Part shown: positions 1-38,852 of the stretch, one piece after another | How the letters are laid out: each line of letters begins with the position of its first letter | How positions within the stretch are numbered: the stretch's first letter is position 1 | Assembly: GCA_020354555.1 (NCBI GenBank) | Contig: CP070648.1 | Coordinates: forward strand, 3,924,988 to 3,963,839 | DNA length: 38,852 nucleotides | Reading direction: 5' to 3' | Source: Armatimonadota bacterium | GTDB taxonomy: Bacteria; Armatimonadota; Hebobacteria; GCA-020354555; CP070648 | The notes under the pieces: model-generated | Database searches by the model: none | What the model was told of the DNA's origin: nothing | Seen by the model: only the letters and a program-made list of their open reading frames with translations | Made by a program: the position numbers and the translations under genes

Positions 1-968
1 TCCGGGCACTCGATCCGCCCGTGCTGCGGCATGGTCAAGGTTTGAACGAACAGGGTCGTCCGCGTCACCGAGGTCACGATATCCAACCCCAGCAGAGGGT
101 AGCGCAGGTGATAGAAAACTCCGAGGAACAGGACCAGATCGAACATCTGCTTCAGAGACGTCAGCTCGTAGACATCCATCAATTGAAATTGAATCCGGCC
201 CGCCAGCCCGAGCTTCTCGGCGGCGGCGCGGGCCAGCAAAGTCATCCCGACCTCATCCGCGCCCGGGTAGATGTGCACCGCATCCGCGACGCTCAGCCGC
301 CGCGCTTCCTCGCCCAGCTCTGCCTGCTCGGCGATGTGTGGCCCGGTCGTGGCGGCATCCTCCTGGGCGAGAACCAGGGAATCCACAACCCCCGCCTCAA
401 CCAGTGACACGAGCCCCTTGTTCACTGCAAGGTTGCGTCTGCGCATGGCAGCGTGTCCCGCCACCAGTTCGAGCGGCAGCATCGCGCTGACTCGCGACAG
501 CTCAGCGCGCTCCTGCTCGTCGAGCGTCTCGCGGCGATGGGTCAACTCGTTGCAGCGGGCCAGCGCCGGGCCGAGTTCCAACAGCTTGGGCGATGATACC
601 GTTAGCCCCAGCCGCGGGATGACCGCGAACGCGTAGATGCGCAGCGCACGGAATCGGTCCTTGAGTTGGCGCAGCCGTTGGCCTCGCGCGACCGTCGTGT
701 CTTCGGACACGTCGGTCGTCCTGGCCGCAATGAGCCCGCCATAGGCCAGCATGTCGCACGAAACGATGACGGCATCGGCATCGCCTGCGGCTTCTGCCAA
801 CCAGCGCCACAACGCCTCCGCGTCGCCCGGTCGCAGAAAGCGCCCGAGCAGCCGCCTCGGGGGTAGCAGCAAGCGAAGACCTCCCACCGCGGCGAGACGG
901 CGGGGAAACTGAAGGTTGGGTGGCCGATCATCCAGCGGCAGCAGGGCAAACAGCGGGCGCTTGATCAC
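1..968 (-). CDS. DUF4127 family protein, 3' partial, with methyltransferase-like C-terminal segment (possible chimera)
   Basis: The gene starts at GTG 968, sharing a GTGA overlap with the stop of the upstream TIM-barrel gene (965-967), and stays open for 322 codons to the window edge. Residues 1-249 look like DUF4127: an ALLPLDDRPPN start, CDMLAYGGL near 71-79, AVIPRLGLT near 115-123, LAQEDAATTGPH near 200-211 and IYPGADEVGMTLLAR near 233-247. DUF4127 proteins are about 500 residues and have no firmly known function. From about residue 255 the sequence instead resembles a class I SAM methyltransferase: MDVYEL (264-269), then FDLVLFLGVFYHLRYPLL (276-293), as in small-molecule methyltransferases of the Rta_06860 type. 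The switch lies at roughly bases 197-233, and the bases beyond it look less GC-rich. DUF4127 identity is fairly sure; the fusion may be an assembly artefact. Confidence 0.7.
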   Translation of the reverse strand, partial: MIKRPLFALLPLDDRPPNLQFPRRLAAVGGLRLLLPPRRLLGRFLRPGDAEALWRWLAEAAGDADAVIVSCDMLAYGGLIAARTTDVSEDTTVARGQRLRQLKDRFRALRIYAFAVIPRLGLTVSSPKLLELGPALARCNELTHRRETLDEQERAELSRVSAMLPLELVAGHAAMRRRNLAVNKGLVSLVEAGVVDSLVLAQEDAATTGPHIAEQAELGEEARRLSVADAVHIYPGADEVGMTLLARAAAEKLGLAGRIQFQLMDVYELTSLKQMFDLVLFLGVFYHLRYPLLGLDIVTSVTRTTLFVQTLTMPQHGRIECP

Positions 969-1654
969 GGAGCCAGCTCGTCAATGGCCGTTCTAAACCC
1001 GCGCGTGGCAGCTTCGAGCGGGGCAGGCTCGGTGCCGGTAACGATCGCGCCGATCATAATCCCGTTGATGCCGACGCCGACGATCCGGCCGACGTCGTGC
1101 GGTTCCAGGCGACGCTGACTCGGGAGGATAATGGGCGTCGGGACGGCCTGGGCCAAGCGCCGGTAGAGCGCGAGATCAGCCGCGGTTAGCGGGCGACCGT
1201 ATTCGGCGTGCGGTATCACTGCGGCTTCGAGCACCTCCATGCCGATCCCCGCCAGGCCGGCCGCGGCCTCCACGCCATAGCTCGCATCTATGGCCATGAC
1301 ACGCGTCATACGCTCCATGTCGAGCAGCCACGAGGGGAAGTTGTGGGCGAACGTGTCAACGAAATCGAAGCCCATGTCGGCGAGGGCTGCGATCTCGTCG
1401 CCGCGCAGGGGATCGGCGACCCCGGGCACGATGCCCAGGGGCAGGTTCACCGCGTCGCGGACGGCTTCCAGCCGAGGTCGCTCTTCCTCGAGGGTGCCGA
1501 AATGCGTGCCGCTGGCGTCGTGGTGGACGTTGATGTGGGTTTTCAGGGCGTGAGCACCCCCCGCCTCCGCGGCCCGGGCGAGGTCCGCCGAGTTGTCGGG
1601 CAAGCTCACGATCAGTGTCGGCCCGTCGAGCAAGAGTTGGAGAGTTCGTTTCAT
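965..1654 (-). CDS. Predicted TIM-barrel protein (HisA/NanE-like fold)
   Basis: I chose ATG 1654, giving 229 residues beginning MKRTLQLLLDGP. The in-frame ATG at 1828 would add 58 Arg-rich residues overlapping the dnaJ-like gene and not resembling a domain. Alternating beta-alpha elements include LIVSLPDNSADLARAAEAGG near the start, LKTHINVHH, LGIVPGVADPL, FDFVDTFAHNFPSWLL and, near the C-terminus, GINGIMIGAIVTG, a typical phosphate-binding end of a TIM barrel. This recalls N-acylmannosamine-6-phosphate epimerase or HisA-like barrels, but I recognise no specific family and give no reaction. It lies between a J-domain gene (94 bases upstream) and the DUF4127 gene (4-base overlap), so it is probably the fifth gene of the operon. 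Confidence 0.7.
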   Translation of the reverse strand: MKRTLQLLLDGPTLIVSLPDNSADLARAAEAGGAHALKTHINVHHDASGTHFGTLEEERPRLEAVRDAVNLPLGIVPGVADPLRGDEIAALADMGFDFVDTFAHNFPSWLLDMERMTRVMAIDASYGVEAAAGLAGIGMEVLEAAVIPHAEYGRPLTAADLALYRRLAQAVPTPIILPSQRRLEPHDVGRIVGVGINGIMIGAIVTGTEPAPLEAATRGFRTAIDELAP

Positions 1655-1661
1655 GAGACAG

Positions 1662-1679
1662 CGACCCGGCGCCGGGTCG
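1662..1679. repeat. 18-bp perfect palindrome just upstream of the TIM-barrel gene
   Basis: Bases 1662-1679 read identically on both strands (arms CGACCCGGC/GCCGGGTCG). The palindrome ends 7 bases before the ATG at 1654, so in the mRNA it would fold over the place where a Shine-Dalgarno sequence should be; I see no such sequence. It may lower translation of the TIM-barrel gene or be an operator. Chance is possible in GC-rich DNA. Confidence 0.5.
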
Positions 1680-1748
1680 AGTCGCGTTGGTTGTCCTGCG
1701 CAGCTGCGCCGCAAGCTCGCCGGACGTGTCGCGTCCTCGGTCAGGGGC

Positions 1749-2669
1749 TCAGCGCGACCTGCGCCGGCGCTGGCCGCGGACGAGTTCCATGGCCACCGTC
1801 GTCGGCGGAACGTCCAGCAGTTGCGCAACCCGCTCGACTGCGCGCCCGACCTCGCGGCGAATGGTGTCGGGCTGCATGCCGTCCTCGGTCGCTTCCTTAG
1901 AGGTCTCGAGGATCCAGTCCAGGGCAGTAAGTAGGAACTCAGCGCGCGTGAGCGGATGCTGGCGGTTCGGCGTGCCGCCCCACGTATTGTGGATCTTGCG
2001 CCCCAGGAGGTCCCACGCGGTCACTCGCGGAGCCTCGGCGACGCGCACTCGCTCTTCCCCCTCGGCCTTCTCGGGAGCGGGTGCGGCTTCGCCCGTCGCG
2101 GCTGTGGACGGTGGCTCAGATCCGGCGCGGCGCCCTTCGCCCCGCTTGACCCATGCCCAGTCCTCCTCCGTCGTGCCCTCGATGAGCCGGTACTCTATCT
2201 CTTGCCCCGACACCTCGCGCATTGCCTCGACGATGCGATACCGGTTCGCCGGGATCTCGAGGTGGCCGGAGAGGTACTGGTCCTTGCCCGCCACGCCGAC
2301 GACTAGCAGGTTCCCTTCCAGGGCTATCGGCACCGCCACGCGCATCGTCTGAAGCAGGCTGGTGAAGCTGTCCGAGCGCTCGAAGATGAGGTCGGCGGCC
2401 TCGCGCCACAGGCCTTGCGCATCGAGTTCGGCCATGGGATACTTGCGCGGCGGCAGCGTCGCGTCGTAACTGGAGCGCTTGGTGGGATCGGACAGGACCT
2501 CATAGGCCTCCTGAAGGCGGTCGAACTGCTGCCGCGCCTCGGCGCTGTCGCCGGCCGCGTCGGGGTGATGGCGCCGCACCAGATCGCGGTATGCCTGCTT
2601 GATCGCCTTCAGTGACGCATCCCGCTGGACGCCGAGCACCGTGTAATAGTCCGGCTGATCCTTCTTCAT
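1749..2669 (-). CDS. J-domain (DnaJ-like) protein
   Basis: 306 residues. Residues 6-70 form a J domain: DYYTVLGVQRDAS, helix II KAIKQAYRDLVRR, the HPD motif at 35-37 that stimulates DnaK ATPase activity, then FDRLQEAYEVLSDPTKRSSYD. No Gly/Phe region or zinc fingers follow, so this is a class III J protein rather than DnaJ itself. The middle (about 85-180) looks like an alpha/beta domain ending in YRLIEGTTEEDWAWVKRG; 181-215 is a low-complexity Ala/Glu linker; the tail is basic (RGQRRRRSR). Start ATG 2669 overlaps the stop of the exonuclease gene (ATGA), so it is co-translated with a DNA repair gene. Its client is unknown; recruiting DnaK to the helicase/exonuclease pair is speculation. Confidence 0.9.
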   Translation of the reverse strand: MKKDQPDYYTVLGVQRDASLKAIKQAYRDLVRRHHPDAAGDSAEARQQFDRLQEAYEVLSDPTKRSSYDATLPPRKYPMAELDAQGLWREAADLIFERSDSFTSLLQTMRVAVPIALEGNLLVVGVAGKDQYLSGHLEIPANRYRIVEAMREVSGQEIEYRLIEGTTEEDWAWVKRGEGRRAGSEPPSTAATGEAAPAPEKAEGEERVRVAEAPRVTAWDLLGRKIHNTWGGTPNRQHPLTRAEFLLTALDWILETSKEATEDGMQPDTIRREVGRAVERVAQLLDVPPTTVAMELVRGQRRRRSR

Positions 2670-3553
2670 CCCGCTTTCACCGCATGCGATCCGCCGCGCT
2701 GATTTTCCGGGGCGGGCGCGGCTTCGCCCGCCAGCAACAGCGCTGCCAACTCGGCCATCGTCAGCAGGTCGAGCCGATTGTGCCTCATGATCGGCGCAAT
2801 CAGGCTCGCATCCTGCGTGCGCACGAACTCATGATAGCGTTCCGGTATCAGCGCGCTCGGGATGTCCCCCGGGCGAGCCCTGCGGCACAGGTGCCGCTCC
2901 AGCGTTTGCAGGCGGCAATCCGGCAGGACGCCGCGCCACCTCCTGCGCGCCGGCCACAGCAGATCCACCAACTCCACTTCGAGCCGTCGCGACACCCGGT
3001 GATATGTCATCCGGTCGCGCAGGAAAGGCAGGTCAAAACACTTCCCGTTGAAGGTGACGAGTACCTGCAGGTCCTCCGTCGCTTCAGCGCAGTGCGCCAG
3101 CAGCGCCCGTTCCTGCGAATAGTCCGCCGCCAGGAACTGCGTGATGACCAGATCGTCTCCGCGCGGCCGCATCACTCCGATCAGGAAGATCGGACGCCCC
3201 ATGAAGCCGGCGCTCTCGATGTCCAGCCATCCGATGCCTTCGAGGTCCGCCTCGACCAGCGGTTCCAGCCCGGCGGGCGCCTGCGGCAGCGACCACGCGC
3301 CGTCCAATGCCTGCCACAGGTTCCGCGCCACGACCTCGCCGTACGACCACACCTCGGACAGCGGCTTCTCCCAGACCAGCAATTGCCCGTGGCCGGTCGC
3401 CGCGACCTGCGCGTCCAGGGCCGAGACGACGTGCCTGGACTTCGCCTGCCGGGCAGGCGCTCGCCCACCCGCCGCAGGGGCGCGGTTGCGCTGGAGATGC
3501 GATATCTGCTGACGGAGTGCCGTGGTCATAACCGTCACCAGAATATTCGTCAC
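2666..3553 (-). CDS. mrfB: YprB/MrfB-like RNase H-fold 3'-5' exonuclease
   Basis: 295 residues from GTG 3553 (GTGA overlap with the helicase stop at 3550-3552); a second possible start is ATG at residue 9. The central part matches the RNase_H_2 (PF13482) exonuclease family: the first acidic motif is WLDIESAG near 113-120 (DIE, the DxE motif), then LVTFNGKCFDLPFL near 164-177 (NGK.FD) and the last motif HNRLDLLTMAEL near 258-269 (H..DL). These would give the two-metal catalytic acids. Bacillus subtilis MrfB acts with the helicase MrfA in mitomycin C lesion repair, and the same gene pair in the same order is seen here. The N-terminal 50 residues are basic and low-complexity. Confidence 0.85.
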   Translation of the reverse strand: MTNILVTVMTTALRQQISHLQRNRAPAAGGRAPARQAKSRHVVSALDAQVAATGHGQLLVWEKPLSEVWSYGEVVARNLWQALDGAWSLPQAPAGLEPLVEADLEGIGWLDIESAGFMGRPIFLIGVMRPRGDDLVITQFLAADYSQERALLAHCAEATEDLQVLVTFNGKCFDLPFLRDRMTYHRVSRRLEVELVDLLWPARRRWRGVLPDCRLQTLERHLCRRARPGDIPSALIPERYHEFVRTQDASLIAPIMRHNRLDLLTMAELAALLLAGEAAPAPENQRGGSHAVKAG

Positions 3554-6039
3554 TCCCCGGAGGAAGCCTTCTCGCCCGGCGGCGGGATACCGATGCGCCG
3601 CCGCTTGCCGGCCTTGCGCGCGCGCTCGGCGATCTTGCGCGTCACGGCCTCATCCGGCACATCATCGGAGGCGCGAGACGGCCCGGCGGATGACTGCGGA
3701 CGCTGCGGCACATAAGGTTCCTCGCCCAGGAGCCGATGCAGGATCACCAGCGCGGCCTCCTTGTCGGGCATTGGGTAGCCTCCGCTTGTGTCGGGATCCC
3801 AATGCTGCGGCGGCTGAGTCACGGGCAGCCCGACGCACGACGGGCATCCCTGCTCGCACTCGCATTCGCGTATCAGCGCCAGGCACGCCCGCATCATCTC
3901 CTCGACCATCGCGAAGCCCTTCTCGGCAAACCCGAGGCCGCCCGGGTAACGATCGTAGAGGAATATCGTCGGCGTCCCCGTGTTGCTGCTGTCCACCAGG
4001 CCGCCGAGATCGGTGCGGTCGCACATCGCGAACAACGGCAAGACGTGAACCAGGACATTGCGGATGCCAACGAGTCCCTCGACGAACTTCCGCCCATGCC
4101 CGCGCACCTCCGCGATCGTCGCCGCGTCGGGGATGAGCCAGGTGGACACCGTGTCGAGGTGCTGTGGGGGCAGATCCAGCTTGCCGTAGCCGATGGAGTC
4201 AAGGGAGTAGAACTTGATCTTCTTGAACGCCGTCGTCGCCCAGGTGACCGTCGCCGGGCCGTGGCATATCCGCCAGCCGCGCCAGTCGCGCTGCTGCTCC
4301 GCTTCCCCCGCGCGAATGTGGGCGTCGAGGATCGCCTGCGTGTAGTAGTCCACAACCTGCGGCTCGACGTACGCCGCGCGCGCCTCGAGATCGAGGTCGC
4401 GCACGAAATACGTGTCGCCCTGATGCAGGTAAATGCCGCCGGGATAGACCAACTCCGGCGCGCTGATGGCATCCACCACGCCGATGACGCGGTTCTTGTC
4501 GGACGCGTCCATGATCGTGAAGGTATCGTCGGAGGACGTGCGCAGGTTGACCTGCGCCGCGGGGTAGTCTGTGCTCGCCCAGTACCAGTCGCCGTCAATG
4601 CGCTGCACGTGGCCGACATCCTGCAGAATATGGGCGATCGAGGAGGTCAGCTCGCCGAAGTAGCGCTCGTCGTCAACTTTCAACGGCAGTTCGAAGGCGG
4701 CGCACCGGAGGTGGCTGGCAAGCACGTATGCGTTCTCCGGATCAACCACCGCGTTCTCCGGCGAGCGGCCGAAGAAGTACTGGGGGTGGCGCATCAGATA
4801 CTGGTCAATCGGATCGTTGTAGGCCACCAGGACCGCCAGGGCCTCCTCCGCTCCTCGCCCGGCTCTGCCCGCCTGCTGCCAGGTGCTGGCGATGGTGCCG
4901 GGGTAGCCGACGATGATGCTCGCATCGAGCGAGCCGACGTCAATCCCCAGCTCCAGCGCATTGGTGCTCGTCACCCCCATCAACTCACCGGAGAAGAGCT
5001 GACGCTCGATCTCGCGGCGTTCCTCGGGGAGATACCCCGCGCGATACGGGCGCAGCGCGTGCGCGAGCTTCGGTGAGCGGCGCTCGAGCGATTCCTGCGT
5101 GTAGCGGAACAGCAGCTCCGCCGCCACACGCGTCTTGGTGAAGGCAATGGTCTGCACGTGCTTGCGCATGAGCGCGACCAGAAGTTCCTTCGCCTCCTCA
5201 TGGCTCGATCGCCGCTCCATGCGCGCGAGGTCAATGTGCGGCGGGTTCCACAGCAGGAACGTCTTCGGCCCGCGCGGTGAACCGTCCCGGTCCACGGCGA
5301 CGACGGGCAGGCCGATCAAGCGCTCCGCAAGCTCGACGGGGTTGGCGATGGTCGCCGAGCAGCAGATGAACTGCGGGCGTGCGCCGTAGTGATCGCAGAT
5401 GCGCCGCAGCCGCCGCAGCACGTTGGCGACGTGGGAGCCGAAGATGCCCCGGTAGGAGTGAATCTCGTCCACCACGACGTAGCGCAGGTCGGAGAAGAAT
5501 CGCGCCCAGCGGCTGTGGTACGGGAGGACGCCTTGGTGCAGCATGTCCGGGTTGGTGAGGATGATATTCGCGTCGTTGCGCAGGCGGCGGCGTGTCGTGG
5601 CGGGCGTATCGCCGTCATACGTCCCGCACGCCAGGACGTCCTTGATGCGCGGCGCGCTCTCGCCGAAGCGCCGCAAGCCGCGAAGCTGGTCCTGAGCCAA
5701 CGCCTTTGTGGGGAACAGATAGAACGCCTTCGCCTCGGGGTCGTCGAGCAGGCGCTCGAGCACGGGCAGATTGTAGCACAGCGTCTTGCCGCTCGCGGTC
5801 GAGGTGACGACGACGATGTTGTCACCGGCGCGCAGGCGTTCGATGGCCGCAACCTGGTGAATGTACAGGCGGTCAATGCCCTGGTCGGCGAGCGCCTGCC
5901 GCACTTCGGGGGGCAGGGGAGGGCTTAGCTCCGCGAACTGCGCCTCTCGCGCGGGCAACCGCTCGACGTGGGCGATGCGCGCCGCGTCGTCGGTCAGCGA
6001 GCGGAGGTACTCACCGAAATCCGTGACAGTACTGGTCAT
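3550..6039 (-). CDS. mrfA: MrfA/YprA-type DEAD/DEAH-box helicase with C-terminal DUF1998 zinc region
   Basis: 829 residues from ATG 6039; starting at 6135 would add 32 residues that overlap the upstream gene and are not domain-like. Superfamily 2 motifs in order: Walker A TSTASGKT (79-86), PTKALAQDQ (Ia), DEIH Walker B (191-194), SAT (228-230), LELGIDVG and QQAGRAGRG (motif VI, about 388-396). The C-terminal part carries CECEQGCPSC, the Cys cluster of DUF1998 helicases that binds a metal. B. subtilis MrfA is a 3'-5' DNA helicase that works with MrfB in excision of mitomycin adducts outside UvrABC. The adjacent overlapping mrfB-like gene supports the same role. The tail is basic (RKAGKRRRIG). 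Confidence 0.92.
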   Translation of the reverse strand: MTSTVTDFGEYLRSLTDDAARIAHVERLPAREAQFAELSPPLPPEVRQALADQGIDRLYIHQVAAIERLRAGDNIVVVTSTASGKTLCYNLPVLERLLDDPEAKAFYLFPTKALAQDQLRGLRRFGESAPRIKDVLACGTYDGDTPATTRRRLRNDANIILTNPDMLHQGVLPYHSRWARFFSDLRYVVVDEIHSYRGIFGSHVANVLRRLRRICDHYGARPQFICCSATIANPVELAERLIGLPVVAVDRDGSPRGPKTFLLWNPPHIDLARMERRSSHEEAKELLVALMRKHVQTIAFTKTRVAAELLFRYTQESLERRSPKLAHALRPYRAGYLPEERREIERQLFSGELMGVTSTNALELGIDVGSLDASIIVGYPGTIASTWQQAGRAGRGAEEALAVLVAYNDPIDQYLMRHPQYFFGRSPENAVVDPENAYVLASHLRCAAFELPLKVDDERYFGELTSSIAHILQDVGHVQRIDGDWYWASTDYPAAQVNLRTSSDDTFTIMDASDKNRVIGVVDAISAPELVYPGGIYLHQGDTYFVRDLDLEARAAYVEPQVVDYYTQAILDAHIRAGEAEQQRDWRGWRICHGPATVTWATTAFKKIKFYSLDSIGYGKLDLPPQHLDTVSTWLIPDAATIAEVRGHGRKFVEGLVGIRNVLVHVLPLFAMCDRTDLGGLVDSSNTGTPTIFLYDRYPGGLGFAEKGFAMVEEMMRACLALIRECECEQGCPSCVGLPVTQPPQHWDPDTSGGYPMPDKEAALVILHRLLGEEPYVPQRPQSSAGPSRASDDVPDEAVTRKIAERARKAGKRRRIGIPPPGEKASSGE

Positions 6040-6080
6040 TTCCCATCGTGCGCTCGAGCCGCGAGCATGACGCGATACGC

Positions 6081-6626
6081 TCACTCGACCAGCACGAGCC
6101 CATAGTAGTTCTGCTCGCACTCGCGCGTGCGACACACCTCGATGGGGAAACTGTTGGTGCGGGCCGTCTTGTACACGTCTATCCCGGATGCCTCCATCGA
6201 AGGCCGGGCCTCGCGCGGGTGCACGCAGGATTCGAGGTCGCAGTCATCGCATAAGCGGCACGGCCCGGCGGCGATGCCGAAGGCCTTGTAGAATCCGTCG
6301 AGAAACGCTGCGCGCTCCAGCTTTGGTATGATCTCGCGCACCGAGCCCCACTGCCCCAGGTGGACGAGCAGGATCGTCGAGTACTCGTCGAGCAGCTTCC
6401 GCGTCGTCTCCGGTGTCGGCGAATGCGGCGGACAAGTCAGGCAGCCGCCCCACCCGCCGCAGCCGTACTGGCACTTCAGCCGCACCCACGTGCCGGTGAA
6501 TACCGTATCCGGCCCGATCACTTTGACGTCCGCCGCGCCCCAGCGCTTGGCCAGGCGGCGGAGCCGCTCGAGTTTGGCTTCCTTCGTCGTCTGTCGCTTG
6601 CGCCGACTCTTCGCAGTAGGTGTCAT
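6081..6626 (-). CDS. DUF2284 Cys-rich predicted metal-binding protein
   Basis: 181 residues, start ATG 6626 with GGAGAG eight bases upstream. A basic N-terminus is followed by a DUF2284-type pattern: CQYGCGGWGGCLTCPPHSPTP around residues 53-73, and a second cluster CRLCDDCDLESCVHPREARPS around 125-145. At least nine cysteines could hold one or two Fe-S clusters or zinc. The biochemical function of DUF2284 is not known to me. It is the first gene of the repair operon (41 bases before mrfA), behind the LexA-like box, so a link to DNA damage is possible; DUF2284 genes also occur in unrelated contexts. Confidence 0.85.
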   Translation of the reverse strand: MTPTAKSRRKRQTTKEAKLERLRRLAKRWGAADVKVIGPDTVFTGTWVRLKCQYGCGGWGGCLTCPPHSPTPETTRKLLDEYSTILLVHLGQWGSVREIIPKLERAAFLDGFYKAFGIAAGPCRLCDDCDLESCVHPREARPSMEASGIDVYKTARTNSFPIEVCRTRECEQNYYGLVLVE

Positions 6627-6700
6627 CTCTCGCTCTCCGGCGATTGGTTTGCCATTCGAATTCGGCGCGCCAGCATCATGACCTGCCGAACGCCAGGAGT

Positions 6701-6729
6701 ATTAGAACAAATGTTTCGCCCGGCGTCAA
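6701..6729 (-). promoter_or_regulatory. Promoter of the DUF2284-mrfAB operon with a LexA/DinR-like box over the -10
   Basis: Read on the minus strand: -35 TTGACG (6729-6724), 17-base spacer, -10 TCTAAT (6706-6701), each 5/6 of the sigma-70 consensus; transcription would begin near 6694. Bases 6704-6717 on the plus strand read AGAACAAATGTTTC, matching 13 of 14 positions of the Gram-positive LexA (DinR) consensus CGAACRNRYGTTYC as I remember it. The box overlaps the -10, where a repressor would block polymerase. Confidence 0.6.
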
Positions 6730-6835
6730 GAGCGTCGTGCCAACCCGCTCGCCGGGCTCTGTGCGTACAGCCGTTCTGAATGGAGGTGGCGGAAGCGTTC
6801 CCGTCGAACGTGCGCTCAACTGGAGGCTCAGCACG

Positions 6836-7708
6836 GTGAACCGCGCCCAAACTGCCGGCGCGCTCTATGTCGTCGGCACGCCCATCGGCAACCTCGAGGA
6901 CGTCACGCTGCGGGCTCTGCGCGTCCTGCGCGAGGTTGACCTCATCGCCGCCGAGGACACCAGGGTCACGCGGAAGCTGCTCGCCCGCCACGATATTCAC
7001 ACCCCCGTCACCAGTTACCACGAGAATAGCCCCCCATCGAAGTTGCGGTCGCTCGTGAAGCGGCTTGGAGAAGGCGCGAGCATCGCGGTCGTGTCCGACG
7101 CCGGCATGCCGGGTATCAGCGATCCCGGGGCAGACCTCATCGCGGCATGTGTCGCAGCCGAGATACCGGTGGTTGCCATCCCCGGCCCGACGGCGCTGAT
7201 GACGGCGCTCGTCCTGTCGGGGCTTCCGACTGATCGGGTCGTCTACCACGGGTTTCTCCCCAACCGGCGACAGGCGCGGCGCAAGGCGCTGGAGGAACTG
7301 CGCGAACGCACGGAAACGATGGTCTTCTACGAGGCGCCGCACCGGATCAAGGCATGCCTTGAGGACATGCACGAGATCCTCGGCGACCGGCGGGCGGCCG
7401 CCGCGCGTGAACTGACCAAGGTCTACGAGGAGGTGGTTCGTGGGCGGCTGTCGGATCTCTCCGAACGTTTCGCCACGCACCGGCCGCGCGGCGAGATCAC
7501 GTTGATCATCGAAGGTGCCGCACAAGGCGGCTCCGAGAGCGCGCCGCCCGTCGAAGACGCGGTGACGGCGGTGCGTCAGTTGGTGCGGGAGGGGACGTCG
7601 CTGCGCGACGCCACGCGGATTGTGGCGGAATCAACGGGTCAGTCGCGGCGCACGCTCTACCAAGCGGCGCTGGATGCTGACGTGACTCGACGGATCGAGA
7701 ATGACTGA
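6836..7708 (+). CDS. rsmI: 16S rRNA (cytidine(1402)-2'-O)-methyltransferase
   Basis: 290 residues from GTG 6836, preceded by GGAGG at 6822-6826; this start places the conserved YVVGTPIGNLEDVTLRAL block at residues 11-28, as is usual (E. coli RsmI is 286 residues). Other tetrapyrrole-methylase-fold motifs: AAEDTRVTRKLL (39-49), VVSDAGMPGISDPG (85-98), AIPGPTALMTAL, a FYEAPHRI motif and GEITLIIEG near the end of the catalytic domain. The C-terminal part is the small helix-turn-helix-like tail typical of RsmI. It methylates the ribose of C1402 in the decoding centre using SAM. It overlaps the following DNA methyltransferase gene by 8 bases. Confidence 0.93.
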   Translation: MNRAQTAGALYVVGTPIGNLEDVTLRALRVLREVDLIAAEDTRVTRKLLARHDIHTPVTSYHENSPPSKLRSLVKRLGEGASIAVVSDAGMPGISDPGADLIAACVAAEIPVVAIPGPTALMTALVLSGLPTDRVVYHGFLPNRRQARRKALEELRERTETMVFYEAPHRIKACLEDMHEILGDRRAAAARELTKVYEEVVRGRLSDLSERFATHRPRGEITLIIEGAAQGGSESAPPVEDAVTAVRQLVREGTSLRDATRIVAESTGQSRRTLYQAALDADVTRRIEND

Positions 7709-8537
7709 ACGCAAACGCCGATCAACAACGGCCAGGCCTCGCGCCAATCGTCTTGACGGCAAGACCTGGACGCGCAACTCGATCAGCGTGTGGAGCGACC
7801 TCCGCAAGACGCCGGAGGAACTACGACTCAAGCACCCCGCACTGTTTCCCGCCGCGCTGGCGAGCCGGATTATCGAGTGCTTCGCTGCGCCCGGTGACAA
7901 GGTCGTGCTCGACCCCTTCGCCGGCCTCGGCTCGACCATCATCGCCGCCGCGCAGGCGGGGTTGGAGGGGGTCGGCGTTGAGTTGAACCGCGACTTCGCA
8001 GATGTCGCTCTGCAACGGCTGGCCGCGGTCGTCGGGGAGGATGGCCCGGCCCCGTTGCTTCACGTCGCCGATGCGCGCAAGTTGCCGCAGTACGTGGAGC
8101 CGGAGTCGGTTGATCTCGTTATCACCTCGCCTCCGTACTGGGATATCCTGACGCGCCGGCGCAGCGCGGACCGCAAGGCCATTCGCAACTACGGCAAGGC
8201 GGCGGCCGACATCGGCCGCATCACCGCCTATGAGGATTTCCTCGACGCGTTGCAGGAGGTCTTCGCGCAGGTCTTTGCCGCGCTGCGGCCCGGCAAGTAC
8301 TGCGTGCCGATCGTGATGGATCTCCGCAAGCACGGCCGGTTCTATCCCTTCCACGCCGACCTCTCCGAGCGCCTCGAGTCCATCGGTTTCATCTACGACG
8401 ACATGATCATCTGGGACCGGCGTCAGGAATACAACAACCTCCGCCCCCTCGGTTATCCCTCGGTGTTCCGCGTCAACAAGGTGCACGAGTTCGTCCTCAT
8501 CTTCCGCAAGCCGGCGGCGCAGCGCGCCGCGGATTAG
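7701..8537 (+). CDS. Orphan DNA methyltransferase, probably N4-cytosine or N6-adenine type
   Basis: 278 residues. Motif order: HPALFPAALASRIIECF (45-61, motif X-like), DPFAGLGST (71-79, SAM-binding motif I), VGVELN (91-96, motif II-like) and TSPPYW (142-147, catalytic motif IV). SPPY is usual for N4-cytosine enzymes, though some N6-adenine enzymes have it. X-I before IV is the opposite of the usual beta-class order and fits a circularly permuted N6_N4_Mtase (PF01555). No restriction gene or specificity subunit is nearby. A start overlap with rsmI suggests co-expression, so a housekeeping or regulatory methylation role is more likely than restriction-modification. Confidence 0.85.
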   Translation: MTERKRRSTTARPRANRLDGKTWTRNSISVWSDLRKTPEELRLKHPALFPAALASRIIECFAAPGDKVVLDPFAGLGSTIIAAAQAGLEGVGVELNRDFADVALQRLAAVVGEDGPAPLLHVADARKLPQYVEPESVDLVITSPPYWDILTRRRSADRKAIRNYGKAAADIGRITAYEDFLDALQEVFAQVFAALRPGKYCVPIVMDLRKHGRFYPFHADLSERLESIGFIYDDMIIWDRRQEYNNLRPLGYPSVFRVNKVHEFVLIFRKPAAQRAAD

Positions 8538-8613
8538 CGCGGAAAACGTGAACCGTGTGGTGCGAGCGTGCCCGCGCCCGCCGATCCACAACCTTACGGC
8601 TTCGCCGCGCTTC

Positions 8614-8622
8614 TGCTATAAT
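8614..8622 (+). promoter_or_regulatory. Extended -10 promoter for the isocitrate dehydrogenase-type gene
   Basis: TGCTATAAT at 8614-8622 is a perfect -10 hexamer (8617-8622) with the TGn extension, which stands out in this GC-rich sequence. The -35 region 17 bases upstream is poor (TTACGG, 8594-8599), as expected for an extended -10 promoter. Transcription would start near 8629, giving a short leader that holds the GGAGG at 8640-8644. Confidence 0.6.
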
Positions 8623-8650
8623 GCGCCAAACCAACCGATGGAGGTCACCC

Positions 8651-9718
8651 TTGCCGTATCGTGTCACCCTCATCCCCGGCGACGGCACCGGCCCCGAGCT
8701 GATCGAGCAGGCCCGCCGCGCCATCGAAGCGACCGGCGCGCAGATGGAATGGGAGGTCGTCGAGGCCGGCGCCGACGTCATGGACAAATACGGCACTCCG
8801 CTGCCGGACCAGGTCCTCGAATCCATCGGACGCACCGGCGTCGCCCTCAAGGGCCCGGTGACGACTCCGATCGGCACCGGCTTCCGCTCCGTCAACGTCG
8901 CGCTGCGCCAGCGGCTGAATCTCTACGCTTGCGTGCGGCCGTGCAAGTATTACCCCGGCATCCGCTCGCATTATCGCGACGTGGATCTCGTCGTCGTGCG
9001 CGAGAACACCGAAGACCTCTACGCCGGAGTGGAGTTCGACCTCGGCTCGGACGCGGCGAAGCAGATCATCGAGATGTCGGGCGGGAAGATCGCGCCGGAC
9101 TCGGCGATCTCGATCAAGCCGATCTCGGAAACTGGCAGCAGGCGCATCGTTAGGTTTGCTTTCGACTACGCGGTTGTCAATCATCGGCGCAAGGTCACGG
9201 CCGTGACCAAGGCTAACATCATGAAGTTCAGCGACGGGCTGTTCTTCCGCGTCGCGCGCGAGGTCGCGGCAGAATACGAGGGCAAGGTCGAGTACGAAGA
9301 GCGGTTGATCGATAACATGTGCATGCAGTTGGTGCAGAAGCCGGAGCTGTACGACGTGCTTGTGCTGCCGAATCTATACGGCGACATCGTGTCCGACCTC
9401 GCGGCGGGGCTAGTGGGCGGCCTGGGGGTTGCCCCCGGCGCGAATATCGGCGACCGAGCGGTGGTGTTCGAGGCAATTCACGGCTCGGCGCCCAAGTACA
9501 AGGGGATGAACAAGGTCAACCCGACCGCGCTGATACTGTGCGGTGCGATGCTGCTGCGGCACCTCGGCGAGATGGGTGCTGCGGAGCGGCTCGAGGCCGC
9601 AACCGCCGCCGTTATCGCCGAGGGCACGGACGTCACCTACGACATGAAGCCGGATCGCGACGATCCGACGGCCGTCGGGACAAAGGAAATGACGGACGCG
9701 ATCATCGCGCGGCTGTAG
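8651..9718 (+). CDS. Isocitrate/isopropylmalate dehydrogenase family protein, probably isocitrate dehydrogenase
   Basis: 355 residues from TTG 8651, six bases after GGAGG (8640-8644); it begins [17 protein letters not shown], exactly where the family starts. The substrate loop is [26 protein letters not shown] (72-97), with Ser-x-Asn and the Arg residues used to bind isocitrate; [12 protein letters not shown] follows (118-128). Later come the catalytic Lys region (VTKANIMK), metal-binding DNMCMQLVQ and [15 protein letters not shown], and the coenzyme loop [17 protein letters not shown]. It would oxidatively decarboxylate isocitrate in the TCA cycle using NAD(P)+. The S.NV pattern with NLYACVRP is closer to NAD-type isocitrate dehydrogenase than to LeuB, but homoisocitrate dehydrogenase is not excluded. 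Confidence 0.88.
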
Positions 9719-9908
9719 CGTCGGGCAGCGGCAAGCGGGAAATCGGATCAGGGAGCGGACGGCGCGATGGCCAGTGGCAGTGTGAGCGCGGTGCAGCACC
9801 TCGGCCGGGCAAGTGCGCCAACGCTGTGGGCATTCGTTGGGGTTGGGGCGGCAGTCAACGTCCGTGCCGTCTGCCGCTGGTTTCCCGCGTCATTCACCGG
9901 AGGTGGCC

Positions 9909-12900
9909 ATGAGTAAGGCGAGGCGAGCGGGTGCCGCGATCGTCCTGGCAGTGCTGGGTGTCGCCATGGCGGCCGGCCCGGCCTGCGCCCTCGACCGGCC
10001 ATGGGTCAGCGACGTCTTCTTCTACTGGTACGACTGGGACGACGAGCAGCAGTGGGGCGACTGGGGCACCGGAGGCGTTTACTACACGCCGCTCGCCGGC
10101 TACTACGACTCGGGGAAACTCGAGACCAACCGCAGCCAGATCCAGACCGCCGCCGAATGGGGCATGACCCATCACTTCATGGACTACTGGGATCCGAGCT
10201 GGCAAGGCGAGGGCGGCGTCCCGCGCGACCGGATCCTGATGCAGGCGGCGGAGCAGGTACGGGGTGCCGGGTACCAGGCCTCCATGGGCTACTACCAGGA
10301 CGGCACCAACTTCGAAATGCGCGACTTCGCGCTCAATGTCTCAGAGCAGCGCGACGTCCATCACTGGCTCGAGAACTACGCTCCGTTCGAGGCATGGCCG
10401 CGGCTCAACGGCTATCCGTTTCAGCTCGTATACGGGCGCAACGGCGCGCCGGAAACCACCATTGACCACGAGGGCTTCCGCGACTTCCTCGCCCGCCGCT
10501 ATGCAGGCCTCGATGCGCTAAACGCCGCCTGGGGCACGCAGTACGAGTCGTTCGATGACATCGAGATGGCGTTTGATGTCCGCGGCCCGCAGCGCGCCGA
10601 CTCAGTGGGCTACCAGTACCTGCTGTGGGAGCGGGAATGGGCCAAGCTCAACAATCTCGTGCGCGAGGAATTCGGCTACCCTGGAATCAAGGCGTCCTTC
10701 GATGTCGGCTATGCGCCCTTCCGCGGGTTCGGGTTCTGCGATTTCGCTCGCGTGTTTGGCGGCCCTCACTCCTACGCCGGCATCTTCGGCCCGCCCCACG
10801 GCCAGGACGTCGAGCGCTTCATCCAGTCCATCGTCGCCAAGCGCTACGACACGGTCTTCTTCGATCACCTCAAGGGTTACTATTGCGACTGGAACACCCT
10901 GGGCCGCATCCCCGGCATGCAGTACCCCGCCGAGCCTTTCACCTACGACCGCTTCTGGGTAGGCGACCTGATGCGGTACAACGAAGCGGTGCTGCATCTG
11001 TCGTGGAACGAGTGGTGGGAGGGTTCGAACCTCGAGCCGTCGCTGGAGCTGGGCAAGCAGTACTGCGAGCAGAACCTGTTCTACTCGACGCTAATGCAGG
11101 CGTGCTTCCCAAGCCTGCGCGATTTCGGCAAGGGCGCCTCAGTGGCGGTTCTGCTCAACGACTGGGCGTTCAAATGCGGCAGCCCCCACGTCAGCGAGAT
11201 CTACACGGTGATTCAGGAACTGCGGCGCTCGATGGTGCCGTTCGACCTGCTGGTGGACGATCTCATCGCGCCGTCGGCGCTGCGGCGGTTCGACTTGATC
11301 TTCGCTCCCGCGGCGCGCGTCGGCTTCGGCAGAAACGCGCACGGCGATGCGATCGCCCCCATCCTGGTGCAGTGGCTCAACAGCGACGCGCGCCATCGCC
11401 TCGTCGCATCGGACTGCCGGGAACTGCGGGAGTTGCTGGGCCTGGCGGTTCAGCCGTCCGCGGACAGCGAGCGCCCCGGGGCGGACCTCTCCGTGTTTGT
11501 GGAGGTCGGCGAACCGGGTGACGAGCGCTACCTGTCGTCCGGCTTCGGTGGTCGCGAGGATTGGTCGGAACTCCCCGAGGGCGCCTACGGGAAGACCGAG
11601 GAGACCTACACGGTGCGGTGGACGCCGGCGGACGCGCGAAGCCTGCGCTTCGTCCTCCCCGTGTCGCCGAACCGCAACCACATCATGCGGTTCTCCGGGA
11701 ACGCGATGTGGCCCAGCGAGGTCGTAGTGCGCGTGGACGGCGAGGAGGTCGACCGCGTGCAACTCCAGGAGGGAACGCACGACTATCGCGCGCACGTGCC
11801 ACGAGCAGTTATCGGCCCGCATGACTTCATCGCTGTCGAGCTGTTCTTCGCGGCACCGCTGATTCCGCGCGAGGTGGATCCAGAGCGCTTCCCGGACGAG
11901 GGCCGCGCCTGCAACCTCGCGCTCGACTGGATCCAGATCTCGACCGCCAACCTGGAGTTCTCTCGCGAGCAGTTCTACGAGCCGCCGTCCCCGCTGATAG
12001 ACTTCAACAGCCCACTCTACGGCCCGCTTGCGGGGCAGTCGCGCGACGCGTTCGTCGCGCGGCGCGATTCCCTCACCGCGCCGGGAGCCGAAGTCACCGC
12101 CCGCTATCGCGCCGGGGGCGTGGCGCGCGACCTCCTGCTGCGCGACAGAAGAGTCTTCTACGTCAACGGTCAGATGGATGACGCAGCCCCCGAGGAATGG
12201 ATGGCGGCGGTGCTTGAGCGCTGGGCCGGTGCGCGGGCAGCCACGCGGGTGAGCGGCGATTCCGTCATCGGCGCCGCGCTGCGCGCCGAGAACACGGTGA
12301 TACTGCTCGCTTACAACTACGACCCAGCGCGGAACCGACTCGTCGAGTTCGCCGTGGAATCTCTCGGCCGCCCCGTGTCGCGGGTAACCGCATTGAGACG
12401 GGACGGCGAGGAATACGCGCCGATCTCGTGGTCTCGCCAGGGCGACCGCGTGTTGTTCAGCGACAGGCTGCGCTACTGCGGCGTGTACGAGGTGGTTTTC
12501 GCGCCGGCGAAGGTCGAAGTCGAGCGCGTCACACTGCACCCGGGCGAAGAGGGCCGGCTGCCGGTGCTCATCACGGCCGCCTCCGATGCGCAAACCGGGA
12601 CCTTGGCGCTCGTCTCGCCCGTGCCGAGCATCGCGATGCAAGGCGCCCCGGTGCCGTTCCAGGTCCGCCCCGGCGAGACGGCCCGAGTTCGCCTGCCGGT
12701 CGTCGTACGTGACGACGCGGACTGGGGCCAGAAGACGGTCGCGGTTCGCGTCGAGACCGCGCACGGGGCGGCGCTCATCTTCAGGCCGCTCCACATCGAG
12801 CCCAATCCCAACATCGAGCCATCACCGGCCGTGCTCGATGGTCGGCGGCCGCGGCTGACACTGGTGAACACTCCGCCGCCCGGCGCCGAACGGTGCGCGA

Positions 12901-15098
12901 CCGCGACCGGTGTCACGGTTGAGGTCGAGGGTCAGCAAGTGAGCTTCGGCGCCGTCGCGGCAGGCGCCCAGGTCACGCGCGCCCTGCCGATTACGCAGCC
13001 GTTCGCCGGTCGCCCACGGCTCGCGAAGATCCGCGCGACTGTCCGCTACGCCTTGTGGGGCAAGCAGGTTAGCCAGGAACACGAACTCGACTTGGGTGTT
13101 GTCCCGGCCGAGTCCTCAGGCCCGAGTCAGGCCTTGGCGGCCGTCCACGTTTTCAACGCGGCCGAGCAGCCGCTGGAGAATCATCCGGTGGTGGTGCAGC
13201 TCCCCGTATCCCTCAGCGCGCTGGCGGATCGGCTCTACGTCATGGATGACGCGGGACGGTCGCTGCCTTCGCAGGTTGATTCCGGCGCGGAGCTTGCGTT
13301 TATCGGCCGCATCCCGGCGAGGTCGGGCGCGACGTTCTATTTGTCGTTGGCGTCGAACGAGGCGGAACGCCCCGGCGCCGGCGGCAGCGCCGCGCTGATG
13401 GTCGAGCCACTGTCGCGCTTGACCGGAACGGTGCGCCTCGCGAACTCGCGCCTGTCCGCCGTGATCTCGGCCCCGCACGGAGGCACCCTCGTCAGTCTTC
13501 GATCGCAGGCGACCGGCCGCGAGTATGCGGCGGAATCCCTCGGCGCGGCGTACGGGAAGTGGTCCGCGCCAGTGGACCTGACATCGCCTGCGCGACAGCC
13601 GCAGGGCCTGATCGCGGAGGAGCGCGTCCGCCAGGCGGACCGACCGGCCGAAGTGAGCCTGCTCAGCTCCGGCCCCGTGCGCGCCGTTGTGCGCGTGGCG
13701 TGGGAGGACGAGCACGTCCGCTGTCGGCAGACCTACGAACTCCGCGCTTTTCAGCCCTACCTGCATTTCCGCAGTGAGGTGACGCCCAAGGATAGCTTCG
13801 CCGCGCAGGAGTTGGTGCTGCTCGACGGGCGCTTCAATGCGGCCGGGCTGACCAAGATCTACCCGGGTTTCAGCGGCATGCTCGGCGAGTTCCAGAGCGA
13901 GCATCCCCACTTCGGCTGGCGTGAGGGGCCGCACGTACCTGAAGTGGCGACGATGATGGACTTGCCGGACTCACCTGAGAGCATCTCGCTCGTGTTCACG
14001 GAAACCGCTGGCGCAGACTGGTGGCGACAGGGCTTCTGGCCCGAAAACCGCCCGGAGCCCGGGCCTTGCAAGTTCGCGTGGTGCGAACTCGTATCCACTA
14101 CCGGTGGGGCAGGGGAGGCTGATGGCTACGTGCTGTTGCACGACGGACATCAGGCGATAGCCGAAGCGTTCCGCCGCGGCCTGGAGCGCCCGCCGCTGGT
14201 GGTGGTAGTCGAAGTGTCGCGCGAGCGGAAGCAGCTCTCGGAATCGCCGGCGCCCAAGCTGCCCGCCGATTGGTGGAGTCCGCACTGGCGCGTGCGGTTG
14301 CCCGTGCGAGTCAAAGTCGCGGCCGACGCTCGCCTGCCGGCGGTCGCGGCGGTGCGGTTCGACCCGTTTGAGGCGCTGCGCACTTCGGGCATCGCGGGTC
14401 AACTCGATACGAACTCGGTTCGGGTAGTCGAACGCGGCGCGGAGGGGCAAGCCGAGGCCGAGTTGCCGGCGGTCGTCTCGCGCGCCGATGAGGAAGTCAT
14501 CGTGTCGTGGCAGGTGCTGCCATCGGCCCCATGGCGAGGTGAGCGCGTCTACCACATCTACTTCGACACTCTCGCAAACGGCCCGCGCGCCCCGCACCAT
14601 CGACGGGCTGCGGCGCTGTTGCCCGTGCTCGCCGATCCTTCGATGGAAGAAGAAGAGCGCTGTTGGGCTCTCGAAGGGACGGCGGCATGGGAGCGCGGCG
14701 ATGCCCACAGCGGGCGCGTCGCCGCGCGCTTGGAGTCGCAGGAACCGACCGGCGTCGGTCTCGTCAGCGTGCCGAACTTCCCTGCCGCGTCCGCCTCGGA
14801 GTATCTGGTGACCTTCTGGGCCAAGGTGCTTGATGGTGCGGGTGCGCTGCACGCCAACTTCTTCGCGGGCTTGGCGTACGACTTCACCCAGCAGCAAGTT
14901 GCCGTACCCACGGACGGGCAATGGCACCGCGTATCCGTCGTCGCCCCAACGGGCGATTTGCCGCCCGGTGTGCGACCGGCGCTGAGAATCTGGACCATCG
15001 GCATCAACCAGGCGGTGTTGGTTGACGACGTAACCGTCCAGGATCTCCAGCGCGCGGGGGCGATCGAGGTCGAGATGGACAAGCTCGAGGTACTGTAG
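9909..15098 (+). CDS. Large exported GH99-like glycoside hydrolase, multidomain
   Basis: 1729 residues from ATG 9909, with GGAGG at 9899-9903. Residues 1-27 are a signal peptide ending PACA|LD. Residues 30-400 are GH71/GH99/WbsX-like: DVFFYWYDWDD at the start, HHFMDYWDP, and the hallmark SWNEWWEGSNLEPS at about 365-378. Inside it, about 195-215, YAGLDALNAAWGTQYESFDDI resembles GH42 beta-galactosidases. About 410-550 looks like a GH42 trimerisation/Rossmann-type domain (VPFDLLVDDL...FDLIFAPAARV). Beta-sandwich regions follow; about 1165-1435 resembles the GH38 alpha-mannosidase C-terminal sandwich (LANSRLSAVIS..GTLVSLRSQATGREY). About 1450-1570 is a further sandwich and about 1576-1725 a carbohydrate-binding-module-like domain. 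Presumably it cleaves an extracellular polysaccharide or glycan; the substrate is unknown. Confidence 0.75.
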   Translation: MSKARRAGAAIVLAVLGVAMAAGPACALDRPWVSDVFFYWYDWDDEQQWGDWGTGGVYYTPLAGYYDSGKLETNRSQIQTAAEWGMTHHFMDYWDPSWQGEGGVPRDRILMQAAEQVRGAGYQASMGYYQDGTNFEMRDFALNVSEQRDVHHWLENYAPFEAWPRLNGYPFQLVYGRNGAPETTIDHEGFRDFLARRYAGLDALNAAWGTQYESFDDIEMAFDVRGPQRADSVGYQYLLWEREWAKLNNLVREEFGYPGIKASFDVGYAPFRGFGFCDFARVFGGPHSYAGIFGPPHGQDVERFIQSIVAKRYDTVFFDHLKGYYCDWNTLGRIPGMQYPAEPFTYDRFWVGDLMRYNEAVLHLSWNEWWEGSNLEPSLELGKQYCEQNLFYSTLMQACFPSLRDFGKGASVAVLLNDWAFKCGSPHVSEIYTVIQELRRSMVPFDLLVDDLIAPSALRRFDLIFAPAARVGFGRNAHGDAIAPILVQWLNSDARHRLVASDCRELRELLGLAVQPSADSERPGADLSVFVEVGEPGDERYLSSGFGGREDWSELPEGAYGKTEETYTVRWTPADARSLRFVLPVSPNRNHIMRFSGNAMWPSEVVVRVDGEEVDRVQLQEGTHDYRAHVPRAVIGPHDFIAVELFFAAPLIPREVDPERFPDEGRACNLALDWIQISTANLEFSREQFYEPPSPLIDFNSPLYGPLAGQSRDAFVARRDSLTAPGAEVTARYRAGGVARDLLLRDRRVFYVNGQMDDAAPEEWMAAVLERWAGARAATRVSGDSVIGAALRAENTVILLAYNYDPARNRLVEFAVESLGRPVSRVTALRRDGEEYAPISWSRQGDRVLFSDRLRYCGVYEVVFAPAKVEVERVTLHPGEEGRLPVLITAASDAQTGTLALVSPVPSIAMQGAPVPFQVRPGETARVRLPVVVRDDADWGQKTVAVRVETAHGAALIFRPLHIEPNPNIEPSPAVLDGRRPRLTLVNTPPPGAERCATATGVTVEVEGQQVSFGAVAAGAQVTRALPITQPFAGRPRLAKIRATVRYALWGKQVSQEHELDLGVVPAESSGPSQALAAVHVFNAAEQPLENHPVVVQLPVSLSALADRLYVMDDAGRSLPSQVDSGAELAFIGRIPARSGATFYLSLASNEAERPGAGGSAALMVEPLSRLTGTVRLANSRLSAVISAPHGGTLVSLRSQATGREYAAESLGAAYGKWSAPVDLTSPARQPQGLIAEERVRQADRPAEVSLLSSGPVRAVVRVAWEDEHVRCRQTYELRAFQPYLHFRSEVTPKDSFAAQELVLLDGRFNAAGLTKIYPGFSGMLGEFQSEHPHFGWREGPHVPEVATMMDLPDSPESISLVFTETAGADWWRQGFWPENRPEPGPCKFAWCELVSTTGGAGEADGYVLLHDGHQAIAEAFRRGLERPPLVVVVEVSRERKQLSESPAPKLPADWWSPHWRVRLPVRVKVAADARLPAVAAVRFDPFEALRTSGIAGQLDTNSVRVVERGAEGQAEAELPAVVSRADEEVIVSWQVLPSAPWRGERVYHIYFDTLANGPRAPHHRRAAALLPVLADPSMEEEERCWALEGTAAWERGDAHSGRVAARLESQEPTGVGLVSVPNFPAASASEYLVTFWAKVLDGAGALHANFFAGLAYDFTQQQVAVPTDGQWHRVSVVAPTGDLPPGVRPALRIWTIGINQAVLVDDVTVQDLQRAGAIEVEMDKLEVL

Positions 15099-15126
15099 CG
15101 TTCCCCCCGCTCCACCTCGTCCGCGG

Positions 15127-17091
15127 TCAATACGGCCAGAACACGTAGGTCTTCGTCTTCAGGGCAATGCCGATCAGGCTCCACACGCCCCCGGCGGCGT
15201 GCTCCCCCAGGATCAGGCCGAGGAAGAACGGCAGCGCCTGGCGGTACAGCCGCAGGCCACCGTAGCGCAGCAGGAACAGCTTGATCACCCACGCGATGAA
15301 CAGCGGCATCCACAGCAGGTTCATCGACCAGCTGCTCGACACGGCATACCCCACGGGGTGAAACGGCCACCAGATCCAGCGCATGCGCACGGTGAGCAAG
15401 AGCATGGAGAACCCGATGCCGATCAAAGTCGCGGTTGCAGCGCCCGAACTGGGCTTCACCGGCTCGGTGAGCCAGGCCCCCAGCCGCTGCCACGGCTCGC
15501 CGCCGAAGGCGCGCGCCGCCGGCCCGACATACGCCGTGCCCATCCCGTAGGTGTATCCGATGTGGACCATGCCCCAGAAGGCGGCGACAATGCCAACCAC
15601 TGCGGCCGCGAGCAGCACCCAGAACATGCGCCGCTGGCCAAGGTTGCGCTGCTCCGCGATCTTGAACGCCTCCAACTGATGCGGCATCGGGTGGCTACGG
15701 TAGGCGCGGTTCATCCAGTAGTAGAGCGAGAACATGCTCACGGTTCGCGGCCCCAGCGCCTGACTGCCGAAGACATTCGTGAGGATGACATCCGGACCTG
15801 CCGCGTGCAAGTCATGGGCCGGCGGGCCAAGTTCGGCGCGCATGCGCGTGATCGCTAGGGACAGCAGGAAGTAGATCGCGAAGAAAGCGCACGCTATCCA
15901 CACCGGCATCCCGGCGTAGCGCGTGAAGGCGATGATCGCGCCCAGCGAGAGGATCACCCCCCACACCGCCCATCGGTAGCCGATAGGTTCGCGTTCCTGC
16001 TGCAGGCCCGGTGTGCGCACGAACGCGGAGCGGAACACCCGAGCGAGGTACCGTCGGGCGACCCACAGCGAGAAGAGAATCAGCCCAATGTACCCGCCGA
16101 ATGACTGCTCCTGCACGTACGGGAAGCGCGGGTCGCCCTCCCAGGCCATGGCGACGGTCCCCACAAGCTGTGCTTGCCAGAACCAGTAGAAGAACCAGCA
16201 CGAGAACAGCAGGTCGAGCGGCAGCAAGTAGCCGAGGCCGACGGCGAAGGGATAGTACCCCCCGCGAACGCCGCCGAGCACGGTCCACGGCCAGGCCGTG
16301 AAGAACCGACCGATGTTGATCGCCCGCACTTCGAAGCTCGGGATGGATGGGTACAGGAAGCCCAGGCCGTTGACAGTGTCGAGCAGAGCCGCGATGGCGA
16401 ACCCCGCCCAGAACAGCTTGCTGCGCCACACATGAAAGCGCGGGTTGGTGATATCGAGGGGGATCTGGACGATGGGATAGGACAGCCGCTCATGCTCGGT
16501 CCACTGGCGCCGCAGAATCACGTTGAAGCACAGCATCGCGAACACGAGGGTCAAGATGAATCCGCTCCACACCGCGAACGGCACCGCCCAGCCAAGCAGG
16601 TGCGACCGCGTGTAGAGACTCGAGTGGCCCTCGAAGAACCCGGTCAGGACCCGCTCGTCCTTCACTACCAGGTAGTCCGGGAGAAATCGAGAGAACAGCT
16701 CCTCCCATCGGTTCTCGGGCGTCGCATACCACGCGCTCCAGCCCATCGCAGGGACGAGGATCTCGATCTGGTCGTGCCCGGCGAGCGAGCTGGCGATGGC
16801 GAGGATCACGTACACCACCAGGAACTCGCTGTGCTCCAGCGCCCACGCCGGCCGCAGCTTGCGCACCACCCAGTTGAGCACGAGCATGACGAGCAGCGTG
16901 AAGATGACGTTGAAATACAGCGCGATGGTCGTGGGCTGGGCGGAATACCACACGATCTCCATCTGCTGCACCCAGTAGCAATTCAAGGGCGCGAGCAGGA
17001 GGCCGATGATGACCGCCCGCGCGGTAATGCCGCGACCACGCGCGGGTGCCGAGCCGGGGCGTTCGGTAAAGGACACGGCGGGGCGAACCAT
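15127..17091 (-). CDS. Multi-pass membrane protein, DUF6785/DUF6784-like, copy 2
   Basis: 654 residues from ATG 17091. After a 22-residue hydrophilic leader come many hydrophobic segments (about 12-14), beginning AVIIGLLLAPLNCYW and IALYFNVIFTLLVMLVLNW, with LEHSEFLVVYVILAIASSLAGHD, WWPFHPVGYAVSSSW and GLRLYRQALPFFLGLILGE. This architecture matches the DUF6785/DUF6784 proteins (distantly OPT-transporter-like); transport is suspected, the substrate unknown. The gene follows its paralog (17162-19123) after 70 bases on the same strand and reads towards the GH99-like gene. Two long internal blocks are identical in the two copies (see findings). Confidence 0.75.
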   Translation of the reverse strand: MVRPAVSFTERPGSAPARGRGITARAVIIGLLLAPLNCYWVQQMEIVWYSAQPTTIALYFNVIFTLLVMLVLNWVVRKLRPAWALEHSEFLVVYVILAIASSLAGHDQIEILVPAMGWSAWYATPENRWEELFSRFLPDYLVVKDERVLTGFFEGHSSLYTRSHLLGWAVPFAVWSGFILTLVFAMLCFNVILRRQWTEHERLSYPIVQIPLDITNPRFHVWRSKLFWAGFAIAALLDTVNGLGFLYPSIPSFEVRAINIGRFFTAWPWTVLGGVRGGYYPFAVGLGYLLPLDLLFSCWFFYWFWQAQLVGTVAMAWEGDPRFPYVQEQSFGGYIGLILFSLWVARRYLARVFRSAFVRTPGLQQEREPIGYRWAVWGVILSLGAIIAFTRYAGMPVWIACAFFAIYFLLSLAITRMRAELGPPAHDLHAAGPDVILTNVFGSQALGPRTVSMFSLYYWMNRAYRSHPMPHQLEAFKIAEQRNLGQRRMFWVLLAAAVVGIVAAFWGMVHIGYTYGMGTAYVGPAARAFGGEPWQRLGAWLTEPVKPSSGAATATLIGIGFSMLLLTVRMRWIWWPFHPVGYAVSSSWSMNLLWMPLFIAWVIKLFLLRYGGLRLYRQALPFFLGLILGEHAAGGVWSLIGIALKTKTYVFWPY

Positions 17092-17161
17092 GAGCCTGGT
17101 AATTAGTCGCGCGCGGGCAGAACACCTCCCGCGGCGCGCCTCGGCCCAGCCGCCGGGTGGG

Positions 17162-19123
17162 TCAGTACGCCCAGAACACGTAGGTCTTCGTCTTCAGCGC
17201 AATGCCGATCAGGCTCCATGCGCCTCCCGCCGCATGCTCCCCGAGGATGAGCCCGAGGAAGAAGGGCAGTGCCTGGCGGTACAGCCGCAGGCCGCCGTAG
17301 CGCAGCAGGAACAGCTTGATCACCCACGCGATGAACAAGGGCATCCACAGCAGGTTCATCGACCAGCTGCTCGACACGGCATACCCGACGGGGTGGAACG
17401 GCCACCAGATCCAGCGCATGCGGACGGTGAGGAGGAGTATCGAGAAGGCGATCCCGATGAGAGTCGCGGTTCCGGCGCCGGAACTCGGTTTTACGGGTTC
17501 TGTCAGCCAGGCGCCCAGCCGCTGCCACGGCTCCCGCCCAAACGCCGCCGCGGCAAGCCCGACGTTGGCGGTGCCCATGCCGTAGGCGTAGCCGATATGG
17601 ATCATGCCCCAGAAGGCGCAAATGATCCCGACCACGGCCGCTGCGACGAGCACTGCGAACATGCGCCGCTGGCCCAGGTTGCGCTGCTCCGCGATCTTGA
17701 ACGCCTCGAGTTGGTGCGGCATCGGGTGGCTGCGGTAGGCGCGGTTCATCCAGTAGTAGAGCGAGAACATCGTCACCGCGCGCGGCCCCAGCGCCTGACT
17801 GCCGAAGACGTTCGTGAGGATGACATCGGGACCGGCCGCGTGCAGGTCATGGGCCGGCGGGCCGAGTTCGGCGCGCATGCGCGTGATCGCCAGAGACAGC
17901 AGGAAGTAGATCGCGAAGAAAGCGCACGCTATCCACACCGGCATCCCGGCGTAGCGCGTGAAAGCGATGATCGCGACGAGCGCGAGGATGAGGCCCCACA
18001 CCGCCCAGCGATAGCCGATGGGCTCGCGCTCGTCCTCCAAGTCGGACGAACGGATGAACGCGCAGCGGAATACCCGCGCGAGGTACCGCCTTGCGACCCA
18101 CAGCGAGAAGAGAATCAGCCCGATATACCCGCCGAACGACTGCTCCGGGACGTACGGGAAGCGCGGATCACCCTCCCACGCCATCGCCAGGGTAGCGACC
18201 CTCTGCGCGTGCCAGAACCAGTAGAAGAACCAACACGAGAAGAGCAGGTCGAGGGGGAGCAGATAGCCGAGCCCGATGGCGAACGGATAGATCCCTCCGC
18301 GGGCGCCCTGCAGTGCGTACCACGGCCATCCCGTGAAGAAGCGCCCGACGTTAAGCGCGCGCACTTCGAACATCGGAATGGCCGGATAGAGAAAGCCGAG
18401 GCCGTTTATCGTATCGAGGCCGGCGGCCATGGCGAATGCGGCCCAAAAGAGCTTGCTGCGCCACAGATCGAAGCGCGGATCAGTGATGTCAAGCGGAATC
18501 TGGACAATCGGATACGAGAGCTTCTCGTGCTCGGTCCACTGCCGTCGCAGAATCGCGTTGATGCAGAGCATGGCGAGGATCAGGGTCAGGATGAACCCGC
18601 TCCACACCGCGACCGGCACGGCCCATGCAAGCAGGTGCGGGCGCGTATAGAGCGTCGAGTTGCCCTCGAAGAACCCGCGGAGGGCCGTTTCATCCTGAAC
18701 CACGAGGTACTTCGGGGTGAAGCGGGAGAACAGCTCCTCCCATCGGTTCTCGGGTGTCGCGTACCACGTGCTCCAGCCCATCGCGGGGACGAGGATTTGA
18801 AGCTGATCGTGTCCGGCGAGCGAGCACGCGATGGCGAGGATCACGTAGACCACGAGGAACTCGCTGTGCTGCAATGCCCAGGCGGGGCGCAGCTTGCTCA
18901 GCAGCCAATTGGCCGCCAGCATGACAAGTAAGGTGAAGACCACGTTGAAATAAAGCGCGATGCTGGTGGGATGTCCGGCGTACCAGACGATCTCCATCTG
19001 CTGCACCCAGTAGCAGTTCAGGGGTGCGAGCAGAAGGCCGATGACGACTGCGCGGAACGTGATTCCGCGGCCGGAGGCGCGCGCTGAATCGGCGCGCGCG
19101 CCACTCGGGGGAGCACTGGGCAT
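17162..19123 (-). CDS. Multi-pass membrane protein, DUF6785/DUF6784-like, copy 1
   Basis: 653 residues. I chose ATG 19123 because it places the conserved RGIT[AF]RAV block at nearly the same distance from the start as in the paralog; an ATG at 19198 is in frame but adds unrelated residues, and no clear Shine-Dalgarno supports either. Overall roughly four residues in five match the downstream copy. Shared features are the hydrophobic N-terminal pair of helices, TPENRWEELFSRF, QWTEHEKLSYPIVQIPLDIT and a C-terminal set of helices ending FWAY. Transcribed divergently from the aldolase gene at 19272, so the two may share regulation; function is inferred only from membrane topology. Confidence 0.75.
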   Translation of the reverse strand: MPSAPPSGARADSARASGRGITFRAVVIGLLLAPLNCYWVQQMEIVWYAGHPTSIALYFNVVFTLLVMLAANWLLSKLRPAWALQHSEFLVVYVILAIACSLAGHDQLQILVPAMGWSTWYATPENRWEELFSRFTPKYLVVQDETALRGFFEGNSTLYTRPHLLAWAVPVAVWSGFILTLILAMLCINAILRRQWTEHEKLSYPIVQIPLDITDPRFDLWRSKLFWAAFAMAAGLDTINGLGFLYPAIPMFEVRALNVGRFFTGWPWYALQGARGGIYPFAIGLGYLLPLDLLFSCWFFYWFWHAQRVATLAMAWEGDPRFPYVPEQSFGGYIGLILFSLWVARRYLARVFRCAFIRSSDLEDEREPIGYRWAVWGLILALVAIIAFTRYAGMPVWIACAFFAIYFLLSLAITRMRAELGPPAHDLHAAGPDVILTNVFGSQALGPRAVTMFSLYYWMNRAYRSHPMPHQLEAFKIAEQRNLGQRRMFAVLVAAAVVGIICAFWGMIHIGYAYGMGTANVGLAAAAFGREPWQRLGAWLTEPVKPSSGAGTATLIGIAFSILLLTVRMRWIWWPFHPVGYAVSSSWSMNLLWMPLFIAWVIKLFLLRYGGLRLYRQALPFFLGLILGEHAAGGAWSLIGIALKTKTYVFWAY

Positions 19124-19271
19124 GGGCCAGTTATTGTGTGCACCCCCGCGGATTCCCTTTCGTTGGCCGTCCGCAGCCCCAGAGCGCCCCTTCGCCAACG
19201 CAGTGAAGGAGAATCAGGGCTGACCTGCGAAACTGGAGGCGCAACACGCGACAAGCGCTTCGGAGGTGACC

Positions 19272-20174
19272 ATGCTTGATGTTTCCCATTTGGGCGGGAT
19301 TGTCCCGCCGCTGGTGACTCCACTCCACTCCGACGAATCGGTGGACGAGACCGGTCTGCGCCGTCTGGTGCAGCACGTGGTGCGCGGCGGCGTGCACGGC
19401 GTCTTCGCGATGGGTTCCACGGGGGAGTTCGCGGCTCTGGCCGATCACGAGCGGCGCCACGCGCTCGAGATAGTCGTGGACGAAGTAAAGGGGCAAGTGC
19501 CGGTGTTTGCCGGCATCGGCGATTCGAGCACGCGCCGGGCGCTGGCCCGAGTGGAGGAGGCGCAGCAAGTCGGCGTTGACGCGTTGGTGGCGATCCTGCC
19601 GTACTACCAGAGCGTCAACAACATGGACGAAGCGAAGGCGCATCTGGAGGCGATCGCGACGACCGCGTCCGTGCCCGTGATGCTCTACAATATTCCACAG
19701 CGGGTGGGGGCGGCGCTCGCGGTTGACGCCGTGTCGGATCTGCGCGACGTCGGCCAGATTGTGGGCATCAAGGACAGCTCGGAGGACTTCAGCCATTTCC
19801 AGGCGCTGTTGCGCTTGTCGAGCCCGGCGTTTCGCGTCTTTCAGGGCAGCGAACACCACGCGGCCGCGAGCCTGCTCATGGGCGCGCACGGCGCCGTGCT
19901 CGGCATCGCCAACCTGGCGCCCAAGGTGTGCGTGTCGCTGTACGAGGCCGCGCGCGACGGAAACGTCGAGGAGGTGCGCGAACTCCACCGCTCGCTCATG
20001 GACTTGAACCGCATCTACTGGTTCGAGGGCAGCTCGCCGATCGGCGGCCTGAAGGCGGCGTTGGAGATGATCGCGATCTGCCAGGCGTACCCCGCCCGCC
20101 CGATGACCCAGCCCGACACCCACGCCCGCTCCCGCATCGAGGCCGAGGTCAAGCGCTTCCGGGATCAGATGTAG
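19272..20174 (+). CDS. DapA/NanA-family class I aldolase (dihydrodipicolinate synthase family)
   Basis: 300 residues from ATG 19272, five bases after GGAGG (19262-19266); the GTG at 19266 would overlap that site. Family motifs: GGIVPPLVTPL near the start, GSTGEF (48-53, the pyruvate carboxylate-binding GxTGE loop), the catalytic Tyr in YNIP (Tyr139) and the Schiff-base Lys in GIKDSS (Lys167). Family members condense or cleave pyruvate with an aldehyde: DapA, N-acetylneuraminate lyase, 2-keto-3-deoxy sugar-acid aldolases. Beside an exported glycosidase and putative transporters a sugar-acid or sialate lyase role is attractive, but DapA itself is not excluded because the third specificity loop is not diagnostic by eye. 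Confidence 0.88.
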   Translation: MLDVSHLGGIVPPLVTPLHSDESVDETGLRRLVQHVVRGGVHGVFAMGSTGEFAALADHERRHALEIVVDEVKGQVPVFAGIGDSSTRRALARVEEAQQVGVDALVAILPYYQSVNNMDEAKAHLEAIATTASVPVMLYNIPQRVGAALAVDAVSDLRDVGQIVGIKDSSEDFSHFQALLRLSSPAFRVFQGSEHHAAASLLMGAHGAVLGIANLAPKVCVSLYEAARDGNVEEVRELHRSLMDLNRIYWFEGSSPIGGLKAALEMIAICQAYPARPMTQPDTHARSRIEAEVKRFRDQM

Positions 20175-20227
20175 GCGGGAACGAACTCACCTGGCATAGC
20201 CGCGGACAGGCGCGGATGCGCGCAGAA

Positions 20228-20255
20228 CGAAGGGCACGGCACGCCGTGCCCTTCG
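20228..20255 (+). terminator. 12-bp stem-loop after the aldolase gene
   Basis: Arms CGAAGGGCACGG (20228-20239) and CCGTGCCCTTCG (20244-20255) pair perfectly around a CACG loop, 53 bases after the aldolase stop. No U-tract follows, so it is a terminator-like hairpin or mRNA-end stabiliser rather than a classical intrinsic terminator. The rest of 20175-20420 shows nothing recognisable. Confidence 0.5.
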
Positions 20256-20420
20256 GCTGGCCGCTCACAGCGGGCGTGAAAGGGCGCCGCCGTAACAAAG
20301 AGGCCGGGAATGTGCCACCGCGAGCATGCGCGAAACCCGCCCAGCGGGCCTTGCGCGCAGAAGGCGCCTACACCTGCAGGACCAGTTAGGCCGGCAATGC
20401 CCCAGAATGCCCGCCTCGTG

Positions 20421-21386
20421 TCACGAAGCCTCGGTCACTTTCGAGGAGTTGACAACGCGGAAGTACGCGAAGCCACGCTTCAGGAGCTCGCGCTTGGGGT
20501 CGTCAAGAAGGTTCGCGCAGCCGGGAAACGCTTTGAGAAAGGATTTGATGGCCAGCGCAAGGTAGCCGACACAGACCGATATTGGAGCATCGATCTGGCT
20601 GCCAATGGCGATCCAGTCAAAGGCCCGGAACCCCACCACTTGGTCCAGCACGTGAGGCGCGGTGTGGACGTAGCTCGAGAAGTGCCTGCGAAGCGCATCA
20701 TACCTCGGACCCGATGCTCCCGCCTGCTCGGCTCTCTTCGTGAGCGTGGTAGCGAATCCCGCATCGTGGCGGCTACTGCCGCCAAGGTACCGGCCCGTCT
20801 TCCTGTGGAATAGGCCTTCGCCCTCAAGCCACTTCTTCTGGTTACTGCTCGATAGGCCTTGGAAATACCGGTTGCGCCTCAACGCATCCTGGCAGTACAC
20901 CAACTGCTTCGGGATAAGCTCCCTCTTCATCTGAGCGAACAGCGCGAGGTGCTTTTCACGCGGAATCGCAGACCAGTCATTGGGCACCGGCGGTCTTGGC
21001 GATCTTGATGCGTCCAAGGATCTTGCCGTGTCCTCTCGCTCGCGCAGATAGTGCAGCACGGCAATTAGCGTTCGGAACTCCCGTTCATCCTCGGCTATCT
21101 GGTCGTCCGCGAAGTAATGCAGATTCACCGCTGCCTCCATCAGTACTCTGGTGAGGGCTGCAGTTGCGGAGGGATTCCATTCGCGGTGGCTCTATTCAGG
21201 GTACAGGCAGCTCTTCGGGTGGATTCTGACTACAGCCTCGGCGACGAGCCAAGCGCTCTTGAAGGCTGCCACTACTTGCTGCCGATGAGGGCATTCCAGC
21301 TCACGATGATCTACTCTGCGTAGACACGCGAATGCCAAGGCGATCAGGTGTTCCAAGTCAGACAACGGATCGTCCTTAGATGTCAC
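20421..21386 (-). pseudogene. DUF5677-like protein gene interrupted by an in-frame TAG
   Basis: One reading frame of 322 codons runs from GTG 21386 (GGAG nine bases upstream) to the stop at 20421, broken only by TAG at 21192-21194 (codon 65). Before it is a helical segment ending RIHPKSCLYPE; after it the frame resumes SHREWNPSATAALTRVLMEAAVNLHYF, which reads like the conserved helix of DUF5677 proteins (RslLEaaINLhY), and later SSYVHTAPHVLDQV. The second part could still be translated from ATG 21140 (239 residues), but that start lies inside the conserved helix, so I call it a nonsense-mutated gene. TAG is an ordinary stop in neighbouring genes. The GC content looks lower than the flanks, which suggests acquired DNA. 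The family function is unknown to me. Confidence 0.65.
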
Positions 21387-21598
21387 CGGAGTGAGCTCCG
21401 TCGCACGGAAAGCAGTCGGAAACAGTCTACTCGTCAGAGGCCCGTCAACACGGCCGCTTGGTGAAACAAGATAGCTGATAGATGACGATGAGGTGAGGAC
21501 TGTGCGGCGCCCGGGATGCTTCCCTTGGCCCCAAGCATGGAAGCTGCTAGTGGCCTCTTTACCCTCCCCTGTGACCTCACTCCGCCGCTTTGCGGCGC

Positions 21599-21622
21599 TG
21601 GCGGAGAGAGTGGGATTCGAAT
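21599..21622 (-). repeat. 24-bp copy of the tRNA-Ser 3' end (att-like), distal copy
   Basis: These 24 bases equal 21947-21970, which is the tRNA-Ser gene from the T-loop (TTCGAA) through the acceptor strand, the encoded CCA and one more base. Upstream of the T-loop the match stops and no T-stem can form, so this is a tRNA fragment, not a second tRNA. Such a duplication of a tRNA 3' end is what integration at a tRNA gene leaves behind. Confidence 0.85.
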
Positions 21623-21660
21623 GCGCCTCCGGCGCACAAGCCCACGTAGTGGGCGCAGCT

Positions 21661-21927
21661 TTACCCGCCGGAGGCGGGCCACGAGGCCCTTTCCAGCTCG
21701 TCGAGCCATTCGCGCCCCTCGCCGCTCTTCAAGTACTTCTCGCGCGCCCGCGCGGCCGCGTGGTCACTGAACCGCTCTGTGTGCAGCACGCAGCAATCGC
21801 GCAGGAGCTGACCCGCTTTCGAGTACGCAGCGCGGTGTTCCCGCAGCCGCCGCTCCAGGTTGTTGGTGATGCCGACGTAGCGCTTGCCGTTGCGCCGCGA
21901 CCTGAGCACATAGAGCGTAACTGCCAT
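21661..21927 (-). CDS. Small GIY-YIG nuclease family protein
   Basis: 88 residues, start ATG 21927. The GIY-YIG fold is clear: LYV (5-7, the GIY strand), RYVGI (16-20, the YIG strand), LERRLREH (24-31, with Arg27 and His31 of the active site) and REKYLKSGEGREWL (62-75, with the presumed metal-binding Glu63). It is a single-domain member, like the YhbQ/UvrC-N-type stand-alone nucleases. It begins 20 bases after the CCA of tRNA-Ser on the same strand with no visible Shine-Dalgarno, so it is probably expressed from the tRNA transcript. A copy of the tRNA 3' end lies 38 bases past its stop, so the gene is bracketed by direct repeats and may be, or may have been, a mobile or homing unit. Its DNA target is unknown. 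Confidence 0.9.
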   Translation of the reverse strand: MAVTLYVLRSRRNGKRYVGITNNLERRLREHRAAYSKAGQLLRDCCVLHTERFSDHAAARAREKYLKSGEGREWLDELERASWPASGG

Positions 21928-21947
21928 GGGCTAACACTGAATCGGAC

Positions 21948-22041
21948 TGGCGGAGAGAGTGGGATTCGAACCCACGAGGGAGCTTGTGGCCCCCTACGCG
22001 ATTTCCAGTCGCGCCCCTTCGGCCAACTCGGGCATCTCTCC
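21948..22041 (-). tRNA. tRNA-Ser(GGA)
   Basis: Minus-strand gene with acceptor GGAGAGA (22041-22035) pairing TCTCTCC (21958-21952), discriminator G and an encoded CCA (21950-21948). The anticodon loop is ACTGGAAAT with anticodon GGA, reading UCC and UCU serine codons. A long variable arm (GGGGGCCACAAGCTCCC) is typical of tRNA-Ser, and the T-arm is GTGGGTTCGAATCCCAC. It is directly followed by the GIY-YIG gene. Confidence 0.96.
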
Positions 22042-22063
22042 GCCGATCACAGCGGCAGTATAT

Positions 22064-22085
22064 GGCGCAAATAGGCATTTGCGCC
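22064..22085. repeat. Perfect inverted repeat in the tRNA-Ser leader
   Basis: GGCGCAAAT (22064-22072), loop AGGC, ATTTGCGCC (22077-22085). The hairpin lies in the transcribed leader just inside the predicted start, between promoter and tRNA. It could guide 5' processing, bind a regulator or act as attenuator; sequence alone does not decide. Confidence 0.55.
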
Positions 22086-22094
22086 AGCGCCCAG

Positions 22095-22124
22095 AGTATA
22101 TCACCGCCCCACGCCCCCGGTCAA
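22095..22124 (-). promoter_or_regulatory. Promoter of tRNA-Ser
   Basis: Minus strand: -35 TTGACC (22124-22119), 18-base spacer, -10 TATACT (22100-22095); transcription would begin near 22088, leaving about 47 leader bases before the tRNA. A second TATACT at 22062-22057 lacks a matching -35. Confidence 0.6.
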
Positions 22125-22249
22125 GGAAACCCGCCGCGGCGCGGCACGGCGGGCTTCTCCATGCCGACGGTCGCGTTACGCCTTACCCCGCCAAGCGGCG
22201 CGCGCAACGGGCATGCCGATATTTCCTACAAAATTTGTCCAGAAACTCC

Positions 22250-22277
22250 TTGACACGCGGTTAAAATGGACTAAAAT
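22250..22277 (+). promoter_or_regulatory. Promoter of the rrf2-cooS operon
   Basis: TTGACA (22250-22255, perfect -35), 16-base spacer, TAAAAT (22272-22277, 5/6). Transcription would start near 22284, leaving a leader of about 135 bases before the Rrf2 ATG. An 11-bp palindrome ACAAA-A-TTTGT (22228-22238) lies just upstream of the -35. Confidence 0.7.
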
Positions 22278-22281
22278 AGTC
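22269..22281. promoter_or_regulatory. Type-1 IscR-like operator over the -10
   Basis: GACTAAAATAGTC is a perfect inverted repeat (GACTA, AAA, TAGTC) and fits every position of the core GACTRWWWYAGTC of the E. coli IscR type-1 consensus; the outer arms match about half. It overlaps the -10, so the Rrf2 protein encoded next probably represses its own operon through it. Confidence 0.65.
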
Positions 22282-22418
22282 AATAATACGTACGTCGAGG
22301 TTTGTGAAGCTGGGAGCGAACCGTGGGCTTCGGCGGCAAGGTGTAGGGTCTCGTGCGGACAAGCGTGCGGCGTCAGCGGCCCTCCGCCAATGCCGAGCAG
22401 TCCAGAGGAGCACTTGTG

Positions 22419-22880
22419 ATGGATATCATTCGGCGCAAGACGGACTACGGCTTGCGCGCGCTGGTGGCCCTGGCGACGGCCGATGGCCCGATGCGCGCGG
22501 AAGAGTTGGCAGAACGCGAGGATGTGCCGATCGCCTTCCTGCACAAGGCGCTGAGGGACCTCGCGAACGCAGGCATTGTCGAGGGGCAGCGCGGCCCGGC
22601 CGGGGGCTACACGTTGGCGCGGCGCGCGGACAAGATCACGATGTTGGAGGCGGTGGAGGCGATGCAGGGGCCGGTTGCGGTGAGCCGCTGCTTGCTCGGC
22701 GATGACGCCTGCTCGCGGCAGAGGACGTGCGGGCTGCGTCGGGCGTGGCAAGAAGTGCAGCGCAACATCGCCTCTTTCCTGAGCGGGATCACGGTGGATG
22801 ATCTCGTGCAGGCTCTGGGTCGGACGGCGCGTCCGCGCAGGCGAAAGAGGGTCGCCGCTGCGGCCCGCGCGGCCGCATGA
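22419..22880 (+). CDS. Rrf2-family Fe-S transcriptional regulator (IscR/NsrR-like)
   Basis: 153 residues from ATG 22419, eight bases after AGAGGAG. Residues 1-75 form the winged helix-turn-helix of Rrf2 proteins: DYGLRALVALA, VPIAFLHKALRDLANAGIV (recognition helix), then the wing RGPAGGYTLAR. Three cysteines, C91, C98 and C104, sit in the loop that holds a [2Fe-2S] or [4Fe-4S] cluster in IscR and NsrR. IscR's fourth ligand His107 is absent (Arg107), while Asp9 is placed like the Asp8 ligand of Streptomyces NsrR, so an NO- or oxygen-sensing cluster is plausible. It heads the operon with the ferredoxin and CODH-family genes. The basic Ala/Arg tail (about 135-153) is unusual. Confidence 0.9.
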   Translation: MDIIRRKTDYGLRALVALATADGPMRAEELAEREDVPIAFLHKALRDLANAGIVEGQRGPAGGYTLARRADKITMLEAVEAMQGPVAVSRCLLGDDACSRQRTCGLRRAWQEVQRNIASFLSGITVDDLVQALGRTARPRRRKRVAAAARAAA

Positions 22881-22913
22881 CGGCGCACACATCAGACGAG
22901 GAGGAGGGACGAA

Positions 22914-23690
22914 ATGGCTGGCAGAGGCGCGAGACAGATCATCCGTATAGATGAGGAGAAGTGCAACGGTTGCGGCCAATGCGTCACGGCCTGCGCGGAG
23001 GGCGCGCTGGCCATCGTTGACGGCAAGGCGCGCGTGGTCAATGACAGTTTCTGCGACGGCCTCGGCGCGTGCATTGGGGAATGCCCGCAGGGCGCGCTGA
23101 GCATCGAGATGCGCGTGGCCGATGAATTCGACGCGGCGGCGGTGGAGCACCATCAGGCACGGATCCGCCAGGCCGAGGCGGAGCACCCGGCGCCGTCACC
23201 GGAGCCGCTCGCCTGCGGCTGCCCGGGGTCTATGGCCGAAACCATTCAAACGCACGAGTCCGCTCGGCCGGGCGCTTGTGCCGCGCCCACATCGCAGCTC
23301 GGCAACTGGCCGGTGCAGATCCATCTGCTGCCGATCGAGGCGCCATTCTACCGGGGAGCGCATCTCCTGCTCGCCGCCGACTGCGTGCCGTTCGCCTATG
23401 CCGGCTTCCACCAGGAGTTGCTGAGCGGCCGCACGCTTGCGGTCGGCTGCCCCAAGCTCGACGACCCGCTGTTCTACGTCGAGAAGCTGGGAAACATCCT
23501 GCGCAGCAACGACATTCGCAGTCTGACCGTGGCCCACATGGAGGTGCCGTGCTGCTTCGGGCTGGAGCGCGTCGCCGCGCAAGCTGTCGAGAGATCGGGC
23601 AAGGATATTCCCGTCGAGGTCGTAATTGTCGGGCGCGACGGCACGATTAAGTCGGCGATTGACGAGGACGCTACCTGCCCGCACGGATAG
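22914..23690 (+). CDS. Dicluster 4Fe-4S ferredoxin-like protein with extra Cys domain
   Basis: 258 residues from ATG 22914 behind GAGGAGGG. Residues 10-65 are a two-cluster ferredoxin: CNGCGQCVTAC (17-27) with a Cys further on, and the variant CDGLGACIGECP (47-58), where the second motif has Gly-Leu in place of the usual xxC spacing. After a linker with CGCPGS comes a globular domain (SQLGNWPVQIHLLPIEAPFY, then LLLAADCVPFAYAGFH, VGCPKLDDPLFYVEKL and MEVPCCFGL) with four or five more cysteines. I recall this architecture near hybrid-cluster protein (hcp) genes in anaerobes, but that is memory, not a search. It probably donates electrons to the CODH-family protein encoded downstream. Confidence 0.85.
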   Translation: MAGRGARQIIRIDEEKCNGCGQCVTACAEGALAIVDGKARVVNDSFCDGLGACIGECPQGALSIEMRVADEFDAAAVEHHQARIRQAEAEHPAPSPEPLACGCPGSMAETIQTHESARPGACAAPTSQLGNWPVQIHLLPIEAPFYRGAHLLLAADCVPFAYAGFHQELLSGRTLAVGCPKLDDPLFYVEKLGNILRSNDIRSLTVAHMEVPCCFGLERVAAQAVERSGKDIPVEVVIVGRDGTIKSAIDEDATCPHG

Positions 23691-23770
23691 GAATCACATT
23701 TCAAACGTATCACCGCCGCCCCGGTCGTGCCGGTATCCCGGGGCGACGAGAACGTCACGAGGCAAATGGG

Positions 23771-24040
23771 ATGTTTGACAAGTGTCCTGGCGCCAAGCAG
23801 TTCACACAGCCGACGCCTGAGTTCTACCCGTGCCCGTGGTGCAGCGCGGAGGTTGAGATCTGGACCGACGAGATGGAGGCGAAGTGCCCGGAGTGCTCGC
23901 GCGTCGTCACTCGCGACCGCATCCAGGGGTGTATTGATCACTGCGAGATGGCCCGCGAGTGCTTGGGCGCGGAGCGCTACGAGCGCCTAGTGCGTCAGCG
24001 CCGCGAGGCCGGCGCCGCCGATCAGATAAGCGGCCAATAG
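23771..24040 (+). CDS. Small Cys-rich zinc-ribbon-like protein
   Basis: 89 residues from ATG 23771. Two CxxC pairs, CPWC (21-24) and CPEC (39-42), form a probable zinc ribbon, and a third block CIDHCEMARECLG (54-66) adds three cysteines; the rest is charged. I do not recognise a named family. It lies between the ferredoxin-like gene (80 bases upstream) and the CODH-family gene (69 bases downstream), so it is likely part of the operon. A role in metal-cluster supply or in regulation is a guess. Confidence 0.7.
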   Translation: MFDKCPGAKQFTQPTPEFYPCPWCSAEVEIWTDEMEAKCPECSRVVTRDRIQGCIDHCEMARECLGAERYERLVRQRREAGAADQISGQ

Positions 24041-24109
24041 CCGCGCGTTATCACATGAGTTGACCGCCCCGCGCCAAAGCGGGCGGCATAGGCAAACGGG
24101 AGGTGCCCG

Positions 24110-25987
24110 ATGGCTGACATGCCGTCAAGCGCGCACGAAAGCGTGCGCACCATGCTGGAGAAGATCGAATCTGACGGGATGACCAATGTCTTTCAGCGGT
24201 TCGCCGCACAGGGGCCGCGCTGTACCTTCTGCGAGCAAGGGCTGCGCTGTTCTCTGTGCTCGAACGGCCCGTGCCGCATCAAGAAGGGCGCCGAACGCGG
24301 CGTGTGCGGCATCGAGGGCAACGCCATGGCCATGCGCGACATGCTCATGCGCAACGTCCTCGGCACCTCGACCTACACGTATCACGCGCAGGAGGTTGCG
24401 GATACGCTGCGCGCCACCGCCGAGGGCAAGACGCCTTTCGCAATCAGCGATGAGAGCAAGCTGCGGATGATGGCCGACAGGCTGCACCTGGCCGGGGCGA
24501 CCGATGCCAAGTCTTTGGCCATCGCCGTGGCCGACGCGATGACGGACGAGATCAACACCCATCGCCACACGCCCTCGCGCATGGTGGAGGCCTTCGCCCC
24601 CGAAAAACGCAAGCAGGTCTGGCGCGATCTCGGCATCTTCCCCGGCGGCCCGCTCAACGAGATGATGCGCTGCACGTCGAGCTGCCTGACCAACGTCGAC
24701 GCGGACTATAAGTCCCTCGCGCTCAAGGCGCTGCGCCTCGGAATCGCCTGCATCTACGGCGCTCAGGTCCCGCTCGAAATGGGCCAGGATGCTCTGTTCG
24801 GCACCGCCCAACCGCACGACATGGAGGTTGACCTCGGCGTCCTCGACCCCGCGTACGTCAACATTGTGCCCAGTGGACACGAGCCGTTCGTCGGCGCCGC
24901 TCTCATCAAGGCCGCGCACGGCGCCGAGGTGCAGGCGAAGGCCCGCGCCGCGGGAGCCAAGGGCCTGCGCGTCATCGGCTCCATCGAGACCGGACAGGAG
25001 CTGATTCAGCGTTTCCCGCAGGACGAGGTGTTCGCGGGCTTCACCGGCAACTGGATCATGGAAGAGGCGGTGCTCGCGACCGGCGCAGTGGACGTCTTCG
25101 CGAGCGACATGAACTGCACGGTGCCGACGCTGGGCGCATACGGGCGACGCTACAATGCCACCGTCGTGCCCGTTTCCGAACTGGTGCGTATCGAGGACAT
25201 TGACCACACGCTCGATTACCGCCCGGACAAGGCGGCCGCCATCGCGGATCAACTCATAGATCTCGCCGTCGAAAACTTCAAGCGTCGCAAGGGTCAGGAA
25301 GCCTTTGTCCCGCCGCAGCGCAGGAAGGCGATGGTCGGTTTCTCCGCGGAGTCAATCCTTGGCGCGCTCGGCGGCAGCCTCGATCCCCTGCTCGACGTCA
25401 TCAAGGACGGCAAGATCAAGGGGGTCGTCGCCCTGGTGAGTTGCACGACGCTGAAGAACGGTGACCACGATGCGATGACTCTGGAAGTGGCGCGCCAACT
25501 CATCGCGCGAGACATCCTCGTCCTCGGCATGGGGTGCGGCGTCGCCGCGCTCCAAGTCGGCGGGCTCGCCGGCCTGGAGGCTCAGTCGCTGGCGGGCAGT
25601 GGGCTGCGTGCCGTGTGCGAAAGCCTGGGCGTGCCGCCCGTGCTGAGCTTCGGCACCTGCACCGACACCGGCCGCTGCGCCCTGCTCGTGACCGCCATCG
25701 CGGACGCGCTCGGGGTGGACACGCCTCAGCTTCCGGTCGCCGTTACGGCACCGGAATACATGGAGCAGAAGGCGACGATTGACGCCGTGTTCGCCATCGC
25801 CTTCGGCCTCTACACCCATGTCTCGCCGATCCCGCCGGTCACCGGCGCCGAGGGCGTGGTGCAGCTCCTGACGCAGGACGTCGAGGGGCTCCTGGGGGGG
25901 AAGCTGGCAGTCGCCGACGAGCCGGGTCAGGCCGTGGACGGCATCGAGCAACACATACTGTCAAAGCGCAAGGCGCTGGGCATCTAA
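24110..25987 (+). CDS. Anaerobic CO dehydrogenase (CooS) family protein with Hcp-like cluster ligands
   Basis: 625 residues, start ATG 24110 behind GGGAGG. N-terminal Fe-S motifs: CTFC (38-41) with C47, C50, C55 and C66 in CSLCSNGPCRI...GVCG, the B-cluster pattern; the D-cluster motif is CX2C, as in Desulfovibrio CODH with a [2Fe-2S] D-cluster, not CX7C. Active-site ligands compared with CODH II: His257 (SGHEPF), Cys336 (DMNC), Cys445 (VSC), Cys476 (GMGC) and Cys517 (GTC) are present, but the Cys295 position is Glu293 (GSIETGQE instead of GxCCTGNE). The His-rich stretch after the B-cluster has only His92. His, Glu and four Cys are the ligand types of the hybrid cluster in Hcp and recall C. 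hydrogenoformans CODH-V. CO oxidation is therefore doubtful; reduction of hydroxylamine or NO-like substrates is possible. Confidence 0.88.
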   Translation: MADMPSSAHESVRTMLEKIESDGMTNVFQRFAAQGPRCTFCEQGLRCSLCSNGPCRIKKGAERGVCGIEGNAMAMRDMLMRNVLGTSTYTYHAQEVADTLRATAEGKTPFAISDESKLRMMADRLHLAGATDAKSLAIAVADAMTDEINTHRHTPSRMVEAFAPEKRKQVWRDLGIFPGGPLNEMMRCTSSCLTNVDADYKSLALKALRLGIACIYGAQVPLEMGQDALFGTAQPHDMEVDLGVLDPAYVNIVPSGHEPFVGAALIKAAHGAEVQAKARAAGAKGLRVIGSIETGQELIQRFPQDEVFAGFTGNWIMEEAVLATGAVDVFASDMNCTVPTLGAYGRRYNATVVPVSELVRIEDIDHTLDYRPDKAAAIADQLIDLAVENFKRRKGQEAFVPPQRRKAMVGFSAESILGALGGSLDPLLDVIKDGKIKGVVALVSCTTLKNGDHDAMTLEVARQLIARDILVLGMGCGVAALQVGGLAGLEAQSLAGSGLRAVCESLGVPPVLSFGTCTDTGRCALLVTAIADALGVDTPQLPVAVTAPEYMEQKATIDAVFAIAFGLYTHVSPIPPVTGAEGVVQLLTQDVEGLLGGKLAVADEPGQAVDGIEQHILSKRKALGI

Positions 25988-25988
25988 T

Positions 25989-26033
25989 CGAGGTGGGCAG
26001 GGCCCCAGACACCGGGGCCCTGTGCTCGCCTCG
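25989..26033 (+). terminator. Strong stem-loop directly after the CODH-family gene
   Basis: CAGGGCCCC (25998-26006) pairs with GGGGCCCTG (26014-26022), and outer arms CGAGG/CCTCG (25989-25993/26029-26033) extend the stem. It begins 2 bases after the TAA stop. A run of six A's, not T's, follows on this strand, so it is not a textbook intrinsic terminator, but its position suggests a 3' end or a stabilising hairpin. Confidence 0.5.
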
Positions 26034-26327
26034 AAAAAAGTGCCGTCGATGTCTCGCCGACCGCACATCGGGGGTCTTGCAGGATACGGGCTTCCGTAAT
26101 ACCGTTCACATGGGCGCGGAGAGTGCCATCCAAAGAGCGGGCCGACATGTGGATGAGAGGCCCGCCGCGCAGATAGCGCCTCATAGAAGGCGCACACAAA
26201 CAGTCGCTTCCACTTTGCACCCCGCGCCCACCTCCGTTTGTGCCCCGCGGCGCGGTCGTCTTCCTTCGCCATTTGGCTATCCGCGTCGTTTACGTCCCCA
26301 TGGGCGGTGCGATATACTGAAAGCGCA
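26034..26327. other. Intergenic region with no gene seen
   Basis: About 290 bases between the cooS hairpin and mtaB. No open frame here resembles a protein and I see no repeat. Only the mtaB promoter (26289-26318) at the right end is recognisable. Confidence 0.6.
26289..26318 (+). promoter_or_regulatory. Promoter of mtaB, possibly giving a leaderless mRNA
   Basis: TTTACG (26289-26294, 4/6), 18-base spacer, TATACT (26313-26318, 5/6). The ATG chosen for mtaB is at 26328, so transcription from about 26325 would leave almost no leader. Confidence 0.5.
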
Positions 26328-27656
26328 ATGGTGCGCCAGGATCGCGATCCCAGGCAGCCGGCCGGGAATTCAGCCGTCCGCATCGCCACCCTGGGATGCA
26401 AGGCCAACCAGGCCGACTCAGACGCCTTGGCGGCAGAGCTGATCCGGCGCGGCTACACGATCGCTGCGGTGGACGAACCTGCCGCCGTCTGCGTCATCAA
26501 CACCTGCACCGTCACGCATGTCGCGGATGCGAAGGCGCGCAAGTTGATCCGCCGCCTGGGGCGCGACAACCCGCGCGCCGCAATCGTGGTGACCGGGTGC
26601 TACGCCGAGCGCGCCGCCCAGGAACTGGCGGCAATCCCCGGCGTATCGCGCGTGGTGCCCAATGCTGCCAGGGATAGCCTCGCGCGCGTCATCGAGGAGG
26701 TAGCGGGGGCGCCCGCGCGGCCCGAACCGAGCCTGCCGACCGGGCCGCGCCCCGCGCGCCCAGGGTCCGTGCGCGCTTTCGTGAAGGCGCAAGACGGGTG
26801 TGATCACCACTGCTCGTATTGCATTGTGCCTGCTGCGCGCGGGCCGATGCGTTCGCGATCGGTGGCGGAAGTGGTGAGCGAGATTCGCCGCGTGGTCGAA
26901 GCGGGCGCCCGCGAGGTGGTCGTCTCCGGCATTCGGTTGGGCGCGTATGGCGAGGAGCCTCAGGGCCGGGGACTCGCACGACTTCTGCATGCCGCCTGCG
27001 ACATCCCCGCCGCGAGACTCCGCCTCAGCTCGATTGAGCCGTGGGATGTCGGGGATGAACTCGCCGCGGAAATAGCGGAACATCCGCTCCTCTGTCCGCA
27101 TCTCCACCTGCCGTTGCAGTCCGGCGACGACGAGGTGCTGCGCGCCATGCGGCGGCCATACACCATCGCCGACTATCGCGCCCTCGTGCACAGTCTGCGG
27201 CAGCGGAATCCCGACATCGCCGTCACCACCGACATCATGGTCGGTTTCCCCGGCGAGTCCGAGCGCGCTTTCGCCCACACGTGCAGCGCGGTCGAGGAGA
27301 TCGGGTTCGCCCGCGCGCACGTCTTTCGCTACTCGGGGCGCCCGGGGACTACGGCCGCGGCAATGCCCGACCAGGTACCCGACGAGATCAAGGCCGCCCG
27401 CGCTCACGTGCTGTCTCGGCTGGCCCAGGAGTCGGCATGCGCGTTCGCCCGGCGATTCATGGGCCGAACCGTGCCGGTGCTTTTCGAGGAATGTGCCAAC
27501 GGCGTGTGCAGCGGCCTGACGGATACGTATCTGACCGCAAAGACTTCCGGCAGACCCTCTCTCGTGGGACAAGTCGCAGGAGTGGAGGTGCGCGCCGTGG
27601 AAAGCAACGGCATCGCGGGCGAGCTTGCGCGCCGGCAACGTGCCGAACGAGGATAA
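26328..27656 (+). CDS. mtaB: tRNA (t6A37)-methylthiotransferase
   Basis: 442 residues from ATG 26328; no clear Shine-Dalgarno is seen. The N-terminal UPF0004 domain begins VRIATLGCKANQADSD, which is MtaB-like (TLGCKVNQ) rather than MiaB, and holds the cluster Cys24, Cys60 (NTCTVT) and Cys91 (VTGCYAE). The radical-SAM CxxxCxxC is C158-C162-C165 (GCDHHCSYC), then IVPAARGPMRSR and RLSSIEPWDV. HLHLPLQSGDDEVLRAMRRPYT and TTDIMVGFPGE are conserved catalytic-domain blocks. The C-terminal TRAM region is short. It thiomethylates t6A37 to ms2t6A in tRNAs reading ANN codons. No operon partner is obvious. Confidence 0.92.
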   Translation: MVRQDRDPRQPAGNSAVRIATLGCKANQADSDALAAELIRRGYTIAAVDEPAAVCVINTCTVTHVADAKARKLIRRLGRDNPRAAIVVTGCYAERAAQELAAIPGVSRVVPNAARDSLARVIEEVAGAPARPEPSLPTGPRPARPGSVRAFVKAQDGCDHHCSYCIVPAARGPMRSRSVAEVVSEIRRVVEAGAREVVVSGIRLGAYGEEPQGRGLARLLHAACDIPAARLRLSSIEPWDVGDELAAEIAEHPLLCPHLHLPLQSGDDEVLRAMRRPYTIADYRALVHSLRQRNPDIAVTTDIMVGFPGESERAFAHTCSAVEEIGFARAHVFRYSGRPGTTAAAMPDQVPDEIKAARAHVLSRLAQESACAFARRFMGRTVPVLFEECANGVCSGLTDTYLTAKTSGRPSLVGQVAGVEVRAVESNGIAGELARRQRAERG

Positions 27657-27689
27657 CGTCCGGCAGCGGGCGCGTGTGAGGTCAAGCCG

Positions 27690-27872
27690 ATGTCTGAGAA
27701 GCGAAGGAAACCAACCCTGGTCGAAATCATCGTCATCATGGCGATCCTGTGGGTCCTGGTATCCATCCTGGGCGGGGCTCGTCAGAAGGCGCGACAGGCC
27801 CAGAGGACGCCGCCCGCTGCAACGCAGACCGAAAGTCCATCGGAGGATGGCGGCTACTTCTGGCAGCCATAG
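27690..27872 (+). CDS. Small pilin-like membrane peptide
   Basis: 60 residues. A basic N-terminus (MSEKRRKP) is followed by TLVEIIVIMAILWVLVSIL, a hydrophobic helix with the Glu5-type residue of type IV pilins/pseudopilins, then GGARQKARQAQR and a polar tail. Prepilin signals normally read G-FTLIEL; here KP-TLVEI, so the Gly for prepilin peptidase is missing. It may be a pseudopilin-like remnant or simply a single-pass membrane peptide. A weak start region and short length keep confidence moderate. The 207 bases after it (27873-28079) contain only a hairpin GAGCC...GGCTC (28018-28045) with TTT after it. Confidence 0.5.
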   Translation: MSEKRRKPTLVEIIVIMAILWVLVSILGGARQKARQAQRTPPAATQTESPSEDGGYFWQP

Positions 27873-28079
27873 CGGCGCCGCGATCGCAACCGGAGTGTGG
27901 ATGCGACCAGCGGCACCGCGCCAGGCAAAGAAGGAACTTTCGCCCGGGGAGCCGAATACATCCGCGAGTCTGGGCGCGTTAGGCATTTCGCGGACGCTGA
28001 CGCGGTTACGCTATGAGGGAGCCGGCCCTTTTGGTGCTGGCTCTTTGTCGCCTCTGGGCACGGGGATCTTGGATCAGTG

Positions 28080-28445
28080 ATGTCTCATCTCGGCTACGGC
28101 TACGTACTCGTCTTTCTCGGGGTCGGGGTCATCTTCCTCATCCTGGCATTGGAGGTAGCCCGTCTGCTCCGGCCCAGCCATCCTTACCCCGATAAGCTGG
28201 ACACCTACGAATGCGGGCCGCGCACCTTCATGCCGGCATGGCGCCAGTTCAACGTCCGCTACTATCTATTCGCCCTGCTGTTCGTCCTCTTCGACGTGGA
28301 AATGGCGTTCCTGTACCCCTGGGCCGTCGCATTCCGCCGGCCTGGATTAGGGCTAATCGCCGTCATCGAAATGGTCGTCTTCGTCGCCATCCTGGCAGTG
28401 GGTCTGATCTACGCCTGGCGCAAGGGGGCGCTCGAATGGGAGTAG
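28080..28445 (+). CDS. nuoA: NADH-quinone oxidoreductase subunit A
   Basis: 121 residues from ATG 28080. Three hydrophobic segments, with [13 protein letters not shown] (the conserved loop) between the first and second, [27 protein letters not shown] (second) and a third near the C-terminus. It is the first gene of the complex I operon and overlaps nuoB by 10 bases. NuoA is a small membrane subunit near the quinone site. Confidence 0.95.
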
Positions 28446-28960
28446 CGAAGCGCGCCCTCGAGGCCGTCGTCAAGATCCCCGGCGGGAATCTCATCCTCAC
28501 CACCACCGATCACCTCTTCAACTGGGCGCGCGAAAGCAGCCTGTGGCCGATGACGTTCGGCCTGGCGTGCTGCGCCATCGAGATGATGTGCACCGCCGCG
28601 TCGCGCTACGACCTCGACCGCTTCGGCGTGTTCCTGCGCGGCACGCCCAGGCAGTCGGATGTCATGATCGTGGCGGGCACTGTGACCCGCAAGATGGCAC
28701 CGGTACTGCGGCGGCTCTACGATCAGATGGCCGAGCCTCGGTACGTCATCGCCATGGGCGGCTGCGCGGCGGCGGGCGGCCCGTTCCGTGATTCGTATTC
28801 GGTGGTGCAGGGAGTAGACGAGATTGTGCCGGTGGACGTCTATGTGGCCGGGTGTCCGCCGCGCCCGGAGAACCTCATCCACGGCATCCTCAAGCTGCAA
28901 GAGAAAATCCACGGCCACTCGTTGCTCGACGAATCCGAGGGTCAGGAGCGGAAGGCGTGA
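28436..28960 (+). CDS. nuoB: NADH-quinone oxidoreductase subunit B
   Basis: 174 residues from ATG 28436. The four Cys of cluster N2 are C45 and C46 ([10 protein letters not shown]), C110 (MGGCAAAGG) and C140 (GCPPRPE). The block [27 protein letters not shown] is strongly conserved in the family. NuoB is the hydrophilic subunit that passes electrons from the last cluster to quinone. Its stop overlaps the nuoC GTG start (GTGA). Confidence 0.97.
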
Positions 28961-29418
28961 GCGACAAGCGCGAGTCAGTGGCCCCGGCCCCGGAGAGCCT
29001 GACCGCGCGCTGCCCCGCATTGGAAACGGCACACCGAGAGGATCGCGAACTGCTCCTGCGCTGCCGCCCCGAGGGGCTCCCCGACTTATGCGTGGCTCTG
29101 CGCGACGAGCACGGGTTCGACTACCTCGCCGACCTGTGCGGGGCTGACTGCCCCGAGTTGCGCGTCGTCATTCGCCTGTACTCCACGATCCGCAAGGATT
29201 ACTGCCGCATCAGCGTGCCCCTTGATCGGGCCATCCCGGTGTGTCCTTCGCTGACACCTCTCTGGCCTGCGGCGAACTGGCAGGAGCGCGAGGCGTACGA
29301 CCTGTTCGGTATCCGCTTCGAAGGGCACCCCGACCTGCGCCGCATCCTGCTGCCCGCCGACTGGGAGGGGCACCCCTTGCTGCGCGACCGCGAACAGCAG
29401 CCGGAGGCGACGTCTTGA
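28957..29418 (+). CDS. nuoC: NADH-quinone oxidoreductase subunit C
   Basis: 153 residues from GTG 28957. Family blocks: [33 protein letters not shown], then [42 protein letters not shown], the signature (REayDlfGI.F.GHPdLrRIL.P.dW.G.PLrKD). It is a hydrophilic subunit that docks NuoB and NuoD. It overlaps nuoD with TTGA. The N-terminal 35 residues are variable. Confidence 0.93.
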
Positions 29419-30542
29419 ACGACTCCGCGACCATCGCCCCAGCCGGCCTGCCGACCGATGAGATGATCATCAACATGGGGCCGCAGCACCCCAGCACTCA
29501 CGGGGTCCTGCGCCTCATCCTCACCCTCGAAGGCGAAGTCATCACCGATGTTGATCCCGATATCGGCTACCTCCACCGCGGCATGGAGAAGATCGCCGAG
29601 AACCGCACGTACGCCCAGTACCTGCCCTATACCGACCGCATTGACTACCTGGCGAGCCTCAACTGCAACCTGGCCTACTGCGTAGCAGTGGAGCGGCTCG
29701 CCGGCATCGAGGTGCCGGAGCGGGCGCAGTATATCCGCGTCATCCTGGCTGAGCTGAACCGCGTCGCCAGTCACCTGATATTCCTTGCCACGTTCGGCAA
29801 TGACCTGGGCGCGACGACGGTTTTCCTCTACGGCATGCGCGAGCGCGAGCTGATCATCGACCTGTTCGAGATGGCCGTCGGCGCGCGGTTGACCTACAGC
29901 GGCATGCGCATCGGCGGGATGCCTTACGATTTGCCCGACGGCTTCGAGGATGCCGCGCGGGCGGCGATCGGCCAGATCCGCCCGCGGCTCGACGAGAACG
30001 ACCGCCTGCTCACCGGCAACCGCATCTTCGAGTCGCGCACGCAGGGCGTCGGTGTCCTGTCGCGCGAGAATGCCATCGCCTACGCGGTGAGTGGGCCGAC
30101 GCTGCGCGGCTCGGGTGTGGCGATGGACGTGCGCCGCGACGATCCCTACTGCGTCTACGACCGCCTGGAGTTCGACGTGCCGAGCTTGCCCGACGGCGAC
30201 TGCTTCGCGCGCTACCTGGTGCGCATCGAAGAGATGCGCCAGAGCCTGCGCATTGTCGAACAGTGTCTGGATCAGATGCCGGCCGGGCCGGTGCGCGCGA
30301 AGCTGCCGCGCGTCTTCAAGCCTCCCGCCGGCGAGGCGTACGGCCGCACCGAGGCACCGCGCGGCGACCTGAGCGTCTTCGTCGTCTCCGACGGCTCCGC
30401 GAATCCCTGTCGCCTGCGCGTGCGCGCGCCCTCGTTCGCGAACCTTCAGGCCTTGAAGGTCATGGCGCGCGGGCATAAGATCGGCGACATTGTCGCCATC
30501 CTCGGGAGTCTTGACATCGTGCTCGGGGAGATTGACCGCTGA
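29415..30542 (+). CDS. nuoD: NADH-quinone oxidoreductase subunit D
   Basis: 375 residues from TTG 29415, seven bases after GGAGG (29403-29407). It begins with [18 protein letters not shown], then [11 protein letters not shown]-like [34 protein letters not shown], a [13 protein letters not shown] block and the C-terminal GEIDR. NuoD is the hydrogenase-large-subunit homologue that forms the quinone pocket with NuoB. The two NuoD cysteine pairs of hydrogenases are absent, as normal. Confidence 0.96.
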
Positions 30543-31576
30543 TGAACCGCCCTGCGTCGCCGAGCGAGCTGTACCTGTGGCTCCACGGCCTGTGGCAGCG
30601 CACCCCGCTGTCGGAGGGGTGGTGGCTCGCGCTGTGGGCGGTCATCGTGGCGGCGGTGATCATGGTTTTCGTCCTGCTCACCGTGCTCGTTCTGGTCTGG
30701 GTCGAGCGCAAGGTCTCCGGCGACATCCAGAGCCGCATCGGGCCGGCGCGGGTCGGGACGAAGTTCGGCCTGCTGCAGACTGCGGCGGACGCGCTCAAGT
30801 TGCTGATCAAGGAAGACATCATTCCGGTGTGCGCCGACAAGGCGCTGTTCGTCGTTGCGCCGTTCGTCGTGTTCGTCCCGTGCTTCATGGTGTACGTCGT
30901 GCTCCCGTTCGGCGACCGGCTCGTCGCGCAGGATCTCGACCTCGGCGTGCTCTATGTCGTCGCCGTCTCGGCCTTGCCCGCGCTGGGGTTCCTGATGGCC
31001 GGCTGGGGATCGAACAACAAATACGCCGTCATCGGGGGCATGCGCGCGGTCGCGCAGCTCATGACCTACGAGATTCCGCTCGGCCTATCGCTGCTGGCGG
31101 TGGTCATGGCGGTGGGATCGCTGAGCACGGTTGCCATCGTGGCGCACCAGAGCGGCTGGTGGCACATCGCGTCGCCCCCTCTGTTCGTCGCTTTCGTCAT
31201 CTACTTCATCTGCGCGCTCGCCGAGAACAATCGCGTCCCGTTCGACCTGCCAGAGGCCGAGGCGGAGCTCGTCGCGGGCTACCACGTCGAGTATTCCGGC
31301 ATGCGCTGGGCGATTTTCTTCATGGGCGAGTACGGCTACATGTTCTTCGTCGCCGCGTTCGGGGCGACGCTGTTCCTCGGCGGCTGGCACGGGCCGTTCC
31401 TGCCGCCGGTGCTGTGGTTTCTCATCAAGACCTACGCGCTGATCCTGGCCATCATGTGGGTGCGCTGGACCTATCCGCGGCTGCGCATTGACCAGATCAT
31501 GCGCTTCGGGTGGAAGGTGCTGGTGCCGGTCGCGCTGCTGAATCTGATCTGGGCCGGCTTCTGGTTCGCACGATGA
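30542..31576 (+). CDS. nuoH: NADH-quinone oxidoreductase subunit H
   Basis: 344 residues, TGATG overlap with nuoD. About eight membrane helices. Conserved blocks: VWVERKVSGDIQSRIGPARVG, LQTAADALKLLIKEDIIP, GWGSNNKYAVIGGMRAVAQLMTYEIP, ALAENNRVPFDLPEAEAELVAGYHVEYSGMRWAIFFMGEY, and MWVRWTYPRLRIDQIM near the end. It joins the hydrophilic arm to the membrane arm and carries part of the quinone channel. It overlaps nuoI with ATGA. Confidence 0.97.
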   Translation: MNRPASPSELYLWLHGLWQRTPLSEGWWLALWAVIVAAVIMVFVLLTVLVLVWVERKVSGDIQSRIGPARVGTKFGLLQTAADALKLLIKEDIIPVCADKALFVVAPFVVFVPCFMVYVVLPFGDRLVAQDLDLGVLYVVAVSALPALGFLMAGWGSNNKYAVIGGMRAVAQLMTYEIPLGLSLLAVVMAVGSLSTVAIVAHQSGWWHIASPPLFVAFVIYFICALAENNRVPFDLPEAEAELVAGYHVEYSGMRWAIFFMGEYGYMFFVAAFGATLFLGGWHGPFLPPVLWFLIKTYALILAIMWVRWTYPRLRIDQIMRFGWKVLVPVALLNLIWAGFWFAR

Positions 31577-32097
31577 GCTTGATCCGTGACATGGCAGTCG
31601 GCGTCGCAAGCCTGTTCAAGGGCCTGTCGGTCACCCTCGTCAACTGGGTGCGGCCGAAGACGACGGTGCGCTACCCGTGGCAGCGGCGCGAGGTCTTCCC
31701 CCGCTATCGCGGGCTGCTCGTGCTGCGGCGCGATCCGGAGACGGGCGACTTGCGCTGCACCGCCTGCGGCCTGTGCGAGCGCGCCTGCCCGGTCGGCGCG
31801 ATCGGCATCCAGGGCGAGGGCAAGGGCAAAGAGCGTCGGCCGGTCGCATACAGCGTGGACTACGGCCGCTGCATGTTCTGTCGTATGTGCGTCGAGGAAT
31901 GCCCGTTCGAGGCGCTGGCGATGACCGGCGAGCACGAGTACGCGGTGTACAGCCGGGACGGTCTCGAGCAGGACGTCGAGGAGTTGGGCAGCGCCGGACG
32001 TCCCCAAGGCATGAGCGGCAAGGAGTTGCGCCAGGGAATGGAAGATGAAGCCGTCGCCGCCGGGAAACCCGGGGACGCGTCGGAGCAATCACCGTGA
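31573..32097 (+). CDS. nuoI: NADH-quinone oxidoreductase subunit I
   Basis: 174 residues from ATG 31573. Two ferredoxin motifs bind N6a and N6b: C62-C65-C68 and C72 (CTACGLCERACP), C100-C103-C106 and C110 (CMFCRMCVEECP). The start MSLIRDMAVGVASLFKGL is the usual NuoI amphipathic N-terminus. In an operon with no NuoEFG this subunit is the likely entry point for electrons from ferredoxin or another donor. Confidence 0.96.
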   Translation: MSLIRDMAVGVASLFKGLSVTLVNWVRPKTTVRYPWQRREVFPRYRGLLVLRRDPETGDLRCTACGLCERACPVGAIGIQGEGKGKERRPVAYSVDYGRCMFCRMCVEECPFEALAMTGEHEYAVYSRDGLEQDVEELGSAGRPQGMSGKELRQGMEDEAVAAGKPGDASEQSP

Positions 32098-32380
32098 CCC
32101 ATTGCCGTCATTCCCAGCCGAGCGACCCGCGGCGCGTAGTCGGGTGCCATCACCTCGGGCACGACCTGCGCAACGCCGCTCACTCTCGGGGAAAGGCCGG
32201 CCCGCAGCTCGCGGGCCGGGTGAGGGTGGAAAGCGGCGCCGTTTGCGCTCAGCTTGATCCTCTCCCTGGTAGGGAGCGGAGGGATCATACGCGGGTGCGG
32301 GATTCGAGGGCGGGCCGCTACCTCGAGTCGCCGGGCGCTCCGCGCTGTGTGCGGGTTGCCCGGCTGAGGAGGACCACAGC
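32098..32380. other. Intergenic nuoI-nuoJ with two hairpins (REP-like)
   Basis: 283 bases without a gene, unusual in an operon otherwise overlapping. A stem CCGGCCCGC/GCGGGCCGG (32197-32205/32211-32219) and a second of CTCCC/GGGAG flanked by GATCC/GGATC (about 32255-32286) resemble repeated extragenic palindromes. Their copy number in the genome cannot be seen here. Confidence 0.5.
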
Positions 32381-32884
32381 TTGACCCCAACCGTCGAGTT
32401 GGTGCTGTTCGTCGTCACAGGGGCGACAATGCTTGTGTCCGCCGTAGTCGTAGTCGCGTCACGCAATCTGGTGCGCGCGGCATTCTGGCTCCTGCCGTGT
32501 TTCCTCGCGGTGGCGGGGCTGTTTCTATTGCTCGGCGCGTACTTCCTGGCCGCGATCCAGGTCTTGGTATACGCGGGCGCGATTATGCTCCTGCTGTTGT
32601 TCGTGCTCATGCTGACGCGTGATATCGGCGACGGGCACGCGCCCGCACACAACCGGCAGGCGGGATGGGCGATCATCGCGGCGGGGCTCGTGGCGGCGGT
32701 TACGATTGGAATCGTAAGCCGCTACAGTTGGTCGCTGAGCACGGCGGAGGCGCCGGCTGACACGGGAGCGATAGGGGAGGCTCTGCTGCGCACGTACCTC
32801 CTGCCGTTCGAGGTCGCCTCCGTGCTGCTGCTTGCCGCCATCATCGGCGCGATCGTCATCGCGCGCTCGGAGCCAGTGGCGTGA
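32381..32884 (+). CDS. nuoJ: NADH-quinone oxidoreductase subunit J
   Basis: 167 residues from TTG 32381, after GAGGAGG (32366-32372). Five hydrophobic segments with the NuoJ features RNLVRAAFWLLPCFLAVAGLFLLLGAYFLAAIQVLVYAGAIMLLLLFVLML. NuoJ is a membrane subunit near the proton path. Its stop overlaps nuoK at TGATG. Confidence 0.94.
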   Translation: MTPTVELVLFVVTGATMLVSAVVVVASRNLVRAAFWLLPCFLAVAGLFLLLGAYFLAAIQVLVYAGAIMLLLLFVLMLTRDIGDGHAPAHNRQAGWAIIAAGLVAAVTIGIVSRYSWSLSTAEAPADTGAIGEALLRTYLLPFEVASVLLLAAIIGAIVIARSEPVA

Positions 32885-33198
32885 TGCCTTACGTACAGCT
32901 GCAGCATTACCTGATTGTCGCCGCACTGCTCTTCGCGATCGGCGCGTTCGGTGCCCTGGCGCGGCGCAATGCGGTGGCCGTGCTCATGGGCGTCGAGCTG
33001 ATGCTCAACGCCGCGAACATCAACTTCCTCGCTTTCTGGCGCTACATTGATCCATCGCGCCTGGAGGGCCAGGTGTTCGTGCTCATCATCATCACCGTCG
33101 CCGCCGCCGAGGCCGCAGTGGGCCTGGCGCTGGTGCTCAACATCTATCGCATGTTCCGTACGGTCGAAGTCGATCGCGTCAGCGACTTGAAGGGATAG
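32884..33198 (+). CDS. nuoK: NADH-quinone oxidoreductase subunit K
   Basis: 104 residues from ATG 32884 (a GTG three bases earlier is also possible). Three membrane helices; the conserved Glu of TM2 is in AVLMGVELMLNAANINFLAF and the second Glu in VAAAEAAVGLALVLNIYR, both part of the proton channel. It precedes nuoL by 22 bases. Confidence 0.96.
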   Translation: MPYVQLQHYLIVAALLFAIGAFGALARRNAVAVLMGVELMLNAANINFLAFWRYIDPSRLEGQVFVLIIITVAAAEAAVGLALVLNIYRMFRTVEVDRVSDLKG

Positions 33199-33220
33199 CG
33201 GGACGCAACCGGCATAACCG

Positions 33221-35173
33221 ATGACGTCAATTCTCATCATACCTGCGCTGCCGCTGGCGAGCTTCCTCATCATCGCTGCGCTGTTCCTACGGCCGCAGCG
33301 GTCGCGCTTCGCGCCGTACGTGCTCGTCGCGGCGCTCGCGGCGTCGCTGGCGCTCTCGTTGAGCGCCGCCATCGGCCTGTGGCAGAGCCCGACGCACGCG
33401 GCGATCGAGGAGCGCGGGACGTGGCTCGCCATCAATCCGAGCGCGGGCAGTCTGACCCTCGAGGTCGGCGTGCTGCTTGACCCCTTGAGCGCCCTCATGC
33501 TCGTCGTCGTCAGCCTCGTGAGCCTGCTTATCCAGATCTATTCCATGGGCTACATGAGGGGCGATCCGGGCTACGGACGGTATTTCGCATTCATGTCGTT
33601 GTTCAGCTTTTCGATGCTCGGCCTGGTCGCGTCCAACAACTTCCTGCAGACCTACGTGTTCTGGGAGCTCGTGGGGCTGTGCTCGTATCTGCTGATCGGA
33701 TACTACTATCAGACGGTCGTTGCGGCGAACGCCGCGAAGAAGGCGTTTATCGTCACCCGCTTCGGCGACGTCGGGTTCCTGATCGGCATCATCGCGCTGT
33801 CCTATGCCGGAGGCACGTTTAACTTCCTTCGGCTCGAGCAACTGATCGAGAGCGGCGGGCTCACCCCGTTCTTCTTCGGCCAGTCGGTGTTCGTCACCGT
33901 GACCGCGCTGCTCATCTTCTCCGGCGCGGTGGGCAAGAGCGCGCAGTTCCCACTCCACGTGTGGCTGCCCGATGCGATGGAAGGACCCACGCCGGTGAGC
34001 GCCCTGATCCACGCGGCGACGATGGTGGCCGCGGGCGTCTATCTCGTCGCCCGCGCGTTCTTCGTATTCCACGCGTCAGGCGCGGCGCTGGTCGTCGTGG
34101 CGTGCATCGGCGCGTTCACCGCGTTTCTCGCCGCGACCATCGCCGTGGTTCAATCCGATATCAAGCGCGTGCTGGCATACTCGACGATCAGCCAGCTCGG
34201 GTACATGATGCTCGCGCTCGGCGCGGGGAGCGTCGCCGCGGGGATGTTCCACCTCACGACCCATGCCTTCTTCAAGGCCCTGCTCTTCCTATGCGCGGGC
34301 AGCGTGATCCACGCGATGCACACCAATGACATGTGGGAGATGGGCGGCCTGGGCAAGCCGATGAGGGCCACCGCGATCACCTGCGCTATCGGCGCGCTGG
34401 CGCTGGCGGGGATCTGGCCGCTCAGCGGGTTCTACAGCAAGGACCAGGTGCTCGCCGCGGTGGCGACATCGCCGGGCCTGGCGGCGGCTCTCGGCACCGG
34501 CGGCAGGGCGGTCCTGCTCGGGTTCGGCCTTGCCGTCGTCTTCCTCACCGCGTTCTACATGACGCGCATGTGGGCCACAACCTTCGCCGGCAAGCCGCGG
34601 GGGAAGGGCGACGCTCACGCGCACGAATCGCCCGCGGTGATGATTCTGCCGATGGCGGTGCTGGCGCTGCTGGCGATCGTCGGCGGATTGCTCAATCACG
34701 AGTTGCTGGGTGCCCCGCTCAACTCCCTGCTCGGCGCGGGCGAAGCGCACGAGGGCCACGCGGGATGGGTCGTGTGGGCATCCCTCGGGTTGGCGGTGTG
34801 CGGCATTGCCTCGGGCTGGATGATGTACGGCGCTCGCGAGCAGCGCGCCGAGCCGCTGGCCGGCCGGATTGCCCGCCCGGTGTATCGCTTCGTCGAACGC
34901 AAGTGGTACATGGACGACTTCTACCACGGCATCGTGGCGCGGGTCGTCATCGCCGCGTCCGCGGTGTTCGCGTGGTTCGACCGGCACGTCGTCAACGGGT
35001 TCGTTGACGGCGCGGCGTGGCTGATGGGGGCTGCGGGGCGGTACCTGCGGCTCGCGGAAACTGGGCAGCTCCAGTTCTACGCGCTCGTGCTGCTCGCAGC
35101 GGCGGCCTTGATCGGCCTCGCTCTGGCGTTCCTTGGCGTTGGTTTCATACCTACTGCAGCGGTGGTTCCTTAG
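33221..35173 (+). CDS. nuoL: NADH-quinone oxidoreductase subunit L
   Basis: 650 residues from ATG 33221. An antiporter-like proton-pumping subunit with about 16 helices, including FWELVGLCSYLLIGYYY, GKSAQFPLHVWLPDAMEGPTPVSALIHAATMVAAGVY, and a lateral-helix-like C-terminus. Conserved Lys/Glu residues of the pump sit in these blocks. It ends 4 bases before nuoM. Confidence 0.96.
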   Translation: MTSILIIPALPLASFLIIAALFLRPQRSRFAPYVLVAALAASLALSLSAAIGLWQSPTHAAIEERGTWLAINPSAGSLTLEVGVLLDPLSALMLVVVSLVSLLIQIYSMGYMRGDPGYGRYFAFMSLFSFSMLGLVASNNFLQTYVFWELVGLCSYLLIGYYYQTVVAANAAKKAFIVTRFGDVGFLIGIIALSYAGGTFNFLRLEQLIESGGLTPFFFGQSVFVTVTALLIFSGAVGKSAQFPLHVWLPDAMEGPTPVSALIHAATMVAAGVYLVARAFFVFHASGAALVVVACIGAFTAFLAATIAVVQSDIKRVLAYSTISQLGYMMLALGAGSVAAGMFHLTTHAFFKALLFLCAGSVIHAMHTNDMWEMGGLGKPMRATAITCAIGALALAGIWPLSGFYSKDQVLAAVATSPGLAAALGTGGRAVLLGFGLAVVFLTAFYMTRMWATTFAGKPRGKGDAHAHESPAVMILPMAVLALLAIVGGLLNHELLGAPLNSLLGAGEAHEGHAGWVVWASLGLAVCGIASGWMMYGAREQRAEPLAGRIARPVYRFVERKWYMDDFYHGIVARVVIAASAVFAWFDRHVVNGFVDGAAWLMGAAGRYLRLAETGQLQFYALVLLAAAALIGLALAFLGVGFIPTAAVVP

Positions 35174-35177
35174 GGCA

Positions 35178-36662
35178 ATGGAGGGTGCTGTCAACTGGCT
35201 TCAGGGACACGTGCTGACGCTGCTGCTGGCATTTCCGGCGGCCGCGTCGGTCATCATCATGGCGCTGCCGCGCACGCAGAAGCTCGCGGTGCGCATGACC
35301 GCCGCCGTTGCCGGCGCGGCGACAGTCATCATCGCGACATACCTCTTCGTCGCCTACGACCGCGCGGCGGGCGACATCCAGTTCATCGAGAAGGTGCCGT
35401 GGGTGCCGCAGCTCGGCTTGTCCTACCACGTCGGTGTGGACGGCATCGGCATCTCACTCGTCGTGCTCACCGCCTTCATCATCTTCACCGGCGCCTTCGC
35501 CTCGTGGACCATCGAGCACCGCACCAAAGAGTTCTACGCCGCGCTGTTCGCCCTCGTCACCGGCGTGTTCGGCGTCTTCGTGGCGATGGACATGTTCTTC
35601 TTCTTCCTCTTCTATGAGCTGGCGGTGCTGCCGATGTACCTGCTCATCGGCATCTGGGGCACCGGGCCGAAGGAATACGCCGCGCTCAAGCTGACGCTGT
35701 ACCTGCTCGTCGGCAGCGCGTTCATGCTCGTCGGCATGCTCGGCATCTACTTCTTCGCCGACGTGCCGCAGCGCACGTTCGACCTCATCGAGTTGACGCA
35801 GAGCGCCGGCTTCGCGCCGCATCTCCAGCGCATCCTGTTCCTGCTGGTCTATGTTGGCTTTGGCATACTCGCTGGCATTTGGCCCTTGCACACCTGGTCG
35901 CCAGACGGCCACGCCTCGGCACCCACCGCCGTCAGCATGCTCCACGCCGGCGTGCTCATGAAGCTCGGCGCCTACGGCGTCCTGCGCATCGGCGTCGGCC
36001 TGCTGCCGGTCGGCGCGCAGTACTGGGCCCTGCTCGTCGGCGGCATCGCCGTCATCAATATCCTCTACGGCGCCATGGCCGCCATGGGGCAGACCGACCT
36101 CAAGTACGTTATCGCGTACTCCAGCGTGAGCCATATGGGCATCGTCATGCTCGGCATCGCGACGCTGAACTACGTCGGGCTCAACGGCGCCGTGTTCCAG
36201 ATGTTCTCGCACGGCATAATGACCGGTCTGTTCTTTGCACTCGTCGGCCTGGTATACGAGAAAGCGCACACCCGCGATATGCCGTCAATGGGGGGCTTTG
36301 CCTCCCGCATGCCCGGCATCGCCGCCGCATTCACCATCGGCGGGTTGACCTCGTTCGGCGTGCCGGGCACGAGCGGGTTCATGGCGGAACTGCTCGTCTT
36401 CCTTGGGACGTGGCGGGCGTATCCCGTCCTCGCAATCCTCGCCGTGTTCGGCATCGTGGTCACTGCAACGTACGTTCTACGGATGCTTCAGCGCGTGTTC
36501 CTGGGCCCGTTTGACGCGAAGCATTACGAGGGGATTCCCGACGCGCGCACGACGGAATGGGTGGCGCTGGTCGTTCTCGCGGCGCTGCTCATCCTGCTCG
36601 GCGTCTTGCCCGGACCGATGGTGAGCCTGATTGACAGCTCCATCGGCGGCTTTATCCCGTGA
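35178..36662 (+). CDS. nuoM: NADH-quinone oxidoreductase subunit M
   Basis: 494 residues from ATG 35178 (AGGG just upstream). Antiporter-like subunit: FFLFYELAVLPMYLLIGIWG, HTWSPDGHASAPTAVSMLHAGVLMKLGAYGVLRIG, YSSVSHMGIVMLGI and TSFGVPGTSGFMAELLVF. It pumps protons in parallel with NuoL and NuoN. A 65-base spacer to nuoN contains nothing recognised except a short CACGGAT-type stretch. Confidence 0.95.
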   Translation: MEGAVNWLQGHVLTLLLAFPAAASVIIMALPRTQKLAVRMTAAVAGAATVIIATYLFVAYDRAAGDIQFIEKVPWVPQLGLSYHVGVDGIGISLVVLTAFIIFTGAFASWTIEHRTKEFYAALFALVTGVFGVFVAMDMFFFFLFYELAVLPMYLLIGIWGTGPKEYAALKLTLYLLVGSAFMLVGMLGIYFFADVPQRTFDLIELTQSAGFAPHLQRILFLLVYVGFGILAGIWPLHTWSPDGHASAPTAVSMLHAGVLMKLGAYGVLRIGVGLLPVGAQYWALLVGGIAVINILYGAMAAMGQTDLKYVIAYSSVSHMGIVMLGIATLNYVGLNGAVFQMFSHGIMTGLFFALVGLVYEKAHTRDMPSMGGFASRMPGIAAAFTIGGLTSFGVPGTSGFMAELLVFLGTWRAYPVLAILAVFGIVVTATYVLRMLQRVFLGPFDAKHYEGIPDARTTEWVALVVLAALLILLGVLPGPMVSLIDSSIGGFIP

Positions 36663-36727
36663 CGCCCAGGAAGGGCTAGCCACGGATCGACATGGATGAA
36701 CGCGGATCAGATAGAGCTTCATAGGTG

Positions 36728-38185
36728 ATGCCACTAGACCTGCGATTGATAGTGCCGGAGTTGGCGGCGTGCGGGCTCGCGCTCGCCGTCCTCGGCGTTG
36801 ACCTGATCTGGCCGCGCCTCGGCGGGCGGCGACTCGGTGTCGGCACCGCGGTCGGCGCCGCGGTCATCCTGCTCCTCACCCTCGTGCGGCGCGACGTCAC
36901 CGGCACGACCCTCGGCGGGCTCTACATCGCCGACACGTACGCCGTGTACTTCCGCTTCGTCTTCCTGATCGCGGCGGCTCTCGTCGCGCTGCTATCCGCG
37001 GAGTTCGTCGAGCGCGAGGTGCGCCGCCCGGGCGAGTACTACTCCCTGCTGCTCTTCTCAACGACCGGCTTCATGATTATGGCAGGCGCGGGGGATCTGC
37101 TGACTCTCTACCTCGGGCTGGAATTGGGCACGATCAGCCTCTATCCGCTCGCCGGGTACCTCAAGCGACAGGCCCGCAGCGGCGAGGCGGGCCTGAAGTT
37201 CATGATCATCGGCGCGGTGTCGTCGGCGACGCTGCTGTACGGCATCAGCCTGGTCTATGGCGCGATCGGCACCACCGCCTTCGCTGGCCTAAGGGAAGGG
37301 ATTGGCGGCGCGTCCTGGCAGCTCGGCCGCGGGCTGTTGCTGCCCGAGGCGCCGCTGGCGCTCGGCATCGCGTTCATCATCGCGGGCTTCAGCTTCAAGA
37401 TGGTCGCCGTGCCGTTCCACATGTGGGCGCCGGATGTGTATCACGGCGCGCCGACGCCGATCACCGCGTACCTGTCCGTGGCGTCGAAGAGCGCGGGCTT
37501 CGCGGTCGTCGGCCGAGTGTTCCTCGGGCCGCTGCTCGCCGCGTCTCCGCAGTGGGCGCTCGTCCTTGCCGGGCTGTCCTTCGCGAGCATGTTCTACGGC
37601 AACGTCGTCGCCATCCCGCAGAGTAACATCAAGCGCATGCTTGCCTACTCCGGCATCGCCCAGGCGGGTTACATCCTCGTCGGCCTGGCGGCGGTGAGCA
37701 ACTTCGGCGCCGCGAGCGCGCTGTTCTACCTCTTGCAGTACACGTTCACCAATATCGGCGCGTTCATCGTCGTCACCGTCGTCGCGCAGGCGACGGGCCG
37801 CGAGGACATCCCCGCGTACTCGGGCCTGAGCCGTCGCTCGCCGGCGCTCGGCTTTGCGCTCCTGCTGTTGCTCCTCTCCCTCGGCGGCATCCCGCCGCTC
37901 GCGGGCTTCTGGGCGAAGCTCTACGTCTTCGCCGCCGGCATCCAGCAGGGGCTGTGGTGGTTGGTGATGCTGGGCGTGCTGACGACCGTGGTTTCGCTCT
38001 ACTATTACCTCATGGTCATCAAGCAGGTCTACATCTTCGACCCGGCGGACACGTCGCCGATACCCATCCCACGTCCGGCGGCGGTGGCGCTGTTCATCTG
38101 CACTATCGCCATTCTGCTGCTCGCGTATCCGCGGCCGGTCTTGTCTCTCGCGGAGGCCGCGGTCCGCGCCCTGACCGGCAGCTAG
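36728..38185 (+). CDS. nuoN: NADH-quinone oxidoreductase subunit N
   Basis: 485 residues from ATG 36728 (GTG 36725 is in frame). Third antiporter-like subunit, with LELGTISLYPLAGYLKR, FSFKMVAVPFHMWAPDVYHGAPTPITAYLSVASKSAGFAV, IPQSNIKRMLAYSGIAQAGY, and LLSLGGIPPLAGFWAKLYVF. It is the last gene of the complex I operon. Confidence 0.95.
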   Translation: MPLDLRLIVPELAACGLALAVLGVDLIWPRLGGRRLGVGTAVGAAVILLLTLVRRDVTGTTLGGLYIADTYAVYFRFVFLIAAALVALLSAEFVEREVRRPGEYYSLLLFSTTGFMIMAGAGDLLTLYLGLELGTISLYPLAGYLKRQARSGEAGLKFMIIGAVSSATLLYGISLVYGAIGTTAFAGLREGIGGASWQLGRGLLLPEAPLALGIAFIIAGFSFKMVAVPFHMWAPDVYHGAPTPITAYLSVASKSAGFAVVGRVFLGPLLAASPQWALVLAGLSFASMFYGNVVAIPQSNIKRMLAYSGIAQAGYILVGLAAVSNFGAASALFYLLQYTFTNIGAFIVVTVVAQATGREDIPAYSGLSRRSPALGFALLLLLLSLGGIPPLAGFWAKLYVFAAGIQQGLWWLVMLGVLTTVVSLYYYLMVIKQVYIFDPADTSPIPIPRPAAVALFICTIAILLLAYPRPVLSLAEAAVRALTGS

Positions 38186-38269
38186 TCGCGCGGAATCCCA
38201 TCGCAGAGACGCACAGACCGCACCCGCCTGCGGCGGCCACCGCTGCGCCAATGTGTAGCACGCAAGGGC

Positions 38270-38298
38270 TTGACCGGGAAGGTGCGATTGTGTAACCT
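38270..38298 (+). promoter_or_regulatory. Possible promoter for etfB
   Basis: TTGACC (38270-38275, 5/6 of -35), 17-base spacer and TAACCT (38293-38298, only 3/6 of -10). It sits in the 197-base gap between nuoN and etfB; the weak -10 makes it tentative. The rest of the gap shows nothing else. Confidence 0.35.
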
Positions 38299-38382
38299 CG
38301 AAACGTGCGCTGCTGATCGGCGCGCGCATCGGCGATGACACCGGCGGGGAAGCCCGCCCTCGTCGCTCCACCGAGGCGGTAG

Positions 38383-38852
38383 ATGTTACGGATCGTCGCA
38401 TGCATCAAGCAGGTTCCCGACACCAGCCAGGTGCGGATGGACCCGGAGACGAACACGCTGATTCGCGAAGGCGTGCCCTCCATCATCAACCCCTTCGACA
38501 TCCACGCGATCGAGGAGGCGGTCCGTCTCAAGGAAACCTACGGCGGTACCGCAACCATGCTCTGCATGGGTCCGCCGTGGGCCAAGGAGTCGCTCCAGAA
38601 GGCGCTGTCGTTCGGGGCCGACGATGCTGTCCTGCTCACCGACCGCGCGCTGGCGGGATCAGACACGTGGGCCACCAGTGTCGCTTTGGCGGCAGCGATC
38701 CGAAAGCTCGACGAGGAGGCGCCGGTGGACATCGTGATCTGCGGCAAGCAGACGATTGACGGCGACACCGCCCAGGTCGGCCCCGGCATCGCGACGCGGC
38801 TCGGCTACACTCAGCTGACCTACGTGGACAAGGTCGAGTTGGTCAACCTCGA
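38383..38852 (+). CDS. etfB: Electron transfer flavoprotein beta subunit, 5' partial
   Basis: ATG 38383 after GAGG; 156 codons are present and the gene runs off the window. Blocks of EtfB are clear: IVACIKQVPDTSQVRMDPETNTLIREGVPS, NPFDIHAIEEAVRLKE, LSFGADDAVLLTDRALAGSDTWATSVAL and ICGKQTIDGDTAQVGPGIATRLG, the FAD/AMP-binding part. EtfB with EtfA accepts electrons from acyl-CoA or other flavin dehydrogenases or takes part in bifurcation. It lies behind the complex I genes but has its own spacer, so co-transcription is uncertain. Confidence 0.94.
   Translation, partial: MLRIVACIKQVPDTSQVRMDPETNTLIREGVPSIINPFDIHAIEEAVRLKETYGGTATMLCMGPPWAKESLQKALSFGADDAVLLTDRALAGSDTWATSVALAAAIRKLDEEAPVDIVICGKQTIDGDTAQVGPGIATRLGYTQLTYVDKVELVNL

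Follow-up and report, generated by a model that had tools for sequence, protein, structure and literature searches.

How does a lone nuclease gene come to lie between an intact tRNA gene and a second copy of that tRNA's end? The question is raised by a tRNA-Ser(GGA) locus in the window, which here means the whole stretch of 38,852 nucleotides that was analysed.

A nuclease gene between two copies of a tRNA end

Read on the minus strand from 22041 to 21598, the locus consists of tRNA-Ser(GGA), 20 nucleotides, an 88-residue GIY-YIG ORF and, once more, the 24 bases that run from the T-loop to one base past the CCA (Table 1). The repeat is exact, begins with the first base of the T-loop, and has its two copies 349 bp apart from start to start. 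It is the only pair within three mismatches in the window, and 100 shuffles produced none. The GIY-YIG ORF is the only gene between the repeats, so that a direct repeat of the tRNA end stands at both borders, and no site-specific recombinase was found between them. An earlier note on this DNA had described the exact repeat, the lone nuclease gene 20 bases past the tRNA and the lack of a recombinase inside the unit. All three observations hold, with the repeat positions shifted by one base from those first given. Rfam scans returned no group I intron, and the tRNA-Ser of the window is uninterrupted.

The PF01541 match above cut-off, the conserved Tyr, Gly, Arg and Glu and the fold match place the protein in the GIY-YIG superfamily; Y17, G19, R27 and E63 of the catalytic motif are invariant in its clade. 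An AlphaFold2 model (pLDDT 82.5) contains one GIY-YIG domain and no second domain. The nearest matches to this fold, each at a weak E-value, are UPF0213, Slx1 and the catalytic domain of I-TevI. For a catalytic domain on its own, loop sequence, DNA structure or RNA are candidate cues for finding a site. A tblastn search of phage and plasmid records gave no match to the protein. Seven matches came from viral contigs, which may be host DNA; two of them (L181 and L183) have the arrangement of tRNA duplication and GIY-YIG gene, and a third (L182) adjoins a tRNA. A search of a defence library gave a single weak match, in one member.

Table 1. Positions of the element's parts and of related loci. 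Coordinates refer to the window unless a locus or contig is named.
Feature	Position	Strand	Evidence or remark
Intact tRNA-Ser(GGA), CCA encoded; host gene of the element	21948..22041	-	ARAGORN; Rfam tRNA, 54 bits
Proximal 24-bp repeat, T-loop TTCGAATCC to CCA plus one base	21947..21970	-	Within the intact tRNA
GIY-YIG nuclease ORF, 88 aa, catalytic domain only	21661..21927	-	PF01541, E=5e-12; begins 20 nt past the tRNA
CCTCGTGG, copy of tRNA-Ser positions 63-70 (T-stem 5' strand)	21679..21686	-	Start of the split tRNA copy
Hairpin H1, CCCGCCTCCGGCGGGTAAA	21660..21678	-	
Spacer GCTGCGCCCACTAC and second copy of the T-stem 5' strand, GTGGG	21641..21659	-	
Hairpin H2, CTTGTGCGCCGGAGGCGCA	21622..21640	-	Between T-stem and T-loop (tRNA 71/72)
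Whole conserved hairpin module	21608..21684	-	Covariance model R1, 85.5 bits; window among the model's training sequences
Distal 24-bp repeat, T-loop to one base past CCA	21598..21621	-	
Perfect 6-bp hairpin immediately past the distal repeat	21583..21597	-	
tRNA-Ala(GGC) in a tRNA array, ORF-less module directly after it, then its own 3' end TTCGAATCCCATCTCCTCCACCAC	G000:C1:4028925-4029014 (L216:1501-1590)		Outside the window
Second-subfamily copies	L003, G000:C1:3835468; L002, 1489805; L006, 2403001		
Mirror-type loci	Pro L048; Leu L058; Asn L059, L164, L170; His L060, L154; Ser L163, L171; Met L158		

A hairpin module within the tRNA copy

When the tRNA is aligned to the region after the ORF, the distal repeat proves to be the end of a longer copy of the tRNA-Ser 3' part. 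The T-stem segment that opens this copy is parted from the 24-mer by a module of two hairpins, and the tRNA 3' part in the element is thus interrupted in its T-arm. H1 and H2 are both perfect hairpins; H2 sits exactly between T-stem and T-loop, and the stop codon TAA of the ORF falls within the TAAA of H1. Within 96 bp there are, in all, four hairpins with a perfect 6-bp stem and a 3-base loop. The hairpins may prevent cleavage of the split copy or keep it from functioning as a tRNA. Elsewhere in the window, a hairpin with a perfect 13-bp stem, CGAAGGGCACGGCACGCCGTGCCCTTCG, lies at 20228-20255, downstream of a DHDPS-family gene.

The module is conserved as a structure. Pairing in the T-stem and in the H1, middle and H2 helices reaches 96.7% over 17 aligned sequences, compared with 38-48% when slid, and seven pairs have changes on both sides; this pairing fits RNA and single-stranded DNA alike. 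RNAalifold gives essentially the same fold. The module is not in Rfam, and Rfam scans found nothing beyond tRNA, tmRNA and one int-alpA match (L040) barely above the cut-off, other matches in the window being below the gathering score.

The covariance model finds a second strong site in the chromosome of the window, at 48 bits, next to a tRNA-Ala(GGC). The tRNA-Ser and tRNA-Ala modules align over about 59 nucleotides with few differences, and their tRNA ends differ. A genome of the same family has a syntenic tRNA-Pro/tRNA-Ala pair without module and without 3'-end copy. A different hairpin, CCCTTCGCCC...GCTACGGG, occurs at the same tRNA site in another genome (L221, tRNA-Ala(GGC) of G001) and resembles the leader of the other subfamily. 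That subfamily is represented in the window's genome by three more small GIY-YIG genes (L002, L003 and L006), which have a common leader hairpin, ACCAGCCTTCGCTGAAGC, and 87-94% DNA identity. The gene of L003 begins directly after the tmRNA, and L002 carries a degenerate tmRNA 3' end that is supported by a shuffle test; these loci are a second subfamily of tRNA- and tmRNA-linked GIY-YIG units. A degenerate tmRNA 3' end at L006 was considered and found no support in the shuffle test. The tmRNA of this genome (L003:1798-2148) encodes a seemingly unusual tag peptide, AETYVPAYATA.

Could the hairpins themselves be the mobile units, REP-like palindromes moved in trans by the GIY-YIG protein or another enzyme, with tRNA genes as one preferred target? 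Hairpins of 19 nucleotides resembling H1 and H2 are dispersed in several other host genomes, often ahead of TTCGA and away from tRNAs, so the hairpins may be an independent repeat. There are also ORF-less copies, at the tRNA-Ala described above and in L050, and Slx1, among the nearest folds, is a nuclease of branched DNA. However, the genome of the window has the exact H2 sequence once and the module above 40 bits at two tRNAs only, and the association of ORF and tRNA persists in subfamilies with different hairpins or none of the H1/H2 type. We consider this account unlikely. The dispersal of the hairpins, and their weak preference for tRNA loops (P about 0.02-0.04), count against the tRNA-targeting element proposed below. 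The dispersed copies include hairpins in intergenic DNA of genome G065 and others (L245-L253, L219), and hairpins within a GGTCAGA tandem repeat (L255).

A second alternative takes the module as a guide. The hairpin-split tRNA copy would be a guide RNA overlapping the end of the ORF, as for IscB and TnpB, and its tRNA part would direct the enzyme to the tRNA gene. A conserved, covarying structure does overlap the stop codon and continue straight into the target sequence, the protein has no separate DNA-binding domain, and the tRNA part matches the local tRNA. Hairpins are, however, also found away from the gene and from tRNAs, and we know of no RNA-guided GIY-YIG protein. An RNA guide of this kind seems improbable. 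Put more broadly, the element's own tRNA-derived sequence with its hairpins might, as RNA or as folded DNA, lead a single-domain GIY-YIG nuclease to tRNA genes, a speculative proposal that we hold doubtful. If it were true, any tRNA in any bacterium would be targetable and would still function after insertion, which would amount to a new class of mobile element.

Occupied and empty tRNA genes across bacteria

Small GIY-YIG genes beside tRNA genes are not peculiar to this locus. A same-strand tRNA or tmRNA gene adjoins 19 of the 50 small GIY-YIG ORFs in the window's genome and 60 related genomes; roughly 0.2 of 50 would be expected by chance at a density of about 50 tRNA genes in 4 Mb. In the comparison set, the linkage occurs for 1 of 25 UvrC genes, which share the GIY-YIG domain, and for none of 16 genes in the UPF0213-like clade. 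The clade of the window protein (SH-aLRT 89) and the separate, well-supported UPF0213-like clade, outside which the protein falls, were obtained from few alignment columns, and the deep order of the tree is uncertain. The window's clade holds 26 genes from about ten phyla, 25 of them on a tRNA or tmRNA. Its hosts cover 12 isotypes (Ser, Pro, Met, Lys, Ala, Val, Glu, Gly, Leu, His, Asp and tmRNA), and over the whole tree there are at least 33 isotype changes among linked genes, some isotypes having been labelled by eye where ARAGORN gave no whole tRNA (contig ends, disrupted copies). Homologs in named genomes, most of which are located on a tRNA or tmRNA, come from Deltaproteobacteria/Desulfobacterales, Verrucomicrobia, Lentisphaerae, Kiritimatiellaeota, Hydrogenedentota, Zixibacteria and Neomarinimicrobiota; further hosts belong to Bacteroidetes, Cloacimonadota, Planctomycetes (Sedimentisphaerales), Ignavibacteria, Omnitrophota and others.

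As a rule, an occupied site has one intact tRNA and a partial copy of the same tRNA. In most close homologs with the repeat, the T-loop TTCRANTCC opens the distal copy, which also contains the acceptor strand and CCA of its own tRNA, and within the window's clade every duplication agrees with the tRNA that hosts it. Genome G555 has three tandem units of 374-375 bp each after tRNA-Asp, in which the terminator-like hairpin is duplicated as well. More distant GIY-YIG subfamilies have the mirror arrangement, in which a hairpin-split 5' part of the tRNA is followed by the ORF and then by the intact tRNA. At another locus (L050:60-360), tandem copies of a tmRNA 3' end, of about 113 bp and with hairpins, lie upstream of a GIY-YIG gene.

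Related genomes also provide tRNA genes without the element. In 14 of them (L105-L111, L113-L119), tRNA-Ser(GGA) has no element downstream. Two relatives of G555 have the upstream flank and the tRNA-Asp in common with it; in both, a single 3' end and a terminator-like hairpin are present and the ORF is lacking, and their downstream flank cannot be aligned. These empty sites are defined by the tRNA and one flank. The tRNA-Ser(GGA) of genome G007 (L112) is followed by a bare tandem duplication of its 3' end without an ORF, possibly a scar.

The repeats might instead be attL and attR of a decayed tyrosine-recombinase island, with the GIY-YIG gene as leftover cargo. Integrases commonly leave copies of tRNA 3' ends, and this is the usual account of tRNA fragments beside intact tRNAs (PMC9897764). 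We judge it very unlikely here, because there is no tyrosine recombinase near the window (the closest in its genome is about 1.6 Mb away) and the same gene, unaccompanied and similarly spaced, recurs on a dozen isotypes across many phyla. A larger version was not seen among these loci, the mirror type involves the 5' end, and independent decay down to one identical gene is improbable. Also very unlikely is a resident tRNA partner, either a processing enzyme or a tRNA-cleaving toxin kept adjacent for co-expression, which would suit an ORF on the same strand as the tRNA and often 20-30 nucleotides past the CCA, but conflicts with the many isotype changes on the protein tree and repeated loss, with the rare and sporadic presence of the gene (9 genomes of 297 in one phylum and 9 of 288 in another), with relatives whose tRNA lacks it and with the terminator-like hairpin that often separates tRNA and ORF.

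A putative tRNA-targeting element and its relation to known systems

A lone gene accompanied by a copy of the tRNA end, on many tRNA genes and in many phyla, looks like an undescribed and very small form of mobile DNA; a literature search that had most subscription papers and all preprints outside its scope found no description of such an element. From these sequence comparisons, we conclude that the locus is probably a minimal mobile element of tRNA and tmRNA genes, about 350 bp long, nuclease-only, homing-like and selfish, which would duplicate part of its target and leave one intact tRNA. Mobility and tRNA targeting are well supported by the sequences compared, and homing via cleavage and recombinational copying would be the most likely mechanism. 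The earlier note had already proposed a nuclease-only unit that targets tRNA genes. Its proposal agrees with the relatives on other tRNAs, with the GIY-YIG genes flanked by tRNA fragments across many isotypes and phyla, and with the tRNA-Ser(GGA) and tRNA-Asp genes that lack the element, which show that the arrangement is not fixed among relatives; homing by cleavage is still something that we infer. The note had missed the hairpin module and the mirror arrangement, and also that tmRNA genes serve as hosts and that the genome has a second copy.

In such a homing cycle, the nuclease would cut an unoccupied tRNA gene near a conserved loop, which in the window's clade would be the T-loop TTCRANTCC and in other clades would lie nearer the D- or anticodon-loop side. 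Host recombination would then repair the break with an element copy as template, the hairpin-split tRNA copy serving as homology arm. The partners of the crossover would be the intact tRNA and a circle, or another copy, bearing the split tRNA and the ORF. A single crossover downstream of the hairpins would yield intact tRNA, ORF and split copy, as in the window, and one upstream of the hairpins would yield split copy, ORF and intact tRNA, the mirror type. The two neighbouring copies would be kept alike by gene conversion between them and by selection for a tRNA that still works. After a change of isotype, the match between split copy and tRNA needs either duplication of the target or later gene conversion.

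Like a homing gene, the nuclease is absent from some tRNA-Asp orthologues and tRNA-Ser genes, as judged from homology of one flank. When a classical homing endonuclease gene inserts, it destroys its target site. Here, by contrast, the presumed target persists in the intact tRNA beside the element, and it is the split copy that is interrupted at the T-arm.

If this reading is correct, few known mobile elements that are self-contained would be smaller, and an essential gene would be occupied without harm by means that involve neither a recombinase nor an intron. In bacteria that have received little study, the element would account for many solitary GIY-YIG genes and fragments of tRNAs for which annotation error or lost islands are the current explanation. 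As a nuclease of 88 residues with access to universal tRNA sequences, the protein would also make a compact subject for enzymology, and the hairpin module would allow guidance by RNA or DNA structure to be tested directly.

Several known systems share parts of this organisation. The closest solved structures, by sequence and fold, are the small UPF0213/YhbQ-like GIY-YIG proteins (1zg2, 1ywl), whose genes, unlike those of the window's clade, are not tRNA-linked. OMEGA systems comprise IscB or TnpB with a guide RNA at the edge of the element. As in these systems, a structured sequence overlaps the 3' end of the nuclease ORF and runs on into the target, but the nuclease fold is another one, part of the target is duplicated, and a guide function is here a candidate only. 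Tsy transposons likewise have a small GIY-YIG nuclease in a site-specific mobile element; there the nuclease is non-essential, and the transposons rely on the tyrosine recombinases YRec and TnsF and target comM (PMC10293859).

The two closest parallels lie in homing genes and integrative elements. SegB of phage T4 is a free-standing GIY-YIG homing gene inserted between tRNA-Arg and tRNA-Ile; its target is the intergenic region of the phage tRNAs, and no duplicated tRNA part is reported (PMC2988022). The window element is like SegB in being a lone, recombinase-free GIY-YIG gene adjoining a tRNA, with predicted spread via a break in unoccupied DNA, and unlike it in consisting of the catalytic domain alone, in residing in bacterial chromosomes on many isotypes and in having a hairpin-split tRNA copy. 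With integrase-type elements of tRNA and tmRNA genes (phages, ICEs and islands) it shares an intact tRNA on one side, a partial copy on the other and a preserved target function (PMC9897764), whereas it is recombinase-free, about 350 bp long, has one nuclease gene and carries a partial copy split by conserved hairpins. The element thus resembles both SegB-like homing genes and integrase att duplications and fits the full definition of neither.

Follow-up and report, generated by a model that had tools for sequence, protein, structure and literature searches.

A CODH look-alike in the operon place of Hcp probably serves nitrogen-oxide defence in an Armatimonadota bacterium

The window analysed here is a stretch of 38,852 nucleotides from an Armatimonadota bacterium (contig CP070648.1, positions 3,924,988 to 3,963,839 of assembly GCA_020354555.1). 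It contains four genes in order on one strand, coding for an Rrf2-type regulator, a FrdX-like protein, a small zinc-ribbon-like protein and, in last position, a protein of the CO dehydrogenase (CODH) family (Table 1). The open reading frame of the latter is intact, running from ATG to TAA behind a purine-rich ribosome-binding site. Between positions 22100 and 26300 the promoter ahead of the operon is the sole promoter-like site found, with 0.5 expected in shuffled sequences, and its -10 box is overlapped by a palindrome that we predict to be the operator. Searching with the family consensus gave two matches at two or fewer mismatches against 0.26 expected; exact copies of TGGANTANNNTANTCCA lie upstream of rrf2 in most rrf2-frdX-D-1 CODH operons of the same phylum and in G001, a genome of the window's own family. 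Hcp operons carry another palindrome, about GGTATANTANTACC, which was spotted by eye only. The strong hairpin directly behind the stop codon possibly marks the end of the operon; a T run was not found on its plus strand. Just upstream of the operon a tRNA-Ser (GGA) gene occupies the minus strand (21948-22041), and the plus-strand ORFs lying over it are probably spurious. Downstream follow a gene for an MtaB-type tRNA methylthiotransferase (26238-27656) and, from 28077, genes for NADH-quinone oxidoreductase subunits.

Table 1. Features of the operon and of its CODH-family protein (positions in the window).
Feature	Position	Strand	Basis or remark
Sigma-70-like promoter TTGACA-N16-TAAAAT	22250..22277	+	11/12 matches, upstream of operon
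Palindromic operator TGGACTAAAATAGTCAA overlapping -10 box (predicted)	22267..22283	+	Family consensus TGGANTANNNTANTCCA, 1 mismatch
Rrf2-family regulator, 153 aa, three Cys CX6CX5C	22419..22880	+	PF02082 6.9e-35; TIGR00738 above cut-off
FrdX-like protein, 258 aa, dicluster ferredoxin N-terminus and conserved Cys/His C-terminal domain	22914..23690	+	Homologs adjoin hcp
Small zinc-ribbon-like protein, 89 aa, CPG..CPxC..CPxC..C..C..CLG	23771..24040	+	Conserved small family
CooS-V-type CODH-family protein, 625 aa, clade D, group D-1	24110..25987	+	Profile, alignment, tree, model
Cys38-X2-Cys41, type III D-cluster motif	24221..24232	+	Sequence, alignment
Tyr89 at acid-base His position of Ni-CODHs	24374..24376	+	Tyr in 80/80 relatives, His in Ni-CODHs
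His257, conserved cluster ligand	24878..24880	+	Alignment
Glu293 replacing C-cluster Cys295 (CODH-II numbering)	24986..24988	+	Alignment, tree
Cys336 cluster ligand (CooS-V Cys338)	25115..25117	+	Alignment
Cys445 cluster ligand (CooS-V Cys449)	25442..25444	+	Alignment
Cys476 cluster ligand (CooS-V Cys480)	25535..25537	+	Alignment
Cys517 (CooS-V Cys521, persulfide-forming in CooS-V)	25658..25660	+	Alignment
Glu552-Gln553-Lys554, EQK motif common to Hcp	25763..25771	+	Alignment
Strong hairpin right after stop codon	25988..26034	+	-40.9 kcal/mol, z -4.7

The CODH-family protein scores 781.8 bits against TIGR01702, the model of the CODH catalytic subunit (cut-off 478), and misses the cut-off of the Hcp model TIGR01703 with 44.7 against 360.8 bits. 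Its best match among solved structures is CooS-V of C. hydrogenoformans (PDB 7b7q, 1.2e-229), with which it shares 56% identity and every ligand discussed below. In a FastTree tree of 74 Glu-bearing and 20 other sequences, the Glu bearers form a single group with a support of 100, corresponding to one Cys-to-Glu state change; D-1 is monophyletic, and the window protein groups with CooS-V and not inside a Ni-CODH clade. The closest structural matches of its AlphaFold model (mean pLDDT 90.9) are likewise the CooS-V structures (rmsd 1.1 Å, TM 0.98), while Ni-CODH structures rank next at 1.6-1.8 Å rmsd. Judged from its sequence, the protein is of the CooS-V type, i.e. CODH clade D, structural group D-1, whose published definition (PMC6344411) matches the features of the window protein and its relatives. 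The enzyme type itself is already known. A first-pass annotation of this DNA had proposed a protein of the CODH-V type, stating for CODH-V an Fe/S/O cluster, no Ni and no normal CO oxidation; the well-supported grouping and the model bear out the assignment, and CooS-V is indeed described with an Fe/S/O hybrid cluster, without Ni and without CO oxidation (PMC9311411).

We aligned 80 relatives from genome contigs, which are a non-random sample since the search ranked them by similarity to the window protein and CooS-V. Aligned with Ni-CODHs, GSIETGQE of the window protein stands opposite their GICCTANE, so that Glu293 falls on the C-cluster Cys, as the first-pass annotation had stated. The C-cluster set of five Cys and one His is thus incomplete, with Glu293 at the Cys295 position and no Cys shifted to a neighbouring one. 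A sequencing error or a shifted Cys at 293 was rejected, given that all 80 relatives carry Glu and have no replacement Cys nearby. The hybrid-cluster set of His, Glu, four Cys and Glu, by the residue equivalence of PMC6344411 and PMC9311411, is complete. The resemblance of His257, Glu293 and the four Cys to the Hcp ligands had been recognized before; Glu552, a further ligand counterpart, had been overlooked, and corresponds to the cluster ligand Glu556 in CooS-V and to Glu494 in Hcp (PMC9311411). Glu293, His257, Cys336, Cys445, Cys476, Cys517 and Glu552-x-Lys554 are invariant in the 80 relatives. At the Glu552 position Ni-CODHs have other residues, mostly Ser (SEK), and those of the same phylum carry Cys, His and SEK at the respective sites. 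As this is one conserved family signature, the ligand pattern is not due to chance. The CX2C motif noted earlier extends to Cys38-X2-Cys41-X5-Cys47 and represents the type III D-cluster motif (C-X2-C-X5-C, PMC6344411). The claim that the His residues of the proton path are mostly lost is largely right, the catalytic acid-base His being Tyr89 here, but the loss is not total, since His92 is retained in 80/80 relatives.

By analogy with CooS-V, the window protein probably carries an Fe/S/O hybrid cluster bound by His257, Glu293, the four Cys and Glu552. In CooS-V this is a Ni-free [4Fe-3S-nO] cluster that rearranges reversibly with the redox state, the ligand Glu556 moving in the process (PMC9311411). 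CooS-V neither oxidises CO nor reduces CO2, NO reduction by it was undetected, and hydroxylamine, offered with the artificial donor methyl viologen, is reduced slowly (kcat 0.13 per s); compared with E. coli Hcp its potentials are lower by about 300 mV, and the authors propose a function other than that of Hcp (PMC9311411). The C295E exchange leaves CODH-II deficient in Ni and incapable of CO oxidation, and its hydroxylamine reductase activity rises slightly (PMC9311411). The window protein resembles CooS-V in the Cys295-to-Glu exchange, the type III D-cluster, the Tyr at the acid-base His, the retained Lys, the EQK motif and the fold. The two differ in their surroundings: the window gene shares its operon with the genes for Rrf2, FrdX and the zinc ribbon, and its genome yields no canonical Hcp match, whereas the host of CooS-V encodes Hcp and the D-1 genes of CooS-V's own Clostridia branch have no adjacent FrdX. 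With Hcp (TIGR01703) the window protein shares the ligand set, the EQK motif, the FrdX partner and the operon slot, yet it sits on a separate branch of the superfamily and has the CODH-type Cys of the interface D-cluster. Ni-CODHs of clades E and F (e.g. CODH-II, the Thermococcus CODH and the second CODH of this genome) have the same scaffold and B-cluster at about 31-35% identity but retain both the Cys ligand and the catalytic His and show SEK or a similar motif.

The evidence most telling on function comes from the operon, which had been absent from the first-pass annotation. The regulator is a probable Fe-S sensor repressor, as suggested by a three-Cys pattern like that of other Fe-S Rrf2 proteins. 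It could not be assigned to NsrR or IscR, both models matching below their cut-offs; against the NsrR equivalog NF008240 the regulator reaches 44.5 of the 182 bits required, and it passes the Rrf2 superfamily model only. FrdX is a known partner of hcp, found in hcp-hcpR-frdX arrangements in Desulfovibrio and C. difficile (PMC1274295, PMC12915319). We call the 258-residue protein FrdX-like because its homologs sit in arrangements of this kind; the name rests on comparison with these hcp-adjacent homologs. Within the phylum, full-length homologs adjoin canonical hcp genes, and a Roseburia plasmid encodes another as part of the cluster hcp-Crp/Fnr-frdX. For the fold of the C-terminal domain no PDB match was obtained at E <= 0.001, and its weak beta-carbonic-anhydrase-like matches (Z <=6.5) are tied with unrelated folds. 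None of the curated Pfam and NCBIfam models reaches its cut-off with the zinc-ribbon-like family; relatives occur between frdX and hcp (G067, G186, G089), beside D-1 CODH genes (L067, L213) and after frdX (G001). The whole arrangement is similar to hcp-frdX under HcpR in Desulfovibrio and Clostridioides difficile in combining a FrdX homolog, a hybrid-cluster enzyme and a stress regulator, and differs in its D-1 CODH enzyme, in an Rrf2 in place of a Crp/Fnr-type regulator and in the additional zinc-ribbon gene.

We characterized the neighbourhood of D-1 genes at 82 loci, i.e. the ORFs near the 80 D-1 genes, the window and one same-phylum genome. Leaving aside ORFs that overlap the CODH gene, the 258-residue FrdX family is by far the commonest neighbour (23/82 loci). 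A survey of the window's phylum covered 251 genomes. In these, 13 of the 16 D-1 CODH genes and none of 35 Ni-CODH genes have frdX immediately ahead of them on the same strand (p = 1.2e-9, genomes treated as independent despite their kinship). The idea that FrdX is a common ferredoxin accompanying CODHs of every type was rejected on this count. In the same orientation, and always directly upstream, FrdX is found within 2.4 kb of 14 of 70 Hcp matches. In two genomes (G067 and G186; L152, L158) the order rrf2-frdX-zinc ribbon-hcp is identical to that of the window, with Hcp in the enzyme position (775 bits against TIGR01703 in G067). A third (G089, L153) has frdX-zinc ribbon-hcp on a stretch that ends before rrf2; two others (G109, G129) have rrf2-frdX-hcp. 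The counterpart rrf2-frdX-D-1 CODH occurs at L101-L106 and L112. Thus, within one operon layout the Hcp gene is exchanged for a D-1 CODH gene. In G001 (L117) the operon consists of rrf2-frdX-zinc ribbon, neither Hcp nor D-1 CODH being found in the genome, and FrdX may have a role of its own.

Hcp is present in 0/16 D-1 genomes of the phylum (p = 0.008, with genomes treated as independent and many of them incomplete). Among 68 D-1 genomes of all groups, Hcp was found in 0/28 with FrdX adjacent and in 9/40 without (p = 0.008), a test that treats related genomes as independent and includes many incomplete and mostly metagenome-assembled ones. In the genome of the window, a single contig with 97.3% completeness, the sole match in a search for canonical Hcp is the window gene itself. 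Eleven of the 16 D-1 genomes of the phylum are without another CODH, which contradicts the published statement that genes of the CooS-V group occur only alongside other CODHs.

The enzyme and its putative donor have different histories. The closest relatives of the window protein are proteins of Asgard archaea (64% identity, support 97), with which it forms a small starred group in a second tree, and not the other D-1 proteins of its own phylum. The window FrdX, in contrast, is nearest to that of G001 (same family, support 99), followed by genomes of its own class (support 90). This points to a resident operon that received its enzyme from outside; on these sequence data the slot was probably filled in this way, and Hcp was likely lost before the enzyme arrived. 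Plasmid records searched with the window enzyme contained distant CODHs only. FrdX adjacency turns up in several phyla and takes eight changes on the D-1 tree, seven of them forced by well-supported branches, indicating that the pairing recurred or was lost repeatedly. Many D-1 genes appear solitary.

The cysteine that the CO-oxidising nickel site requires is missing, and the gene stands, together with a ferredoxin and a regulator of its own, in the operon slot of Hcp; the task of this CODH look-alike is thus probably defence against nitrogen-oxide stress and not the use of CO. We regard it as likely that the protein is a hybrid-cluster reductase free of Ni, which receives its electrons from FrdX, is under the control of an Fe-S Rrf2 repressor and acts in the place of Hcp in the defence against nitrosative or redox stress. 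NO or another oxidant would damage the cluster of the regulator and so relieve the repression exerted at the palindrome that overlaps the -10 box. FrdX would pass low-potential electrons via the B cluster to the hybrid cluster, where a small nitrogen-oxide or oxidant would be reduced, the enzyme presumably standing in for Hcp, which occupies this position in operons that are otherwise identical. The low potentials, the slow hydroxylamine turnover and the lack of NO reductase activity of CooS-V speak against this reading, as do the absence of FrdX beside the D-1 genes of CooS-V's branch and the many D-1 genes that appear solitary. The lack of NO reduction counts against NO as substrate, yet this result was obtained with a protein whose branch has no adjacent FrdX.

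That the hybrid cluster instead reduces another low-potential substrate, or counters general oxidative stress by oxygen or peroxide, appears unlikely to us, although the CooS-V channel, which opens only when reduced, points to a reductase (PMC9311411). It would also suit the conserved, stress-type cluster of ANME-2 archaea (L038, L041, L053, L060, L064, L069), in which the D-1 gene lies beside genes for a flavodiiron protein, a rubrerythrin-like protein and a ferredoxin-thioredoxin reductase-rubredoxin protein. However, FrdX and Hcp are both tied to bacterial nitrosative stress (PMC12915319, PMC1274295), and the slot in the Rrf2 operon is that of Hcp. It is improbable that the protein mainly senses redox state or gases and is hardly catalytic. 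The reversible rearrangement and very slow turnover of CooS-V (PMC9311411) are compatible with such a role, and a 2026 genomic-context survey, which called the role of clade D unproven, saw no clear neighbour pattern and set the clade aside, suggested a regulatory one (PMC13056359). The strictly conserved ligands argue against a sensor, and an operon that already possesses a three-Cys Rrf2 regulator, an operator and a ferredoxin fits a regulated enzyme better.

That the protein functions as a Ni-CODH and oxidises CO in spite of its Glu is, in our view, extremely improbable. The score above the TIGR01702 cut-off would agree with it, as would older genetics in M. acetivorans, which, as cited in PMC6344411, hinted at an involvement of D-1 genes with CO. 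Against this, CooS-V has neither Ni nor CO activity, CODH-II C295E cannot oxidise CO (PMC9311411), and most of the phylum's D-1 genomes have no other CODH. By analogy, CO oxidation by the window protein is very unlikely, and the earlier warning that the label CO dehydrogenase would mislead is supported by the D-1 grouping together with the properties of CooS-V. The genome moreover encodes a separate Ni-CODH (L002, G000:C1:4276494-4278365) with GICCTANE and SEK signatures and all C-cluster ligands, with a CdhD gene (L098, G000:C1:4292588-4293550) about 14 kb away; the pair suggests a real CODH/ACS pathway, so that the CO role would be covered by that enzyme.

CooS-V-type proteins are common in genomes of anaerobes. 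They score above the cut-off of the curated CODH model, and CO metabolism is inferred from their presence. Where a CODH is called in an environmental genome, it should be examined whether Glu stands in the place of Cys295. The operon swap offers a concrete role for the CooS-V type and makes it testable, with FrdX as the likely electron donor, which published assays have not used, and with the regulator and operator as further targets. Chances are about even that D-1 CODHs replaced Hcp repeatedly, a hybrid-cluster site of separate origin on the CODH scaffold having joined pre-existing Rrf2-FrdX stress operons with FrdX as common donor; many environmental anaerobes labelled as CO oxidisers would then be defending themselves against nitrosative or redox stress. 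A literature search that covered few subscription journals returned no paper linking a clade D CODH to FrdX or to an Rrf2 regulator, and the recurrent FrdX pairing, the Hcp-to-CODH swap in one operon layout and the operator appear to be new.

Two variants were seen at the margins of this survey. Short FrdX forms (ORFs of about 130-190 aa), in which a Cys-rich end (CxxC...WVCVRCLPxLIHG) replaces the C-terminal domain, adjoin D-1 CODHs at L061, L071, L090, L092 and L096. A protein of Clostridiaceae bacterium BRH_c20a (L202, 44% identity) branches just outside D-1. It combines EQK and a type II D-cluster with Asp in the place of Cys295, which fits none of the published structural groups as tabulated; it is possibly an intermediate towards the hybrid-cluster type.
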